This document shows, in pieces, positions 1 to 64,000 of a stretch of 64,000 nucleotides of DNA. Source of the stretch: Rufibacter sp. XAAS-G3-1. GTDB taxonomy: Bacteria; Bacteroidota; Bacteroidia; Cytophagales; Hymenobacteraceae. How positions within the stretch are numbered: position 1 is the stretch's first letter; each line of letters starts with the position of its first letter. The stretch covers positions 1 through 64,000 of the forward strand of contig NZ_JABFAM010000009.1 in assembly GCF_013623775.1 (NCBI RefSeq). The letters run 5' to 3'. A program made the position numbers and the translations under genes. Below the pieces are notes generated by a model. That model was not told where the DNA came from. It was given only the letters and a program-made list of their open reading frames with translations, and did not search any database.

Positions 1-69
1 TTCAAGTACAGTAAGTTAATCCTATACCTGACAAATAAGAAGTAGAACTATTGGAAAAATGAAACTGCG

Positions 70-300
70 CTAATCTAAAGGTTGGCAGACTTCCAGAATC
101 ACATCACCCCGCAGGTAGGATGCGCTGGAAGCGGGCGGGCCCACGCACACGGCTTCGTCGGCGTAGCGCACGTGCAGGGCCTGGCGGTCTGCTTCGGAAT
201 AGATAGCCACGGTTTTGATACCCATTTCACGGGCAGAACGCATCACGCGCAAGGCTATTTCTCCGCGGTTGGCTACCAGCAGCTTTTCGATTTTTTTCAT
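70..300 (-). pseudogene. accC: Biotin carboxylase (AccC) N-terminal remnant
   Basis: The 76 residues starting at the ATG whose complement lies at 298-300 match the extreme N-terminus of biotin carboxylase: [18 protein letters not shown], then the [19 protein letters not shown] stretch and [11 protein letters not shown]. The family protein is about 450-500 residues and continues with the HPGYGFLSEN segment, the ATP-grasp fold and the catalytic lysines. Here homology stops abruptly after DVILEV; five unrelated residues follow and then a stop. All catalytic parts are missing, so the product cannot carboxylate biotin. An in-frame upstream ATG at 349-351 exists, but the conserved N-terminus begins at 300. 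It is divergent from the serine palmitoyltransferase-like gene. The break lies only about 90 bases from the window start, so a genuine rearrangement cannot be told from an assembly junction. Confidence 0.8.
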
Positions 301-390
301 AGGGGCAGCTAAAGTTCGGTTCTTTTTCCAAAGAAAGTTTATTCCCGCCAAAGTTAAAAGACGTTTTTACCTCACCAATCTGGCAGCGAC

Positions 391-421
391 TTTGTATTTG
401 ATCACAATCAATGTAAATTTG
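391..421 (+). promoter_or_regulatory. Predicted Bacteroidota-type promoter for the SPT-like gene
   Basis: TTTG at 391-394 is followed after 19 bases by TAAATTTG at 414-421, which fits the -33/-7 pattern (TTTG, N19-20, TAnnTTTG) of the primary sigma factor of Bacteroidota. It would give a 5' leader of about 75-80 bases for the gene starting at 506. Only pattern matching supports it. Confidence 0.5.
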
Positions 422-505
422 CCTAATCTATTAAGATCAGAATTTTGATTAAAGAAGGTAGTATTCACGTCCTTCACATCATTAACCGCCTTAACATTAT
501 CTAAA

Positions 506-1744
506 GTGGATTTATTTGAAAAGTTACTGGCCAACCGCGGCCCACTTGGTAGCCAAGCCCATTACGCCCATGGTTATTTTGCTTTCCCAAAATTAGAGGG
601 GGAGATTGCCCCGCGCATGACCTTTAGGGGAAAACAGGTTTTAACCTGGAGCCTGAACAACTATCTGGGACTGGCCAACCATCCCGAAGTACGTAAAGCC
701 GATGCCGATGCTGCCGCTGAGTTTGGCATGGCTTTGCCGATGGGGGCCCGTATCATGTCTGGTAACTCCAATAACCACGAACAATTAGAGAAAGAATTAG
801 CTGAATTTGTGCAGAAGGAAGATTCCTTTCTGCTGAACTTTGGATACCAAGGGGTAGTCTCCATCATTGATGCGCTGGTAGACCGCCATGATGTGATTGT
901 GTATGACGCTGAGTCGCACGCCTGTATCATTGACGGCGTACGCCTGCACCAGGGCAAGCGGTTTGTGTACCAGCACAATGACATGGAAAGCCTGGAGAAA
1001 CAACTGCAACGGGCCACGCGCCTGACAAATGAAACCGGCGGGGCCATTCTGGTGATCACCGAAGGCGTTTTTGGCATGAGCGGCAACCTGGGCAAACTGC
1101 AGGAAGTGGTGGCCTTAAAAGAGAAGTTCAACTTCCGTCTGTTCGTGGATGACGCCCACGGGTTTGGGACGATGGGTAAAACCGGGGCCGGTACCGGCGA
1201 GCATTTAGGCGTACAGGATGGCATTGATATCTACTTCTCTACTTTTGCCAAGTCTATGGCCAGCATTGGGGCCTTTGTGGCCAGCGATGAGCAAGTGGTG
1301 GAATACCTGCGCTACAACATGCGTTCGCAGACCTTTGCCAAGTCCCTGCCCATGACCTTGGTGGTGGGAGCCCTTAAGCGCCTGGAGTTGCTGCGCTCCA
1401 AACCTGAGCTTAAGGAAAACCTCTGGGTAGTGGTGAATGCGTTGCAGTCTGGCCTGCGGGAGAAAGGCTTTAACATTGGAACCACCAACTCTCCGGTAAC
1501 CCCCGTGTTGCTGAACGGCCAATTATCTGATGCTACGGCCCTTACGCTTGACTTGCGCGAGAATTACAATATTTTCTGTTCCATTGTAGTGTATCCGGTG
1601 GTACCCAAAGACGTGATTATGCTGCGTCTTATCCCAACTGCCTTGCATACGCTGGAAGATGTGGCAGAAACCATTGCCGCCTTTGAGGCCATCTCCACTA
1701 AGCTGGATAAAGGACTTTATACTAAATCATCGGTGACAGCCTAG
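506..1744 (+). CDS. Serine palmitoyltransferase-like PLP-dependent acyltransferase
   Basis: A 412-residue fold-type I PLP enzyme of the alpha-oxoamine synthase family (serine palmitoyltransferase, KBL, BioF). It would condense an acyl-CoA or acyl-ACP with an amino acid and release CO2. Visible motifs: the glycine-rich NNYLGLANHP near residue 51, the YDAESHAC histidine (138) that stacks on PLP, VDDAHGFGTMG with the cofactor-binding aspartate and histidine (215-218), and STFAKS with the Schiff-base lysine at 249. In sphingolipid-making Bacteroidota a protein of this length and an N-terminal HYAHGYFAFPK-type segment is the usual serine palmitoyltransferase, so the first step of sphingolipid synthesis in the cytoplasm is the best guess; glycine or alanine as substrate cannot be excluded. 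It stands alone, divergent from the accC remnant. Confidence 0.8.
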   Translation: MDLFEKLLANRGPLGSQAHYAHGYFAFPKLEGEIAPRMTFRGKQVLTWSLNNYLGLANHPEVRKADADAAAEFGMALPMGARIMSGNSNNHEQLEKELAEFVQKEDSFLLNFGYQGVVSIIDALVDRHDVIVYDAESHACIIDGVRLHQGKRFVYQHNDMESLEKQLQRATRLTNETGGAILVITEGVFGMSGNLGKLQEVVALKEKFNFRLFVDDAHGFGTMGKTGAGTGEHLGVQDGIDIYFSTFAKSMASIGAFVASDEQVVEYLRYNMRSQTFAKSLPMTLVVGALKRLELLRSKPELKENLWVVVNALQSGLREKGFNIGTTNSPVTPVLLNGQLSDATALTLDLRENYNIFCSIVVYPVVPKDVIMLRLIPTALHTLEDVAETIAAFEAISTKLDKGLYTKSSVTA

Positions 1745-1856
1745 AAAGGAGCATCGTTAATAAAATAATACAAACGCTTATATTTTTTGCACCTTATTTT
1801 AAAATTCCTATATTAGAGCCATTAAACAACATGTTAAACCATTTAAACAAGCTCTA

Positions 1857-2045
1857 ATGAACAATTTCTCCAAACTTAAGGATCTGGTTCTTTCTCTGGA
1901 AGGCGACTTTGAGAAATTCTATGACAAGAAGAATTCAGCTGCCGGTACCCGTGTAAGAAAAGGTATGCAAGATCTGAAAAACATGGCCCAAGACATCCGT
2001 AAGGAAGTTCAGGACATGAAGAACAGCGAAGAAGCTGGTAAATAG
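1857..2045 (+). CDS. Histone H1-like (Hc1-type) small basic protein
   Basis: A 62-residue lysine-rich helical protein of the Hc1-like family common in Cytophagales and Flavobacteriia. The stretch FEKFYDKKNSAAGTRVRKGM and the following DLKNMAQDIRKEVQDMKN are the family hallmark: a conserved helix bearing K/R residues thought to contact DNA. It probably helps compact the nucleoid. Start chosen at the ATG just after a TAA-overlapping upstream context; no strong Shine-Dalgarno is visible, as usual in this phylum. A strong terminator follows within 30 bases, indicating a monocistronic transcript. Upstream, the bases 1840-1856 contain a solo copy of the family F element end (AAACAAGCTC). Confidence 0.85.
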   Translation: MNNFSKLKDLVLSLEGDFEKFYDKKNSAAGTRVRKGMQDLKNMAQDIRKEVQDMKNSEEAGK

Positions 2046-2070
2046 TAAGTTGCTCAGAGATAAGATATTA

Positions 2071-2104
2071 AAAAAAAGGTGGGTGTAAAAGCCCACCTTT
2101 TTTT
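2071..2104 (+). terminator. Rho-independent terminator of the histone-like gene
   Basis: A-tract, GGTGGG stem (2078-2083), 8-base loop, CCCACC (2092-2097) and a run of seven T. The A-tract preceding the stem makes it potentially bidirectional. Confidence 0.85.
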
Positions 2105-2131
2105 ATGCGGTATTTAATCATTGAAAAGCTT

Positions 2132-2173
2132 CCTGTTTCTGGGCTGTTTTCTCATAAACAGACCAGAAACAGG
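2132..2173. repeat. Family P nested palindrome
   Basis: Outer arms CCTGTTTCTGG and CCAGAAACAGG pair, with an inner CTGTTTTC/ AAACAG pair. Lies between the convergent histone-like gene and tyrS, 39 bases from the tyrS stop. Confidence 0.75.
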
Positions 2174-2212
2174 AGGCTTCTTAAGTTGAGGTTAAGCGGG
2201 GTAAAAGCAGTT

Positions 2213-3517
2213 CTACACGGCTTTTACCAGGTAGTAATTCTTCTTTCCTTTCTGCACCACCAGGTATTTTCCTTGCAGAAAGTCTTGGGACAGCACCTGG
2301 TCTGGTTTGCCCACTTTCTGCCGGTTGATGCTCACCCCGCCGTTCTGAATCATTTTTTTCGCTTCCCCTTTAGACTCGAAAATCTGGTTTTGGGTGAGTT
2401 CAGAGAGAAAATCGACCGACTGGGTTTCTGCGGTTAAATTTTCCCTGGACACCTCAATCTGGGGCACGCCCTCAAACACGGCCAGCAAGGTATCTTCCGG
2501 TAAGTTGCGCAGCGTTTCCAGATCACCCTTCCCGAACAGGATTTGGGATGCTTCCACGGCGCTTTCATACTCCTCGGCGGAGTGCACGGTGGTGGTGACT
2601 TCTTTCGCCAGGGCTTTCTGCAGCACGCGCAGGTGCGGCGCTTGCTGGTGTTCGGCTACCAGGGCTTCAATCTCTGACTGGGCTAACAAAGTGAAACGTT
2701 TTACCAGTTTCTCCGCTTCTTCATCGGCTACGTTGAGCCAGAACTGGTAGAACTTGTAGGGTGAGGTCATGGTGGGGTCTAGCCACACGTTGCCGCTCTC
2801 AGACTTCCCGAACTTGCTGCCGTCGGCTTTGGTCACCAGGGGAGTGGTGAGCGCGAACGCTTTGCCGCCTTCCATGCGCCGGATGAGCTCGGTGCCCGAG
2901 GTGATGTTGCCCCACTGGTCAGAGCCGCCCATCTGCAGCCGCACGTTCTTATGTTTGTACAGGTGGTAATAGTCGTAGCCTTGCAGTAGCTGGTAAGAGA
3001 ACTCGGTGAAGGAAAGTCCCTCGGCACCGTTTTCGCCTTCCTGGGCCGTAATCCGCTTCTGCACAGATTCCTTCTTCATCATGTAGTTCACCGTGAGGTG
3101 CTTGCCCACGTTGCGCAGAAAATCCAGGAAAGAGAACTCCTTGAACCAGTCATAGTTGTTCACGATTTCGGCGGCGTTCTCCACGCCCTCAAATTTAAGG
3201 AATTTTTCCAGCTGCTTTCTGATGCCATTCTGGTTATCGCGCAGCACCTCTTCAGACAACAGGTTCCGCTCCGCGGATTTGCCCGAGGGGTCGCCAATCA
3301 TACCCGTGGCCCCGCCCACCAACGCGATGGGCTTGTGGCCCGCCCGCTGTAAATGCACCAACAGCATAATGGTGGCCAGGTTGCCTATGTGCAGGGAGGA
3401 GGCGGTTGGGTCAAAGCCGATGTAGCCCGTGGTCATGCCTGCGTTCAGTTGTTCTTCGGTGCCGGGCATGGTGTCCTGCAACATGCCGCGCCAACGCAGT
3501 TCTTCAATTAGATTCAT
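2213..3517 (-). CDS. tyrS: Tyrosine--tRNA ligase
   Basis: A 434-residue class I aminoacyl-tRNA synthetase that activates tyrosine with ATP and charges tRNA-Tyr. The HIGH-type signature is HIGN at residues 43-46; the KMSKS-type loop is KFGKS at 235-239. Tyrosine-recognition elements GYIGFDPTA (31-39) and [10 protein letters not shown] (195-204) are present. An S4-like RNA-binding domain occupies the last 60-70 residues ([20 protein letters not shown]). Length is normal for the bacterial TyrRS-alpha type. The predicted -7 element on this strand (TAACTTTG, complement of 3540-3547) lies only about 23 bases from the ATG, so the leader is short. Confidence 0.97.
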
Positions 3518-3539
3518 GTGACGTCAATTTTACCTGCGC

Positions 3540-3547
3540 CAAAGTTA
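3540..3547 (-). promoter_or_regulatory. Candidate -7 box of tyrS
   Basis: The minus strand reads TAACTTTG, matching TAnnTTTG. It is immediately preceded on that strand by the CTGACAACTAAAA repeat; no clear TTTG -33 element is present. Confidence 0.4.
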
Positions 3548-3552
3548 CCGAA

Positions 3553-3619
3553 TTTTAGTTGTCAGTTTTTAGTTGACAGTTGTTAGTTTTCAGTTGACAG
3601 TTTTGGTTGTCAGCTGTCA
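3553..3619 (+). repeat. Low-complexity TTAGTTGTCAGT-type repeats, left border of the tyrS-holA gap
   Basis: Irregular tandem units of the form (T)TAGTT(G/T)(T/A)CAGT. The complement of the same units lies at 3995-4030, so the whole gap of about 480 bases is bounded by an inverted repeat. Confidence 0.8.
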
Positions 3620-3696
3620 GTGGAAGGTGCAGTTGGTCATACATTCACAGAAAAGCAAGGGTTTATGGTAGCATCTGACTTTAGACCATCTTGCCG

Positions 3697-3886
3697 CTGG
3701 TTCCCGGCGAGTCTGGAGACTCGCTTCATTCCTTGTCACGAGACTGGAGTCTCGCGCCAGTTAGTTTCTACCTGCCTGCTTCCGCAATGTCGGCTGCTCT
3801 CAAGACCTCGTAGTGTGCGCAGCTCCTATGAGTGTCTGCGCCGATGTCGTTTCTGGCCCGTTTTCCGCAAAACAGGCCAAAAACGA
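3697..3886 (+). repeat. Family G composite hairpin element, divergent copy
   Basis: Starts at CTGGTTCCCGGCGAGTCTGG. Contains hairpin 1 (GCGAGTCTGGAGACTCGC), hairpin 2 (CGAGACTGGAGTCTCG) and, at 3848-3885, the terminal P palindrome (CGTTTCTGGCC...GGCCAAAAACG). The third hairpin found in the other copies is degenerate here and the spacer is longer. Confidence 0.75.
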
Positions 3887-3994
3887 GGAAGCGGAATTGA
3901 GGCCTCTATCATTCTAAAGCCTGTTTTCTGTTTTAGCACTGATTTCTGAAAATTAGACCGAAAACAAAAGTTTCCGAACACTTAAAGAAGAACC

Positions 3995-4030
3995 ACTAAC
4001 AACTGACAACTAACAACTGACAACTAAAAT
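3995..4030 (-). repeat. Inverted partner of the 3553-3619 repeats
   Basis: AACTGACAACTAACAACTGA-type units, ending directly at the candidate -7 box of holA. Confidence 0.8.
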
Positions 4031-4034
4031 TAAG

Positions 4035-4042
4035 TACCTTTG
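4035..4042 (+). promoter_or_regulatory. Candidate -7 box of holA
   Basis: TACCTTTG fits TAnnTTTG, 31 bases before the holA ATG. As for tyrS it directly follows CTGACAACTAAAATT. Confidence 0.4.
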
Positions 4043-4073
4043 GAGTTCCGTTCAATCCCATCAACTTACTTCC

Positions 4074-5135
4074 ATGGCGCTTACCGCAGAAGATATCCTG
4101 AAGCAACTCAAGAACCGTGAATTCGCGCCCGTGTATTTTTTGCAGGGCGATGAGCCCTACTACATTGACCTCCTCTCAGATTACATTGAGCAGCACGCCT
4201 TGAATGAGATGGAGAAAGGCTTCAACCAGGTGGTCATGTACGGCAAAGACACCGATGTGCCTACCGTGCTGCTGCAAGCCAAACGGTACCCCATGATGTC
4301 TGACCGGCAGGTGGTGATTGTGAAAGAGGCGCAGAACCTGCCCAACCTGGAGGCCGACCCGGAGAAAGACCCCGCCGCCAAGCAATTGGATGCTTATCTG
4401 AACAATCCGCTGCCTTCCACCATTCTGGTGTTCTGCCACAAGCATAAATCCGTGGACGGGCGAAAGCGGTTGGGGAAACTGCTGGGCAAGAAGGCGGTGT
4501 TTCTTACTACCAAAAAGCTCTATGACAACCAGGTGCCCGCCTGGATTACCCAGTTCATCAAAACCAAAAACCTGTTGGCTACCCCGCAGGCGGTCATGAT
4601 GCTGGCCGAGTTCATTGGGTCAGACCTGTCCCGTTTAGCCAATGAAATTGAGAAACTAGCCATCAACCTGAAGCCGGGCCAGACCATTGATGAACGCATG
4701 GTGCAGGACAACATCGGCATCAGTAAGGAATATAACATTTTCGAACTGCAGAACGCGCTGGTACGGCAAGACATCCTCAAGGCCAACCGCATCCTCAACT
4801 ATTTTGAATCAAACCCCAAAGACAATCCGCTTATCCCCAACCTGGTGCTGCTGTTTTCCTTTTTCTCTAAATTGATGACGCTGCACCTGCTCCCGCAGAT
4901 TACCGAGCAAACGGTAGCCAAAGAGCTGGGGAACCGCGGATTCCTGGCAAAGGAGTACTTGCAGGCGCTCAGAGCTTACCCGTATTGGCGCGTGTTGCAG
5001 ATCATCGGCTTTATCCATCAGGCAGATTTGCAGAGCAAGGGCATTGAAGGTGGGGCCATGTCAGACGCGGCTATTCTAAAGGAACTGGTGTTTAAGATGC
5101 TGCACCAGGTGCCCGTTTTGCAGAAAGCCGTTTAG
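4074..5135 (+). CDS. holA: DNA polymerase III subunit delta
   Basis: A 353-residue clamp-loader subunit. Delta opens the beta sliding clamp and forms part of the pentameric gamma complex with DnaX and HolB. The N-terminal AAA+-like domain shows the family signature YFLQGDEPYYID (residues 19-30) and a central VREAQNLPNLE-like strand; the central helices carry LANEIEKLAI (LxNELEKL, a hallmark of HolA), and the C-terminal helical collar domain follows. Delta normally lacks a functional Walker A motif, and none is seen here. Monocistronic in appearance, followed by a P-type palindrome at 5137-5166. Confidence 0.9.
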   Translation: MALTAEDILKQLKNREFAPVYFLQGDEPYYIDLLSDYIEQHALNEMEKGFNQVVMYGKDTDVPTVLLQAKRYPMMSDRQVVIVKEAQNLPNLEADPEKDPAAKQLDAYLNNPLPSTILVFCHKHKSVDGRKRLGKLLGKKAVFLTTKKLYDNQVPAWITQFIKTKNLLATPQAVMMLAEFIGSDLSRLANEIEKLAINLKPGQTIDERMVQDNIGISKEYNIFELQNALVRQDILKANRILNYFESNPKDNPLIPNLVLLFSFFSKLMTLHLLPQITEQTVAKELGNRGFLAKEYLQALRAYPYWRVLQIIGFIHQADLQSKGIEGGAMSDAAILKELVFKMLHQVPVLQKAV

Positions 5136-5136
5136 A

Positions 5137-5166
5137 GGCTGTTTTCAGAAATTCAGCCCTAAAACA
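5137..5166. repeat. Family P palindrome, degenerate
   Basis: GGCTGTTTTCAGAAATTCAG followed by CCTAAAACAG, directly after the holA stop. Confidence 0.5.
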
Positions 5167-5347
5167 GGAATTTATATAGTAGTTCTACATGCGAAAACTA
5201 CTAGGTATTCGTTCGCAGGAAGAGACAGTTTGGTAAAATAAGCTCGTCACTTTCGTTGCATTTTTTCTAATTTTGAAGGACAGGCCATCGTGGCAAAGCA
5301 GGACAGAACTGTTTTTCTCTGGGCGGCGGCCTTAAGTTTATTTCACT

Positions 5348-8300
5348 ATGAAACTACCTCACAAGTTAGCCTTGGCTACCGCCTTGCTGGGAGGAGCTCA
5401 GGTTGCCCATGCGCAGCATCCCCTGACTTTCCGTTCAGAAGAGCGCTTTTTCCAGGAAGGGCTGGAGTTGTATGACCGCGAGAAGTTCGGGGCAGCCCAG
5501 CAAGCCTTCGCTGAGTACATCCGGCTCATCAATGATCCGCTGAAAACCGCCGATGCCCAGTATTACTACGCCATCAGTGGGCTGCACCTGTTTCACCCCG
5601 ATGCGGAACAGTTGGTCTTGCAGTTTGCCTCCCGGTATCCCACGCACCCCAAGGCAGCCACCGCTTTCTTTGCCTTAGGTTCCACGCTCTTTGACAACAA
5701 GAACTACGACAAAGCCATTGAATACCTGGAAAGAGCCCCGGCTGACCGGCTGGACGATGCCCAACTAAAGGAGTCTGAGTTTAAATTGGGCTATTCGTAT
5801 TTCACCAAGAAGAACTTCACCAAGGCCAAGGAGTTGTTTGACCGCAACAAGCGGGGCACCCACCAGTACACCTACGCCTCCAGCTATTACGCCGGTTACC
5901 TGGCGTACCGCGAGGGCGATTACATAGGAGCCAAACTGGATCTTCAGGTAGCTGAAAAAGACGAGAATTACCGCACGGTGGTGCCGTACATGCTCACCGA
6001 GGTGCTCTACAAGGAAAAGAACTTCCCGGAGGTGATCAGCTACGGCGAAAAGTCGTTGCAGATGAGCCCACCGGTGCAGAATCCCAAGGAAATTGAGGTG
6101 CTGGTAGGGGACGCGTATTTCCAGCGCAATGACTTTGTGAATGCCTCCAGGTACTTCAAAAGCTACGCCCAAGGCAAAAAGACGCTGGACAAAACCGTGC
6201 AGTACAAAATGGGTATTGCCGATTACAAAAACAATGATTTCAAGAGCGCCGTCCAGAACCTGAAGGCAGTGGCTTTCCACTCAGATTCCCTGGGCCAGAA
6301 CGCCTCTTACCACTTAGGCTTAAGCTACCTCAAAGACAACAACAAGCAGTTTGCGCTGGGCGCTTTTGACCAGGCCCGCAAGTTGAACATTGACAAGAAC
6401 GTGAAGGAGGGAGCGACCGTGAAATACGCGCAGCTCAACTATGAACTAGGCAATTTCTCTGAAGTGATCAATTCCCTGGCCTCGTTCTCCAAAGACTATC
6501 CAGACTCTAGGTTTAGTGGTGAAGTAGACGACATCCTCAGCGAGGCGTACCTGAACTCCAGCAACTACCAGGAAGCCATCCAACACATAGAAAAACTACC
6601 CAAGCGCAGCCACCGCATCAACGAGACCTACCAACGGGTAACCTATTATCAGGCCGTAAAACTGTACAATGACCAATTGTTTCAGCAAGCCGTGGCCATG
6701 CTGGATAAATCGCTGGGCTTTCCTTACAACAAAGAAATTGAAGCCGGTAGTAATTTCCTGAAGGGCGAAGCCTATTCTATTGGGCAGCGCTGGCCGCAAG
6801 CCATCAGTAGTTACGGTGCCGTGTTCCAAACCGTGAATTCTGGCCGCACCGAGTTTTACGTGAAATCCCGCTACGGCATTGGGTACGCCTACTACAACGA
6901 GAAACAGTACGACAAAGCCCTGGTACATTTCAAGGCGTACCTGAACGACAACACCATCAAAGCCGGAAACCCCAACTACGCAGATGCCATGATCCGTCTG
7001 GCGGATTGCTACTACGTGACCAAGGATTACACCTCGGCTTTGAATTACTATGACCAGGCACTGGCCGCCCGCACGCCAGACGCTGACTACGTCCAGTTCC
7101 AGAAAGGCGTGGTGTACAACCTGACCGGCAGAAGAGAGCAGGCCATCCAGAGTTTGCAGACGTTGCTGAAGTCGTACCCCAAATCGCGCTACGCCGATGA
7201 TGCCGTGTACCAGAAAGGCATCATTGATTTCGAGAACTCCAACTACGCCCCGGCCATAGCTTCGTTCACCCAGTTGGTAGACAGTTACCCTTCCAGCACG
7301 TTGGTGCCAAATGCTTTGCAGAAACGTGGGGTTGCTTACATGAACCTGCGCCGCCAGAATGAAGCCATTGCCGATTTCAAGCGGGTGATTGACCAGTATC
7401 CAACCCATGAGATTGCCAACAATGCGCTGTACAGTTTACAGGAAGCCTTGGGAGCTTCCAACCAAACGGAGCAATTGGATACCTACTTAGACAAATTCAA
7501 GGCGGCTAACCCAGAAAGTGATGCGCTGGAAAGCGTTGAATTTGAAGCAGCTAAATCACTTTACTTCAATGAGAAATATGCCCAGGCCATTCCAAAGTTT
7601 GAAGGCTTCCTGAAAACTTATCCGGCGAGCGCCTCAGTAGCGAATGCCCGTTACTTTTTAGGGGATTCCTATTTCCGGAATGGGGACAAAGCCAATGCCC
7701 TGCGCAGCCTCAAAGAAGTCGCCATTGAAGGGAAATCAGAGTACCTGAGCAAAGCCGTGCAGCGCGTGGCCGATATGGAGTTTGAGAACGGCAACTATAC
7801 CGAAGCGGCCAATTTCTACTCCCGCCTGCGTGATTTGGCCGTGAACAAGAAGGAACAGGCCAATGCCCTGATGGGTCTGATGAAGAGTTTCTACTTCACC
7901 AATGACTTCAACAACACCATTCTCATTGCCGACGACCTGATCGCCCGGGGCAACGCGACTTTAGGGGCCTATAACTCCGCCTTGCTCTTCAGAGGGAAAG
8001 CCAGTTATGCCTTAGGCCGCTTAGACCAAGCCCAGAAGGAGTTCGCTACCGCCGCCACCTCCGCCACCGATGAGAACGGGGCCGAAGCGCATTACCTCTT
8101 AAGTGAAATCTATTTCAAGCAGCAGAAATACAAAGAAGCCTTAGACCATGGGTTTGAATTCAGCAAGGCATTTGGCGACTATGACCAATGGTTAGGTAAA
8201 ACGTTCCTGCTCATTGCCGATGTGTATGTAGCCCAAAACGAAGCCTTCCAGGCCAAAGCCACCTTAAACTCCATCATCGAGAATTCTCCTTTGGAGGAAA

Positions 8301-8377
8301 TCAAAACGGAAGCGAGAGCCAAGTTGGCGGAATTGGAAAACAGTGTTACTCCGTCTACCAGCACTCCTAAAGAATAA
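5348..8377 (+). CDS. Large periplasmic tetratricopeptide-repeat protein
   Basis: 1009 residues. A signal peptide covers about residues 1-22 (hydrophobic core LALATALLGG, cleavage after AHA). The rest is an almost continuous array of TPR/Sel1-like helical hairpins, recognisable by repeated A..YF.LG..Y....Y..A and FENGNYTEAANFYSRL-type units. No enzymatic motif. TPR superhelices scaffold protein assemblies; in Bacteroidota a gene of this type heads a conserved envelope cluster. It is the first gene of a tightly spaced set: the next ATG lies four bases after the stop. Together with the following barrel, SPOR, ExbB/D and TonB-like genes this suggests a trans-envelope machine, but the exact role is not known to me. 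Confidence 0.8.
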   Translation: MKLPHKLALATALLGGAQVAHAQHPLTFRSEERFFQEGLELYDREKFGAAQQAFAEYIRLINDPLKTADAQYYYAISGLHLFHPDAEQLVLQFASRYPTHPKAATAFFALGSTLFDNKNYDKAIEYLERAPADRLDDAQLKESEFKLGYSYFTKKNFTKAKELFDRNKRGTHQYTYASSYYAGYLAYREGDYIGAKLDLQVAEKDENYRTVVPYMLTEVLYKEKNFPEVISYGEKSLQMSPPVQNPKEIEVLVGDAYFQRNDFVNASRYFKSYAQGKKTLDKTVQYKMGIADYKNNDFKSAVQNLKAVAFHSDSLGQNASYHLGLSYLKDNNKQFALGAFDQARKLNIDKNVKEGATVKYAQLNYELGNFSEVINSLASFSKDYPDSRFSGEVDDILSEAYLNSSNYQEAIQHIEKLPKRSHRINETYQRVTYYQAVKLYNDQLFQQAVAMLDKSLGFPYNKEIEAGSNFLKGEAYSIGQRWPQAISSYGAVFQTVNSGRTEFYVKSRYGIGYAYYNEKQYDKALVHFKAYLNDNTIKAGNPNYADAMIRLADCYYVTKDYTSALNYYDQALAARTPDADYVQFQKGVVYNLTGRREQAIQSLQTLLKSYPKSRYADDAVYQKGIIDFENSNYAPAIASFTQLVDSYPSSTLVPNALQKRGVAYMNLRRQNEAIADFKRVIDQYPTHEIANNALYSLQEALGASNQTEQLDTYLDKFKAANPESDALESVEFEAAKSLYFNEKYAQAIPKFEGFLKTYPASASVANARYFLGDSYFRNGDKANALRSLKEVAIEGKSEYLSKAVQRVADMEFENGNYTEAANFYSRLRDLAVNKKEQANALMGLMKSFYFTNDFNNTILIADDLIARGNATLGAYNSALLFRGKASYALGRLDQAQKEFATAATSATDENGAEAHYLLSEIYFKQQKYKEALDHGFEFSKAFGDYDQWLGKTFLLIADVYVAQNEAFQAKATLNSIIENSPLEEIKTEARAKLAELENSVTPSTSTPKE

Positions 8378-8381
8378 GAAC

Positions 8382-10052
8382 ATGAGATATACGACTAAAT
8401 GGGCAGGTGTCTCTGCTCTTTTTCTGTTAGGCTTACTACCGGCTGCCCAGGCCCAGACAGGTTGGGGCGAAGGCAACAAACTGGAAAGCACCGAGATTGT
8501 AGTGGAGAAGAACCGCACCCTTGAGTTACCAGAGGCGAACCGCAATTTCCAGAAATTCTTGATTCAGCCACCCACCTTGGCAGACCGTAAGGTGACGTAC
8601 CGCTTCAATGAGTACCGCTTGCCCGAGCATTACATTAACCTACCCATGAAAGTGTTGACCATTCAGCAGGAGGAACTCTCCAAGCTGTATGGCAACTATG
8701 TGAAAGCCGGTATCGGGAATTATGGTACGGTGTACGCCAAAGGCTACTTCCATAACAAACGCAGCGATAAGTCATCTTTTGGGGCCCAGGTGGGGCATAT
8801 CTCCTCGGCCCATGGCCCGGTGGAGCATTCCGGCTCGGCCAACAGCTATGTGCAGGCAAACGGCGACTTGTACTATGGCCCTATTACCATAGGCGGGCGG
8901 GTAAAGTATGACCGTGACCAGACCTATTTCTACGGCCGTCACAATGTTGTCGAATTTGACGAAGACGCTATCAAACAGGTATATAACCGCTTTGCGGTAG
9001 AGGGACACTTGAATAATCTCTCAGATGCCAAGAACCCGTTCCATTATGATGGCAAAGTGGGCCTGAACTACACCAATGACAACTACAACGCCAAGGAAAC
9101 CCATCTCTTCGGCAGTGTGGAAACCAATTACGCGCTCAGCGATGTGTCTAAGGTGGTGGTAAACCTAGACCTGGCGTACACTAACCTGAATGACGCGGAA
9201 TCTTATGGCCGTGGCTTATTCAAGGTTCGTCCGGCCTACGCGTTGCAGATGGACAAACTAGGGCTGCTCTTGGGGGCTACCATCGCGTACACCGGCGACA
9301 CCATCAATGATGCCCGTAAATTCAACATCTACCCAGCATTGGAAGCTAACTACCAGGTCATTCAGGATAAACTGTCCGTATTTGTAGGGGCAGGTGGTGA
9401 TTTGCAGCGCACCACCTTGTATTCCTTAAGCAAGGAAAACCCCTGGCTAAACCAGAACCTGCAAATTGCCGATGTCAACAAAGGCCTGGAAGTCTACGGC
9501 GGCGTGAATGGAAGCATCAGCAAGTATGTGCAGTTCACGGGCCGGGTAGCCCTCCAGAATTACCGCAACCTGTATTTCTACAACAACTCGGTAGCAGATT
9601 CTTCTAAGTTTGACCTCGTGTATGATAACGGGGTCACCAAGGTGTTCCAGTTTTTCGGGCAATTGACATTTAACCAGTCAGAAGATTTAAGGCTGGGGTT
9701 AAAGGCCGAAAGCAACAAATACACAACAGCCTCGCTGCGTGAGGCTTTCCACCGGCCCAGCATGGTGGCAACCGCCTTTGCCTCATATAATCTTTCTGAC
9801 AAGATTCTCTTGAACAGTGAACTTTACTATATTAGCAGTTCGTTCGGGGAAATAACCCGTACAGATGGTACTACCGTGTTGCGCGAAACAGATACTGTGG
9901 TAGATCTTAATCTGAAAGGCGATTACCGCTTTTCACCAAGATTTTCTGCGTTTCTGATGGGCAATAACCTGTTGGGCAGCAAATACCAACGTTTCGTGAA
10001 TTATCCTACCCAAGGAATTTCCTTTATTGGTGGGGTTACCTATTCATTCTAA
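8382..10052 (+). CDS. Outer-membrane beta-barrel protein (TonB-receptor barrel-like)
   Basis: 556 residues from the ATG at 8382; an in-frame upstream ATG at 8343 overlaps the preceding gene and would spoil the signal peptide (residues 1-24, ending QAQ). The body is made of alternating amphipathic strands typical of a barrel, with aromatic girdle residues and a terminal strand ending in YSF, the C-terminal phenylalanine signature of outer-membrane proteins. The barrel resembles TonB-dependent receptors, but no plug domain or TonB box is recognisable, so import through a gated plug is doubtful. Second gene of the cluster, six bases before the SPOR gene. Confidence 0.75.
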   Translation: MRYTTKWAGVSALFLLGLLPAAQAQTGWGEGNKLESTEIVVEKNRTLELPEANRNFQKFLIQPPTLADRKVTYRFNEYRLPEHYINLPMKVLTIQQEELSKLYGNYVKAGIGNYGTVYAKGYFHNKRSDKSSFGAQVGHISSAHGPVEHSGSANSYVQANGDLYYGPITIGGRVKYDRDQTYFYGRHNVVEFDEDAIKQVYNRFAVEGHLNNLSDAKNPFHYDGKVGLNYTNDNYNAKETHLFGSVETNYALSDVSKVVVNLDLAYTNLNDAESYGRGLFKVRPAYALQMDKLGLLLGATIAYTGDTINDARKFNIYPALEANYQVIQDKLSVFVGAGGDLQRTTLYSLSKENPWLNQNLQIADVNKGLEVYGGVNGSISKYVQFTGRVALQNYRNLYFYNNSVADSSKFDLVYDNGVTKVFQFFGQLTFNQSEDLRLGLKAESNKYTTASLREAFHRPSMVATAFASYNLSDKILLNSELYYISSSFGEITRTDGTTVLRETDTVVDLNLKGDYRFSPRFSAFLMGNNLLGSKYQRFVNYPTQGISFIGGVTYSF

Positions 10053-10058
10053 GTAAGT

Positions 10059-11255
10059 ATGGTTCAAAGCCACATAAAATCACTGCTGTATACGTATGAC
10101 TGCGTCATCATCCCCAACTTTGGGGGCTTGATCACGCATTACGTACCTGCCAAAATCCATCCGGTGAAACACATGTTTTCTCCGCCTTCTAAACGGGTTG
10201 CCTTCAATGAGCAACTGAAGGTGAACGATGGACTCCTGATCTCCACGCTGGCCCAAAAGCAGAAATGGCCCATGCCACAGGCGCAATTGGCAGTAGCAGA
10301 GTTTGTGTTAGAATTGAAAGACCAACTCAGAACGCAGCACCGCTTTGAACTGCAGGACGTGGGCGTGTTCCGCTACAATGCAGAGCACAAGCTGGTATTT
10401 GAGAACCTGGAGAACGACAACTTCCTGGAGCAGGCCTTTGGGTTACCAGAGTTGGTGGCGAAACCGATTGCCGGCAAAGAGACCTTAATCCTGAGAGGCA
10501 AATACCAGGATCAGGCTGCCCAAGTCACAGAAGGTAAAAAAGCCGGAAGCCGTTTCCGTAAACTGTACCGGGTGGGCGCCAGTCTGGTGATTGGCTGTTT
10601 GTCGGTATCCGCCATTTACCTGCTTTCGCTGCAAAGCGACGTAGCCTTGAGCTCCTTGAACCCGGTGACTCTGTTAACCGGTTCAGAAAACCCCGCTTCT
10701 GCTAGCCAGGAAACCACGCAAGCACCTGAGGTAGATGCGTTTGAGCAAGCTCAGTTAACGGAACAATACAGATCTGCTTTACCAGTAGAGCCCTCCATTG
10801 AAGCAGAACTAGCCATTGAAGACTCGCTTTTGGCCTCTTTTCCAAAAACCGGCCCCGAAACGGCGGGAGTGGAGACAAAAAACCAGGAAGCACCAGTTAA
10901 AGTAGAAGATGAAGTTAAAATAGCAGTGGCTGAACCGGCTGTAGATGCGGTAGAGAAACCAGTTGCTGCTAAAGCCATTGAGAAAGCAACAGCTGACAAA
11001 ACCGCTACAATTAAACGCAAGACAGGCCGTTTCTACATTATTATGGGCGTGTTTGACAATTCAAATGGCTACGCGACCATGAACCAGAAACGTCTTCAGA
11101 AGAAAGGGTTCCAAGCGAAGATTATTACCTCCATCTATGACACCAAGCGGCAACGCGTTTCAGTAGCAGACTTTGCCTCTGAGGCCGAGGCCTTCGCAGC
11201 TCTACCGGCGTTGCGCTCTAAAATCAGCAATGAACTTTGGGTATATAACTATTAA
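10059..11255 (+). CDS. HU-CCDC81 and SPOR domain-containing membrane protein
   Basis: 398 residues. Residues 1-130 form two HU-like (CCDC81-type) subdomains with the signature YDCVIIPNFGGLITHYVPA and the following QDVGVF. A single transmembrane helix is at about 172-191, then a long acidic/alanine-rich linker (195-315), and a SPOR domain at about 322-398 (FYIIMGVFDNSNGYATMNQK), which in other proteins binds denuded septal peptidoglycan. The topology places the HU-like half in the cytoplasm and SPOR in the periplasm, so it could link chromosome or division proteins to the wall. The linker contains a palindrome resembling family P at 10825-10862 (residues 257-268). Lies in the envelope cluster, two bases before exbB. 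Confidence 0.9.
   Translation: MVQSHIKSLLYTYDCVIIPNFGGLITHYVPAKIHPVKHMFSPPSKRVAFNEQLKVNDGLLISTLAQKQKWPMPQAQLAVAEFVLELKDQLRTQHRFELQDVGVFRYNAEHKLVFENLENDNFLEQAFGLPELVAKPIAGKETLILRGKYQDQAAQVTEGKKAGSRFRKLYRVGASLVIGCLSVSAIYLLSLQSDVALSSLNPVTLLTGSENPASASQETTQAPEVDAFEQAQLTEQYRSALPVEPSIEAELAIEDSLLASFPKTGPETAGVETKNQEAPVKVEDEVKIAVAEPAVDAVEKPVAAKAIEKATADKTATIKRKTGRFYIIMGVFDNSNGYATMNQKRLQKKGFQAKIITSIYDTKRQRVSVADFASEAEAFAALPALRSKISNELWVYNY
10825..10862. repeat. P-like palindrome inside the SPOR gene
   Basis: CGCTTTTGGCC, TCTTTTCCAAAAA and GGCCCCGAAACG form an imperfect nested palindrome of the P layout. It is translated in the disordered linker as LLASFPKTGPET. Confidence 0.4.
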
Positions 11256-11256
11256 C

Positions 11257-11964
11257 ATGAACGCTTTTCTGCTCCAGATTACCACATCAGCACCCGTAGA
11301 CACACTGGCTAATGCAGCAGCTGCCGCAGAACCCACCACAGAAACTGTTTCCCTTTTAGACCTCACCCTGGCCGGTGGGTGGGCCATGATCCCTTTGGCA
11401 GCCTTGTCCCTGGTGGCCATCTACATTTTTGTGGAGCGTTTTCTCACCATCAAGAAAGCTTCTAAAAACCCTTCAGACTTCCTGGGCAGGCTCAAGTCCC
11501 TGGTGATTGCCGGTGACGTGCAGGGTGCGCGCATGCTCTGCGCCCAAACCAATTCACCTATTTCCCGCATGTTGGAGAAAGGCATTTCCCGCATCGGGCA
11601 GCCTTTGAAGAGCATTGAGGCCTCCATTGAAAACGTAGGTAAAATAGAAATCGCCCGCCTGGAGAAAAACCTGTCAGGTTTGGCTACCGTGGCCGGAGCG
11701 GCTCCAATGCTTGGGTTCTTGGGAACGGTGACGGGTATGATTGGCGCGTTTATTGCCATTGCCCAGGCAGAAGGCTCCATCAGCCCCAAATTGCTCTCTG
11801 GGGGTATCTATGAAGCAATGGTGACCACGGCCGCTGGCCTGATTATTGGTTTACCGGCGTATGTGGGCTATAACTACCTGGTTTCTGAGATTGACAGCAT
11901 TGTGCACGACATGGAGCACAGTTCCATTGAGTTCATTGATTTATTACAGGAGCCGCAAGCCTAA
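11257..11964 (+). CDS. exbB: ExbB/TolQ/MotA-type proton channel
   Basis: 235 residues from the ATG at 11257; the longer in-frame start at 11173 overlaps the SPOR gene and is unlikely. Three transmembrane helices are visible: GGWAMIPLAALSLVAIYIF near residues 38-60, then a pair around AGAAPMLGFLGTVTGMIGAF and the final TTAAGLIIGLPAYVGYNYLV, with the conserved GTV.GM and TTA.GL.IG.P motifs that line the proton path. With ExbD it uses the proton motive force across the inner membrane to energise the TonB-like protein encoded two genes downstream. Gene stop overlaps the next start by one base (TAATG). Confidence 0.93.
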   Translation: MNAFLLQITTSAPVDTLANAAAAAEPTTETVSLLDLTLAGGWAMIPLAALSLVAIYIFVERFLTIKKASKNPSDFLGRLKSLVIAGDVQGARMLCAQTNSPISRMLEKGISRIGQPLKSIEASIENVGKIEIARLEKNLSGLATVAGAAPMLGFLGTVTGMIGAFIAIAQAEGSISPKLLSGGIYEAMVTTAAGLIIGLPAYVGYNYLVSEIDSIVHDMEHSSIEFIDLLQEPQA

Positions 11965-12365
11965 TGAATTTACGTTCCAAAAATAGGATCAGTGCCGAGT
12001 TCAGCATGTCGTCCATGACAGATATTATCTTTCTGTTGTTGATCTTCTTCATGCTGACCTCCAACTTTGTCACCCCCACTGCCTTGCCGGTAAACTTACC
12101 GTCCAGCACCAAAGGCAGCATTGTCATGCAAAAGGTGAGCGTGACGGTTACCGCAGACCTCAAATATTACGTAAACGATAGACAAACCAACCTTGAGGGA
12201 CTGCAACCGCTTTTAGCGCAAGCCTTGGGCGGCGCCGAAGAAGGCATGGGAGTGGTAGTCCTCAATGTAGACAAAAGCGTTCCAGTAGAGTATCTAGTGA
12301 AAGTGGGCAGTATTGCCAATGACTTAAAGGCGAAGGTATCTATTGCCACCATTGCAACAGAATAA
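11964..12365 (+). CDS. exbD: ExbD/TolR family protein
   Basis: 133 residues: short cytoplasmic N-terminus, one transmembrane helix (about 16-36) preceded by SMTDIIFLLLIFFML, where the aspartate is the conserved protonatable residue of ExbD/TolR, then a periplasmic dimerisation domain ending with the characteristic VEYLVKVGSIANDL pattern. Partner of the ExbB-like protein. Translationally coupled to it through TAATG, and followed four bases later by the TonB-like gene. Confidence 0.93.
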   Translation: MNLRSKNRISAEFSMSSMTDIIFLLLIFFMLTSNFVTPTALPVNLPSSTKGSIVMQKVSVTVTADLKYYVNDRQTNLEGLQPLLAQALGGAEEGMGVVVLNVDKSVPVEYLVKVGSIANDLKAKVSIATIATE

Positions 12366-12369
12366 CAAC

Positions 12370-13218
12370 ATGATTGCCTTAACACAGGAAGAAGAAAAAA
12401 ACAAACGCATTGCCATGGGCGTGAGCCTAGCGGTACACGTGCTGCTGTTGCTTTTCCTTTTCTACTTTCTGGCCTGGAAAGCGCCAGACCCGGAGCTAGA
12501 TCAATTAGGGGGAATTGAAATGTCCTTTGGGACGACGGAGACCGGGAGCGGGGAGGTGCATAGCCGAGCCGAGCCAAATCCTTCTCCCAACACCGAGGAC
12601 AGCCAACCGGCTGCTACCGCACCCAAAGTAACCCCAACTCCACAACCACAGCCCCAACCCGTAGAAGTGGTGAAAGCAGACAAAGTGGTCACTACAACCA
12701 TGGAATCTCCGGTTTCGGTCAAAGAAGAGCCCAAGCCCAAAGTGGAAGAACAGCCCAAGGAAGTAGTTAAGAAAGTAGACAACCGTGCCTTGATGACGGG
12801 CAAAGCGAAAACAGGCGCGGGTAACGGAACCGCCGGAACCAGCAACCGACCTACCGGAAACAACAACGGAGACGAAGGAACCGTAGGAGACAAGGGAAAC
12901 CCGGCTGGTATTTACCCGGGTAAGTCGAACGGGAAAGGCGGCAGCGGCGGCGGTTCCCTGAACATGCCCGGATGGCGGTATGACATCGCCCCTAAACCCG
13001 ATCCGTATGATAATGAAAGCGGCAGAGTCGTTTTCCGGATTAAGATAGATGCGAACGGCGAACTGGTAAACCTGGAAGTAGTGGAGAGCAACGTAAGCCC
13101 CCAGGTAGTCAACTGGTACAAGAACGAAGTAAGAAAAACCTCCTTCAGCCGTACCAACAATGCCGCTTCCAGCGCCGGTGCCACCGGAACCATCACCTTT
13201 ATCATAAGAGCCAATTAA
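12370..13218 (+). CDS. TonB-like energy transducer
   Basis: 282 residues from the ATG at 12370 (an upstream ATG at 12343 lies inside exbD). A cytoplasmic stub is followed by one membrane anchor (about residues 16-36, MGVSLAVHVLLLLFLFYFL), with the SxxxH-type histidine that TonB proteins use to couple to ExbB/D. A long proline/lysine-rich periplasmic spacer (about 55-130) and a glycine-rich stretch (140-200) lead to a compact C-terminal domain (GRVVFRIKIDANGELVNLEV...) of TonB/TolA type. The dedicated ExbB/ExbD pair upstream suggests that this set acts as a unit, either as a Ton system or as a Tol-like envelope motor. Confidence 0.8.
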   Translation: MIALTQEEEKNKRIAMGVSLAVHVLLLLFLFYFLAWKAPDPELDQLGGIEMSFGTTETGSGEVHSRAEPNPSPNTEDSQPAATAPKVTPTPQPQPQPVEVVKADKVVTTTMESPVSVKEEPKPKVEEQPKEVVKKVDNRALMTGKAKTGAGNGTAGTSNRPTGNNNGDEGTVGDKGNPAGIYPGKSNGKGGSGGGSLNMPGWRYDIAPKPDPYDNESGRVVFRIKIDANGELVNLEVVESNVSPQVVNWYKNEVRKTSFSRTNNAASSAGATGTITFIIRAN

Positions 13219-13229
13219 AGACGACCTTC

Positions 13230-14522
13230 GTGACGTACGAACAAGCCTTAGACTACCTATACCAGCAGTTGCCGATGTTTCACCGCATCGGCAACGCTGC
13301 TTTTAAGAAAAGCCTGGACAACATTCTGGCGCTTACCGCAGCCTTGGATAACCCACAACACAAATTCAAGACCGTGCACGTGGGCGGCACCAATGGCAAA
13401 GGCAGTTCCTCTTCCATGTTGGCCGCCGTACTACAAGCCGCCGGATACAAAACGGGTCTTTACACCTCGCCGCACCTGAAGGAGTTCACCGAGCGCATCA
13501 GGGTGAACGGAGAGATGATTTCCCGCGAGAAAGTAGCTTCGTTTACCCAGCAACACCAAGCCCTGTTTGAGGAGGTGAAACCTTCCTTCTTTGAGATGAC
13601 CGTTGCCCTGGCCTTTGACTATTTTGTAGAGGAACAGGTAGACATTGCCATCATTGAAGTAGGCCTGGGTGGCCGCCTTGACTCTACCAACATCATTACG
13701 CCGCTGGTCTCCCTCATCACCAACATCGGCTTAGATCACCAGGCATTGCTGGGGAATACGGTACAGGAGATTGCCGCAGAAAAAGCCGGTATCATCAAAC
13801 CCGGGGTACCGGCCGTCATCAGTACTACCCAACCCACGGTTTCGGCCATCTTTGAAGAAAAGAGCCTAGAAACGGAAAGCCCCCTCATTTTTGCAGATCA
13901 AACGTATAGAATTGAGTTTCTGGAAACCCAAGGATTGTCTTCTTTATACGCTGTTTACAAAGGAGATAGCCTGTACTTAGCTCAACTGGAACTTTCACTG
14001 CTTGGCAGCTACCAGCGCCATAACTTGCCTGGAGTACTAGCTACCGTAGAAGAACTGAACGAAAAAAGCTTTCACCTGACAGAAGAACACCTAAGGGAAG
14101 GGTTAAGGAACGTGCAAGCTTTCACTGGTTTAAAGGGTCGCTGGCAGATTTTAGGGCAAAATCCCTTAACCATCTGTGACACTGGGCACAACATTGACGG
14201 GTTGCGTGAAGTGGTAAAGCAACTCTTGGCTCTTCAGCCAAAGCGGGTACATTTCGTTTTTGGGGCGGTAAATGACAAAGACATCCAAAGTGTGCTGCGC
14301 CTGCTGCCAGTCAGTTACCGGTACTATTTCTGCGAAGCCCAGATTCCCAGGGCACTACCGGTGCAGAAACTATGGGAAGAGGCGCAATATGCCGGACTGA
14401 AAGGGGCCGCGTACCCCACCGTGGAGGACGCCCTCTTAGCCGCCAAAGCCTTTGCCCAGGAAGATGAGGTAATTTTCATTGGGGGTAGTACCTTTGTGGT
14501 GGCGGAAATACCCGAACTATAA
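13230..14522 (+). CDS. folC: Folylpolyglutamate synthase / dihydrofolate synthase
   Basis: 430 residues. ATP-dependent Mur-ligase-like enzyme that adds glutamate to dihydropteroate and/or folates. The P-loop GGTNGKGS lies at 52-59, followed by the GLYTSPHL and ERIRVNG signatures and the central DIAIIEVGLGGRLDSTN motif; the C-terminal ligase domain carries DTGHNIDGL. Start is GTG at 13230; no upstream ATG in frame fits the 11-base gap after the TonB-like gene. It is the second-to-last gene of the long 5.3-15.2 kb directon, four bases upstream of trmB. Confidence 0.92.
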   Translation: MTYEQALDYLYQQLPMFHRIGNAAFKKSLDNILALTAALDNPQHKFKTVHVGGTNGKGSSSSMLAAVLQAAGYKTGLYTSPHLKEFTERIRVNGEMISREKVASFTQQHQALFEEVKPSFFEMTVALAFDYFVEEQVDIAIIEVGLGGRLDSTNIITPLVSLITNIGLDHQALLGNTVQEIAAEKAGIIKPGVPAVISTTQPTVSAIFEEKSLETESPLIFADQTYRIEFLETQGLSSLYAVYKGDSLYLAQLELSLLGSYQRHNLPGVLATVEELNEKSFHLTEEHLREGLRNVQAFTGLKGRWQILGQNPLTICDTGHNIDGLREVVKQLLALQPKRVHFVFGAVNDKDIQSVLRLLPVSYRYYFCEAQIPRALPVQKLWEEAQYAGLKGAAYPTVEDALLAAKAFAQEDEVIFIGGSTFVVAEIPEL

Positions 14523-14525
14523 TTA

Positions 14526-15179
14526 ATGGGCAGAGGAAAACTAGAGAAATTTGCAGTAAACGCCACCCGGGCAAACGTGGTGGAACCAGGTAAAGATAAT
14601 TTTGAGAAACTGAAGGGGCACTGGAACCGCGACTTCTTTCTGAAGGAGCAGCCCTTGATTCTGGAAGTGGGGTGCGGCAAAGGCGAATATACCGTGGGTA
14701 TGGCGCAGATGTACCCCAATAAGAATTACATCGGGATTGACATCAAAGGAAACCGTATCTGGAAGGGGAGTTCCCTCGCCGAAGAGGCTGGTTTGTACAA
14801 CGTGGGCTTTCTTCGCATTTTCCTGGAGAACCTTGATCAGCACTTTGGTGAGAAGGAGGTAGACGAAATCTGGATCACCTTCCCCGACCCGCAACCCCGC
14901 AAACGAGACATCAAACGCCGGCTAACGTCGCCTCGTTTCCTGAAGATGTACGAACGCATCCTCAAACCTGGCGGCAAGCTGCATCTTAAAACGGATAGCG
15001 AACTTTTGTTTGATTACTCCCTGGAAGTGCTACAAGAACGTAGTTCGTCTAATCTGCTGTATACAAAAGATCTGTATGAATCAGACCTCCAGAAACACAC
15101 CATGGGCATATACACAACGTTCGAGAAAAAGTATCTTGATCTGGGGGTACCCATCAAGTACTTACAGTTAACGGTGTAA
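14526..15179 (+). CDS. trmB: tRNA (guanine-N7-)-methyltransferase
   Basis: 217 residues. SAM-dependent enzyme making m7G46 in the tRNA variable loop. Motif I is LEVGCGKGEYT (about 47-57), followed by NYIGIDIKGNRIW, the acidic EIWITFPDPQPRKRDIKRRLT catalytic segment and PGGKLHLKTDSELLF. Length and order of motifs are those of TrmB. It closes the directon; the gap downstream holds a family M element. Confidence 0.95.
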   Translation: MGRGKLEKFAVNATRANVVEPGKDNFEKLKGHWNRDFFLKEQPLILEVGCGKGEYTVGMAQMYPNKNYIGIDIKGNRIWKGSSLAEEAGLYNVGFLRIFLENLDQHFGEKEVDEIWITFPDPQPRKRDIKRRLTSPRFLKMYERILKPGGKLHLKTDSELLFDYSLEVLQERSSSNLLYTKDLYESDLQKHTMGIYTTFEKKYLDLGVPIKYLQLTV

Positions 15180-15278
15180 TGTGCTATTTTGACAATGAAC
15201 CTGTTTAGTAAAGCCGAACCAATCGTACGGACACAAGCAGATGCTTGCGCCAGGAGGTATATCAGCAGTTCTGGAAGA

Positions 15279-15437
15279 TAAGTACGGAGAAAGAATTACC
15301 TTATACTATTTGTTTTCCTGAAAGGATCTTGTGGGCAAACTAGAATAGCTTTGATGGAGCGCGACTGCCGTTTGCAACCAAGATCCTTGCAGGAGGACAA
15401 CAAGAAAGCAGTCAAACTTATTTTGTCAGCGTACTTA
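15279..15437. repeat. Family M MITE-like element, full copy (159 bp)
   Basis: Outer inverted ends TAAGTACG (15279) and CGTACTTA (to 15437); inner inverted arms TTCCTGAAAGGATCTTG and CAAGATCCTTGCAGGA; internal segment GAATAGCTTTGATGGAGC. Same length and layout as the copy at 43124-43282. No coding capacity. The gene-free stretch 15180-15504 holds nothing else I can support. Confidence 0.85.
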
Positions 15438-15504
15438 CTTTATGTGATTGGGTAGAAGCCAAACCGAATACCGGCTTAGCACCTTATCAAATCAGCACAT
15501 TACA

Positions 15505-16125
15505 TCAATCTTCCAGTTGTTCAAAGATCTCTTCCAGCTCATCGAAGTTCTTGAAGCCGGGGCGGATTTCCTGACCGCCTTTGAGAGCAATGCCTGCGGG
15601 GTGGATTTTGTCTAAAGCTTGGCGGGTGTTTTCTTTCGTGAGCCCGAAGCCCAGTAGAATAGAGTACTTTTTAGACATATCGCGGAGCAAACGGAGGTTG
15701 GTTTCGTCTATAGAAGTGAAATCTTCTGAGTCAATCAGGAAGTATTCTACGTGCTGGTGGTACGTTTCCAGGGTACTGATGAGGTTTTCCTCCACCGTGT
15801 CTTTGTCAATGAGCACGCGCAGGATAATAGGCAAGGGCAGATCATCCAGTTCCTCAATAAAGTAGAGGCTGTTCAACTGGAGCATGTCCACTTTATAGTC
15901 CAGCAGAAGCTCTTCCAGTTCCTGTGCCGGAATATCGGTCACTTCACCCACCAGTTTGACGCCCGAAACCCAACCCGATATTTCCTTGAATGCCTCTGGG
16001 GTAATGTACTGAGATTGGTTGGGCAGTAGGGAAAACCCAAGCATTTCCACGCCCATGCCGGCGCAGTAACGGGCATCACTTAGGTTAGAAATCTGGTTAA
16101 CGAGAACAATCGTATTAAGTGCCAT
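15505..16125 (-). CDS. TrpF-like (beta/alpha)8 protein lacking the usual catalytic Cys
   Basis: 206 residues with the overall pattern of phosphoribosylanthranilate isomerase: N-terminal strand, SDARYCAGMGVEMLGF, a DMLQLN strand, YFLIDSED, GLTKENTRQAL and the phosphate-binding GIALKGGQEIRPGFKN end. TrpF isomerises phosphoribosylanthranilate in tryptophan synthesis with a cysteine in the first strand (KICG motif) and an aspartate. Here the first strand reads VNQIS, so the cysteine and lysine are gone, while an aspartate in the LIDSED strand remains. It also stands outside any trp operon. It is probably a TrpF-family homologue with a changed activity; calling it TrpF outright would be unsafe. 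Confidence 0.65.
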   Translation of the reverse strand: MALNTIVLVNQISNLSDARYCAGMGVEMLGFSLLPNQSQYITPEAFKEISGWVSGVKLVGEVTDIPAQELEELLLDYKVDMLQLNSLYFIEELDDLPLPIILRVLIDKDTVEENLISTLETYHQHVEYFLIDSEDFTSIDETNLRLLRDMSKKYSILLGFGLTKENTRQALDKIHPAGIALKGGQEIRPGFKNFDELEEIFEQLED

Positions 16126-16352
16126 GCGGTTTTAAGCTTATTTTAAGTAAAACAGCCCAAAAACAGACGGTTTCACGGTTCAAAAGTAATCGGTTTCCCT
16201 TTTGTAGCCTACATAGACCTCATTTATTTACAGAATATAGCTTTCAAACGCAGACTTTCTTCTGCTAAACTTATTTTCTACGGATTGGGTTGGCAGAAAG
16301 ACCACCAGAAAGTGCCTGAGCTTCAATAAACGGTAAAGCGCGTTAAATTCGC

Positions 16353-16360
16353 TATCTTTG
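16353..16360 (+). promoter_or_regulatory. Candidate -7 box upstream of mnmA
   Basis: TATCTTTG matches TAnnTTTG, about 50 bases before the mnmA ATG. No clear TTTG -33 element accompanies it. Confidence 0.35.
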
Positions 16361-16410
16361 CGGCATTGTTTTTCGGCGGGACTGTGAATCCCGTTTCATC
16401 TTAGAAAAAA

Positions 16411-17517
16411 ATGAGTTCAAAAGGAAGAGTATTGGTCGCCATGAGTGGCGGCATAGATTCCTCGGTGGCAGCGGTATTGCTCCACGAGCAGGGATACGAA
16501 GTAGTGGGCATGACCATGAAAACGTGGGACTACGCCAGTGCCGGCGGAAGCAAAAAGGAAACCGGCTGCTGTAGCTTGGATTCCATCAATGACGCCCGCG
16601 ACATTGCGGTGCAGTTGGGTTTCCCGCACTATATTATTGACATCCGCGAAGAGTTCGGCGATTACGTGATAAACCACTTTACGGACGAGTACATTGCCGG
16701 TCGCACCCCAAACCCGTGCGTGCTTTGCAACACCCACATTAAATGGGACGCCTTGCTGCGCCGTGCCGATAAATTGGGCTGTGATTTTATTGCCACCGGG
16801 CATTACGCCAATATCCGTGAGGAGAACGGCCGCTTTGTGATTTCCAAAGGCAAAGACCACCACAAAGACCAGTCCTATGCGCTGTGGGGGATTTCACAGG
16901 AAAGCCTGAGCCGCACTATTTTTCCGCTGGGGCAACTGCATAAAACTGAAATCCGCCAGATGGCCACGGATCGCGGGTTTGATGCGCTGGTGAAGAAAGC
17001 CGAGAGCTACGAAATCTGCTTTATCCCAGACAATGACTACCGCGGCTTCCTGAAAAGGAGAGTTCCCACACTGCAAACCGAAGTGGCCGGCGGCGAGTTT
17101 GTGCTGGAAGACGGAACCGTAGTGGGCAAGCACGAAGGCTATCCGTTTTACACCATCGGGCAGCGGAAGGGCTTGGGCGTGGCCTTGGGCTACCCCGCGT
17201 TTGTAACCAGAATAGAGAAAGATACGAACCGAGTAATATTGGGGAATTACGAGCAACTTGCCAAAAACGGCATGAACGTGGGCAAACTGAGCATGGTGAA
17301 ATACGAGAACCTGCTGGGGCTTCCTACCGAAACCGTCACCAAGGTACGGTACAATGATTCCGGCACCGCCGCCACCATTGAGCAGGTGGGGGACAAAATG
17401 CTGGTGAAGTTCCATGCGGGCGTCAATGCCATTGCGCCGGGTCAGGCCGCCGTTTTCTACGAAGGAAACGACGTGATTGGCGGCGGCTGGATTGAGACCA
17501 GCTTTCTTGTAGACTAA
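16411..17517 (+). CDS. mnmA: tRNA-specific 2-thiouridylase
   Basis: 368 residues. Catalyses ATP- and sulfur-carrier-dependent thiolation of U34 in tRNA-Lys, Glu and Gln. The PP-loop SGGIDSS lies at 12-18. The two catalytic cysteines are Cys106 (NPCVLCN) and Cys203 (YEICFIPD); their spacing of 97 residues equals that of the E. coli enzyme (102/199). The GHYA motif at about 130-133 and the C-terminal beta-barrel (GQRKGLGVALG onward) are intact. A lipoprotein gene follows after 17 bases on the same strand. Confidence 0.96.
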   Translation: MSSKGRVLVAMSGGIDSSVAAVLLHEQGYEVVGMTMKTWDYASAGGSKKETGCCSLDSINDARDIAVQLGFPHYIIDIREEFGDYVINHFTDEYIAGRTPNPCVLCNTHIKWDALLRRADKLGCDFIATGHYANIREENGRFVISKGKDHHKDQSYALWGISQESLSRTIFPLGQLHKTEIRQMATDRGFDALVKKAESYEICFIPDNDYRGFLKRRVPTLQTEVAGGEFVLEDGTVVGKHEGYPFYTIGQRKGLGVALGYPAFVTRIEKDTNRVILGNYEQLAKNGMNVGKLSMVKYENLLGLPTETVTKVRYNDSGTAATIEQVGDKMLVKFHAGVNAIAPGQAAVFYEGNDVIGGGWIETSFLVD

Positions 17518-17534
17518 GTAGTTCAAAGGTATTT

Positions 17535-18254
17535 ATGAAAAGAATCCTGCTCTTTGTGGTCGTATGGGCCAGTCTGCTATCTTCCTGCGGGGATGATGAA
17601 ATCACGAGAGACCCTGATAGCCTGGGGTACCAATATTATCCTTTGGCCGTGGGCAATTACTGGATCTATAACGTCACAGAGAACGAGTATTCCAGAAACA
17701 AATTAGAAGAGTCTACTACGTACCAGTCCAGAGAGCGCATTGACGCCATCATAGAAGACCAGACCGGCAAAGAGTGGTACCGCGTGGAACTCAGCCGCCG
17801 GGCATCTGCAAATGCAGGCTGGGTCATCAACGGTGTGAAACTGATCTCCCTGAGTTCTTCTGATCTCCGGGTGCAGGAAAACAACCAGACCGTGGTGCAA
17901 ATGGTTTTCCCGGTGAAGAATGGCTACTCCTTTGTTTCCAATGCGTTTACCAACGGGGGAGACCCTGAGCAGAACGCGTATTACACCTACGCCCAGTTAG
18001 GCAGTGTCTTCTCAGAGGCCGGAAAAACCTATGACAAAACCTTAACGGTGCTGCAAGCCGAGACCGATACGCAGATTGAATATGAGCAGAAGTTTGAGGT
18101 GTTGGCCTCAGGAATAGGCCCGGTCAACCGGACGTACAAGTATCGGTATTTCTGCGATGACTCTACGGGTGAATCCTGTCCTTACGGTGAGGGGTACATC
18201 TTAACTGGTTCAGACAAGATTGAAGTACTGGAGAGTTCAGGCAAGATAGACTAG
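17535..18254 (+). CDS. Hypothetical lipoprotein
   Basis: 239 residues with a type II signal sequence: charged MKR, hydrophobic core and lipobox LLSSC with the acylated cysteine at 18. The mature protein starts GDDEITRDPDSLGYQYYPLAVGNYWIY, a pattern (YYPLAVGNYWxY) that I know from many uncharacterised secreted or lipid-anchored proteins of Bacteroidota. Predicted mostly beta; no catalytic motif. Likely on the surface or periplasmic face of the outer membrane. Possibly cotranscribed with mnmA. A family F element separates the stop codon from the likely terminator. Confidence 0.7.
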   Translation: MKRILLFVVVWASLLSSCGDDEITRDPDSLGYQYYPLAVGNYWIYNVTENEYSRNKLEESTTYQSRERIDAIIEDQTGKEWYRVELSRRASANAGWVINGVKLISLSSSDLRVQENNQTVVQMVFPVKNGYSFVSNAFTNGGDPEQNAYYTYAQLGSVFSEAGKTYDKTLTVLQAETDTQIEYEQKFEVLASGIGPVNRTYKYRYFCDDSTGESCPYGEGYILTGSDKIEVLESSGKID

Positions 18255-18264
18255 CCTCTGCTAA

Positions 18265-18424
18265 GAGCTTGTTTGAATTTCAGGTTTGCTGGCGAAAACG
18301 GCCAGAGAAAGGTTCTGCGGAAGCGTTTTTTGAGCAGCGTAGCAGCACTACGGGGTGACGCAACCGCGAACGCAGGTTCTTTTTAGGATTGTTTGCAGCG
18401 CAAAGATGGAACTCAAACAAGCTC
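18265..18424. repeat. Family F interspersed element, full copy (160 bp)
   Basis: Inverted ends GAGCTTGTTTGAATTT (18265) and AACTCAAACAAGCTC (to 18424). The interior carries AGGTTCTGCGGAAG, a GCAGCGTAGCAGC-type hairpin and CGCAGGTTCT; it matches the reverse complement of the copies at 32639-32798 and 51238-51399. Inserted between the lipoprotein stop and the terminator at 18440. Confidence 0.85.
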
Positions 18425-18439
18425 TAAATGTTCCTTTAC

Positions 18440-18479
18440 AAGAAACCTCGTTATGATCTTCATGGCGAGGTTTCTTTTT
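18440..18479 (+). terminator. Rho-independent terminator
   Basis: Stem AGAAACCTCG (18441-18450) with CGAGGTTTCT (18466-18475), followed by T-rich sequence. Probably the original terminator of the lipoprotein transcript. Confidence 0.75.
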
Positions 18480-18626
18480 GGAGATTTCACGCGCTCGCGT
18501 CCCGCGGGTGTGCGGTACCTCCGGCGTCCCGCCGCTTTATATAGGCCAAGAATCGGCCAGAGGCCGCATGTATCCCACACGAGTCCGAGAGGCGAGCGAG
18601 TATTCTGGTTCTCATTGAATGATCTG
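18480..18626. repeat. GC-rich structured intergenic segment, possibly another repeat
   Basis: The block from CACGCGCTCGCGTCCCGC to GAGAGGCGAGCGAGT is much richer in G+C than its surroundings and has self-complementary pieces (GCGTCCCGC/GCGGGTG, CTCGC/GCGAG). I see no second copy in this window and no coding pattern. Confidence 0.35.
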
Positions 18627-18681
18627 GGCTAACTCATCATGACTGTGGTTGGTACCCGCATAGCGGGCGATGAACAGTTTT

Positions 18682-18719
18682 CGTTTATGCCCTTCTTTTC
18701 AGAAAACGAGCCGTAAACC
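18682..18719. repeat. Family P palindrome
   Basis: CGTTTATGCCCTTCTTTTC followed by GAAAACGAGCCGTAAAC; upstream of rpe. Confidence 0.55.
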
Positions 18720-18815
18720 CATAATTTCTTATAAACGTCTGCTGCTGAAAACCCGCGGTCATTGCTTTTTGCCCCTAGAAAGCGTTGCTTTGTATAGCCA
18801 ACTACTCTTTGTAAA

Positions 18816-19472
18816 ATGTCCCATCTGATTGCTCCTTCCGTGCTGGCCGCTAACTTCGGGCAGCTTGACCATGCTGTTGAAATGCTCAACCAAAGCACCG
18901 CCGACTGGATTCACGTGGATGTGATGGACGGCCGTTTCGTGCCTAACATCTCCTTCGGATTTCCGGTTCTGAACGCTATTCAGAAAACAGCCCTTAAACC
19001 GCTGGATGTCCATTTAATGATTGAGCACCCTGAGTTATATATTGAGCAATTCAGGGCCGCCGGGGCAGATGTGATCTCGGTACATTATGAGGCTTGTCCG
19101 CACCTGCACCGCACGCTTCAGCAAATAAAAGCCACCGGGGCCAAAGCAGGAGTAGCCATGAACCCGCACACGCCGGTTTCCCTGCTTTCAGATATCATTC
19201 AGGACATAGACGTGGTTTGCTTGATGTCTGTAAACCCTGGCTTCGGCGGGCAGAAGTTCATCCAACACACGTACCAAAAGATTAAGGAGTTGAAAGCGTT
19301 GATCACCGCCAAAGAAGCAACCTGCTTGATTGAGATTGACGGCGGGGTGAACCAGGAAAACGCCCCCTTGTTATTAGCCGCGGGCGCGGATGTTCTGGTA
19401 GCCGGATCTTTCGTCTTCCAATCAGCAAATCCGCCTGAAACCATTTTGGCCCTTAAACAAATTATTCTCTAA
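18816..19472 (+). CDS. rpe: Ribulose-phosphate 3-epimerase
   Basis: 218 residues. Interconverts ribulose 5-phosphate and xylulose 5-phosphate in the pentose phosphate pathway. TIM barrel with SVLAANFG at the N-terminus, HVDVMDGRFVPNISFG (metal-binding His and catalytic Asp), DVHLMIEHP, MSVNPGFGGQKFI and the phosphate-binding EIDGGVN and AGADVLVAGS motifs, all intact. The stop is followed after one base by the TonB-dependent receptor gene, so the two are cotranscribed, although no functional link is evident. Confidence 0.97.
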   Translation: MSHLIAPSVLAANFGQLDHAVEMLNQSTADWIHVDVMDGRFVPNISFGFPVLNAIQKTALKPLDVHLMIEHPELYIEQFRAAGADVISVHYEACPHLHRTLQQIKATGAKAGVAMNPHTPVSLLSDIIQDIDVVCLMSVNPGFGGQKFIQHTYQKIKELKALITAKEATCLIEIDGGVNQENAPLLLAAGADVLVAGSFVFQSANPPETILALKQIIL

Positions 19473-19473
19473 T

Positions 19474-21936
19474 ATGACCAAGCGTGCGGGTTGGTGGCTA
19501 GGGCTATTCTTTCTGTTGCTGAGTTTCCCAACCTTCGCCCAGCAGGCGTATTTGCAGGGAGTAGTGCAGGATGCCCGGCAAAACCCCTTGGTGGGGGCAA
19601 CCATCTCAGTACAAGACAAAAGTATCTCCACCTCCTCAGATGCCCGCGGCCGGTTTACCGTAAGGCTTGAACCCACTACCCGCTACACGTTAGTAGTAAG
19701 CTATATAGGCTTCAAGACCAGCCAACAGGAAATAGAACTGCTGCCACAGGAAATCCGGTTTGTCACCGTAGAACTGCAAGAAGAAAACAGCCAGCTTACC
19801 GAGGTGAAAATTGAAGGAAAGAGCCATTATGACACCCGTGATCAGGTGAGTATTACCCGGCTGGATCCACGCCTCACGCAAACGTTACCCGCTCCGTTCC
19901 AGGAGTTCAACAAAATACTTTTGACACTCCCGGGCGTAACCAGCAATAATGAACTCTCCAGCAGTTATTCGGTGCGGGGCGGAAATTACGACGAGAACCT
20001 GGTGTACGTAAACGGAATTGAGGTGTACCGGCCGTTCCTGAGCATCAGCGGGCAGCAGGAAGGACTCAGCTTTGTGAACCCAGATCTGGTGGAGGACGTC
20101 ACCTTTTCCTCCGGCGGCTGGCAACCCAAGTACGGCGACAAGCTTTCCTCGGTGTTAGACATCCAGTACCGCAAACCAGTGAAATTTGCCGCCACCGTCT
20201 CGGGCAGTTTAACCGGCGGCTCGGTGCACACCGAAGGTACGGCGGCCCAAGGAAGGTTTACGTACCTGCTGGGCGCCCGGCATAAGAATGCGGCTTATGT
20301 TCTGAACAGTTTGGAGGTGGAAGGAGATTATAGACCCAAGTTCTCTGATGTGCAGACGTATCTTACCTATGATTTGTCGTCCCCAGCACACCGCGCCACC
20401 GGTTTGGAACCTAAAACCCAACTCAGTTTCTTGGGGAACATTGCCCAGAACAACTACCAGGTGCGACCGGAAACCCGGGAAACTACCTTCGGGAACCAGT
20501 TTCAAATAGTACGTTTGTTGGTGGGCTATGACGGGCAGGAACAGATGCGCTACACCACCTACCAAGGAGGTTTACGGGTACAGCATGATGTTAACAGTGA
20601 CATTCGTACCGAACTGATTTACTCGGGTTTGTACAGCCAGGAGCGCGAATTCAGAGACTTAGAAGCAGGTTACCGTTTCTGTGATGTCATGCCCATGCCC
20701 GGCGTTTCGCCTTTTAACCGTTGCGCGGGAGAACGGGGCGTGGGCACCCGCTATGAATATTCCCGCAACCGCCTGAAGGCGGCCCTGCAAACCCTGGAAT
20801 TCAGAAGCACCTGGACTCCCACTAATACAAGCCAGTTTAGTGCCGGCGTGAAAAGCAGCCGGGAGAGCATCAGGGATGTGCTAAACGAATACTCCTTTCA
20901 GGATTCTGCCGACTATGTTTTTGACCTGAATACCTTGCAAAACCAGCAGGAACTTGCCTCTTGGCGGTACCAGGGCTTCGCGCAGCACCAATGGGCGGTA
21001 GACAGCCTGAAGACGTTGACCTATGGGCTTCGGTTTCATTACTGGTCGGTGAACAAGGAGCTTTCGGTGAGTCCCAGAATTCAGTATGCCATGCAGTTTC
21101 CGCGTCTGCCAGATTGGTCGTTTAAGGTAGCCAGTGGTTTGTACGTGCAGGCGCCACTCTACCGCGAACTGCGTAATGCCCAGGGAAACTTAGTCACCCA
21201 TCTGGAAAATCAAAAGTCTTGGCATTTCATCACCGGAACGGAGTACCGCTTCAAAAAGTGGGGAAGGCCTTTCAAGCTTTCCGCCGAAGCCTATTATAAG
21301 TACCTGCCCTCGGTGATTCCTTACGACCAGGACAACATGCGGGTGCGGTATCTGCCCAATGTACAAGCGACGGCCTATGCCATGGGTTTGGATCTGCGGG
21401 TGAACGGGGAATTTATCAAAGGCGAGGAGTCTTGGTTTAGCGTTGGTTTTCTGAGAACACGCGAGAACCTGGTGGGTGATTCTACCATCCTCAGAGATCC
21501 GCAGACCGGGAAAGTCCTTTCCAAAGAAGCGCGCGGGTATATCCGGAGGCCAACCGATCAGCTGATGAACTTCGGGGTATTCTTTCAGGATCATTTGCCC
21601 AATAACCCCACCTTGCGGATGTACCTGAACATGGTCTTCAGCACGGGGTTGCCGTTTAGTCCGCCCGGCAATATTAACCTCAGAAGTTCTTTTCCCGGGC
21701 CTAACTACAAGCGCGTAGACATTGGCTTCTCTAAACTGATCACGCTCCAAAAAACCGAAGCCAGCCAGGGGGCGGGTTTGAGAAGCCTTTGGCTAAGCCT
21801 GGAAATCCTGAACCTCATCTCGGCCTACAATGTCATTTCCTACAACTACGTCCAGGACTTCAACAGCATTACCTACGCCGTTCCCAATTACCTCACCGGC
21901 CGGTTAGTGAACCTGCGGTGTATTGCAAAGTTTTAG
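19474..21936 (+). CDS. TonB-dependent receptor with CarboxypepD_reg-like domain
   Basis: 820 residues. Signal peptide about 1-22 (LFFLLLSFPTFAQ). Residues 25-110 are a carboxypeptidase-regulatory-like beta sandwich (GVVQDARQNPLVGATISVQD, YTLVVSYIGFKT). The plug follows (LPGVTSNNELSSSYSVRGGNYDENLVYVNGIEVYRP, about 150-190), then a barrel with terminal aromatic strand ending LRCIAKF. An outer-membrane active importer; the short plug-to-barrel layout without a SusD neighbour argues against a classical polysaccharide utilisation locus. The substrate cannot be read from the sequence. Follows rpe by one base. Confidence 0.9.
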   Translation: MTKRAGWWLGLFFLLLSFPTFAQQAYLQGVVQDARQNPLVGATISVQDKSISTSSDARGRFTVRLEPTTRYTLVVSYIGFKTSQQEIELLPQEIRFVTVELQEENSQLTEVKIEGKSHYDTRDQVSITRLDPRLTQTLPAPFQEFNKILLTLPGVTSNNELSSSYSVRGGNYDENLVYVNGIEVYRPFLSISGQQEGLSFVNPDLVEDVTFSSGGWQPKYGDKLSSVLDIQYRKPVKFAATVSGSLTGGSVHTEGTAAQGRFTYLLGARHKNAAYVLNSLEVEGDYRPKFSDVQTYLTYDLSSPAHRATGLEPKTQLSFLGNIAQNNYQVRPETRETTFGNQFQIVRLLVGYDGQEQMRYTTYQGGLRVQHDVNSDIRTELIYSGLYSQEREFRDLEAGYRFCDVMPMPGVSPFNRCAGERGVGTRYEYSRNRLKAALQTLEFRSTWTPTNTSQFSAGVKSSRESIRDVLNEYSFQDSADYVFDLNTLQNQQELASWRYQGFAQHQWAVDSLKTLTYGLRFHYWSVNKELSVSPRIQYAMQFPRLPDWSFKVASGLYVQAPLYRELRNAQGNLVTHLENQKSWHFITGTEYRFKKWGRPFKLSAEAYYKYLPSVIPYDQDNMRVRYLPNVQATAYAMGLDLRVNGEFIKGEESWFSVGFLRTRENLVGDSTILRDPQTGKVLSKEARGYIRRPTDQLMNFGVFFQDHLPNNPTLRMYLNMVFSTGLPFSPPGNINLRSSFPGPNYKRVDIGFSKLITLQKTEASQGAGLRSLWLSLEILNLISAYNVISYNYVQDFNSITYAVPNYLTGRLVNLRCIAKF

Positions 21937-21955
21937 GCTAGGAATCGCAAAGACC

Positions 21956-21991
21956 CGTTTTGGGCCTGGTTTTCTTAAAACAGGCTGAAAA
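21956..21991. repeat. Family P palindrome
   Basis: CGTTTTGGGCCTGGTTTTC then AAAACAGGCTGAAAAT; directly downstream of the TonB receptor. Confidence 0.65.
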
Positions 21992-21997
21992 TAGACT

Positions 21998-22157
21998 TAA
22001 GTAGCAGGACATATTAAAATATCCATTTTGTTTTCCTGCAAGGGTCTTGTGGGCGAACTAGAATAGCTCTTAATAAACGCCGTTGCCGTTCGCCACCAAG
22101 ATCCTTCCAGGATGACAAGGAGAGAAGAAGGTATAGTTATTTCTGTCCAATTACTTA
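21998..22157. repeat. Family M MITE-like element, full copy (160 bp)
   Basis: Outer ends TAAGTAGCAGGACA (21998) and TGTCCAATTACTTA (to 22157). Inner arms TTGTTTTCCTGCAAGGGTCT and GATCCTTCCAGGATGACAA; internal GAACTAGAATAGCTCT as in the other copies. Confidence 0.85.
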
Positions 22158-22178
22158 ATTAAACTTGTAGGCCGATAC

Positions 22179-22223
22179 GAAAAACAGCGAGGCCGCTCCG
22201 GGTAGGGCGGCCTCGCTGTTTTT
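22179..22223. terminator. Bidirectional terminator between convergent genes
   Basis: Arms AAAAACAGCGAGGCCGC and GCGGCCTCGCTGTTTTT (17 bp) with a 10-base loop, flanked by A and T runs on both strands. Serves the TonB receptor (+) and the DUF2911 gene (-). Confidence 0.9.
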
Positions 22224-22244
22224 AACCTGTTTTACGAAAACTAG

Positions 22245-23117
22245 CTAATTAACGGTAAAGCGTTTCTCTTTCCAGAGCACGGCGGCGTCTTCAATTTCCT
22301 GGGCGTACGTCTGGTAGGATTCCATGGTCTTCTTGCCCAACTTTTGCGCTTTCTTGTTTAACTCCAGGGCCTCGGCGTATTCATTTTTCTGGGCCAATAG
22401 TTTTGCCTTCAGCCAGGTATTGTAGAAGTTCTCTTCAATGGTGATGGATTGATTCACCCACTGGAGGGCTTGCTCATGGTCTGAGTTCTGCAGAATGAGG
22501 TAGTTCACCGCCTGCGCATACACCATCCAGTCAGTGGGGGTAGACTTCTGCAAAGATTCTTTGATCAGGTTCATGGTCTGCTTATGCGACTCTACCCTAA
22601 TGGGCACCACCAACTGTTTATTTGCCCAGTTCAAGGTCAGTCTTCCGCCGTTGGCGGTAATATCCTGTATAGTGTATTGCAACGTCTCATGGAAAGAGGA
22701 AGGCTGAGGACTGAAAGGCAATCTGATTTGATCTTGCTTGGGATCATAGCCATCGGTGCCCCAAAGGCCTTTTTGCTTGCTCAGGATAAAAGTCCAGTTG
22801 GTAGAATCAACGGGCAGCACATATAAGGTATAAGTACCGGCTGGAATGTTCTCCTGTGAAATCCGGACATCAGTGCTGAAGGAAATGGTAGTGGCTTCGT
22901 TTGCCCCGGCTCTCCAAACCTGTCCGTAAGGAACCAGTTTTCCGTAAACGGCTCTGTTCTTAACGCCCGGGGCCCCGTAGTTGAGGGTGATGTCGGTGAC
23001 GCCCACCGTATAGGTCAGAATGGCCCGGGGGCTGGCTTGGGGGAGTTTTAGGAGGCTCTGCGTAAAACCAGAGAAGGAGAGGAGTACCAGGAGAAAAGAA
23101 AAAACTACTTTATGCAT
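22245..23117 (-). CDS. DUF2911 domain-containing secreted protein
   Basis: 290 residues with a signal peptide (about 1-19, FLLVLLSFSGFTQS). Residues 20-180 are the DUF2911 domain, with the markers LPQASPRAILTYTVGVTDITLNYGAPGVKNR, LVPYGQVWRAGANEATTI and IPAGTYTLYVLP. The C-terminal third (about 185-285) looks like two or three TPR-like helices (YAEALELNKKAQKLGKK). DUF2911 proteins are frequent in Bacteroidota; no biochemical role is established to my knowledge. The promoter region runs into the his leader region on the other strand. Confidence 0.88.
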   Translation of the reverse strand: MHKVVFSFLLVLLSFSGFTQSLLKLPQASPRAILTYTVGVTDITLNYGAPGVKNRAVYGKLVPYGQVWRAGANEATTISFSTDVRISQENIPAGTYTLYVLPVDSTNWTFILSKQKGLWGTDGYDPKQDQIRLPFSPQPSSFHETLQYTIQDITANGGRLTLNWANKQLVVPIRVESHKQTMNLIKESLQKSTPTDWMVYAQAVNYLILQNSDHEQALQWVNQSITIEENFYNTWLKAKLLAQKNEYAEALELNKKAQKLGKKTMESYQTYAQEIEDAAVLWKEKRFTVN

Positions 23118-23289
23118 ACCTTATTAATCAAACAAGCTCTGAAGGACTTAGAGAAGAAAATCTGTTATGTTAATGCTAGACATAGAAAATACCATGCCAC
23201 CTAAATTGTCTTATTCGTTGTTTCTGTTGTAAAATACAAATTTTACCCTTAAAATTGAAGAAAACAAATCAAAAAGCCCCTGTTTCCTG

Positions 23290-23319
23290 TTTGATATAAA
23301 AGAGAACGTACTACCTTTG
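23290..23319 (+). promoter_or_regulatory. Predicted promoter of the his operon
   Basis: TTTG at 23290-23293, 18 bases, then TACCTTTG at 23312-23319. The expected start of transcription is about 23325-23327, so the leader-peptide ATG at 23329 would be almost at the 5' end of the mRNA. Confidence 0.6.
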
Positions 23320-23328
23320 GCCTACATT

Positions 23329-23418
23329 ATGAGCAGCACCTACAAAAATATTTCCCTTTCTGCCACCGCAACCGCGGCGCACGGGGTGCATTGTGCTCAT
23401 TTCCATCATTCCTCTTAG
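23329..23418 (+). CDS. hisL: His operon leader peptide (29 residues)
   Basis: ATG at 23329, TAG at 23416-23418. The peptide ends AAHGVHCAHFHHSS: five histidines among the last twelve residues, with CAC/CAT codons at 23380-23412. This is the composition of an attenuator leader peptide: a ribosome short of His-tRNA stalls here and changes the folding of the RNA before hisG. It is too short to appear in ordinary gene calls. Position 18 codons downstream of a near-leaderless start and 128 bases before hisG supports the call. Confidence 0.85.
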   Translation: MSSTYKNISLSATATAAHGVHCAHFHHSS

Positions 23419-23500
23419 GAGGAATAACTACACCATATCGTCCATTCTGGGGCTGGGCTCCATTTAACCTGCCGCTTTTCTAAGAGAATACGCGAGCAGG
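23408..23500 (+). promoter_or_regulatory. Attenuator region of the his operon
   Basis: ATTCCTC and GAGGAAT (23408-23425) form a hairpin whose loop contains the leader stop codon. A second hairpin has arms CCTGC (23468-23472) and GCAGG (23496-23500) and is followed by a T-rich stretch. Bases ATTCCTCTTAG (23408-23418) can instead pair with CTAAGAGAAT (23480-23489) inside the second hairpin, giving mutually exclusive structures. Which one is the terminator is inference. A TATCTTTG at 23504-23511 might be an internal -7 box. Confidence 0.6.
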
Positions 23501-23546
23501 AACTATCTTTGTTTTCATTCATGCTATCTAAAGCACCACAAAAACT

Positions 23547-24398
23547 ATGATCCGGTTAGCCATTCAGAAATCCGGGCGCCTTTCTGAGGACTCTTTGAAA
23601 CTTATCCGCGAGTGCGGCATTTCCTTTATCAGTACCACTTCCAAACTCAAGACGGAAGCCACCAATTTTCCCCTGGAGATTCTTTTCCTGCGCGACGATG
23701 ACATTCCCGGCTACGTAGCCGATGGCGTGGCCGATATCGGGATTGTGGGCCAGAACGTGCTGGTGGAGGAAGGCCTGCAAGACTTAACCGTAAAAAATCT
23801 GGGCTTCAGTAAATGCCGCTTGTCTTTGGCGGTCTCCAAAGGCGACGAGTATAAGGATGTCACCACGCTGTCCGGCAAAAGCATTGCTACGTCTTACCCC
23901 AACCTGTTGCAGGAATTCCTGACTTCCAAAGGAGTAGAAGCCGATATCCATACCATCAGCGGTTCGGTGGAGATTGCGCCCAGCATTGGCTTAGCCGATG
24001 CGGTGTGTGACATTGTTTCATCCGGTTCCACGCTCATCAGCAACGGACTTAGAGAAGTTGAGACCGTCTTCAAATCTGAGGCGGTTCTAATCGCAAACCA
24101 AAGCCTAAACCAGGAGAAAAGCCGCCTGCTTCAGCAGCTGCTGTTTAGAATGGAGGCCGTGCAGAAAGCCCAAAAGTCTAAGTACGTAGTGCTGAACGCG
24201 CCCAACTCGGCCATCCCCGAAATCAAGAACCTGCTCCCGGGCATTAAGTCTCCTACCATCATACCGTTGGCCGAAGAAGGGTGGAGCTCGTTGCACTCGG
24301 TGGTGAACGAAGACGATTTCTGGGACATCATCCAGAAACTGAAAGAAGCCGGGGCCGAAGGTATTCTGGTGGTTCCTATTGAAAAGATGATTGGGTAA
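23547..24398 (+). CDS. hisG: ATP phosphoribosyltransferase, long form
   Basis: 283 residues. First step of histidine synthesis: ATP + PRPP to phosphoribosyl-ATP. Periplasmic-binding-protein-like catalytic domains cover about 1-210 (MIRLAIQKSGRLSEDSLKL, GIVGQNVLVEE, and the PRPP loop DAVCDIVSSGSTLISNGL). Residues 212-283 form the ACT-like regulatory domain (GIKSPTIIPLAEEGWSSLHSVVNEDDFW), marking the long HisG type that is feedback-inhibited by histidine and needs no HisZ. First structural gene behind the leader; one base separates its stop from the hisD start. Confidence 0.96.
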   Translation: MIRLAIQKSGRLSEDSLKLIRECGISFISTTSKLKTEATNFPLEILFLRDDDIPGYVADGVADIGIVGQNVLVEEGLQDLTVKNLGFSKCRLSLAVSKGDEYKDVTTLSGKSIATSYPNLLQEFLTSKGVEADIHTISGSVEIAPSIGLADAVCDIVSSGSTLISNGLREVETVFKSEAVLIANQSLNQEKSRLLQQLLFRMEAVQKAQKSKYVVLNAPNSAIPEIKNLLPGIKSPTIIPLAEEGWSSLHSVVNEDDFWDIIQKLKEAGAEGILVVPIEKMIG

Positions 24399-24399
24399 G

Positions 24400-25680
24400 A
24401 TGAAAACGTATCTATATCCTTCCCCCACCGAATGGGCGGCCCTCACCCAACGTCCCGTTCAGAAACTGGATCAACTACGGGCAGGCGTGCAGCAGACCTT
24501 TGACCTGGTGCAGCAGAAAGGAGACGCGGCCTTGCTAGAGTTAGCGGCAAAATTTGACAAAGCAACGCTGCAAAACGTGTGGGTGACCGAGGAAGAAGTG
24601 ACGGCCGCCCTGCCGCAAGTAGCTGATGAGTTAAAGGATGCTATTGAAGTAGCTTACAGCAATATAAAGCGTTTCCATGAAGCGCAACGCGAACCGGTAC
24701 AACAGGTAGAAACCATGGCTGGCGTCATTTGCTGGCGGAAATCGGTGGGAATCCAGAAAGTGGGCTTATACATTCCGGGAGGGTCAGCGCCGCTGTTCTC
24801 TACCTTGCTCATGCTGGGAATTCCGGCCCAGATTGCCGGTTGCCAGGAAATTGTACTGGCTACTCCGCCCAGTGCCGATGGTTCTATTAACGCCACCATT
24901 CTGTACACGGCTCACCGTCTGGGCATCAAACGCATCTTGAAGGCCGGGGGCGCACAGGCCATTGCTGCCTTAGCCTTCGGCACGGAAACGGTGCCTGCCG
25001 TTGATAAAATCTTCGGGCCGGGAAACCAGTACGTGACAGCGGCCAAACAAATGGTCACCCAATTGGGAGTAGCCATTGACATGCCCGCCGGGCCGTCTGA
25101 AGTATTGGTCATTGCCGATGATTCTGCCGAGGCCGGTTTTATTGCCGCCGATTTACTTTCCCAAGCCGAACACGGCCCGGATTCCCAGGTTGTTTTCGTC
25201 ACGAATTCTGAAAAACAGCTCCAAAACGTGCAGGCGGCCGTGGCCGAACAAGTAACTCAACTGCCCCGCCAAACGGTGGCAGAACAGGCCCTGAACAACA
25301 GCATTGGCGTGGTGCTAGACACGCTGGACGAGGCATTGGCCTTCTCAAACCTGTACGCGCCAGAGCACTTGATTCTCTCCGTAGCGGCCCCTGAAGCCTT
25401 AGCCGAACAGGTAACCCAGGCGGGTTCCGTGTTCATGGGCCACTTCAGCCCAGAATCGGTAGGCGACTATGCCTCAGGCACCAACCACACCTTGCCCACC
25501 AACGGCTACGCCCGCAATTACAGCGGTGTTTCGCTGGACAGCTTCGTGAAGAAAATCACGTTCCAACAGCTCACCCGCGAAGGCCTGGAACGCATCGGCG
25601 CGGCCGTAGAAATCATGGCGGAAGCCGAAGGATTACACGCGCACAAGAATGCCGTGACGGTTAGGCTTGCTAAAATTTGA
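24400..25680 (+). CDS. hisD: Histidinol dehydrogenase
   Basis: 426 residues from the ATG at 24400, one base after the hisG stop; the in-frame ATG nine bases upstream lies inside hisG. Zinc- and NAD-dependent enzyme for the last two oxidations from histidinol to histidine. Recognisable: VGLYIPGGSAPLFSTLLMLGIPA, KAGGAQAIAALAFGTETVPAVDKIFGPGN, the zinc region LLSQAEHGPDSQ, YAPEHL and GDYASGTNHTLPT. Length is normal. Confidence 0.97.
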   Translation: MKTYLYPSPTEWAALTQRPVQKLDQLRAGVQQTFDLVQQKGDAALLELAAKFDKATLQNVWVTEEEVTAALPQVADELKDAIEVAYSNIKRFHEAQREPVQQVETMAGVICWRKSVGIQKVGLYIPGGSAPLFSTLLMLGIPAQIAGCQEIVLATPPSADGSINATILYTAHRLGIKRILKAGGAQAIAALAFGTETVPAVDKIFGPGNQYVTAAKQMVTQLGVAIDMPAGPSEVLVIADDSAEAGFIAADLLSQAEHGPDSQVVFVTNSEKQLQNVQAAVAEQVTQLPRQTVAEQALNNSIGVVLDTLDEALAFSNLYAPEHLILSVAAPEALAEQVTQAGSVFMGHFSPESVGDYASGTNHTLPTNGYARNYSGVSLDSFVKKITFQQLTREGLERIGAAVEIMAEAEGLHAHKNAVTVRLAKI

Positions 25681-25682
25681 GA

Positions 25683-25710
25683 ATTTGAAGATGTGAAGAT
25701 TTGGAAACAG
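25683..25710 (+). repeat. GAAGATGTGAAGATTTGG-type repeat, left border of the hisD-hisC gap
   Basis: Begins two to three bases after the hisD stop. Complementary units lie at 25909-25944 just before hisC. The same kind of unit follows the hisA stop at 29546-29598. Confidence 0.75.
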
Positions 25711-25741
25711 GTCTTCCCATCATGAATAATAATCAAATACT

Positions 25742-25833
25742 TTGTCATCCTGGAAAGATCTTGGTGGCATACGGCAGTAACGTTTGAATTACAGATTTTC
25801 TAGTACGCCCACAAGATCCTTTCAGGAGGACAA
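25742..25833. repeat. Family M element, inner part
   Basis: Inner arms TTGTCATCCTGGAAAGATCT and AGATCCTTTCAGGAGGACAA, with a partly different interior and in the opposite orientation to the other copies (GTACGCCCACAAGATCC at the right). The outer TAAGTAC ends are not visible. Confidence 0.75.
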
Positions 25834-25908
25834 AAGGGAGGAGAAGTCAGCTATTTTGGGATAGAAGTCAAAATTTGAAAAAACAAATAAAGAATTGGAG
25901 GAGGAACC

Positions 25909-25944
25909 ATCTTCAAATCTCCTCATCTCCAAATCTTCAAATCT
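25909..25944 (-). repeat. Inverted partner of the 25683-25710 repeat
   Basis: CTTCAAATCT units (three imperfect copies), ending six bases before the hisC ATG. Confidence 0.75.
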
Positions 25945-25950
25945 GAAAAA

Positions 25951-27018
25951 ATGTTTTCAATAGATAATTTCATTCGTCCGCACCTGAAGTCACTGAAGCC
26001 GTATTCCTCGGCGCGTGATGAGTTTGAGGGCGAGGCCAGCGTGTACCTGGACGCGAACGAAAATAACCTGGGCAGTCTGGCCGGGGGGGAGAACTATAAC
26101 CGTTACCCAGACCCGTATCAGAAAACCATCAAAGAAAAGCTGGCGGTTCTCAAAGGGGTTAAGCCTGAGCAAATCTTCATTGGCAACGGCTCTGATGAAG
26201 CCATTGACCTACTGGTGCGCCTGGTCTGCGAACCGGGCCGCGACGAGGTGTTGCTGTTACCGCCCACCTACGGCATGTATGAGGTAAGCGCCAACATCCA
26301 CAACATAGGCCTCCAGCGCGTACCGTTAGATGAGCGTTTCCAGCCTGTTTTCGAGAAAATAGCCGAAAAACAGACAGACCGAACCAAAATCTTATTCCTG
26401 TGCTCGCCCAACAACCCCACCGGCAACATTCTGGAACCCGCCACGGTAGAAAAGCTGATTACATCTTTCAACGGATTGGTGGTGGTGGATGAAGCGTACA
26501 TTGACTTTACCGATACGCCCAGCTGGAGCACCCGCTTAGAGGAATTCCCAAATCTGGTGGTGTTGCAGACGCTTTCCAAAGCCTGGGGAATGGCCGGTTT
26601 GCGGCTGGGCATGGCATTCGCCTCCCCAGAAATCATCAGCTTCCTAAACAAGATTAAACCTCCGTACAACATCAACGCCGTCACGCAGGAACTGGTAAGT
26701 GCCGCCTTAGATAAAACCGCCCAGCTCACCGACATGCTGCAAGTTATCATCGCTGAGCGCACCCGGTTAGTGGAGGCTTTTGCCACCCTTCCGCTCCTTG
26801 AGAAAGTGTATCCGTCAGATGCTAACTTTGTGCTGGTGCAGGTGCCCAACGCCAATGAACTGTATGGCTATCTGTTGGAGCGGGGCGTAGTGGTTCGCAA
26901 CCGTTCTACCCAACCCGGCTGTGCCAATTGCCTGCGCATCACCATCGGGACACCGACAGAGAATGACCATTTATTGGAGTCTTTGCAGGCATATGCCGCA
27001 CACGAAAACTTGGCCTAA
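25951..27018 (+). CDS. hisC: Histidinol-phosphate aminotransferase
   Basis: 355 residues. PLP enzyme converting imidazole acetol phosphate to histidinol phosphate. Visible: LDANENNLGS, the PLP phosphate contact GNGSDEAID (79-87), CSPNNPTGN (151-159), VVVDEAYIDF and the Schiff-base lysine K210 in TLSKAWGMAGLRLG, and the C-terminal RITIG arginine. Separated from hisD by 270 bases containing repeats, yet still in operon order. A P-like palindrome (26335-26373) is translated at residues 129-141. Confidence 0.96.
   Translation: MFSIDNFIRPHLKSLKPYSSARDEFEGEASVYLDANENNLGSLAGGENYNRYPDPYQKTIKEKLAVLKGVKPEQIFIGNGSDEAIDLLVRLVCEPGRDEVLLLPPTYGMYEVSANIHNIGLQRVPLDERFQPVFEKIAEKQTDRTKILFLCSPNNPTGNILEPATVEKLITSFNGLVVVDEAYIDFTDTPSWSTRLEEFPNLVVLQTLSKAWGMAGLRLGMAFASPEIISFLNKIKPPYNINAVTQELVSAALDKTAQLTDMLQVIIAERTRLVEAFATLPLLEKVYPSDANFVLVQVPNANELYGYLLERGVVVRNRSTQPGCANCLRITIGTPTENDHLLESLQAYAAHENLA
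26335..26373. repeat. P-like palindrome inside hisC
   Basis: CGTTTCCAGCCTGTTTTC, GAGAAAAT, AGCCGAAAAACAG. Translated FQPVFEKIAEKQ, close to FRPVFRKTGQKR, which is how intergenic P copies read in the same frame. Confidence 0.4.
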
Positions 27019-27021
27019 GTG

Positions 27022-27058
27022 CTTTTTAGGGCTGAATTTTGAAAATCTGCCTGAAAAT
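27022..27058. repeat. Family P palindrome, degenerate
   Basis: CTTTTTAGGGCTGAATTTTG then AATCTGCCTGAAAAT, three bases after the hisC stop. Confidence 0.5.
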
Positions 27059-27146
27059 AGGAATATCAATCCGCAAGCGGATATTTAACCAAAGAGAAAC
27101 TAACCTACTGTCGTGCTACTGGCTGCGCGATACATGCTACAAACAA

Positions 27147-28241
27147 ATGAAAAAAGTTTTATTCATAGACCGTGACGGCACCATTCTGCTGGAACCACCT
27201 ACCGATTATCAGGTAGACAGCTTTGAGAAGTTCTCGTTCTACCCAAAGGTCATCCGGAACCTTTACCGAATCTTTACGGAGCTGGATTATGAGTTTGTGA
27301 TGGTCACCAACCAGGACGGCTTAGGCACCAGTTCTTACCCTGAAGACACGTTCTGGCCCTACCAGGACAAGATGATGGAGATTCTGGAAGGAGAGGGCAT
27401 CCAGTTTGCCGAAGTGTTTATTGACGGCAGCTTTGAGCACCAGAACAGCCCCAACCGTAAACCGCGTCTGGGCATGTTGGGCCAGTACCTCACCGGTGAG
27501 TACGACCTGGCCAATTCCTACGTGATTGGCGACCGCCTTACCGATGTGCAACTGGCCAAAAACCTGGGCGCGAAGAGCATCTTGCTACAGAAGGAAGCCC
27601 ACGAAGCCGCCACCTTCACCCATACCGATTGGGACGAGATTTACCACTTTCTGCGCTTGCCCGCCCGCAAAGCCACCATTCAGCGGAACACGAACGAAAC
27701 CCAAATCAGGGTAGAGATAAACCTGGACGGCGAAGGCAAGTCAGACATGCAGACCGGCTTAGGATTCTTTGACCACATGCTGGATCAATTGGCTCGCCAC
27801 TCCGGCGTAGACATGCGCATTCAGGTGAAAGGCGACCTGCACATTGACGAGCACCATACCATTGAAGACACCGCTTTAGCCTTGGGTGAAGCCTTCGCGC
27901 AAGCCATCGGTGACAAGCGGGGTATCAGCCGGTACGGCTTCCTGTTACCCATGGATGATGCGTTGGTACACGCCGCCATCGACTTTTCCGGAAGACCTTG
28001 GTTGGTCTGGGACGCGAAGTTCAGCCGCGAGAAAATTGGCGACATGCCTACCGAGATGTTCATGCACTTCTTCAAATCATTCTCAGACACGTCTAAGTCA
28101 AACCTCAACATAAAGGCTGAGGGCGAGAACGAGCACCACAAAATCGAGGCTATTTTCAAGGCCGTCGCCAAAGCCATCAAAATGGCGTTGGTGCGCGACG
28201 TGAACAAGATGGAAATTCCCAGTACCAAAGGCATTCTGTAA
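27147..28241 (+). CDS. hisB: Bifunctional histidinol-phosphatase / imidazoleglycerol-phosphate dehydratase
   Basis: 364 residues from the ATG at 27147; the upstream in-frame ATG at 27039 overlaps a P palindrome and adds a non-conserved extension. N-terminal HAD phosphatase domain: DRDGT with the nucleophile Asp8 and Asp10, and a zinc-loop region. C-terminal dehydratase domain from about residue 175 ([19 protein letters not shown]) with the metal-binding histidine clusters [23 protein letters not shown] and NEHHKIEA. It catalyses steps 7 and 9 of the pathway. Overlaps hisH by one base (TAATG). Confidence 0.96.
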
Positions 28242-28822
28242 TGAAAATCGTCATCGTAGATTATAAAGCCGGAAACGTGCAGAGCGTCTTATTTGCCTTA
28301 GAACGATTGGGCGCTCAGGCCACCGTGACGGCAAATGCCGAAGAAATAGAGTCTGCCGATAAGGTGATTTTCCCCGGCGTGGGCGAAGCATCCTCGGCCA
28401 TGCGCGCGTTGAAAGTCAACAACCTAGACCAGCTGTTGCCTACGCTTACGCAGCCTTTTCTGGGCGTATGCCTGGGCATGCAATTGCTGTGCGAGCACTC
28501 AGAGGAAGGCGATACCCAGATGCTGGGCATTATTCCGGTCAAGGTAAAGAAGTTTGAGGCCGCCATCAAAGTGCCCCACATGGGCTGGAACAATCTGCAC
28601 CACCTAAAAAGTAATTTATTCGCTGGTATCAAGGAGGATGAGTTCGCTTACTTCGTGCACAGCTTTTATGCGCCCGTGACCGAACACACCATTGCCCAAA
28701 GCTCTTACCCAGAACCGTTCAGTGCCGCTTTGCAGTACAAAAACTTCTACGCGGTACAGTTTCATACCGAGAAAAGCGGCCCCGCGGGAGCGCACATTCT
28801 CCAGAACTTCTTAAACCTGTAA
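28241..28822 (+). CDS. hisH: Imidazole glycerol phosphate synthase, glutaminase subunit
   Basis: 193 residues. Class I glutamine amidotransferase giving ammonia to HisF. Nucleophile Cys77 in GVCLGMQLL; the His/Glu pair is in VQFHTEKSG, where the usual FHPEKS proline is Thr. The oxyanion-strand residues around PGVGEASSAM are as expected. Translationally coupled to hisB; five bases before hisA. Confidence 0.96.
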   Translation: MKIVIVDYKAGNVQSVLFALERLGAQATVTANAEEIESADKVIFPGVGEASSAMRALKVNNLDQLLPTLTQPFLGVCLGMQLLCEHSEEGDTQMLGIIPVKVKKFEAAIKVPHMGWNNLHHLKSNLFAGIKEDEFAYFVHSFYAPVTEHTIAQSSYPEPFSAALQYKNFYAVQFHTEKSGPAGAHILQNFLNL

Positions 28823-28827
28823 GCCAT

Positions 28828-29547
28828 ATGGACATTATTCCGGCTATTGACCTTATCGGCGGCCAATGCGTGCGCCTCACCGAGGGCGATTTCGCGCAGC
28901 AGACCACGTACCACTCAGACCCCGTTGAAGTTGCCAAACAGTTTGAAGGCCTGGGGCTGCGCCGATTGCACCTGGTGGATTTAGACGGTGCCCGCGCCAA
29001 ACAGCCTGTGAACCTGCCGGTGCTGGAGCGCATCGCCCGCCAGACCAACCTTTACATTGACTACGGCGGAGGCCTGCAAAGTTCCGACGCCGTTCGGCAG
29101 GCGTTTGACGCCGGGGCGCAGCAAATCACCGCCGGCAGCATCGCGGTACGCGAACCCCAAACCGTAGAAGCCTGGCTGCAGGAGTACGGCGCCGACCGCA
29201 TCATTGTAGGCGCCGATTTCAAGGACAACCGTATTGCCATTAATGCCTGGGCGGAGCAGAGCGAAGTAACGCTGGAGTCGTTTCTGGCCTCTTTTTCAGA
29301 AAAGGGCGGCAAAACGTTCATCTGCACCGATGTCAGCAAAGACGGCAAACTGCAAGGTTCTTCCATTGAAGTGTACCAACGTTTGTTGGCGCAGTTTCCC
29401 ACGTTGCAGTTCATCGCCAGCGGCGGGGTCACCACTATTGCCGAAGTCCGCCAACTCCGCGAAGCGGGCCTCCACGGAGCCATCATCGGCAAAGCCATCT
29501 ATGAAGGCACCATCTCGCTGGAAGAACTGGCCAGGGAGGTGATGTAG
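28828..29547 (+). CDS. hisA: ProFAR isomerase
   Basis: 239 residues. TIM-barrel Amadori isomerase: ProFAR to PRFAR. Catalytic Asp8 in IPAIDLIGG, two phosphate sites DYGGGLQS and ASGGVTT, and the CTDVSKDGKLQG segment. Length normal. A P-like palindrome at 29279-29316 is translated FLASFSEKGGKT (152-163). Its stop is immediately followed by the repeat-filled 446-base gap before hisF. Confidence 0.96.
   Translation: MDIIPAIDLIGGQCVRLTEGDFAQQTTYHSDPVEVAKQFEGLGLRRLHLVDLDGARAKQPVNLPVLERIARQTNLYIDYGGGLQSSDAVRQAFDAGAQQITAGSIAVREPQTVEAWLQEYGADRIIVGADFKDNRIAINAWAEQSEVTLESFLASFSEKGGKTFICTDVSKDGKLQGSSIEVYQRLLAQFPTLQFIASGGVTTIAEVRQLREAGLHGAIIGKAIYEGTISLEELAREVM
29279..29316. repeat. P-like palindrome inside hisA
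   Basis: CGTTTCTGGCCTC, TTTTTCAGAAAAG, GGCGGCAAAACG. Same frame relative to the palindrome as in hisC and the SPOR gene. Confidence 0.4.
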
Positions 29548-29598
29548 ATGTGAAGATTGGTGGATTTGGAAATGTGAAGATTTGGGAATGTGAAGATT
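29546..29598 (+). repeat. GTGAAGATTTGG-type repeats after hisA
   Basis: Three imperfect units starting at the hisA stop codon. Confidence 0.7.
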
Positions 29599-29620
29599 GC
29601 TTATTGAATTCTAATAGCGG

Positions 29621-29690
29621 TCACTGGCGCGAGACTGAAGTCTCGTGACTAATGATGAAGCGAGTCTCCAGACTCGCCGGGAACCACGAA
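29621..29690 (-). repeat. Family G element, partial copy (hairpins 1 and 2)
   Basis: In reverse orientation: GGCGCGAGACTGAAGTCTCG, then GAAGCGAGTCTCCAGACTCGC and CGGGAACCA. The third and fourth hairpins are missing. Confidence 0.8.
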
Positions 29691-29725
29691 CCGAATCAGA
29701 AGAAACCAGGAGTCTGAAGACTCCA

Positions 29726-29769
29726 CCCCTCCCAAGTCACGAGTCTGGAGACTCGTGACTTGGGAGGGG
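29726..29769. repeat. Perfect 44-bp palindrome
   Basis: Arms of 21 bases, left arm CCCCTCCCAAGTCACGAGTCT and its exact complement, separated by GG. The core GAGTCTGGAGACTC resembles hairpin 1 of family G. (First 20 bases of the arm are at 29726-29745.). Confidence 0.85.
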
Positions 29770-29790
29770 AAGGTTGAAACAAGAAGAACG

Positions 29791-29827
29791 CGTTTTTAGG
29801 TTGCTTTTAGGAAATAAGCTTAAAACG
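29791..29827. repeat. Family P palindrome
   Basis: CGTTTTTAGGTTGCTTTTAG then AATAAGCTTAAAACG. Confidence 0.6.
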
Positions 29828-29839
29828 TGCTTAAGGAAG

Positions 29840-29866
29840 TCTCGGAAGTAAATCCGCGCCACAGCA
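29840..29866. repeat. Half copy of the 34707-34782 palindrome
   Basis: CGGAAGTAAATCCGCGCCA is shared with the right arm at 34754-34782. Confidence 0.7.
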
Positions 29867-29952
29867 GGAAACAAGTAAAAGGAGTTTTTGAGCTACTTTT
29901 GTGAAAACAGCCCAAAAACGCATAAAAGAACTAATTAGAAAAGCCTGAAAAG

Positions 29953-29973
29953 TCCCTCTCCGCGGGAGAGGGA
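29953..29973. repeat. TCCCTCTCCGCGGGAGAGGG palindrome
   Basis: Self-complementary, followed by ATTTAGGGTGAGG; a related copy lies at 51817-51837. It sits just 20 bases before the hisF ATG. Confidence 0.7.
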
Positions 29974-29993
29974 TTTAGGGTGAGGTACATTAT

Positions 29994-30746
29994 ATGCTCA
30001 CAAAACGAATTATACCTTGCCTGGATATCAAGAACGGCCGTACCGTGAAGGGCGTGCGGTTTGAGGATATACGGGATGCGGGCGACCCGGTGGAACTGGC
30101 GGCCTTGTACGCCAAACAGGGAGCCGATGAATTGGTGTTTCTGGACATCACCGCTACCAATGAGAAACGCAAAACCCTGCGCGAACTGGTGCGCGAGATA
30201 GCCCGTTACATTGACATTCCGTTCACCGTGGGCGGCGGCATCAGTGCCGTGGAAGACGTGGAGGTGTTGTTGCAGAACGGGGCCGATAAGGTTTCGGTGA
30301 ATTCCTCGGCCATTCACCGGCCCGAGCTGATTACGGAATTGGCGAGCCGGTTCGGGAGCCAGTGCGTGACGGTGGCCATTGATACTAAGCACACGCCGGG
30401 GGGCTGGAAAGTGTTCAGCAAAGCGGGTACGGTAGATACCGGATTGGGGGCGATGGATTGGGCCAAAGAAGTGGTAGAGCGCGGCGCGGGCGAAATCCTG
30501 CTCACGTCCATGAGCAACGACGGTACCAAGGGCGGCTTCGCGCTGGATATTACTGGTGACATTTCCCGCCAGGTGATTGTGCCGGTAATTGCATCGGGCG
30601 GCGCGGGCAACCAGCAGCATTTTCTGGATGTCTTCGAGGCCGGGGCAGATGCGGCGTTGGCGGCCAGTATCTTCCACTTTCAGGAAGTGGCCATTCCAGA
30701 ATTGAAACGGTTCTTAGCCGAAAATAAGATAGACATCCGTAAGTGA
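29994..30746 (+). CDS. hisF: Imidazole glycerol phosphate synthase, cyclase subunit
   Basis: 250 residues. TIM barrel that uses ammonia from HisH to form IGP and AICAR. Catalytic Asp11 in PCLDIKNGR and the second Asp in [10 protein letters not shown]; phosphate-binding FTVGGGIS and IASGGAGN motifs present. The start ATG is preceded by a repeat palindrome, so its ribosome access may depend on local structure. The stop codon overlaps the low-complexity repeat of the hisF-hisIE gap. Confidence 0.97.
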
Positions 30747-30764
30747 GACACAAGACACAAGATG
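30745..30764 (+). repeat. ACACAAGACACAAGATG repeat, left border of the hisF-hisIE gap
   Basis: Begins inside the hisF stop codon; the inverted partner is at 30804-30830. Confidence 0.8.
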
Positions 30765-30803
30765 AAAGGCGCAAGACTTTTTAGATAAATTAGGTTATCT
30801 TAT

Positions 30804-30830
30804 GTCTTACATCTTACATCTTGTGTCTCA
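30804..30830 (-). repeat. Inverted partner of the 30745-30764 repeat
   Basis: CTTACATCTTACATCTTGTG and TCTCA, ending 12 bases before the hisIE ATG. The whole 95-base gap can fold into one long hairpin. Confidence 0.8.
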
Positions 30831-30841
30831 GAATAATAGAC

Positions 30842-31492
30842 ATGACCATAGATTTCAACAAAGGAGAGGGGCTGGTGCCCGCCATCATCCAGAATGCCAT
30901 TACCGGAAAGGTTTTGATGCTGGGGTACATGAACCAGGAGGCGTTTGAGCAGACCCAGCAAACGGGCTTGGTTACCTTTTTCTCGCGCTCTAAAAACCGG
31001 CTCTGGACAAAAGGCGAAACCTCGGGCAATACCTTGAAGGTGGTAAAAACAGAACTGGATTGCGACCAAGACACGCTTTTATTCTTGGTGAACCCCACCG
31101 GCCCGGCCTGTCACCGCAACACCGAAACCTGCTTTGACACCGAAGGCGACAGCGCTTCGTATCACCTAAGTAGTTTCCAGAACTTCACGCCCACAGAACA
31201 AGCCCTGCAATTCATCGCGCAGCTGGAGCAGACCATCAAAGACCGTCGGCAAAACCCCATGGAAGGCTCTTACACCAATTTCCTCTTCGACAAAGGCCTG
31301 AATAAAATGGCCCAGAAAGTGGGGGAAGAAGCGGTGGAGGTGGTCATTGACGCCGTAGCCGGCAAAACCGATACCATGAAAGGTGAGGCGGCTGACTTGA
31401 TTTTCCACTTACTGGTGCTCCTGGAGGCATCTGGGCTTTCTCTGGCGGAAGTTGTGCAGGTGCTGGAGAGTAGGCATAAGCCCAGGGAGTAG
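30842..31492 (+). CDS. hisI: Bifunctional phosphoribosyl-AMP cyclohydrolase / phosphoribosyl-ATP pyrophosphatase
   Basis: 216 residues from the ATG at 30842 (an upstream ATG at 30821 lies in the repeat). HisI half about 1-115: LMLGYMNQEAFEQT, WTKGETSGN, the zinc/magnesium-binding DCDQDT and CHRNTETCF. HisE half about 120-216: all-alpha NTP-pyrophosphatase with KVGEEAVEVVIDA and EAADLIFHLLVLLE. Steps 2 and 3 of the pathway. Last gene of the operon; a strong P palindrome follows. Confidence 0.96.
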   Translation: MTIDFNKGEGLVPAIIQNAITGKVLMLGYMNQEAFEQTQQTGLVTFFSRSKNRLWTKGETSGNTLKVVKTELDCDQDTLLFLVNPTGPACHRNTETCFDTEGDSASYHLSSFQNFTPTEQALQFIAQLEQTIKDRRQNPMEGSYTNFLFDKGLNKMAQKVGEEAVEVVIDAVAGKTDTMKGEAADLIFHLLVLLEASGLSLAEVVQVLESRHKPRE

Positions 31493-31547
31493 TTCCATTC
31501 CCTCTATTGAGGGAAGTAACGTCTACCATGCTTGCCCAAAATGCACC

Positions 31548-31591
31548 GGCCGTTTTCAGGCTCTTTTTCGGAAAAGAGCCTGAAAACGGCC
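31548..31591. terminator. P-family palindrome acting as likely terminator after the his operon
   Basis: Near-perfect: GGCCGTTTTCAGGCTCTTTT and AAAAGAGCCTGAAAACGGCC around TCGG. Lies between the convergent hisIE and LytTR genes and has no long T-run on the his side (GTTTGTT), so termination is inferred. Confidence 0.6.
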
Positions 31592-31615
31592 GTTTGTTAT
31601 AAGAGCTTGTTTAAA

Positions 31616-32335
31616 TTAAAGCTTGTTGATGCGGCTGTAGAATTTTGATTGGTAAGAGCCTCCAATGGGAATGTATTTATCCTGCATCAGAATGGAATCG
31701 TTTTCAATTAATTCTATTTTCTTTAGGTTGATGATGAAAGACCGGTGAACGCGTAGAAACAAGTCTTGCGGCAGTTTCTGATCAATGGCGCTCATGGTGG
31801 TGTACACGATGTGCTTTTTGGTATCTGTGTTGATGACCACATAATCGCCGCGGGCCTCTATGAAAGATACGTTCTGTAGATCCAACTTAATGATCTTGTT
31901 GTCCACTTTCACGAACAGTTCATCTGGAACAATAGTGGCGGCAGGTGCGGGAGTGGTTTGGGTTTCCAGCTTTTTGGTGACGTTGAGCACGGCTTGCGTA
32001 AAGCGGGTAAAGTCAACGGGCTTTAAAAGGTAATCGGTTACCTGAAGCTCAAACGCCTGTAAGGCAAAATCTTTATGGGAGGTTATGAGCACGGTCTGCG
32101 GTTTCTGGGGCAGGGTCTTCAGCAATTCCATACCGGTCATCTCTGGCATTTCCACGTCCAGGAAAAGAATATCTACGCCATCATTTCTCAGCAGCCAGGC
32201 CAGTCCCTCAACGCTGGAGCCGAAGGCTTGCACCAATTCCAGGCTGGGCGTGATGTGGATGTGACGCTCCAGAATCATTCGGCTCAACTCATCATCATCA
32301 ATGATAACGGTACGGTAGGGGGTATCCTTTTTCAA
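31616..32335 (-). CDS. LytTR-family response regulator
   Basis: 239 residues. Receiver domain about 8-125 with the acidic pair DDD at 13-15, phosphoacceptor Asp60 (ILFLDVEMPEMTG), the Thr/Ser switch VLITSHK and the conserved lysine LLKPVDF. LytTR DNA-binding domain about 140-238 (VSFIEARGDYVVINT, FLRVHRSFIINLKKIE, IPIGGSYQSKF). Such regulators usually pair with a LytS/YpdA-type 7TM or 5TM kinase encoded next to them; no kinase is adjacent here, so it is an orphan in this window. The stop codon lies inside a solo family F end (31605-31615). Confidence 0.93.
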   Translation of the reverse strand: MKKDTPYRTVIIDDDELSRMILERHIHITPSLELVQAFGSSVEGLAWLLRNDGVDILFLDVEMPEMTGMELLKTLPQKPQTVLITSHKDFALQAFELQVTDYLLKPVDFTRFTQAVLNVTKKLETQTTPAPAATIVPDELFVKVDNKIIKLDLQNVSFIEARGDYVVINTDTKKHIVYTTMSAIDQKLPQDLFLRVHRSFIINLKKIELIENDSILMQDKYIPIGGSYQSKFYSRINKL

Positions 32336-32638
32336 ATCTTTCTGGTTGAGAATAAATGCACGAACACTATTTTTACGCTAATGGGAATAGCCTGCAAGTG
32401 ACACCGCTCTTCCCAATAATTTAAAAGTAGGAAAGAAGAACTCAAAGACAAAACTTGAAATAGTTATGTAGTGGTAATTTGCAACATTTCAGGAGCATAG
32501 TACCAGAATAGCTACTAATACTTATTCTGTAAATTTAAAATGCTAGTAGAAATACGGGTAATGAAACCAAACACCAGGAACTGTAAATGACGACCATCTT
32601 GCTTACCACGCAACGGTAGTTGAGTGATTTTACCAGGC
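32336..32638. other. Gene-free stretch, no recognisable feature
   Basis: A+T-rich; presumably the promoter region of the LytTR gene. I see no repeat, RNA or coding pattern. Confidence 0.5.
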
Positions 32639-32798
32639 GAGCCTGTTTCAACTTTGTCTTTCGTGCGGCAAACAGCCAGAGAGAACCTGCGTCTGCGCTT
32701 TCATCGCCTTCGGAGCGCTGCTATGAGGCTCAGACACAAGCTTCGGCAGAACCTTACGCTTGCCGTTTTCGCTTACGAATCCAACGTCTAAACGGCTC
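32639..32798. repeat. Family F interspersed element, full copy (160 bp)
   Basis: Ends GAGCCTGTTTCAACTTTG and ACGTCTAAACGGCTC. Interior shared with the 51238 copy: TTGTCTTTCGTGC, GAACCTGCGT, GAGCGCTGCTA, CGGCAGAACCTTACGCTTGC and CGCTTACGAATCCAA. Confidence 0.85.
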
Positions 32799-32943
32799 TG
32801 AACGTGAACAAGTTTGTAAGGGAAGCGGAGGCTTCCATGTACGAACGTGATAGCCTTGTAACAGGCTGCGTAGTGCAAACGTCCGGCTCCTCAAGGTATA
32901 AAATCCAATTTGGTGCATAGAAGTAGGGGGTATCCATACGGGA

Positions 32944-33055
32944 TCAATCCAATTCAGGAAAGGCAAGGTTGAGGCGCATGCCTCCGTCTAAATCTAAGCT
33001 GCTGCCCTCAGAAAGCCAATGTTTTACGGCCACTGAAATCTTCAAACCAGTTTAA
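32944..33055 (-). pseudogene. Possible C-terminal remnant of an outer-membrane-type protein
   Basis: In one minus-strand frame the segment reads KISVAVKHWLSEGSSLDLDG then GMRLNLAFPELD before a stop at 32944-32946; upstream it is closed by a stop. The alternation of polar and hydrophobic residues is coding-like, and the piece is not part of a repeat seen elsewhere. I cannot name the family. Could be chance. Confidence 0.25.
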
Positions 33056-33146
33056 AATATTTAAGGCAGCGGCTTTCCTTCTCCTAACTAAAAGACGTAT
33101 ACAGAAAACTGACAACCTGTTTGTCTGAGTGTAACCTGTTTGTGCC

Positions 33147-33848
33147 GTGAAAGACGAACGCTTGAAGGTGTTAGTTACCTGTGAACATGGCGGAAATAAG
33201 ATTCCACCGGAATATGCCACTGCCTTCAAGCAAGCCCGGCGAATACTTTCCTCCCACCGGGGGTATGACATTGGCGCCTTGGACTTGTTCAACCGGTTTT
33301 CTCAAATAGCAGATTTCTCTCTCGTGAGTACCACCAGTAGGTTGGTGGTGGAATTGAATAGATCCTTACTGCACCCTAAGTTATTTTCTGAGTTCATGCA
33401 ACCATTATCTACTGCCCAGGCAGAGCAGGTGTTATTAGAACATTATTACCCGTACCGTGAAAAGATACTGAAACAGGTGACAGAGTGGGTGGGGCAAGGC
33501 TTTCAGGTGCTGCACTTGTCTGTTCACAGTTTCGCGCCAGAGTTGAACGGGAAAGTACGCAAGGCAGATCTAGGTTTGCTGTATGACCCCAAGCGGGAAC
33601 GGGAACAGTTTTTCGCCGCCCGCTGGCGTCAGCAATTGCAGTTGGTGCAACCTGCCATCAAGATAAGGTACAATTACCCAACCAAAGGAACCTCAGACGG
33701 TTTTCTCACCCAGCTGCGCAGAAGTTTCCCCAAAGCACAGTATGCGGGCGTGGAACTGGAAGTAAATCAGAAGTTTCCCGAGGGCGTGCCCGAGGAGTGG
33801 AGTGCCCTGCAAGAGCATCTGACTAACTCATTTAACAAGGCAATTTAA
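33147..33848 (+). CDS. N-formylglutamate amidohydrolase family protein
   Basis: 233 residues starting at GTG 33147. The family (FGase, HutG-type) hydrolyses N-formylglutamate or related amides with a zinc centre. Visible: LVTCEHGGNKIP (metal/active-site EHGG), SSHRGYDIGALDLF, STTSRLVVELNRS, LHLSVHSFAPELNGKVRKADLGLLYDP and NYPTKGTSDGFLTQLR. In Bacteroidota such proteins occur outside hut operons, sometimes beside glutamate-cysteine-ligase-like and ATP-grasp genes; neither is present here, so the substrate is open. The following small membrane protein gene is on the same strand after 77 bases. Confidence 0.85.
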   Translation: MKDERLKVLVTCEHGGNKIPPEYATAFKQARRILSSHRGYDIGALDLFNRFSQIADFSLVSTTSRLVVELNRSLLHPKLFSEFMQPLSTAQAEQVLLEHYYPYREKILKQVTEWVGQGFQVLHLSVHSFAPELNGKVRKADLGLLYDPKREREQFFAARWRQQLQLVQPAIKIRYNYPTKGTSDGFLTQLRRSFPKAQYAGVELEVNQKFPEGVPEEWSALQEHLTNSFNKAI

Positions 33849-33925
33849 CAAAACTTGACAAAGTATAGTATATGAAGCATACTCCAGAGAGGCTGGGGAA
33901 GATGTTCTACTAAAACTATGAAAAA

Positions 33926-34318
33926 ATGAGTCTCATTATTGATCTTCTTGTAAGTGCGGGGATACTCCTGCTGTTGGCGTATATTATGCCGCAAGTGACC
34001 ATCAGAAGCTTTTGGACGGCCCTTTGGGTAGCCATTTTGGTGGGTATTCTCAACGTATTAATTGGATGGATACTTACCTTCCTCCTTAACCTGGTCACGT
34101 TCTTCTTACTGGAGTTCCTGGTGAAGTTGATAGTATCTGCGATTGTCATCAAAATAGCCGACAAACTCGTGCGCGGGTTCGAGATCAAAGGGTTCTGGCC
34201 GGCCTTGGTGATTGCTCTGGCCTTGTCTTTGGCAAGCACGTTCATCAACCAATCCAATGATGACGAACAGGAAATGATGTCTTCTTCCCAGAACTTCCAT
34301 ATTGAAATGACTGCCTAA
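33926..34318 (+). CDS. Small membrane protein of the phage holin 4_2 / YvlD family
   Basis: 130 residues with four predicted transmembrane helices in the first 110 (SLIIDLLVSAGILLLLAYIM, TALWVAILVGILNVLIGWIL, LVTFFLLEFLVKLIVSAIVI, FWPALVIALALSLASTFIN) and a short polar tail. The VLIGWIL..LLNLVTF..L pattern and the FEIKGFWPALV loop are typical of this chromosomal family, whose name recalls holins but which is not usually phage-borne. Function unknown. A strong terminator follows. Confidence 0.82.
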   Translation: MSLIIDLLVSAGILLLLAYIMPQVTIRSFWTALWVAILVGILNVLIGWILTFLLNLVTFFLLEFLVKLIVSAIVIKIADKLVRGFEIKGFWPALVIALALSLASTFINQSNDDEQEMMSSSQNFHIEMTA

Positions 34319-34330
34319 ACGTTTCATAAG

Positions 34331-34384
34331 CTGAAATGCAAAAAGGCTGGACACCGAAAGGTATCCAGCCTTTTTGCATTTCAG
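34331..34384. terminator. Bidirectional-looking terminator
   Basis: Arms CTGAAATGCAAAAAGGCTGG(A) and (T)CCAGCCTTTTTGCATTTCAG, 21 bp, with a 12-base loop; T and A tracts inside the stem. Confidence 0.85.
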
Positions 34385-34706
34385 TACCACTGTTACATGA
34401 TTGGTGGGCCATAGAAGGAGAGATTGAAGCACCAGAACCTACCCCTGCCACTCCGAGGAGGGAAATACTTCTAGCTGTTCGGGAGTTCTACTCCGCCGCG
34501 AACCACGGGCAGGTGTTGCAAAAGAAGGGGACTGGAACTCCCCGGCAGCTTGCTTCCAAAGTGGAACTCCGAAAGAGCGGTCTGTTCTTTGGAATTCTCA
34601 GAACATCATTAGCCGCTCATTTTTCCCTACAAGATTAGCCAAGGAGAGGGAAATATGCCTTTGCTGTCCAATAACAGGCAATGCATCCAATAACCGTTAC
34701 GGCCCC
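34385..34706. other. Gene-free stretch with GGAGTTC/GAACTCC hairpin motifs
   Basis: Contains GGGAGTTCTACTCC, GGGGACTGGAACTCCCC and GTGGAACTCCGAAAG, an arrangement of successive short hairpins similar in style to family G but of different sequence. Probably another dispersed composite element; no second copy is in the window. Confidence 0.4.
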
Positions 34707-34782
34707 TTCTATGGCGCGGATTTACTTCCGTGACTTGCCATTCGGTAATCTTAAGTCACGGAAGTAAATCCGCGCCATAGAA
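34707..34782. repeat. Inverted repeat with 29-bp perfect arms
   Basis: Arms 34707-34735 and 34754-34782 are exact complements (core GCGCGGATTTACTTCCGTGA) around an 18-base loop. A half copy lies at 29840-29866. Confidence 0.9.
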
Positions 34783-34799
34783 AAAGGGTTTTGCTCCTT

Positions 34800-35070
34800 T
34801 CCCAGTTCCAGTCTTCCCCGAGCGCGCCTCGCTTCTGGCCCTGGATAGACAGCTACTAAGAGGAACAGACCTGCCGGGCCGAAAGGGCAGTGCGCGAGGG
34901 GAAGACGTGGCCCCGCGGCCGTGAGCGCATACCGCCAAGATGAAACAATACAGCACCTGCACCCACGCAAAAAGCGATCAAGCCAAGGGAACAGCAAACT
35001 GCATGCACCCACCAATACCCACGCAAAAACGAAAAGCCAAGGGAACAGCTTAAGGCTTGCACCCACCCAA
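34800..35070. repeat. GC-rich structured element with a duplicated 3' part
   Basis: Hairpin-rich segment (CTGCCGGGCCGAAAGGGCAG, GGCCCCGCGGCC), then two imperfect copies of CACCCACGCAAAAA...AGCCAAGGGAACAGC (about 34960-35010 and 35015-35052). The open frames across it (for example minus strand 34722-35066) have no coding signature. I remember similar stretches being annotated as short hypothetical proteins in related genomes, so it is probably a dispersed non-coding element. Confidence 0.5.
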
Positions 35071-35144
35071 TCTACTCAATAGAAGCCAATTCCAGGCAGA
35101 GGCTAAAGCGCCGAAAGGAACCAAGGGTATTATGAGAAGAAACT

Positions 35145-36077
35145 TCAATACCCCTGCGAAAGATCTACTTGATCCACCACCGCTTGCCCTGCCAGAAAAA
35201 GGTGGAGATTTGACAGAAAGCGATCAATTTTCCCTTCCGTTTCCTGCGCCTGACCACCGCCCGTATGCTGGGTAAGAATGACATTGTCCATGCGCCAAAG
35301 CGGACTTTCCTGGGGCAATGGTTCCTGCTGGGTGACGTCCAGCACGGCTCCGGCCAAATGCCCAGACTGTAAAGCCGCTATCAAGGCTTTTTCATCTGTG
35401 GTGTTGCCGCGGCCTACGTTGGCGTAAACGCTGCCTTTTTTCATTTTCAGCAGGAAATCCTCCGAGACATATTTATCCAGGTTGCCTGGAAGGGTATTGA
35501 TGATGATGTCTGTCTGGGGCAAGTGCTGGAAAAGCGCCTCTCGGGAATGAATCTCGGCGGCCGGGTTCTGGCGGGCCGTCATTTTTACCCGCGTCCCAAA
35601 GGCTTCCAGCATTCTTTTGACCGCTTTGCCAATGGTACCGGCCCCTAGGACAATCGCTGATTTCTGGCCCAGTAGCTCCAGGGTGAAACGCACCTTTTTC
35701 GCTTGCCAGCTTTTCTCCTGCTGTAGTTTCAACAAGGTAGGAATGCCGCGGTAAAAGGCCAGAATGCCACCCACCATGGTTTCGGCACAGGCATCGGCGA
35801 AGAAATCCCCCATGTTGGAAACCATGGCTTTTACCTCAAGCTGCTTGTATTGATCAAAGCCCGCCGAATCTAACTGCCAGAATTTCAAAGGAGGGTGAAT
35901 AGAAGAAAACCAGTGGGAGGGAGGGTTGCCGAAAATGACCTCTGCCTGGGCAAAGGCGGTTTTGCTTTCCTCTTCGGTGGCGTTGCTATGGAAATACGCT
36001 GTGACGTTGGCCGGAAGTTTTGCCTCTAAATAGTGTTGCTTTGGGGGGGCAAGTTCTGAGTAAATATACAGATTCAT
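35145..36077 (-). CDS. D-2-hydroxyacid dehydrogenase
   Basis: 310 residues. NAD(P)-dependent reductase/dehydrogenase of the D-isomer-specific family. Rossmann motif VLGAGTIGKAVKR (about 143-155); catalytic Arg in ANVGRGNTTD, Glu in DVTQQEPLP and His in ILTQHTGGG. Closest in feel to glyoxylate/hydroxypyruvate reductase-like or phosphoglycerate-dehydrogenase-related proteins; the substrate is not readable. Not the same subfamily as the lactate dehydrogenase at 58167-59156. Stands alone. Confidence 0.88.
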   Translation of the reverse strand: MNLYIYSELAPPKQHYLEAKLPANVTAYFHSNATEEESKTAFAQAEVIFGNPPSHWFSSIHPPLKFWQLDSAGFDQYKQLEVKAMVSNMGDFFADACAETMVGGILAFYRGIPTLLKLQQEKSWQAKKVRFTLELLGQKSAIVLGAGTIGKAVKRMLEAFGTRVKMTARQNPAAEIHSREALFQHLPQTDIIINTLPGNLDKYVSEDFLLKMKKGSVYANVGRGNTTDEKALIAALQSGHLAGAVLDVTQQEPLPQESPLWRMDNVILTQHTGGGQAQETEGKIDRFLSNLHLFLAGQAVVDQVDLSQGY

Positions 36078-36182
36078 TTTAATGGGGGTAAAGCTGAAAT
36101 GAAAAAGAAAGGCACTTCATCTGAAGCCCCATTCTGTAATTATGTTTAATAGAAGCAAAGCCAAGTACCGAGGCAGAATTGT

Positions 36183-36226
36183 CTTTTACGCTACTGTCCT
36201 CCTGAAAGGAAGACAGTAGCGTAAAG
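36183..36226. repeat. Hairpin with a remnant family M core
   Basis: Arms TTTACGCTACTGTC and GACAGTAGCGTAAA (14 bp) enclose CTCCTGAAAGGAA, which matches the family M inner end (TCCTGAAAGGA). Confidence 0.6.
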
Positions 36227-36283
36227 CATATGATTCAAAATAAGCACCCGCCATAAGGCACCAGCCGTACCTAGAGCGATCTG

Positions 36284-36320
36284 CGTTTAAGGCCTTCTTT
36301 TACGAAAACAGGCGTAAAAC
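36284..36320. repeat. Family P palindrome
   Basis: CGTTTAAGGCCTTCTTTTAC then GAAAACAGGCGTAAAAC; directly downstream of the nucleoid-protein gene on the minus strand. Confidence 0.6.
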
Positions 36321-36324
36321 AGGC

Positions 36325-37368
36325 TTATTCCTCGTCTTCAAAATAGAGTTTGTAGTATTTACGTCCGTCTTCGTCTACGCCTTTCTCAATCATGTCTTTG
36401 TTTCCGTGGATGTATACGTGAAAGTTCTTGTCTAACTTCAGGACGCTCTTAAAAACCCGCGCCTGTTTTTTCACGGCCTGCGGCGAGATGTCAAAACTGT
36501 CTTCCAGTTCAATGTCATAGTTCTGCCGGTACTCGGTGTCATAGTTCCGGAAAGATTCAATCAATTCTGGCTGCTGCCCGAACACCTCTGCCTCAAACTC
36601 TTCCTTGTCATACGTCTCGTGCTTGTTGAAGTACTCAACAGAGCGGTTCAGTAACACAATCTGGTCGGTTTTCTCTACCTCAAATTCCTCTGCCATGCGC
36701 TCAGAGATGAATTCTTTGGTAAGGTTGAGCAGGTGGTTGGTCTGGTGAAACTCATTGCTGAGCTGGGTGAGCCCCAGAAAATTCTCGCGCCAGTATTGGG
36801 CTTCCTCGCCGCGGTTCTGGTTGTCCATAATGGCCACCATGAAACCCTCTTCAGGCTTGGTGTTGAAGATGAGGCAGCCTTTGTCAAATTTGTTGCTGTC
36901 AATGCCCTCCAGATAGGCTATGGAGAAATCACGGTTCTTACGGCTCACGTCAAAATAGCCGTTCTTTACCTCGGTTTTAAAGATACCCACGGCTTCTACC
37001 ACGCGCTCTTCCATCTCGCAGTTGATGAAATGGCAGATGTACAGCTCGCCGGGCTTGATTTTAGGGTGCGTGGTGTTTTCAAACAGATGGCGCGCTATGT
37101 TCCGGGAATTCTCATGAAAAGCCTCTTTGTCGGCGAAGATGTTCTCGGCGTAGCTGTACACCTCATTGAACTGCAGCGATGACGGATGGCTGAATCTGAA
37201 CCGCTCATGGGCCTGGGCAAACTTCCCCAGGAAGAACTTTTCCAGCTTCTCTGTGAGGCTATCCCCAAAGTCGAAAGGGTTTTCTGACAAGGTTAATTTC
37301 TGCTCCAGACCTTTGTTGCCCACGTGGTGGATGGAGAGGTGCGTAAGAGAGGCGGTGTCAAATTTCAT
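36325..37368 (-). CDS. Nucleoid-associated protein (NdpA/YejK family)
   Basis: 347 residues, the NA37 family length. Characteristic elements: LSIHHVGNKGLEQKLTLS at the N-terminus, YICHFINCEMEERVVEAVGIFKTE in the middle and IYHG-like VYIHGNKDMIEKGVDEDGRKYYKLYF at the end. YejK of E. coli is found on the nucleoid and binds topoisomerase IV and gyrase subunits; a similar topology-linked role is inferred here. No operon partner. The region just upstream contains a histidine-kinase remnant on the other strand. Confidence 0.88.
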   Translation of the reverse strand: MKFDTASLTHLSIHHVGNKGLEQKLTLSENPFDFGDSLTEKLEKFFLGKFAQAHERFRFSHPSSLQFNEVYSYAENIFADKEAFHENSRNIARHLFENTTHPKIKPGELYICHFINCEMEERVVEAVGIFKTEVKNGYFDVSRKNRDFSIAYLEGIDSNKFDKGCLIFNTKPEEGFMVAIMDNQNRGEEAQYWRENFLGLTQLSNEFHQTNHLLNLTKEFISERMAEEFEVEKTDQIVLLNRSVEYFNKHETYDKEEFEAEVFGQQPELIESFRNYDTEYRQNYDIELEDSFDISPQAVKKQARVFKSVLKLDKNFHVYIHGNKDMIEKGVDEDGRKYYKLYFEDEE

Positions 37369-37477
37369 GGATGTGTGCTAGTAGGTGCGTCCTGAGAATC
37401 TACAAAACGCCAAAAATACGGAATCTCCGCTACCCGTGGGGTTATCTAAGCGAAATAAAGAAGCAACCGGAACTTCT

Positions 37478-37512
37478 GTTTAAGGCTGTTTTCCGGAAAA
37501 GACCCTCAAAAC
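37478..37512. repeat. Family P palindrome
   Basis: GTTTAAGGCTGTTTTCCGG then AAAAGACCCTCAAAAC, immediately upstream of the histidine-kinase remnant. Confidence 0.55.
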
Positions 37513-37539
37513 ACGCGTGCTTGCGTACACTCCTGAGTT

Positions 37540-37721
37540 GGGAAATCAACCTCAACGCTTTGGCAGATGAGTACCTGCGCCTGAGCTACCACGGCCTGCG
37601 CGCCAAAGACAACACGTTCAATGCCGGGTTGGTCACCGACTTTGCGCCTGATTTGGAAAAAGTGGCTATATTCATGAAAGCTACTTACCATGAAACCTAC
37701 TTAACATATAATAAGCTATAA
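37540..37721 (+). pseudogene. Histidine-kinase fragment
   Basis: The reading LNALADEYLRLSYHGLRAKD, then NTFNAGLVTDFAPDLEKV, matches the linker between the dimerisation helices and the ATP-binding N-box in a large group of Bacteroidota sensor kinases, where it normally continues with VPQDxGRVLLNLxNNAFYAV. Here the match ends after LEKV and the frame closes with unrelated residues. No HisKA histidine, N, G1 or G2 box is present, so this is a decayed piece only. A P palindrome borders it upstream and a half M element lies downstream. Confidence 0.6.
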
Positions 37722-37840
37722 GAACGTAGTATAGTCACCTATAGAATAGTCTTATAATTTATATTATGTTAAGTATTGTTTATGTCAATTCACACAACAA
37801 GCAAGTGCCTATTATTTTCATGACAGAGATGTTTTATACC

Positions 37841-37910
37841 GCTTGTCCAGCTCGCCCACCAGATCCTTCCAGGACAACGAAATAGATAACTTGATCTGTC
37901 CTGCTCCTTC
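37841..37910. repeat. Family M element, right half only
   Basis: CGCCCACCAGATCCTTCCAG, GACAAC, and then CTGTCCTGCT, matching the inner arm and outer part of the right end. The left half is missing. Confidence 0.65.
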
Positions 37911-37994
37911 CTGTAGAAATCAAGGTATAAAAGCTGTTTTTTCTCCTGAACAGATTTGATGCCTAATTGCAATGTTTACGCCAAAGCCATCCCT

Positions 37995-38861
37995 ATGAAA
38001 ACGTTTCTTGTACCCACCGATTTTTCTAAGAACGCCACCCACGCGCTTGACTACGCCGCTGCCTTAGCAAGCGAGGTTAATGGGAAATTAATTATTGTGC
38101 ATATCGTGCGCTTAATTGTGCTCCCGGTACGAAGCGGAAATATTGTTTGCCTCAGTGAAGAAACAGAAATAGACTTTAACTTAGAGTTACAGAAAATTTC
38201 AAGCAGGTTGCAATTGGAACGTAAGGTTACATGTACAATAGAAACTATCTGCCAATATGAAAACGGCCCTTTCCAAGCAGGCCTGAACCAAGTAGTACAA
38301 GACAAAAAGGTAGATTTGGTTGTAATGGGTACAAAAGGCGCTACAAATTTATTTGATAAACTTATTGGCACAAATACCTTTGAATTCATTAAAATAGCTG
38401 TCTGCCCGGTTCTTGCTATTCCATCAAGCGCCAACTATTCTGGTATCAAAAGAATAGCCTACGCTTGTGATTTTGAAAGCGAGGAAACCATTTTCCTGCA
38501 ACAGTTATTTAGCCTTGCCAAACCATTTGGTTCTGAGGTATCTATCATAAATATTCATACTGACAATGAACTTGACATTGTAGTTGATGAGCAAATCATT
38601 AGGGATATCACTACCCGCTTTTCCGGAAATAGCTATAGCATTTCTCAAATTAAAGAGGAGGATGTGGTGGCGGGACTTAATAAGTTTATTGAGGATAATA
38701 GCATGGATCTGCTGGCTGTTTCTATTAAGGAGCGGAGCTTCTCTGAAAAATTGTTTCATAGCAGTACTAGTAAGCAGTTGATTTATTATACTATGCTGCC
38801 TTTGCTCGCTTTACCAGAAAAACCTTATCAAGAGTTATTAAAAGGGAACAATTTGAAATAA
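37995..38861 (+). CDS. Universal stress protein, two tandem Usp domains
   Basis: 288 residues from the ATG at 37995 (MKTFLVPTDFSKNATHALDYA); the in-frame start 39 bases upstream adds a non-conserved tail. First Usp domain about 1-145 with the ATP-binding-type loop VMGTKGATNLFDKLIGTNT and CPVLAIP; second about 150-288 (RIAYACDFES..., PLLALPEKP), where the glycine loop is degenerate. Tandem Usp proteins of this length are common in Bacteroidota, usually induced by redox or energy stress. Codon use and base composition are more A+T-rich than the neighbours, as in the next gene, suggesting a shared origin. Confidence 0.88.
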   Translation: MKTFLVPTDFSKNATHALDYAAALASEVNGKLIIVHIVRLIVLPVRSGNIVCLSEETEIDFNLELQKISSRLQLERKVTCTIETICQYENGPFQAGLNQVVQDKKVDLVVMGTKGATNLFDKLIGTNTFEFIKIAVCPVLAIPSSANYSGIKRIAYACDFESEETIFLQQLFSLAKPFGSEVSIINIHTDNELDIVVDEQIIRDITTRFSGNSYSISQIKEEDVVAGLNKFIEDNSMDLLAVSIKERSFSEKLFHSSTSKQLIYYTMLPLLALPEKPYQELLKGNNLK

Positions 38862-38984
38862 TGCCTATTTAGTATTTTCATCATACTCTATATTTCATCT
38901 TAAGGCGCATTAATGGGAATGCCTTATATGTTTTAGGCTAAAAAATGAAAAATAATTTCTGCCTCTAAAATTATTTTTAGATAT

Positions 38985-40436
38985 ATGGTCTACGTACTAG
39001 CGGTTCTGCCAATAGCCGTTTTGATAATTGTTTCGTTAATACGCGGGGTAAAAGAAGCTGTTTTGGCAGGACTGCTGGTAACTACAATCTTATTTTTTTA
39101 TTGGGGGGCGTCCGTTTACCATTATTTAGGTACGTTGGCTGTTTCGTTGGTTACTACCCTAAATATTCTAATGATAGTCTTTGGAGCGACCTTCCTGTAT
39201 ACTATCATGGAGAAAACCGGCTTGATAAACCAGATCACCCATTCACTGGATAACCTCCACCCTTCTAAAGAAATTAAATTTTTTCTGCTGGCCATTGGGC
39301 TTACTGCTTTTTTTGAGGGAGTAGCCGGTTTTGGTACGCCGGGGGCCATTGTGCCGTTGCTCCTTATGGCCATGGGGTTTAACGCAGTCTTATCGGTGTC
39401 GGTGGTATTATTGTTTGATGGAGTATTTTCTATGTTTGGCGCGATAGGAACCCCCTTGCTGACCGGCTTGCAATTACCGCTTCACCTTTCAGACAGCGCA
39501 GTAAAAACAATTGCGCTATTTTCGGCAGTAGCTTCGGTATTGGCAATGTATGGCTTATTCTTTTTTGTTTTCCGGCAGTTTGATCATTACAAGATACCGC
39601 TCCAGCATAAAAAACAAGTTTACCTGTTGTTCTCTTTTTTTGCCGTTCCATTTTGTTTCTTGGCTTGGCTGATACCCGAAATGGCTACCGTACTGGCCGC
39701 CCTGGTCATGTTGGGACTATCAGTTATCTATTTGAAAGGCTATAGAAAAAGATTGAATTTGCGCTGCTGGTTACCTTATGCCCTGCTGGCTGTTTTGTTG
39801 CTGCTGCCTAAGTTATTTAATCCATTGCACCGCTGGATTGGTTGGGACATAACATTTAATAATATGTTTAATTCAGATATTGATGCTTCTTTGAAACCGA
39901 TGCAATCGCCTCTGATTCCCTTTCTTTTGGTTGGTTTGGCTGTCGTATTCTTTACCAGAAGTAAATCTTGGTATCTAAAGCAAACCACTGCCAAAACCTT
40001 AGCGGTGTTTTTGGTTCTTTTCCCTTCCATAGCCGTTGCTCAGCTAATGATAAATTCGGGTGTTAGCCAGCCGTCCATGGTAAATTGTATTTCGGGCATG
40101 CTGGCCAAAATGGGAAGCATCTATCCTGTTTTTTCTCCATTTATAGGAATTATTGGAACTTTCATAACTGGCAGTACTACTATTTCTAATGTTGTCTTTG
40201 GCCCATCTCAGTTGGCCACGGGGTTGTCACTTCAAATTCCTACAACCCTTATCCTATCATTTCAGCTTACCGGAGCTTCCCTAGGAAATGCAGTTTGTTT
40301 ATTTAACATAATTGCCGCCGCCTCGGTTGCCAACCTACAAAACCACAAAGATGTGTTAGCCCATAATCTGGCCCCCACCCTCTGTGGCGGTTTGTTATTT
40401 GGTTTGTTAGGCTGGTTGGCTACATCTATCATTTAA
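38985..40436 (+). CDS. lldP: L-lactate permease family transporter
   Basis: 483 residues, about 12-14 transmembrane helices. LldP/GlcA-type permeases co-transport lactate or glycolate with protons. Markers: the G-A-T-F motif VFGATFLYTIMEKTGLI, LTAFFEGVAGFGTPGAIVPLLL, the DGVFSMFGAIGTPLL segment and the C-terminal GTFITGSTTISNVVFGPSQ plus TGASLGNAVCLFNIIAAASV. These match the family closely, though the protein is some 50-70 residues shorter than typical LldP. It follows the Usp gene after 123 bases. Both are A+T-rich and lie between element fragments, so acquisition by transfer is plausible. Lactate exchange fits with mgsA and D-lactate dehydrogenase elsewhere in the window. Confidence 0.88.
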   Translation: MVYVLAVLPIAVLIIVSLIRGVKEAVLAGLLVTTILFFYWGASVYHYLGTLAVSLVTTLNILMIVFGATFLYTIMEKTGLINQITHSLDNLHPSKEIKFFLLAIGLTAFFEGVAGFGTPGAIVPLLLMAMGFNAVLSVSVVLLFDGVFSMFGAIGTPLLTGLQLPLHLSDSAVKTIALFSAVASVLAMYGLFFFVFRQFDHYKIPLQHKKQVYLLFSFFAVPFCFLAWLIPEMATVLAALVMLGLSVIYLKGYRKRLNLRCWLPYALLAVLLLLPKLFNPLHRWIGWDITFNNMFNSDIDASLKPMQSPLIPFLLVGLAVVFFTRSKSWYLKQTTAKTLAVFLVLFPSIAVAQLMINSGVSQPSMVNCISGMLAKMGSIYPVFSPFIGIIGTFITGSTTISNVVFGPSQLATGLSLQIPTTLILSFQLTGASLGNAVCLFNIIAAASVANLQNHKDVLAHNLAPTLCGGLLFGLLGWLATSII

Positions 40437-40545
40437 AATCAGTAAGCGTATGTTAGAACGCCCTCCATTTCATTCTAAAGGAAACAAACTCTAGGGGCCT
40501 AAACCGTTGGTGCTATTAGACGTGTATTTCTCCTGTTTTACGCGC

Positions 40546-41103
40546 TTAAAAGTCAAACTTAAACCTCCCTCTAATGCCTAGCTCAGACACTCCGGGGTTC
40601 TCCAGGTAAGTCAGGCGTTTCACCACGTCTACCCGGAAGAACTTGAAGAGGTTCCCCATTCCCACGCTGGCTTCCACGTACGGTTTTCTGTCCAGGGAAT
40701 GCGTGGTGGGCAGGCCCGTCGCATACGCGGGGAAAGCCAACAGCTCACGATTTAATTGAGGAGCATTCTCGTCCCGAACCTTGCCGTACAGCACTTTCAC
40801 CGTCGCATACTCGCGCAGTTTGGTATGCTTGATCAAAGGCAGTTTGTTAAAGGTGAACCCGTTGAAACAATGGTCAATGTTGATACTGGCGTACTGGTCA
40901 CTTACAAACTCCAGGAAATTCATGAGGTTGTACGCTTGTATCTGGTACGAGTAACTCTGGTTGGCCCGGTGAATGGACAACAACGGGAACGGAACCTGCC
41001 CGAAGATATAGCCGCCTTCGACGATCACGTCTGAATACCCGAATTGGGACAGATAGAAGCGTTTGGCCACAGTAAGCGTCAGGTTTTGGTAATCGGTGGT
41101 TCC
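40546..41103 (-). pseudogene. DUF5686-family outer-membrane protein, C-terminal fragment
   Basis: About 185 residues that match only the C-terminal barrel of DUF5686/carboxypeptidase-regulatory-like proteins: FLSQFGYSDVIVEGGYIFGQVPFPLL, the NLMNFLEFVSDQYASI stretch, FNKLPLIKHTKLREYATVKVLYG, VGMGNLFKFFRVDVVKRLTYL and the terminal GIRGRFKFDF. Full members are about 800 residues. The frame stays open past the ATG at 41070 (reading TDYQNLTLTV) up to about 41100, where a family G element begins. Nothing of the missing part is seen on the far side, so the gene was cut at the element junction and its 5' part lost. Confidence 0.8.
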
Positions 41104-41241
41104 CGCCGAGTCTGGAGACTCGCTTCATCGTTTGTCACCAGACTGGAGTCTCGCGCTAGTTGGTTTTAAACCTGTGAGGTCTTGGAGACCTCACAGGTTA
41201 CCGCGTTTTAGGCCCGTTTTCCGCAAAACAAGCTCAAAACG
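41096..41241 (+). repeat. Family G composite hairpin element, full copy
   Basis: GTGGTTCCCGCCGAGTCTGG start; hairpins 1 and 2 (CGAGTCTGGAGACTCG; GACTGGAGTC), hairpin 3 CCTGTGAGGTCTTGG/AGACCTCACAGG, and the P palindrome CGTTTTAGGCCCG...CAAAACG. Truncates the DUF5686 gene. Confidence 0.85.
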
Positions 41242-41279
41242 TCCTTTTTCAGCTCACAGAGCACGCCAACCCGAGTCTT

Positions 41280-41317
41280 CGTTTTCAGGCTGTTTTACTG
41301 AAATTAGCCTGAAAACG
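41280..41317. repeat. Family P palindrome
   Basis: CGTTTTCAGGCTGTTTTAC and TGAAATTAGCCTGAAAACG, nearly perfect outer arms. The rest of 41318-41507 shows nothing further. Confidence 0.75.
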
Positions 41318-41507
41318 AAGACCCAGGCAGACGTACGCGTCCAGTTAAAAAATGAGTAAACTCTAAACCGGGTCTAGTCAGAGCATGTCTCTTCACAGGA
41401 GATTTAAGGCGCATCCCGTATCATTCACCCATTCTATAGCCCATCGGGACAACTTTACCTTCGTTTTATCGGTAGTCATGAAGTGACCTTACTAATTCAA
41501 GTAACCT

Positions 41508-41888
41508 ATGGCAACACAGACCTCCTTTGATGAACTACTGAATACAAAGCAGAAAAAACTGGCTTTCTTCCAGAACCTGATTTTAGTAGCTATTGCAGAC
41601 AATTATTTAGATCAGCAGGAAAGCGATTTCCTGGTGGAGATTGGGCGGAAATTGAACCTGACGGAGGAAGACACCTCTCCCATTGCGGACAACCTGTCTG
41701 TGCTTTCCTTTATTATTCCTGAAGAAGGACTCCAGAAAACCATGGAGCTGCAAACGCTGGTCATGATGGTCTTGCAAGACGGCAGACTTGATAAAGCAGA
41801 GTACAACCTGTGCTTGGAATACGCCAGACGAATTGGTTATAGCAAAGACATGCTGGATGAGTTCATTGAAAGCTTAAGCCCGTCCTAA
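41508..41888 (+). CDS. TerB-like small acidic protein
   Basis: 126 residues, all-alpha. The opening FFQNLILVAIADNYLDQQES, with a hydrophobic helix followed by an acidic DxxxDxxE turn, and a second similar helix pair QTLVMMVLQDGRLDKAEYNL recall TerB/tellurite-resistance-like and DjlA N-terminal-like domains, which bind metal ions through such acidic clusters. Function in this organism unknown. Monocistronic, with its own strong terminator at 41951. Confidence 0.6.
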   Translation: MATQTSFDELLNTKQKKLAFFQNLILVAIADNYLDQQESDFLVEIGRKLNLTEEDTSPIADNLSVLSFIIPEEGLQKTMELQTLVMMVLQDGRLDKAEYNLCLEYARRIGYSKDMLDEFIESLSPS

Positions 41889-41901
41889 CCAATTTGCAAA
41901 G

Positions 41902-41939
41902 TCGTTTTAAGCCTTATTTCTGAAATTCGGGTTAAAAAC
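41902..41939. repeat. Family P palindrome, degenerate
   Basis: CGTTTTAAGCCTTATTTCTG then AAATTCGGGTTAAAAAC. Confidence 0.5.
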
Positions 41940-41950
41940 ACTCTCTATAC

Positions 41951-41992
41951 AAACCAAAGAGCCTCTTATGTTAGTAAGAGGCTCTTTGGTTT
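41951..41992. terminator. Bidirectional terminator between convergent genes
   Basis: Arms AAACCAAAGAGCCTCTTA and TAAGAGGCTCTTTGGTTT (18 bp) with a six-base loop. Confidence 0.9.
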
Positions 41993-42031
41993 AAGAGGGA
42001 TTTCCAGGGAAGAATTCTGTTCCCCTGTGGG

Positions 42032-42592
42032 TTAGTTATTGGTAGTTGGCAAAGAACTGAATAGTTTCTCAACCCCCTCTGCTATTCTTTCCTGTACTTT
42101 TGCACTTTTGTTGGGCACTACCGCCTCTGCCTCAGAACTCCAGACTAAGTTGTTCTGCGCCCGGTTCACCAAGTGAACCGAAAGGGTGCCTTCTTGGTAT
42201 CTTCCTACTTCTACTTCCCTACTTCGCCAAGTATATCTTCTCTGGCCGGTGTAGTAAGGAGCATCGGTTCTGAAATCTGTCTGGCGCGTTTGGGCTTTTT
42301 CCATGACTACAATGCCCAGGTTCACCAATAAGTCGGGGTTAGAGGCTGAGTAGGTTACCCCCCTTTGCTGAAGCTGTTTGGTGACTTCTCTCTGCAATGA
42401 GGCGATGTGCTCAGGCGGTATTCTGATCTGTGACGTGTCTGCAGCGGCATTGTCCTCCGCAAAACCGAAGGTCTGGTAATCGGCAAGGCTGAAATCTGGC
42501 GCTGCTTGGGTGTTTACGATTCTTATGGGGCTACAGGCGTTCAAAAAAAGGATAAGTATTGCTCCAAATGGATACCCAACGTATTTCTTCAT
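42032..42592 (-). CDS. DUF4136 lipoprotein
   Basis: 186 residues. Lipoprotein signal with lipobox LNAC (about residues 17-20; preceded by GAILILFLNAC). DUF4136 features: DFSLADYQTFGF, IASLQREVTKQLQQRGVTYSASNPDLLVNLGI, the YTGQRRYTWRSREVEVGRYQEGTLSVHLVN strand set and AVVPNKSAKVQERIAEGVEKLF. Probably anchored to the inner leaflet of the outer membrane. Its role is unknown; members occur throughout Bacteroidota and Proteobacteria. Monocistronic, 77 bases after mgsA on the same strand, so cotranscription with mgsA is possible. Confidence 0.85.
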   Translation of the reverse strand: MKKYVGYPFGAILILFLNACSPIRIVNTQAAPDFSLADYQTFGFAEDNAAADTSQIRIPPEHIASLQREVTKQLQQRGVTYSASNPDLLVNLGIVVMEKAQTRQTDFRTDAPYYTGQRRYTWRSREVEVGRYQEGTLSVHLVNRAQNNLVWSSEAEAVVPNKSAKVQERIAEGVEKLFSSLPTTNN

Positions 42593-42669
42593 CTCTCTTC
42601 ATCAATTAGTACCTCTTTGTACTGTACTTGATTCATGGATTTTTAGTTTATTAAAACTCAAAGACAAAG

Positions 42670-43071
42670 CTATTTAGGATTTTTTGAGTTGGTCATCTCT
42701 ACTTCCAACCCCTTTACCATTAGCCTAGCGGTTGACGGATTGGTGGCGAGCGGAACATTGTGGAGGTCACACAGGCGCATCAGCATTTGCACGTCTGGTT
42801 CATGCGGGTGCTTGCCCAATGGATCTCTAAAGAAAATCACGGCGTGTAGCTTCCCTTCGGCAACAAGGCTGGCAATTTGGGCATCACCTCCTTTTGGCCC
42901 AGAGAGCAGCTTCTTTACTTTCAGGCCTGTCTGTTCAACATATTGTCCGGTGGTTCCGGTAGCTACCAGTTTGGTGTTTTGAAAAAGCGAGGCATGGTCT
43001 TTTACAAAACCTACCATTTCTGCTTTTTTTCCATCATGGGCGATCAGTGCAATTCCTTTTTGGGCTGGCAT
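42670..43071 (-). CDS. mgsA: Methylglyoxal synthase
   Basis: 133 residues. Converts dihydroxyacetone phosphate to methylglyoxal and phosphate, a bypass of lower glycolysis under phosphate limitation or sugar excess. Signature: ALIAHDGKK with His12, TGTTG phosphate loop (39-43), SGPKGGDAQIA with the catalytic Asp63, FFRDPLGKHPHEPDVQML and LATNPSTA. Length normal. The product can lead through glyoxalases to lactate, which gives a possible link to the D-lactate dehydrogenase and lactate permease of this window. Confidence 0.96.
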   Translation of the reverse strand: MPAQKGIALIAHDGKKAEMVGFVKDHASLFQNTKLVATGTTGQYVEQTGLKVKKLLSGPKGGDAQIASLVAEGKLHAVIFFRDPLGKHPHEPDVQMLMRLCDLHNVPLATNPSTARLMVKGLEVEMTNSKNPK

Positions 43072-43123
43072 AGCGAGTGATTTACTTTTTGGTAAAAGTA
43101 CTTAATATGGCGATTTATAGGTG

Positions 43124-43282
43124 TAAGTACAAAGACATAATTTAGTTATACTCTATGGCTCTCCTGGAAGGGTCTTGTGGGTGAACTAGAATAGCTTTGA
43201 TGGAGCACTTATAGCCGTTCGCGACCAAGATCCTTCCAGGAGGGCCATAGAGTATGTTAAATTAATTTTGTCCGCGTACTTA
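43124..43282. repeat. Family M MITE-like element, full copy (159 bp)
   Basis: Outer ends TAAGTACAAAGACA and TGTCCGCGTACTTA; a middle pair ATACTCTATGGC/GCCATAGAGTAT (43148-43159 and 43244-43255) private to this copy; inner arms CTCCTGGAAGGGTCTTG and CAAGATCCTTCCAGGAG. Confidence 0.88.
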
Positions 43283-43387
43283 CTATGTCGTTTGTCCCCG
43301 TTTCCCTGCAAAGGCGAGGGGTAGTTTTCGGGCTCCGCCCTCTCCTTCTAAGGCGCATTATAGTGTACCCGGTTTCCTTACAGAAAA

Positions 43388-43432
43388 CACCATAAAAAAA
43401 GGGGCTCAGACAGAGCCCCTTTTTTTATGGTG
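43388..43432. terminator. Terminator of the TPR gene
   Basis: Arms with AAAAAAAGGGGCTC and GAGCCCCTTTTTTTT around AGACA; A and T runs on both sides. Eleven bases from the TPR stop on the minus strand. Confidence 0.9.
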
Positions 43433-43442
43433 TTTGATCTGA

Positions 43443-44594
43443 TTATAGAGATTGCAACAACGTATCCATGCGTTTGGCTTCAGCTGTTTTATCTAGGGCG
43501 GTGTATACCTTAAGCAGTGATTGCACGGTGGTACGGTCTTTCGGCTGTGCTTTCAAAGCGTTTTCAAAGTAAGGCAAAGCCTGAACGAAGTACTTTTTGG
43601 CTTCGGCTTGTACGGCTTTACCGCTTTTCTGATACTCAGCCAAGCTCATTTTGTTGGCCTTGTTGTTCAGGTTCGCGCCTTTGTTGAAGTAATACACCCC
43701 AAGGTTGAATTGTGCATCAAAGTTGTTAGGATCAATTTGGGCGGCTTTCTGGTAAGAAGCCAAGGCCTCTTCCGGTTTTTTCAACCTTTCCAGAATGTTA
43801 CCACGTACCGTGTGCAGGTTAGCATTGTTTGGGTCTGCTTTGATAGCGGCGTCCAGTTTGTCCATGCTTTCTTTTTCACGGCCAGATTTCAGGAACAGGT
43901 CTAGTTCCTGTAGCATGAAGTTTTTGTCGTTGGGGTATTTGGCGCGGGCTTTCTCTAAGACGGCTAAGGCCTCTTTTTCGTTTTTGTCAACATTGGTGGC
44001 AATGTACAACAGCTGGCCAAATACCGCTGGAGAAGCAAGGTTTTTGTCTACTAACTGCGTGTACAGTTGCTTTGCTCCGGCAAAGTCTTCGGCACCGGCT
44101 GCGGCGTACGCGGCGTAGATATAAGCCGTGGTATCTTCGGGCTTGTAAGTAATCGCCTCCATATACGCCTTCTTGGCATCGTCAAATTTCTTGTTGTTGT
44201 AGTGCTCTACCCCGGCATTGAGGGCATAGGCATACATGTTACCCACCAAGATCTCTTTGCGCTTGTTAGCCTCTTCGGTGAATTCTTGTTTCTTCACTTC
44301 CAGGGCCGGAACTTTTGAAAACGCTTCATACGCTTGTTTAGAAGCCACTGCCGGATCCAATAACTTTCCATATACCGGGTGACCCGCAATGTCTTGGTAA
44401 ATGACACCTTTGTAATACCAGGCTTTGGCGTTATTAGCAGTTTTCTCGTGCACAACGGCTTTGTCAATCTCTTCTTTGGCCTTATCTAAGGTTCCTTTCT
44501 GCTGGTACATGATAGCAGAAGTAACGGCAGACGTTTGCGCAAAAGCCATCTGCATGGACACTACCGCTGCTGCTGTTAAAAAAAACTTTTTCAT
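43443..44594 (-). CDS. Periplasmic tetratricopeptide-repeat protein
   Basis: 383 residues. Signal peptide about 1-19 (LTAAAVVSMQMAFAQ). Then eight or so TPR-like helical pairs, clearest at AWYYKGVIYQDIA, ALNAGVEHYNNKKFDDAKKAYMEAI, ANLHTVRGNILERLKKPEEALASYQKAAQIDPNNFDAQFNLGVYYFNKGA. No catalytic motif. Encoded 62 bases after gyrA on the same strand without a terminator between, so it is probably read from the gyrA transcript. Function unknown. Confidence 0.85.
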   Translation of the reverse strand: MKKFFLTAAAVVSMQMAFAQTSAVTSAIMYQQKGTLDKAKEEIDKAVVHEKTANNAKAWYYKGVIYQDIAGHPVYGKLLDPAVASKQAYEAFSKVPALEVKKQEFTEEANKRKEILVGNMYAYALNAGVEHYNNKKFDDAKKAYMEAITYKPEDTTAYIYAAYAAAGAEDFAGAKQLYTQLVDKNLASPAVFGQLLYIATNVDKNEKEALAVLEKARAKYPNDKNFMLQELDLFLKSGREKESMDKLDAAIKADPNNANLHTVRGNILERLKKPEEALASYQKAAQIDPNNFDAQFNLGVYYFNKGANLNNKANKMSLAEYQKSGKAVQAEAKKYFVQALPYFENALKAQPKDRTTVQSLLKVYTALDKTAEAKRMDTLLQSL

Positions 44595-44656
44595 TGCTCT
44601 CTTTAAGTTTGGTTTATTGGTTGTTTGTGCAATTTAATAACTAAAATTTTATGCTC

Positions 44657-47296
44657 TTAGTTCTCACTGATAGTATCAGGGTCTAAAAGATCTGAGGAAG
44701 TGCCTGGATCAATCACATCATCGTCCAGTTCTTCCTCTTCCTCCAGATCATCTTCAGTGATTGGATCAATCATGTCCTCCGGATTCAAAGCTTCGTCCAG
44801 CGGCACTTCAGGAGCAGGCAGATCAGACTCACTCAGCACCACTTCTGCCTTGTCTTCTACCTCAATCTTGGCTACCGATGAAATCTCATCGCCTTCGTTC
44901 AGTCTGATCAGCCTCACACCCTGCGATACCCGACCGATGATTCTTAAATCTGCCACCCGTAACCTGATGGAGATACCTGACCGGTTAATGATCATGATGT
45001 CATCACTGTCAATCACGCCCATAATGGCTACCAAGTGTCCGGTTTTCTCCGTAACGTTCAAGGTTTTCACCCCTTTACCGCCGCGGTTCGTGATCCGGTA
45101 CTCTTCCAGCGAAGAACGCTTTCCGAAGCCCTTTTCAGAAACTACCAGCAAATTGGTATCTGGGTTATGAACACAAACCATACCAACTACTTTGTCATCT
45201 TCGCCGGCCAGCGTAATGCCGCGTACCCCGGCCGCGGTACGGCCCATGGTGCGTACTTTTTCCTCAGGGAAGCGAACGGCTCTTCCGGAACGCAACGCGA
45301 TGATGATGTCGTTGGCCCCGTTGGTCAGTTGCACGTCCAATAAACGGTCTCCTTCATTGATGGTGATGGCCTGGATACCGGCTTGTCTTGGTCTGGAATA
45401 GGCCTCCAGCGGCGTTTTCTTAATGGTACCCTGCTCCGTACAGAACACCAGATAGTTGTTCAGCACATAGTCTGGGTTCTTCAGGCCACTTACGTTGATC
45501 ACCGCCCGCACTTTATCTTCCTTCTCAATATTGATCAGGTTCTGGATGGCGCGGCCTTTGGTGGTTTTTCCGCCTTCGGGCACTTCGTACACCTTGAGCC
45601 AGAAAACTTTACCAGACTCTGTGAAGATCAGTAGATAATTGTGGGTGCTGGCAATAAACAAGTGTTCGGTGAAGTCATCTTGCTTAGACGTGGCGGCTCC
45701 TCTGGAACCAACCCCGCCCCTGCTTTGGCTGCGGTACTCGGTAAGCGGTGTTCTTTTCACGTAGCCTTCGTGCGAAATGGTGATCACCATGTTCTCATCC
45801 GGGATCATGTCTTCCAGCGAGATGTCGCTGGATACCATTTCAATGGCGGTGCGGCGTTCGTCTCCGTAGCGCTCCCGGATGTCCACCAGTTCCTGCTTGA
45901 TGATGTCCATGCGTAAGCCCTCATCGGCTAACACGCTGATATAATAATCAATCAGCTGCTTCAGCTCGTTGTATTCTTTCTCAATCTTGTCACGCTCCAG
46001 ACCGGTCAACCGCTGCAGACGCATCTCCAGGATGGCGCGGGCCTGAATATCGGAAAGCTGGAAACGCTCAATCAAACCGGCACGGGCAACCTCCGGGTCT
46101 CTGGAAGCCCTGATGAGGTTGATGACTTCGTCTAAGTTATCCAAGGCGATGAGCAAGCCTTCCAGAATGTGGGCGCGTTTGCGGGCTTCTTCCAGTTCGT
46201 ACTGCGTTCTGCGGATCACCACTTCATGGCGGTGCTCCACAAAGTGCTTGATCAGGTCTTTCAGGTTCAATGTCATCGGCCGACCAGCCACCAACGCTAC
46301 GTTGTTCACCCCGAAGGAAGACTGCAGCTGCGTGTATTTGAACAGGTTGTTCAGTACCACGTTGGCGACGGCATCGCGTTTTAGATCATACACAATGCGC
46401 AGACCTTCGCGGTCAGACTCATCGCGCAGGTCAGAGATGCCTTCAATCTTTTTGTCATTGATAAGCGCCGCCGTTTTCTCAATCATGGCGGCTTTGTTCA
46501 CCATGTAAGGAATCTCGGTGACGATGATCTGGTCTTTGCCGTTCTTGTTGGTTTCAATCACCGCCCTGGCCCGTACAATCACGCGGCCCCGTCCGGTTTC
46601 CATGGCATTCTTCACCCCGTCATACCCAAAGATGATGCCGCCCGTCGGGAAATCCGGGGCGGTGATGTACTTCATCAGGTCTGCGATGGAAATCTCTGGG
46701 TCTTCAATATAGGCGATGGTGCCGTTCACTACCTCGGTGAGGTTGTGGGGCGCCATGTTGGTGGCCATGCCTACCGCAATACCAGAGGTTCCGTTTACCA
46801 GCAGGTTCGGGAATTTAGCCGGGAAAACGCTGGGCTCTTTGAGGGAATCGTCAAAGTTGGGAACGAAATCAACGGTGTTCTTCTCCAGGTCGGCCAGCAA
46901 TTCATCGGCGATTCGCTTCAGGCGGGCCTCGGTGTAACGCATGGCGGCCGGTGAGTCGCCGTCAATGGAACCGAAGTTCCCCTGCCCGTCTACCAGTGGG
47001 TAGCGCAGAGACCAAGGCTGGGCCATGCGCACCATGGTGTCATACACCGAGGAGTCGCCGTGCGGGTGGTATTTCCCCAGCACCTCTCCTACTATCCTGG
47101 CCGATTTCTTGTATGCTTTGTTATAGGAAACCCCTAATTCAGACATCCCATACAACACGCGGCGGTGCACTGGTTTAAGGCCATCCCGCACATCCGGAAG
47201 GGCCCGGGAAATGATAACGGACATTGAATAGTCAATGTACGCCCCGCGCATTTCGTCTTCTATGTTGATGGGAATTATCCGCTCGTTTTCTGCCAT
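44657..47296 (-). CDS. gyrA: DNA gyrase subunit A
   Basis: 879 residues. Breakage-reunion subunit of the type II topoisomerase that introduces negative supercoils. Catalytic Tyr121 in [10 protein letters not shown]. The quinolone-determining loop [10 protein letters not shown] keeps Ser82 and Asp86 (Ser83/Asp87 in E. coli), i.e. the sensitive form. The C-terminal beta-pinwheel has six GyrA repeats and a GyrA-box-like [10 protein letters not shown] (E. coli QRRGGKG). The last 70 residues form a strongly acidic tail ([19 protein letters not shown]). Start chosen at [16 protein letters not shown], the conserved N-terminus. Confidence 0.97.
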
Positions 47297-47366
47297 TTTA
47301 CTTCAAGAGAGCTTAAAATTTGTACTATTTGTAAGCCTGCAATTTACGAAAAAAGATAGTGATTTG

Positions 47367-47624
47367 CTAATTTTTGCTTTTCTTACGGCTACTCTTCCCC
47401 TCCATCTGCTGCTGCATTTCTTTAGAAGGCTTCTGGAGTTTCTCGCCAATTCTGGGATTCTGTTTTTTATACCAGGGCATGCCCCGGTACTCGCCCTCGC
47501 CATGCCGGTGCACCATGCGGGTCTGGCACGAATTAATGGGGCACGTAGGCCGGCAGGAGAACATGAACCCGAATGACAAAAGCATTAGTCCGGAAAAGGC
47601 ACCTCTTTTTATCTGATGTATCAT
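47367..47624 (-). CDS. Small Cys-containing lipoprotein conserved in Bacteroidota
   Basis: 85 residues. Lipobox FMFSC near residue 24 after a short hydrophobic stretch, then RPTCPINSCQTRMVHRHGEGEYRGMPWYKKQNPRIGEK. The CPI.SC..RM.H.H....YRG.P..K.Q.P.IGEK pattern recurs in small proteins of the order, as I remember it, but no function is known. A basic lysine-rich tail ends the protein. Located 70 bases upstream of gyrA on the same strand, possibly in one transcript. Confidence 0.65.
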   Translation of the reverse strand: MIHQIKRGAFSGLMLLSFGFMFSCRPTCPINSCQTRMVHRHGEGEYRGMPWYKKQNPRIGEKLQKPSKEMQQQMEGKSSRKKSKN

Positions 47625-47770
47625 GGCGTAAAAATGTGGCTTTTTTATTCATTACAAAAGAAGATGGGGAGGCAATAAGGCATAAAGAGCATTCCTGATT
47701 CAGGAAGAAGTGATAGATCTCTTGTAACCGCCCATGGAAAAGGCAGCGGGTGCAGCGCAACCGGAAGTCT

Positions 47771-47806
47771 GTTTTGGCGGTGTTTTCTGAAAAGAAGGCT
47801 TAAAAC
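47771..47806. repeat. Family P palindrome
   Basis: GTTTTGGCGGTGTTTTCTG then AAAAGAAGGCTTAAAAC. Confidence 0.6.
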
Positions 47807-47916
47807 CAAGGCCTTTTCAGGAAACGTACCGCATTCTTCCCTTCAGGAGGGATCTCTCTTACTTCTATTTTCCTTTAGAAAGGATACCCTAAACTGACGT
47901 TCTGCACGCCTGCCCT

Positions 47917-48062
47917 TGGTTCCCGGCGAGGCTGAAGACTCGCTTCATCCTTTGTCACGAGACGGGAGTCTCGCGCCAGTTGGTTCTGAACCTGTGAGGT
48001 TTCCAAGACCTCACAGGTTTCCGCGTTTTGGGCCCGTTTTCCGCAAAACAGCCCTAAAACGC
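47917..48062 (+). repeat. Family G composite hairpin element, full copy
   Basis: TTGGTTCCCGGCGAGGCTGA, hairpin 2 CGAGACGGGAGTCTCG, hairpin 3 CCTGTGAGGTTTCC/AAGACCTCACAGG and P palindrome CGTTTTGGGCCCG/CAGCCCTAAAACG. It ends eight bases from the glycosyltransferase stop codon, so its last hairpin may terminate that transcript. Confidence 0.88.
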
Positions 48063-48069
48063 ATCAGCG

Positions 48070-49221
48070 TTACCGCTGCTTCTTCAGTTCTGCTAATGGG
48101 TAGAAGCTGTCGCGCCAATAGATACCGCCCTGCCTTACGGTTTTGAAAGCCGATTTCAGGAGAATGTAGACCATGAGGGAGCCGGCCAGCGGAACCATGA
48201 GGGCATGCCACCATTTCCCATGTACCCCGCTTTTGAAAAGCATCAGCAAGATTTGGGAGGTGAGCATAACCAAGGCCAGAGCCCAGCCCGATTTACCAGA
48301 TAGCAGCAGCAAAGGCAACGGTAGCACAAAGACCAGCAAGGTGGCCAGTGCCATCCCTAAAGCGGTGGGCAGGTGATAGTTGGAGATGGAGAACGTGTTT
48401 TTCATGAGCCCATTCACAAATTCGCGCAGGCTGGTATACCATTCCAGCGATACTTCCTTTTCGCCGTACAACACGTCCTGCCGCAGTCCCGCGGCTTTTA
48501 GGCGCTCTCCCAACTTCAGGTCATCATCGGGCCGGAGGGAGATGGCGGTGTGGGTTCCGGCTTTTTCATAGGCGCGGCGTTTCACCAGGTTGAAGGCCCC
48601 AATGCCAATAGACGCCTTTGACGAAGGATTGCTGACAGCCCAGGGACGTTGCCGCATCTCCAGCATAATGGCGAACGTGTTCATCATGCTTTGGAACAGC
48701 CGGGAGCGGGAGGTGATCTCCGGCAGCACTGCCAAATGATCTAACCGGTTCGCCGCCACATACTGCATGGCTTTCTTTAAGGCCTGCCGGCGGAAGATGA
48801 CATCGGCGTCGGTGAAAAGCATCCATTCTTCTGAAGAAGCAAGATACCCCTGGTACAAGGCATGGTTTTTCCCTAACCAGCCTTCGGGAAGTTCTTTGAT
48901 GGTGATGACGGTAAGGCCGGGGTTTTCCCGCGCCATCTTCTGCAGTATTTCCGGCGTACGGTCTGTAGAACGATCATTGATGACGATGATGCTGGCGTTC
49001 CTGTAATCAAGTTGGCAGATGCTGGAGAGGGCTTGTTCCAAATCAGCTTCCTCGTCTTTCACGGCGATAATGATGGCGACCTGCGGTTCAGGGAAAAGAG
49101 GCTGGGGCGAGAGCGCCTTTAGATAGTTCACCTTCCGGCCATTGACGAGTAGGTAAATACTTCCGCAGACCCAGGCAAGGGTAATGATGACCGAATAACC
49201 TGTCAGTAAAATGCCGTTCAT
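48070..49221 (-). CDS. Membrane-bound family 2 glycosyltransferase
   Basis: 383 residues. N-terminal membrane helix (1-25), GT2 catalytic domain about 45-270: AIIIAVKDEEADLEQAL, the nucleotide/metal DxD in FTDADVIFRR, and the acceptor/ED region SLRPDDDLKLGERLKAAG, then QxxxW-like ISLEWYTSLREFVNGLMKN; three C-terminal membrane helices (about 285-360). The arrangement resembles hopanoid-associated HpnB-type and carotenoid CrtQ-type glycosyltransferases. Lipid or carotenoid glycosylation is therefore likely, but no terpenoid genes are nearby. Start ATG at 49221 gives the complete first helix. Confidence 0.82.
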   Translation of the reverse strand: MNGILLTGYSVIITLAWVCGSIYLLVNGRKVNYLKALSPQPLFPEPQVAIIIAVKDEEADLEQALSSICQLDYRNASIIVINDRSTDRTPEILQKMARENPGLTVITIKELPEGWLGKNHALYQGYLASSEEWMLFTDADVIFRRQALKKAMQYVAANRLDHLAVLPEITSRSRLFQSMMNTFAIMLEMRQRPWAVSNPSSKASIGIGAFNLVKRRAYEKAGTHTAISLRPDDDLKLGERLKAAGLRQDVLYGEKEVSLEWYTSLREFVNGLMKNTFSISNYHLPTALGMALATLLVFVLPLPLLLLSGKSGWALALVMLTSQILLMLFKSGVHGKWWHALMVPLAGSLMVYILLKSAFKTVRQGGIYWRDSFYPLAELKKQR

Positions 49222-49302
49222 GTAGGTATGGCTTAAAGCTCTGTAGTGAGAGTGAATTTGTTACTGGCACATGCGTCTGTTTGCGCCCTTAGGGGCGGAA
49301 GT

Positions 49303-49346
49303 TTCTGTTTTCGGGCTGTTTTTCAGAAGAGAGCCTGAAAACAGAA
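49303..49346. repeat. Family P palindrome
   Basis: TTCTGTTTTCGGGCTGTTTT and CAGAAGAGAGCCTGAAAACAG; between the glycosyltransferase and the oxidoreductase. Confidence 0.7.
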
Positions 49347-49444
49347 CCTCCAGCGAACGCCTGCGCCTGTGCAGCCGCTTGGCGATTTGCATTGAAAACC
49401 CTACACCGTTTCTCCAGAAAAAGACAGTCTAGAAACAGGAGCCT

Positions 49445-50467
49445 TTACACCACCACCACCACCTTGCCTACCGTTTTGCCTTGTTGGAACAGGCGGATGG
49501 CGGTGTGCATTTCCTCAAGTTTGTAGACGTGCCCAATGTGCTGGGGCTTTAAGTCCAAGGCCTGCAGTTGGCTCAGTAAGCCCAGCATCAGGTCGGTCTG
49601 TTCATAGAGATAGATCAGGTTGAACCCCATCAAAGATTTGTTTTCGGTGGGTAGGCGCAAAGGGTCAATTCTGGGCCGCCGGAGGAATTTCCAGATGAGT
49701 TTTGGGTAGTTGGGTTTGGAACCGTGACTAGAGAAACTGGCATTGCCGTACACCACCATTCTGCCCATGGGCGCCAATGCTTGCCAGCCCTGCTCCAGGA
49801 TCTTACCGCCCACGCACTCCAGAATCAATTGGAGAGGGCGGTTCTGGAGGGCTTTTTCCAGTTTCGCCGGAAAATCATTGTCTCTAAGAATAACGTCATC
49901 GTACCTTTCTTCCTCCAGCAGAAATTTCACTTTGTTCTGTTGCCCTACGCTCCCAATAGTAAAGGCCCCAAACTTTTTACAGATGCGGTTGGCCAGAATA
50001 CCAACCCCGCCTGCCGCGCTATGAATCAGCACGGTCATGCCCTGCTGCAGATTGCCTAGCTGGGTAAGGGCGTAATAGGCCGTTAGTCCCTGCACCAGAA
50101 ACCCCGCCCCTTCTTCAAAACTCCAGGTTGGCGGAAGTGAGATCACATATCTATGATGCAAGTTGAGGTGCGAGACATAGCCGCCAAACCTGGTAACGCC
50201 CATTACTTTGTCGCCCACGTTCCATGCGGTCACCTCTTCCCCCACCGCTATAATCACCCCAGAGAATTCCAGGCCGGGGATAAAAGAACCCTCGGGCGTG
50301 GCACTGTACAGCCCCTGCATGGCAAAGATATCGGCAAAGTTCAGCCCGATGGACTTTACCTGCACGCACACTTCCATGGCTGCGGGCTTCTCCAGGGTTT
50401 CTTTGAGGAGGCTCAGATTTTTGATGGAGCCAGCCTTCGGCATCCTATAGACCAGGCGTTCAACCAT
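49445..50467 (-). CDS. Zinc-independent medium-chain dehydrogenase/quinone reductase
   Basis: 340 residues of the MDR superfamily (QOR/VAT1-like). N-terminal GroES-like domain (IGLNFADIFAMQGLYSATPEGSFIPGLEFSGVI), Rossmann motif IHSAAGGVGILANRICK (about 147-163) and C-terminal GKTVGKVVVVV. The structural-zinc cysteines of alcohol dehydrogenases are absent, which fits quinone-oxidoreductase-like enzymes using NADPH. The natural substrate is not evident. Monocistronic; 397 bases without genes follow upstream. Confidence 0.88.
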   Translation of the reverse strand: MVERLVYRMPKAGSIKNLSLLKETLEKPAAMEVCVQVKSIGLNFADIFAMQGLYSATPEGSFIPGLEFSGVIIAVGEEVTAWNVGDKVMGVTRFGGYVSHLNLHHRYVISLPPTWSFEEGAGFLVQGLTAYYALTQLGNLQQGMTVLIHSAAGGVGILANRICKKFGAFTIGSVGQQNKVKFLLEEERYDDVILRDNDFPAKLEKALQNRPLQLILECVGGKILEQGWQALAPMGRMVVYGNASFSSHGSKPNYPKLIWKFLRRPRIDPLRLPTENKSLMGFNLIYLYEQTDLMLGLLSQLQALDLKPQHIGHVYKLEEMHTAIRLFQQGKTVGKVVVVV

Positions 50468-50864
50468 AGACGTGGTTATTTTTGATTTGAGGGTTCTACT
50501 CTATCTGTAGACCAACGTGGATGCACAAGATAGGTTCTTGCTATGGTGGGTGGGCTTTACTTGTTGTAATGAGTAGTTGAGTCCATTCCTTACTCTGGCA
50601 TGCAAATCGTTTTTATGCGTTGAAATAGGCTTTTAGAAAAAACTCCACACAGGTGCCAAATACTACATTTCCTCTACTCCCTTTGTAGCTTTATTAAGCT
50701 CGGGCTTACTTTGAGGAACCACTTGGCAAAGAGCTATATAGGGTAAATTTAATATAGCTTCTTCAAACAGAAATTTATCCTGTTACGTTCACTTTTCTTT
50801 GCTTTATACTTTATAAAATACAATCTTGCCGCGCTTAAAAAATTAGCACGCCTTTTGTAGTACA
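50468..50864. other. Gene-free stretch, nothing recognised
   Basis: A+T-rich, with no repeat of the families above, no terminator and no coding pattern that I can support. Presumably holds the promoters of the flanking divergent genes. Confidence 0.5.
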
Positions 50865-51107
50865 ATGTGCATGGAAAGATTTGCGAAGGAACAGGTTTCA
50901 AAGGAAGTACTAGAAATTATTCTGGATCACTACACCCCTAAACTCACCTCACAGGCCTTTAACCTGTTTGGGATAACTATAACCTATTATTTTCCTCTGG
51001 AAGACAGAGGAGGAGACGATTTTAACACAGTCGCCTTCTCCCTACGGGAAGATGATGTTGATTCCTATTACATCCTGGCGTGCCAGGCATCTGATGTTAC
51101 CCGGTAA
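50865..51107 (+). CDS. Small hypothetical protein
   Basis: 80 residues (78 if the second ATG at 50871 is used). The reading KEQVSKEVLEIILDHYTPKL then a beta-rich part TITYYFPLEDRGGDDFNTVAFSLREDDVDSYYILACQ looks like a real compact alpha/beta protein rather than a shadow: hydrophobic residues alternate properly and both strands of overlapping frames are closed. I do not recognise the family. Isolated between gene-free regions. Confidence 0.45.
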   Translation: MCMERFAKEQVSKEVLEIILDHYTPKLTSQAFNLFGITITYYFPLEDRGGDDFNTVAFSLREDDVDSYYILACQASDVTR

Positions 51108-51237
51108 AGCTTCAGGCTGCAAACGCTCCGCACCACTAAAATCCAACGAAGGGCCTCTGGCTCAAAGGCAGGTTTCTACCCTTGCAGTATATTTCTTTTG
51201 AAACACGTTAGATGCCTATTTTCACATAAACGCCTCA

Positions 51238-51399
51238 GAGCAGGTTAAAAATTTGTCTTTCGTGCTGCAAACGGCCATAGCAAGAACCTGCGTTTGCGCT
51301 TTCTTTGCCTTCGTAGCGCTGCTACGAGGCTCAAAAACCACTTCCGCAGAACCTTACGCTTGCCGTTTGCGCTTACGAATCCAAAATTTAAACATGCTC
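51238..51399. repeat. Family F interspersed element, full copy (162 bp)
   Basis: Ends GAGCAGGTTAAAAATTTG and CCAAAATTTAAACATGCTC. Interior hairpin CGTAGCGCTGCTACG and paired segments GCAAACGGC/GCCGTTTGC allow a multi-branched fold. Confidence 0.88.
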
Positions 51400-51488
51400 T
51401 CAAAAGCAAGAACATGCCATCTACACCCAAGTGCCTCTGTGTTTAACTTTATGGGACAGGGAAAGACCTTTTATTTTTAAGAGTGACC

Positions 51489-51734
51489 ATGGAAAAAAAG
51501 GATTCAATCCTCTCTGCTTTATTTATGAAAGTCAGGAGGCATCCAGAGCCACATGACCACCCCACGGCTTCGCATGAAATTGCAAAAGAGGTTAATCTTC
51601 CGTTGGGTCACGTGCTGTCTCTTTCCAACGAATTGGCAGAAGAGGGCTTATTAGCCATAAGCCACATCAATGAACCTCCCCTTCTCTACCTGACCAAATC
51701 TGGTGTGGCACGTGCGCGCAGGCAATCTATTTGA
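51489..51734 (+). CDS. Small winged-helix-like protein
   Basis: 81 residues from the ATG at 51489; a GTG six bases upstream is also in frame. Pattern: HPTASHEIAKEVNLPLGHVLSLSNELAEEGLLAISH, a helix-turn-helix with recognition helix, and a beta wing (EPPLLYLTKSGVARARR). Resembles the compact MarR/DprA-type winged helices, so DNA binding is likely; target unknown. The stop is closely followed by a solo F end and a P palindrome. Confidence 0.55.
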   Translation: MEKKDSILSALFMKVRRHPEPHDHPTASHEIAKEVNLPLGHVLSLSNELAEEGLLAISHINEPPLLYLTKSGVARARRQSI

Positions 51735-51763
51735 GAGCATGTTTGAAGAGTGTCTGCACCAAT

Positions 51764-51803
51764 GCCGTTTCCGGCCCGCTTTCCGCAAAATAGCCTCTAA
51801 ACG
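51764..51803. repeat. Family P palindrome
   Basis: CCGTTTCCGGCCCGCTTTCC then GCAAAATAGCCTCTAAACGG, preceded by a solo F end (GAGAGCATGTTTGAA) as in the G copy at 3830. Confidence 0.7.
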
Positions 51804-51816
51804 GATCAGCGGGGCT

Positions 51817-51837
51817 CCCCTCTCCGCGGGAGAGGGG
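51817..51837. repeat. CCCCTCTCCGCGGGAGAGGG palindrome
   Basis: Second copy of the motif at 29953-29973, followed by GTTGGGGGGAGG. Confidence 0.7.
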
Positions 51838-51888
51838 TTGGGGGGAGGTTCCTATGCTCAAACCCCAAGCCGTCAGGAAGTAAAGAGA

Positions 51889-53028
51889 TTACTTTGCTTC
51901 GTCTGTAGTTGGTCTATTCTTGGGTAACCGAATGTAGAAGGTGGTGCCTTTTTCCTCTTCACTTTCAAACCAGATTTTTCCGTGGTGCCACTCCACAATG
52001 GTTTTCACAACGGACATCCCCAGCCCTACTGATCTTTCCCCTTTCAACCCTGGTCTTCTGGCGTTCGTGAACTTATCAAAGAGGGTGTCATGGTACTTCT
52101 GTGGGATTCCTACGCCGTTGTCGGCTACTTTGATTAAAATACTGGTGTCTTCCTCTTCCAGGGTTACCGTGATAATTCCCCCGTCGGGCGTGAATTTGAG
52201 GGCGTTGGAGATGAGGTTGGTGATGACCTGCATGAATTTGAGGTCGTCCAACTCCACGTAGATCTCTTCGCTGCTGGGAAGGAACGTCACTTCCTTCGGC
52301 AACAATTCGTGCCCAATAATCTGGTACACATTGAGGGCCTCCCCCATCTTCTCCACCAGATTCACCCGTCTGCTAATCACTTCGGTATGGGATGATTCCA
52401 GGAATTCCTGGGCCATGAACTCCCGTAACATATCAGTCCCTTGTTTGCTTATCCGTTCAATCAGGTGCAGGATTTCCAGGGTCTCCGGGTCATCTGTTGC
52501 CTTCAGCTGGTCGGTGAGTAGCTCAGAGAGGTTCTGGATCATTCCTAAGGGGCCCGCCAGATCATGGGCAAGAATGTTCAGGACGGAATTCTTTTTGTTG
52601 GAGAATTTCTTGAGATGGTCGTTGTACTGCCGTTGGGCCGAAACCTCCGTGACATGGCCTATCAAAAGTTTTCCCTCGGGTGTATCCAGAAGAGCCGGTG
52701 TCAGGCACAGCCATTGCTCCTGCTCACCAGGAAACTGGATCCGGAACTCAAGGATAGAAACAGTACCCTTGGCCAGCAAGCCCGTGAGCCGTTCCTGTAC
52801 AAATGGCTGGTCTTCTGGGTGCACCAGGGCCAGCAAGGCCGCAGGCTGCATCTTTTCTGCCGGTATCTTTAAGGACGTCTTAAATGCCGGGCTCCTATAC
52901 GTACACGTAGCTGAGCCTAGGTCATAGGCAAAAAAAGCTTGGCCGGTTTGTTCAATTAGCGCAAGGTACAAGTCGGGCATGGCATTCTGGGAAGGCATAG
53001 CGTAGGGAGTGGGGTTACCTGAACTCAT
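51889..53028 (-). CDS. PAS-domain sensor histidine kinase (soluble)
   Basis: 379 residues, no transmembrane segment. PAS fold about 20-135 (IEQTGQAFFAYDLGSATCTYRS ... LEFRIQFPGEQEQWLCLTPALLDTPEGKLLIGHVTEV). HisKA with the phosphoacceptor His in NILAHDLAGPLGMIQNLSELL (about 155-170). ATP-binding domain with N-box LISNALKFTPDGG, G1 VADNGVGIPQ, and G2 GLGMSVVKTIVEWHHGKIWF. It should sense a cytoplasmic signal through PAS and phosphorylate an unknown response regulator; none is encoded beside it. Confidence 0.92.
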   Translation of the reverse strand: MSSGNPTPYAMPSQNAMPDLYLALIEQTGQAFFAYDLGSATCTYRSPAFKTSLKIPAEKMQPAALLALVHPEDQPFVQERLTGLLAKGTVSILEFRIQFPGEQEQWLCLTPALLDTPEGKLLIGHVTEVSAQRQYNDHLKKFSNKKNSVLNILAHDLAGPLGMIQNLSELLTDQLKATDDPETLEILHLIERISKQGTDMLREFMAQEFLESSHTEVISRRVNLVEKMGEALNVYQIIGHELLPKEVTFLPSSEEIYVELDDLKFMQVITNLISNALKFTPDGGIITVTLEEEDTSILIKVADNGVGIPQKYHDTLFDKFTNARRPGLKGERSVGLGMSVVKTIVEWHHGKIWFESEEEKGTTFYIRLPKNRPTTDEAK

Positions 53029-53197
53029 ATTTGGGCCAATTTACCAAAATCTATGCAGAAAAGCTTGCGAAGATAAAGACCCGTTGTTCTTCTGCCCTTA
53101 CGAACAGGAGCCAACTCTAAACCAGAGAGGCAAAACAGGCTTACTCCAACATGAACTTCTTATAGATATGGTTACTGGACGTTCCGCCCTCTGGCCG

Positions 53198-53343
53198 GTG
53201 GCTCCCGGCGATTCTGGAGACTTGCTTCATCCCGTGGCACGAGACTGGGGTCTCACGCCAGTTGGTTTTAAACCTGTGAGGTCTTGGAGACCTCACAGGT
53301 TTCTTCGTTTTGGGCCTGTTTTCTGCAAAACAGGCCCAAAACG
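53198..53343 (+). repeat. Family G composite hairpin element, full copy
   Basis: GTGGCTCCCGGCGATTCTGG, hairpin 2 with GAGACTGGGGTCTC, hairpin 3 CCTGTGAGGTCTTGG/AGACCTCACAGG, and a near-perfect P palindrome CGTTTTGGGCCTG/CAGGCCCAAAACG. Remaining bases 53029-53197 and 53344-53676 show nothing more. Confidence 0.88.
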
Positions 53344-53676
53344 ATCAGCTCTACATAAAGAGAGGTGGGGCTCGCTCCTGCCATCTTAACTGGTATTTAG
53401 GCTTCTTTTTAGAAATAATACAAAAAACGCGAAGCTTTAAGGACCGGCTGAGTTCAGCTGGAATTTTGCTGTAATGAAGAGGATGCCCAGAGGTGCTGAT
53501 GTCCTGAAAAGTAATAATAACCAGATATAATGAAAAGATAGTCTGAACGAGTATAAATATAGCTATATTGGTGGTTTGTATAGATAAATCCAATAAAAGC
53601 GCAGCTTCGGCCCCTGACTTTAACGGGACATGGGGGTGAAAACTAAGCTATACTGCTGCAACAGGTAAAATTTAGC

Positions 53677-55917
53677 ATGAATAAGAATTACTATCAACTT
53701 CTTGGAATAAAGGAAACAGCTTCTCAACCGGAAATCAAAGACGCTTACCGCAAACTATCAAAAAAAATACACCCAGATTTAAACCAGGGCGAACCGTTTT
53801 TCGAGGAATATTTCAAAGAAGTAAAAGAGGCGTACGAAGTTTTATCTGACCTGGAGAAAAAGCGGAGCTATGACAGCCGGCGGTTCAGGCCCGCGGTGGC
53901 CAGCGCGCCCGTCATCCCCAGCAACATCAGGAACATGGAGTACCAGGTGGCGCGGCTAGAACTGAAGCTGCGCGACCAGACCGAGCAAATGAACGCTCTC
54001 CTGGAAGAAAAGCAATCCTTGAACCAGGAGCTGGAGCACTTTGTGAAAGCCCTGTTTGAGGTCAAAAACGAAAGAAGTACCCTTGAGAAAAAAATAAAGG
54101 AACTGGAGCAGGAAACCGCTTCGCTTCGGAAAAACCAGCATACAGCCGAAAAGGCAACCGACAGCATTCAGCAGCAGGAACTACAGCGAAGAATCCAGGC
54201 CCTGGAGCTGGAATTGCAGAAATCCTCCCAAAAAGCGCATCTGCTGAAACCCGAGTTGCAGCAGGCAGCCCAAAGGATTAACGTCCTGGAGCAGGAGCTG
54301 CGGGAAGCAAACCAGAAATTAACCGGCAAGACAAAGGAACAGAAGCAAGAGGCGCAGCTCAAACAGACGCTGGAGAAACGGGTGCAGGAGTTGATGCTAG
54401 CGGTAAACCAGCAGCAGCACCAGAAAAAGCAGCAACAAACCTTAACGCAGGAAGCTGATCGGCAGAAAGCCCGCATCGCGGAACTGGAATCCCAAGCCGG
54501 GCACATCAAAAGTGAACTACAGGGCAAGACCAAAGAACTGGAACTAGCCTTGCAGCAACGGAAAACCCTGCAAGGGCAATTGCAGGAGTTGGAGCAACGC
54601 CAACAACAGCCTCCGGTGGCCTCTGCCTCTAAAGCAGAGAAAAACCGGCAGCAGCAAAGCCAACTGCAGGAAGCCAACACCCAAAAACAGGCGCTCCAGA
54701 ACCAGGTACACGACCTGGAACTCTCCCTCGCGCAATTCAAGCAGGCATTGCAGGACAAGACCAATGCCTTGCAGCAGGAAACCGAAGCCCTGCAACAGCA
54801 AAAAGAGCAAAAGCAGGAACTGCTCACCAAAATTCAGGATTCAATATCCGAAGCAGCCCGGCAGCAGCAGCTTCTGGAGCAGAAAACCAAGGAGCTGCAC
54901 GCAGAAACAAAAGCCAAGCAAACCCTACAGGCCAGAATCCAGCACCTGGAGCAGGAAGCCTCCCGCTATACGGCCTTGTTAAAAACCAAGGAAAGCGAAC
55001 TGGCCCAACTAGCCTTAAACGTAAAAGAGCTCCAGGCAAAGTCCGCCCGTTCTGAGCAGGAAACCGCCCGTCTCCAGACTCTTCTGGAAACCAAGGAAAA
55101 CGAACGGGCCCAGGCTTCTCTCCAGTTGCAGGCTTTGCAAGACAAACTCAAGGTTCTCACGCAGGAAGAAACAAAACTGCACGCCACGCTCCAGCAATTA
55201 GAGCAGCAGGCGGCCAAAGACCAAACCGAGCTTCGGGCCAAAGCCCAGGCGCTGGAAACCAGCCATGCCCAGAAACAGGCGCTGCAACAGCAACTGGAAG
55301 AACAAAAGAAAACGGCGGCCGCCTCGCAGCAGGAAGTGCAGCGTAAAACCCGCGAACTCGAACTAGAGACAACCCAAAAGCGCACGGCCCAGAGCAAACT
55401 ACAGGAACTGGAAAAAGAGAAAGCCGCCCAGCAGCTGAACGTCCACGAACTACAGAAAGAGCTGGTAACGGTAAAAAGCCAATACGCCCACGTAGCGCGC
55501 CTTCAGCCGTTTCTGGTGGAACACATGGACTTTTTCAACTCGGCTACGCCGAATGTGTACGGCACCTCGTTTGACCGCGCCGCTATCAAATACATCTTCA
55601 GCCGCCTTAAAATTGCGGTACTCGCTGATAAACCCGGCCAACTGAACGTGCTGGTGAAGTACATGAAACCAAACGGCCAACTGTATTTCAACCCGAAGTC
55701 CTCCCCCAGCGGCTACTCCTTTGCGGCCACCCTCCACTACAGTCCGCAGGAAGAGTACCTGTACCTGTCTGGCTGGGGAAGCGACCGCGACACCACCTTT
55801 GTGGCCGGTGACCACAAAGTAGAGATCTATGACGAGACCGGCCGCCAACTGGCGAAAGCCAATTTCCTGGTGAAGGAGAAAACCATGGTCATGTCTAAAA
55901 TCAAGAGTTTCTTTTAA
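53677..55917 (+). CDS. J-domain protein with a long Gln-rich coiled coil
   Basis: 746 residues. Residues 1-68 are a J domain with HPD at 32-34, so it should stimulate the ATPase of a DnaK-type Hsp70. No zinc-finger or DnaJ C-terminal substrate domain follows. About 85-610 is an uninterrupted coiled coil rich in Q, E, K and L with many QQ and EL pairs. A folded C-terminal region of about 130 residues follows (helical [19 protein letters not shown], then a beta part [27 protein letters not shown]... [16 protein letters not shown]), which resembles beta-sandwich ends found in other Bacteroidota proteins. The layout suggests a filament-like scaffold that brings Hsp70 to a fixed client. Its stop codon overlaps the left end of a family M element. 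Confidence 0.85.
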
Positions 55918-56020
55918 GTAGCAGGGCAAATGAAGCTATCGTTTTTGTCCTCCTGAAAGGATCTGGTGGGCGTACCGGGAAAGCGGTCAATAAACGCTAT
56001 TGCCGTTTGCCTACGCCATT
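55915..56020. repeat. Family M element, left part, cut by a family G element
   Basis: TAAGTAGCAGGGCA (outer end), TTTTGTCCTCCTGAAAGGATCT (inner arm in two pieces of under 20 bases), CAATAAACGCTATTGCCG. The right end is missing, replaced by the G element beginning at about 56026. Confidence 0.75.
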
Positions 56021-56025
56021 CTGCT

Positions 56026-56174
56026 GGTGGTTCCCGGCGAGTCTGGAGACTCGCTTCATCCTTTGGCACCAGACGGGAGTCTCGCGCCAGTTTCTTCTAA
56101 GCCTGTGAGGTCTTGGAGACCTCACAGGCTTCTGCGTTTAGGGGCTGTTTTCTGAAAAACAGCCCCTAAACGCA
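56026..56174 (+). repeat. Family G composite hairpin element, full copy
   Basis: GTGGTTCCCGGCGAGTCTGG, hairpins 1 and 2, hairpin 3 GCCTGTGAGGTCTTGG/AGACCTCACAGGC and a P palindrome GCGTTTAGGGGCTGTTTTC/AAACAGCCCCTAAACGC. Sequence 56175-56401 shows no further repeat. Confidence 0.9.
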
Positions 56175-56401
56175 TCTGCGGGGCTGCGTTCTGGTTACGT
56201 AACGTCAGCGTTGAGGCGTTGATGAAAGAAGCTTTCCTGATTCTCCCTGGTGCAAGCGTCCGCAGGCATTTCTGATTTGCAATGTACGCTTACGCCAAAA
56301 GCAAAATGATAAAATCTGAACGGCTTTCTTATCTTTCCTGAGGTTTAGGGGTGTTCCTGGCCTGCTTTCTTTTGCTTATCTTTAAGAGTCAAGAAGATCC
56401 A

Positions 56402-57571
56402 ATGTTCCCACTGCCTATGTATTTAAGAAAGAGTTTGATCGCGATCTCGTTAGGTCTTATGTTCACCAGTCCAGAACTTGCGGCACAAGTGCCGACCAAA
56501 GCACCCGCCCCAACGGTGAAAACCGGCATGTACAAGAATCCGCTGCCGGTGGAGTTCGGAGACCCGTACGTGTTGTATGACGCGCCCAGTAAGCTGTATT
56601 ACATGTACGGCACCGGTGGCGGGGCCAAAGACGGTTTCGGCACGTATTCGTCAAAAGACCTGGTAAACTGGAAAAGCGAGGGACAGGTGTTCAGGGGCAA
56701 TACCAACGGCTCCTGGGACGTGAAGAATTTCTGGGCACCCGAGGTGTACAAAGTGAAAGACAAGTACTACCTCTTCTACTCTGCCGACTGGCGCGTGAAC
56801 CCCAACAACGAGGAAGAGAATTTTAGAATTGGCGTGGCCGTGGCCGATAAACCTACCGGCCCTTTCAAACACCTCAGCGACAAGCCCATCTTTGACCCCG
56901 GGTACCCCATCATTGACGCCAATGTGTACTTTGACCCCAACGGCAAGATGTACCTCTACTATTCGCGCTGCGCCTACAAGCACCCCGTACAAAGCGAGGT
57001 GGCCGACTGGGCAAAGAAATCTGGCTTGTTCCAAGAGATTGAGGAAAGCTGGGTGTACGGCGTTGAACTCAAACCCGACTTCAGCGGGGTGATTGGCGAA
57101 CCGGTGCTTTTGCTCAGGCCACCCCTTACAATGAACGATGCCCAGGCCGAGTGGGAAAGCCGCTCTGTGACCTCCAAAGAAGTGAACCGCCGCTGGACGG
57201 AGGGCTCTTACACCTTCAAACACGGTGACACCTACTACATGATGTATTCGGCCAATTACTTCGGGGGTAAGAACTACGCGGTGGGGTACGCTACCGCCAA
57301 ACACCCGCTGGGCCCCTACAAGAAAGCCGACAACAACCCGGTATTACAGAAAAACACCGACCAAGGGGGCGAGGTCACCGGCACAGGCCACAACAGCATT
57401 GCGTACTCGCCTGACGGAAAGCAGATGTTCTGCGTGTACCACGGCCGCACCAAAGCCTCGGGTGAAGAGCGGGTAGTGTTCATTGACCGCATGAGCATCC
57501 GGAAGGACGGACGCCTGGTAGTGGAAGGCCCCAGCACCACCCCTAAACCCATGCCGTTAAGCAAAAAGTAG
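56402..57571 (+). CDS. Glycoside hydrolase family 43 protein
   Basis: 389 residues from the ATG at 56402 (AGAAG seven bases upstream); 56417 is an alternative, and the longer in-frame start at 56351 is not supported. Signal peptide ends about at ELAAQ. Five-bladed beta-propeller: catalytic base Asp in FGDPYVLYD, pKa-modulating Asp in PIIDANVYFDPNGKMYLYYS, general acid Glu in RWTEGSYTFKHGDTYYMMYS. GH43 enzymes cleave alpha-L-arabinofuranosides, beta-xylosides or related beta-galactan bonds; the exact subfamily cannot be assigned by eye. Secreted or periplasmic. It is not part of a SusC/SusD locus here. Confidence 0.9.
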   Translation: MFPLPMYLRKSLIAISLGLMFTSPELAAQVPTKAPAPTVKTGMYKNPLPVEFGDPYVLYDAPSKLYYMYGTGGGAKDGFGTYSSKDLVNWKSEGQVFRGNTNGSWDVKNFWAPEVYKVKDKYYLFYSADWRVNPNNEEENFRIGVAVADKPTGPFKHLSDKPIFDPGYPIIDANVYFDPNGKMYLYYSRCAYKHPVQSEVADWAKKSGLFQEIEESWVYGVELKPDFSGVIGEPVLLLRPPLTMNDAQAEWESRSVTSKEVNRRWTEGSYTFKHGDTYYMMYSANYFGGKNYAVGYATAKHPLGPYKKADNNPVLQKNTDQGGEVTGTGHNSIAYSPDGKQMFCVYHGRTKASGEERVVFIDRMSIRKDGRLVVEGPSTTPKPMPLSKK

Positions 57572-57766
57572 CCGAATGTTTCTTCCTGAGACCGCAGGCA
57601 AAAGGCCGCCTTCTTGCCTGTTTCGGTTGCGCCCGAAAAAATTATTTCACTGATAATAGGCCGTGGCTGGCTTTAAACCCGGTTTCTGAAAGTATTTGGT
57701 TTATCTTACAGCCATAATGAACGATTGCCCGTATAGGAGTGTCATTAAGGTATATTAATCACTATT

Positions 57767-57958
57767 ATGAATCAAGGAACAGTAAAATTCTTCAATGATG
57801 ACAAAGGCTTCGGCTTCATCAAAGACACAAATTCAAATCAGGAGTACTTCGTGCACGTATCTGGTTTAGTTGACGAAATCAGAGAAAATGACGAGGTAGT
57901 TTATGATCTTCAAGAAGGAAGAAAAGGACTAAACGCCACCAACGTAAAACTGGCTTAG
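57767..57958 (+). CDS. cspA: Cold-shock domain protein
   Basis: 63 residues, the usual CspA length. OB-fold with RNP1 KGFGFIK (about 14-20) and RNP2 YFVHVSGL (about 27-34), binding single-stranded RNA/DNA. Acts as an RNA chaperone. The upstream 150 bases free of genes may be a long structured 5' leader as in other csp genes. A clean terminator follows. Confidence 0.95.
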   Translation: MNQGTVKFFNDDKGFGFIKDTNSNQEYFVHVSGLVDEIRENDEVVYDLQEGRKGLNATNVKLA

Positions 57959-57984
57959 TCTTTCGCTATAAAGACAAATTATTT

Positions 57985-58014
57985 AAAAGCCCCTCCAAAC
58001 GGAGGGGCTTTTTT
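57985..58014 (+). terminator. Terminator of the cold-shock gene
   Basis: AAAAGCCCCTCC, loop AAAC, GGAGGGGC and a run of seven T. Confidence 0.92.
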
Positions 58015-58127
58015 TGTGCTTTTTTGTAAAAACTCCCTCAAAACATACAATCAAATCATTCAACTGCCGGCACAAGCTCTGTTGAGAAAACATATAACAG
58101 GTTCCTCACCACGTACACCTATTCCCA

Positions 58128-58164
58128 CCTTAACTCAAGACTCAGAACTTAGGACTCAGGACTC
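58128..58164. repeat. ACTCAGGACTC-type low-complexity repeat
   Basis: Irregular copies of GACTCAG/GACTTAG units directly next to the lactate dehydrogenase stop; no inverted partner is visible. Confidence 0.55.
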
Positions 58165-58166
58165 CC

Positions 58167-59156
58167 TCACCTCACCTCATTTACCAAAGGCTTCTTCTGC
58201 TCAAAGTCTGTGATGTTCTGGAGGGTGATCTGGGCGATGCTGTGCAGGGCTTCGGCAGTGAAGAAAGCTTGGTGACCGGTGATTAACACGTTGTTGAAGG
58301 ACAGAAGCCGCATGAACACATCGTCCTGAATGACTTTGCCCGACAGGTCTTCAAAGAAAAGGTTTCCCTCCTCTTCGTACACGTCAATGCCCAGGTACTT
58401 GATCTTTTCTGATTTAAGGGCCGTGATCACCGCCTGGGTGTCAATGAGGCCGCCCCGGCTAGTGTTAATCAGCATGACGCCGTCTTTCATTTGGGCAATG
58501 GAAGCGGCATTGATCAGGTGGTGGGTCTGGGGCGTAAGCGGACAGTGCAATGATACAATGTCTGACTGGGCGTACAAATCATCTAACGACGTGAACTCCA
58601 CTCCTATCTCGGCGGCCTCGGCGCAGTCCTGCACATCATAGCCCAGCACCCGGCACCCGAATCCTTTGAGAATACGGGCGGTAATCAGCCCGATGTTCCC
58701 TAGGCCAATCAGCCCCACCGTTTTGCCGCGCAGGTCGAAGCCCATCAAGCCGTTCAGGGCGAAATTACCTTCCCGCACCCGGTTGTAAGCCCGGTGGGTG
58801 TTGCGGTTAAGGGTTAAAATCAAAGCCAGCGTATGTTCCGCCACCGCATAAGGCGAGTAGGCAGGCACCCGCACCACCTTTAGCCCCAGTTGTGCCGCCA
58901 CGGGCAAATCCACGTTGTTGTACCCCGCGCACCGTAAAGCTATCAATTGCACCCCGGCCTCGGCCAGTTGGCGCAACACGGGGGCACTTACGGTGTCATT
59001 GACAAACACGCACACCGCCGTGGCTCCTTTGGCCAGCACGCAGGTGCTTTCGTTGAGGGGAACCTCCAGAAACTCCAGTTCTTGTCCGTGCGCCTGGTTG
59101 GCTTCCGTGAAGAACTGCTTGTCATAGACTTTGCTGTTGAAGAAGGTGATTTTCAT
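58167..59156 (-). CDS. ldhA: D-lactate dehydrogenase (2-hydroxyacid dehydrogenase)
   Basis: 329 residues from the internal ATG at 59154-59156 (MKITFFNSKVYDKQFF), which matches the family N-terminus. Reduces pyruvate to D-lactate with NADH. Rossmann motif VGLIGLGNIGLITARIL (about 150-165), catalytic Arg in INTSRGGLIDT, Glu in DVYEEEGNLFF and His in ITGHQAFFT, plus the RCAGYNNVDL strand. The YEEEGNLFFED loop is characteristic of fermentative D-LDH. Could take part in mixed fermentation or in disposal of methylglyoxal-derived lactate. Confidence 0.92.
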   Translation of the reverse strand: MKITFFNSKVYDKQFFTEANQAHGQELEFLEVPLNESTCVLAKGATAVCVFVNDTVSAPVLRQLAEAGVQLIALRCAGYNNVDLPVAAQLGLKVVRVPAYSPYAVAEHTLALILTLNRNTHRAYNRVREGNFALNGLMGFDLRGKTVGLIGLGNIGLITARILKGFGCRVLGYDVQDCAEAAEIGVEFTSLDDLYAQSDIVSLHCPLTPQTHHLINAASIAQMKDGVMLINTSRGGLIDTQAVITALKSEKIKYLGIDVYEEEGNLFFEDLSGKVIQDDVFMRLLSFNNVLITGHQAFFTAEALHSIAQITLQNITDFEQKKPLVNEVR

Positions 59157-59355
59157 AGTTCTCAGGTTCAAGTTCTGCTACAGGTGGCAAGATAGAAATT
59201 GAAGCCAAATGAGAAAAATGACTTTTGCTTTCTGGTAGGATAATGTTTAATGAGTAATACGGTGCTTCTTCCTTTATTCTTTGGGTGAGGTTGTGTAGTA
59301 TTGGTGTTCATAGGCAAGGAATGGCGGCGCGAGTGGGGATCAGGAATGCGTGGGA

Positions 59356-59375
59356 GGACAGGTCGCGACCTGTCC
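59356..59375. repeat. Perfect 20-bp palindrome GGACAGGTCGCGACCTGTCC
   Basis: Perfectly self-complementary. Similar GGACAGGTCGCGACCTGTCC words recur between genes in many bacteria, as I remember. The surrounding gap 59157-59511 also has a degenerate P copy near 59425-59450. Confidence 0.8.
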
Positions 59376-59511
59376 GTACTTTGGATAGTTCCTCGGCGGC
59401 TTAGCCTGTCTCTGGTTTGGGTGTTTTTTCTGGAAAACAGGCCAATAATGGCTTCAATATTCCATTTTCCGTATCTTAATGCATTAAATATGGTTAGACT
59501 TTCTCTCTCTT

Positions 59512-60336
59512 ATGGCAACACTATCCATCTTCTCTTTCAAGGCACTGCTGGGGATTGGCCTCTTGTTTTGGGGCAGTTTTTCCATTTTCTCCCCAGAAAC
59601 AACTATCACCCAAAACCACCAGCTAACGTCTGTTCAAGCCAACCCTAAAGCGGCAGAACTGGAAGGGGCCTGGCAACTGGTGAGTAAAGCCCGGCAGGAA
59701 GGCCAAGCCTCCGTTGTCCAGACCTTAGCCGATGGCTTTTTCTCGGTCGCGCACTTTGACAAGGCGGGGAAAAGGTTTATGGGTACGTATGGCGGTACCT
59801 ATACCCTCACCAACGGGAAACTCACGGCCAAGTACGAATTCAACACCTTTGACAGCACCAGGGTAGGTTCTGCGGTGACGGGCACCTTGATCCGGAAGAA
59901 CGGCAAATGGCAACTCCAGACCGTCAGCGGTGTGAACAATGCGCCGCAAACCTGGGAGAAAGTCCCAGAGAAAAACCCGGCTTCTCCGTTGGCCGGTGCC
60001 TGGCGCATCAGCGGCCGCGAAGGGCAGAATGGACAGATGAACCAGATGGTGCCCGGCCCCCGCAAAACCATCAAAATCCTATCGGGCGACCGTTTTCAGT
60101 GGATTGCCTTCAACTCAGAAACCGCCGCTTTCTCCGGCACCGGTGGTGGCACGTACACGGCCCAGAACGGTAAATACACCGAGCACATTGAGTTCTTCTC
60201 CCGTGACAACAACCGGGTAGGCATGCAACTCACCTTCAACTATGAGGTAAAAGACGGTAACTGGCACCACACCGGCCTCAGCAGCACCGGCGGAAAAGTA
60301 AACGAAATCTGGACGCGCCGGTCTATTAATCAATAA
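59512..60336 (+). CDS. Secreted protein with two homologous beta-rich halves
   Basis: 274 residues with a hydrophobic N-terminal signal (FKALLGIGLLFWGSFSIF). The mature protein has an internal duplication: half 1 about 48-150 (ELEGAWQLVSK ... FFSVAHFDKAGKRFMGTYGGTYTLTNGKLTAKYEFNTFDSTRVGS) and half 2 about 158-270 (PLAGAWRISGRE ... FQWIAFNSETAAFSGTGGGTYTAQNGKYTEHIEFFSRDNNRVGM). The GAWxxxS, GGTYT..NGK and RVG markers recur in both. The pattern is that of lipocalin-like small-molecule binders common in Bacteroidota; the ligand is unknown. The signal is somewhat atypical, so membrane anchoring cannot be ruled out. Confidence 0.75.
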   Translation: MATLSIFSFKALLGIGLLFWGSFSIFSPETTITQNHQLTSVQANPKAAELEGAWQLVSKARQEGQASVVQTLADGFFSVAHFDKAGKRFMGTYGGTYTLTNGKLTAKYEFNTFDSTRVGSAVTGTLIRKNGKWQLQTVSGVNNAPQTWEKVPEKNPASPLAGAWRISGREGQNGQMNQMVPGPRKTIKILSGDRFQWIAFNSETAAFSGTGGGTYTAQNGKYTEHIEFFSRDNNRVGMQLTFNYEVKDGNWHHTGLSSTGGKVNEIWTRRSINQ

Positions 60337-60542
60337 GCTTCTATCGCTTCACGTGAACTTTCGTGACACCAACGGCGCCTTTTCAAGGCAGTGTACATGG
60401 TAGGAAAACTTTTGCGGATGGCACTTTTCAGGATTCATCAACCCGAAAGAACCGGAAGAGCATGTATGGAGAAAAATGCCTTATCCTTCCTTAAGAACAG
60501 TTCCGTTCTCCCTTTAAGTGCACAAAACATCAAATCATGGTC

Positions 60543-61259
60543 TTAGCAAGGGGAACGGTCAAGCGTTTGGAACAACTCTTGTAGGGCTGGTTGGGGAATA
60601 GAACGCCATTTGCCGGGGGCGAGATCTCCCAGGCCAATGTTCACCATACGGGTACGAACAAGCTGTTCTACTTCATACCCCAGTTTATAACACATACGCC
60701 TGATCTGGCGGTTGCGGCCCTGGGTTAAGATGATGGTAAACGCCTGCTCTCCTATCTGCTGTACCTGGGCGGGCCGGGTCTTTTGGCCCATGATCACCAC
60801 GCCGGTCGCCCATTGCGTGAGTGCTTCCGGGGTGAGGGGCTTGTCTACGGTCACCGCGTATTCTTTTTCCTGGTGGTTCCCGGCGTGGCTGATGCGGTTG
60901 TAAAGGTGGCCGTCATCGGTGAGCAACATCAACCCCTCAGATTCTTTGTCCAGCCGCCCCACCGGGAAAACCCGCTGCCCAACCTTTATGGCCTGCGCCA
61001 GGTTGTTCTCAATCTGGGGATTGAGCGTAGACTCAACGCCACGCGGTTTGTAGTAAGCCAGATACGTAAACGGACGCGGTGTTTTCAGCACCAGTTCATC
61101 TACCCGCACCTCATCTTCGGGCCGAAGCACCTGGTGTAACCGCCCCCTCTTTCCGTTCACCAGCACCCTGCCCGCCAGAATAGCCTGTACCGCTTCTTTG
61201 TTTGACATCCTCCCTTTCTGAACCACAAAATACTGCAGGGAAGAAGTGAGGGATTTCAT
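60543..61259 (-). CDS. Pseudouridine synthase, RluF/RsuA type
   Basis: 238 residues from the ATG whose complement is at 61257-61259; a 16-residue longer version starts at 61307 but adds a cysteine/serine-rich tail not expected in the family. N-terminal S4 RNA-binding domain (GRMSNKEAVQAILAGRVLVNG), catalytic domain with the nucleophile Asp104 in GRLDKESEGLMLLTDDG, and the LTQGRNRQIRRMCYKLG motif near the end. Most like RluF (23S rRNA U2604). Monocistronic. Confidence 0.9.
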   Translation of the reverse strand: MKSLTSSLQYFVVQKGRMSNKEAVQAILAGRVLVNGKRGRLHQVLRPEDEVRVDELVLKTPRPFTYLAYYKPRGVESTLNPQIENNLAQAIKVGQRVFPVGRLDKESEGLMLLTDDGHLYNRISHAGNHQEKEYAVTVDKPLTPEALTQWATGVVIMGQKTRPAQVQQIGEQAFTIILTQGRNRQIRRMCYKLGYEVEQLVRTRMVNIGLGDLAPGKWRSIPQPALQELFQTLDRSPC

Positions 61260-61721
61260 TTGGAAAGGAGATGGTGGTTGATGGGAAGAGCAGTTTGAAC
61301 AGACCACAAAGGTACCAGATGCGGCCGAGAAGTCTGCTATCTGTTAAGGCAACCACTTACGTCTTCGTATAAAAGGCCTATGAGCCTGTTTAAATTTGAG
61401 GTTTGCAGTGTAAAGATGACCTTGTTCTTCCTGTCTTTGTGCGTAAGCTGTTTCTCTGCGCATTCCTGCCAGAGGTATAAACCAACCGCTCCAAGGACAA
61501 TCCTGTCGCTGAAATTGAATTTTTTTGATGACGTAAAAAACAGTATCTTACAAGGTTGCCTGTAAGGTGCGCTATAAATCAGCCCCTAAAACCCTGCTAT
61601 ATCATCTGCCCCTGGCATTAAGAAGCGATATAAGGGCTACGTTTACTTTACACTGTTTACCGGCTTCACAGAAACAAGCATTATTCCTGAAAGTGAATAA
61701 TGCTTAGGAACAGCAACACCC
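61260..61721. other. Gene-free stretch with a solo family F end and a hairpin
   Basis: GAGCCTGTTTAAATTTG at 61382-61398 is an isolated family F end. AAGCATTATTC and GAATAATGCTT (about 61676-61706) form a hairpin 16 bases before the hybrid kinase ATG. No gene is supported; the frame 61380-61565 begins inside the repeat. Confidence 0.6.

Positions 61722-64000
<2,279 letters not shown>

Follow-up and report, generated by a model that had tools for sequence, protein, structure and literature searches.

Both Proteobacteria and Firmicutes are known to possess His leaders (PMC9413887). In the his leader of Escherichia coli and Salmonella (Rfam RF00514) a short His-rich peptide is encoded directly 5' of hisG, several hairpins overlap the end of the leader and the position of the ribosome is the likely signal. 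The Firmicutes attenuators, recognised by comparative genomics, similarly have a leader with a run of His codons upstream of his genes; their published descriptions include terminator and antiterminator hairpins (PMC9413887). For Bacteroidota there are earlier hints of amino-acid leaders (PMC2864571, PMC7366714, PMC9723704). The Bacteroid-trp RNA (RF01692; PMC2864571) and the leaders of Flavobacterium psychrophilum (PMC9723704) share with the locus described here the phylum, the general kind of element and TAnnTTTG promoters, but no his leader is described in the available text of either source. A literature search yielded no Bacteroidota his leader among the matches listed; Lopatovskaya 2010, known from a reference list, may cover it. 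A different kind of precedent is the leader orf34 of Salmonella speF, whose stop codon falls within a hairpin and which works through Rho and RNase G (PMC6386406).

The window, a stretch of 64,000 nucleotides from Rufibacter sp. XAAS-G3-1, carries on its plus strand the genes hisG-D-C-B-H-A-F-IE (23547-31492), all eight proteins of which match NCBIfam models, with hisG (23547-24398) the first gene of the operon. Upstream of it, also on the plus strand, lies a frame of 29 codons (23329-23418), translated as MSSTYKNISLSATATAAHGVHCAHFHHSS and ending in TAG. Its His codons are numbers 18, 21, 24, 26 and 27, so that five fall within the last twelve. Among 821 ATG frames of 12-60 amino acids on both strands of the window, this is the only one with at least five His in any 12 codons. 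A short His-rich ORF thus stands directly 5' of the his operon, as in ribosome-mediated amino-acid leaders, and as the first-pass annotation had recognised from the same five codons. On the other side of the leader lies a divergent gene for a protein of 290 amino acids (22245-23117, minus strand; N-terminus MHKVVFSFLLVLLSFSG) which matches no NCBIfam model.

The resemblance to the enterobacterial leader is one of arrangement. Sequence and hairpins differ, the window has no canonical terminator with a U tract and its predicted 5' end is only 5 nt long. At gathering score no Rfam family is found in the window, and neither His_leader (RF00514) nor Bacteroid-trp (RF01692) gives a covariance model match there or in a permissive search of 23200-23700, which returned four weak hits, all to other families. 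The Firmicutes systems, too, differ from the present locus in their terminator and antiterminator hairpins and in phylum (PMC9413887). We nevertheless consider it probable that the region is a histidine-sensing, ribosome-mediated leader of the his operon, nearly leaderless itself and a variant without a canonical terminator.

Conservation of the peptide was assessed in two sets of loci. The first comprises the best 80 of 541 loci found in a search with hisG, all from Rufibacter, Sabulibacter, Pontibacter, Adhaeribacter, Hymenobacter, Solirubrum and Shiella; the closest named HisG relatives among these 80 are those of Rufibacter sediminis and R. latericius, at 96%. A His-rich frame precedes hisG in every one of the best 80, with 3-9 His in the last 30 codons. 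Within 450 nt, the frame richest in His was taken as the leader. Since this rule by itself can turn up as many as 3-4 His where no leader exists (L106, L109, L116 and L119), the leader of L068, with 3 His, rests on the match to its relatives. Leaders of the Rufibacter and Pontibacter groups end in HHFHHSS or near variants, while those of Hymenobacter are of three types, ending in HHGHHSSF or near variants, in HHHHHLWEAGLCAGC or in HHHHHL.

The second set comes from a wider draw, in which 56 of 119 Bacteroidia genomes had a hisG match, and consists of 53 loci from outside the family with readable DNA upstream of hisG. When these were read by eye, 47 were found to have a His leader, for example MKTINSHHHSHHAHNV and MKRTVLHHHHHHYNGQ, and six (L106, L109, L116, L119, L134 and L135) to have none; like those of the first set these loci were selected by hisG similarity, and the counts refer to them and not to all Bacteroidota. 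The first-pass annotation had named missing His enrichment in relatives as the observation that would tell against its histidine leader, but enrichment is present in both sets and the peptide is conserved. In the sampled loci, control by a His leader looks usual for Bacteroidia his operons, in a textbook form and in a form without a clear terminator. Six duplicate Rufibacter-group loci were dropped from the rows compared, as was L117, whose sequence had been taken at the wrong end.

Codon differences were also counted. Pairwise comparison of 13 Rufibacter-group sequences gives 355, 271 and 472 differences at positions 1, 2 and 3, which favours the third. In the last ten codons of 28 sequences of the Pontibacter group synonymous single-base differences prevail, with 508 compared to 300 non-synonymous ones; over the last twenty, aligned from the stop codon in gap-free rows, there is no excess at the third position (2668, 2030 and 2711), with 814 synonymous against 1064 non-synonymous differences.

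A TTTG at 23290-23293 and a -7 box, TACCTTTG, at 23312-23319 together form a predicted promoter (23290-23319, plus strand). In F. psychrophilum the Bacteroidota -7 box, TAnnTTTG, occupies positions -12 to -5 (PMC9723704), and by this rule transcription is predicted to start at about 23324, 5 nt 5' of the AUG. The earlier suggestion that this promoter leaves the AUG a few bases from the 5' end of the RNA is therefore upheld at the level of prediction. Where several ATGs were possible the one with the shortest predicted 5' end was used, and on that basis the box rule predicts 5' ends of 5-6 nt in all 16 Rufibacter-group loci and of 2-7 nt in 23 of 32 loci from Pontibacter, Adhaeribacter and Shiella, the other nine having no box. 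The 43 Hymenobacter-like loci divide into 16 with 2-4 nt, 25 with 13-17 nt and two without a box, and the 53 other Bacteroidia into 23 with 0-10 nt, 11 with 12-17 nt, 17 without a box and two without a leader peptide. As these distances are inherited within each genus, they represent few independent events. Elsewhere in these regions such a box accompanies 5 of 615 ATGs. Genome-wide, 5' ends shorter than 10 nt make up about 3.7% in B. thetaiotaomicron (PMC7366714), and the leaderless share is 5.5% in F. psychrophilum (PMC9723704). The spacing of the box thus predicts a his leader that is itself nearly leaderless. The peptide peTrpL of Sinorhizobium is leaderless, beginning at or near the 5' end of its RNA. 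It is a leader peptide as well, but belongs to another amino acid and another phylum (PMC7298713).

The minimum free energy fold of 23325-23546 has -57.8 kcal/mol (z -2.84), a value reached by 1 of 200 shuffles, and holds simultaneously the local hairpin and the CCTGC/GCAGG hairpin that had been pointed out in the first reading. Within the leader itself, hairpin 0 (23336-23389, plus strand) pairs GCACC at 23336-23340 with GGTGC at 23385-23389 and so joins leader codons 3-4 to the codon for His21; by eye, with no program score, C-G to U-A changes are seen in it in L004, L141 and L143. Hairpin I (23408-23425, plus strand) consists of ATTCCTC at 23408-23414 and GAGGAAT at 23419-23425, with the stop codon of the leader between the arms. 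It is near-invariant in alignment A1, where five of its seven main pairs show no variation. Covariation in A1 is almost nil; support for the pairing comes from paired changes in two further loci, AUUCUCC/GGAGAAU in L175 and AUCUCUC/GAGAGAU in L177. Such a stop-codon hairpin occurs in Rufibacter, in Pontibacter and in one of the Hymenobacter types.

Alignment A1 also reveals a conserved motif, AUAUnGnCC (ATATCGTCC at 23435-23443, plus strand), 10 nt 3' of GAGGAA. This distance is kept to the nucleotide in 66 of 71 loci, these being 71 of the 74 that pass the hairpin pattern, and the letters of the spacer vary. In L014, L084 and L086 hairpin I is present and the motif was not found by pattern. 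The next element, hairpin II (TGGGGC/GCTCCA, 23448-23462, plus strand), has a GGGC that can alternatively pair with GTCC of the motif. Pairing of its G run back to the C run of the motif is possible with at least 3 bp in 70 of 71 loci, a count without shuffle control. A mutually exclusive forward pairing of the same G run has at least 4 bp in 54 of 71, with a shuffle p below 0.1 in 18 of 71, and so lies only moderately above chance.

Hairpin III (23468-23500, plus strand) is a two-part stem closed by CCTGC at 23468-23472 and GCAGG at 23496-23500, with a z of -3.71 in the window. Its position and rough shape are kept in 16 Rufibacter-group sequences, in which the letters differ; z is below -1.5 in 14 of the 16, the exceptions being L003 and L039, and by eye the outer stems include AGC/GCU, AACC/GGUU, UACC/GGUA and AUCUGA/UCAGAU. 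Hairpin III is a conserved structure and not a canonical terminator. It is followed at 23504-23511 (plus strand) by TATCTTTG, which can be read as a U-rich tail of the hairpin or as the -7 box of a second promoter. The order of elements in Rufibacter and Pontibacter is thus hairpin I with the stop codon inside, a free spacer, AUAUnGnCC, hairpin II and hairpin III.

For both the Pontibacter and the Rufibacter group RNAalifold returns hairpin I and one leader stem; in the latter group it adds a long-range pairing, GGGGTGCA : TGGGCCCC, which on inspection by eye was ranked beneath hairpin 0. A model of hairpin I and the motif (R1) matches 20 of 194 genomes of the order, including 10 of 17 in the same family (seven are missed). 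hisG lies downstream in 18 of the 20, the two weakest matches being those without it. In the genome of the window itself the leader site scores E = 8e-12 and the next best site 0.56.

Terminators were scanned for with a single threshold, a hairpin that has a U-rich tail and an energy of -12 kcal/mol or below, and a stricter class was defined by a compact hairpin with at least six U in eight. In the window no canonical terminator with a U tract is found 5' of hisG, the best candidate, at -7.7 kcal/mol, not being a sensible one. The threshold is reached in 2/16 loci of the Rufibacter group, 4/32 of Pontibacter, Adhaeribacter and Shiella, 15/43 Hymenobacter-like loci and 39/53 other Bacteroidia; the compact hairpins with a good U tail number 0, 0, 3 and 27, respectively. 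Since 21 of the 91 family loci (with Shiella L075 counted in) pass at -12 kcal/mol, the statement that there is no terminator holds for the Rufibacter and Pontibacter groups and less cleanly for Hymenobacter.

The influence of ribosome position on these hairpins was modelled by folding. When the whole terminator was folded at equilibrium in the 39 terminator-bearing relatives, the states hardly differed, since the completed terminator wins in nearly all cases. After that result we adopted a nascent-RNA test, in which the RNA is folded up to the 5' arm and loop of the terminator with the stretch under the ribosome masked; since the mask at the stop codon hides more RNA and could itself lower pairing, a shuffle control was added. 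In the 39 outside loci, capture of the 5' arm by upstream RNA averages 0.68 when the ribosome sits on the first of the clustered His codons and 0.34 when it sits on the stop codon. The mean difference is 0.335 compared with 0.061 in shuffles, and a difference above 0.2 is seen in 31 of 39 loci where 7.6 are expected from shuffles; L123 goes in the opposite direction. By this model the terminator-bearing leader of outside Bacteroidia is a classic attenuator. Within the family, three of the 21 loci that reach the threshold, all from Hymenobacter (L065, L070 and L071), show capture of the arm in the stalled state by more than 0.2.

Hairpin III of the 16 Rufibacter-group sequences gave no such response in the same kind of comparison: between the first His codon and the stop codon the mean difference is 0.005, with none of 16 above 0.2, and between the last His codon and the stop codon it is 0.063, with one of 16 (L140). 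The corresponding Pontibacter hairpin responded in 0/12 loci at the first His codon and in 1/12 at the last, figures from a run that parsed 23 of 48 sequences and took another hairpin in some, such as L039, L140 and L143. The terminator-bearing his leader of Bacteroidia is a fresh example of known attenuation, and the leader of the window is a variant.

These results bear directly on how such a variant might work. The first-pass annotation had drawn a classic attenuator, with 23408-23418 pairing either locally with 23419-23425 or distally with CTAAGAGAAT (23480-23489, plus strand) and with the CCTGC/GCAGG hairpin as the intrinsic terminator. Its pairing segments (ATTCCTC/GAGGAAT, CTAAGAGAAT and CCTGC/GCAGG) all lie where it placed them, and the distal duplex, at -8.3 kcal/mol, is stronger than the local hairpin at -7.1. 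The distal pairing stands out from shuffles in the window (p = 0.02), in L002 (p = 0.01) and in L143 (p = 0.01), the last with changed letters. However, it falls below 5% of shuffles in only 3 of 16 Rufibacter-group sequences, or 5 of 16 once the hairpin's 3' arm is included, so that CTAAGAGAAT is not conserved as a partner; the U tail 3' of the hairpin is poor, and the folding test was negative. The logic also appears reversed, since stalling at the final His codons would place the ribosome over 23408-23418 and thereby favour hairpin III, the wrong way round for a terminator. We regard an intrinsic-terminator attenuator of this design as unlikely here; the distal pairing may be helpful in a few species and is not part of the conserved core. 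Of the ribosome-mediated attenuation originally proposed, the conserved His leader and the predicted near-leaderless start are supported; the switch as drawn, flat between the stalled and stop-codon states, is not. A start of hisG from a second promoter, with TATCTTTG as its -7 box, a predicted 5' end of 31 nt and the leader decoupled from the operon, is similarly improbable. By eye a TAnnTTTG is present here in 12 of 16 Rufibacter-group and three Adhaeribacter loci, but the box is absent from L004, L141, L146 and L149, neither the window nor L001 shows a TTTG at the corresponding distance of -33, and the letters of TATCTTTG read equally well as a U-rich tail.

Translational control, in which the fold of the leader would hide or expose the start of hisG, is known from other attenuators (PMC9413887), but the predicted openness of hisG from -20 to +12 is equal in all ribosome states (means 0.60-0.61 over 48 loci), and between the first His codon and the stop codon the largest difference at any of the 48 starts is 0.05, none exceeding 0.2; this seems to us very unlikely. 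A much stronger candidate, if one falling a little short of an even chance, is a leader that dispenses with the terminator and acts through Rho, polymerase pausing or RNA decay in the manner of Salmonella speF orf34. That precedent (PMC6386406) shares with the present locus a stop codon within a hairpin, a second hairpin just 3' of it and consecutive codons for the sensed amino acid, but senses arginine, and its dependence on Rho and RNase G was shown in Salmonella. That Rufibacter, Pontibacter and one type of Hymenobacter have the stop-codon hairpin agrees with it, as does the lack of a compact strong terminator in all 16 Rufibacter-group and all 32 Pontibacter, Adhaeribacter and Shiella loci; in the last 60 nt 5' of hisG, moreover, C exceeds G (means 13.2 and 7.5 in 41 sequences, with no control). 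The terminator-like hairpins of some Hymenobacter (15/43 at -12 kcal/mol or stronger, 3/43 compact with a good U tail) argue against it. As to pausing, the hairpin of the E. coli hisL pause ends at -11 (PMC9291695), but in the window the invariant G of the AUAUnGnCC motif comes 15 nt 3' of the hairpin, a misfit of geometry on which pausing of the hisL type was rejected.

For the histidine-sensing, ribosome-mediated leader that we prefer, the following course of events may be envisaged. To judge from the spacing of the box, RNA polymerase would start about 5 nt 5' of the AUG, and a ribosome would load at the 5' end of the RNA and trail the polymerase. With charged His-tRNA scarce, the ribosome would stall on the His codons, prevent hairpins 0 and I from forming by keeping the leader strand unfolded, and leave the motif and hairpins II and III arranged such that transcription reaches hisG. 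With ample histidine it would run on to the stop codon in hairpin I and depart, whereupon the freed leader could fold into a form that lowers hisG expression. Weak intrinsic termination, Rho, pausing and decay are all candidates for this off step. The direction of the response, with stalling leading to expression, is deduced from the pathway together with the textbook relatives.

More tentatively still, we suggest that Rufibacter, Pontibacter, many Hymenobacter and some neighbouring Cytophagales may possess a histidine-sensing leader that has lost its intrinsic terminator, in which the stop-codon hairpin and AUAUnGnCC at 10 nt would relay the position of the ribosome to the polymerase or to a termination factor, with translation starting almost at nucleotide one of the RNA. 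The form without a terminator is a test case for signalling from ribosome to polymerase in a phylum said to have no Shine-Dalgarno sequences.

The same genome provides a second amino-acid leader for comparison. A peptide with tandem Trp codons, MNKTQFSHNAWWHARQN, is encoded on another contig (C71) 5' of a trpE-like gene, so named from a match below the curated cut-off of the model. Its predicted 5' end is 0 nt long and it is followed by a terminator-like hairpin with UGUUUUU, so that, judged by sequence, it looks like a textbook attenuator. The box rule found no leader in this genome 5' of ilvD, leuA, the homoserine dehydrogenase gene or hisS. With short 5' ends predicted both for many his leaders and for this trp leader, near-leaderless initiation in Bacteroidota becomes testable.

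Other arrangements were seen among the his leaders. The second Hymenobacter type, ending in HHHHHLWEAGLCAGC or a near variant and found in L044, L046 and L057 among others, carries directly after its His codons a GUGGGAG for which a distal CUCCAC is a possible partner, a paired change being seen in L046; its stop codon lies inside GGUGCUAGCUUAGCACC. In L130, L131 and L132, which come from one family of Bacteroidia and in which no strong terminator was found, other hairpins such as AUCGCC/GGCGAU enclose or overlap the stop codon of the leader; this is possibly an independent case of the form without a terminator.
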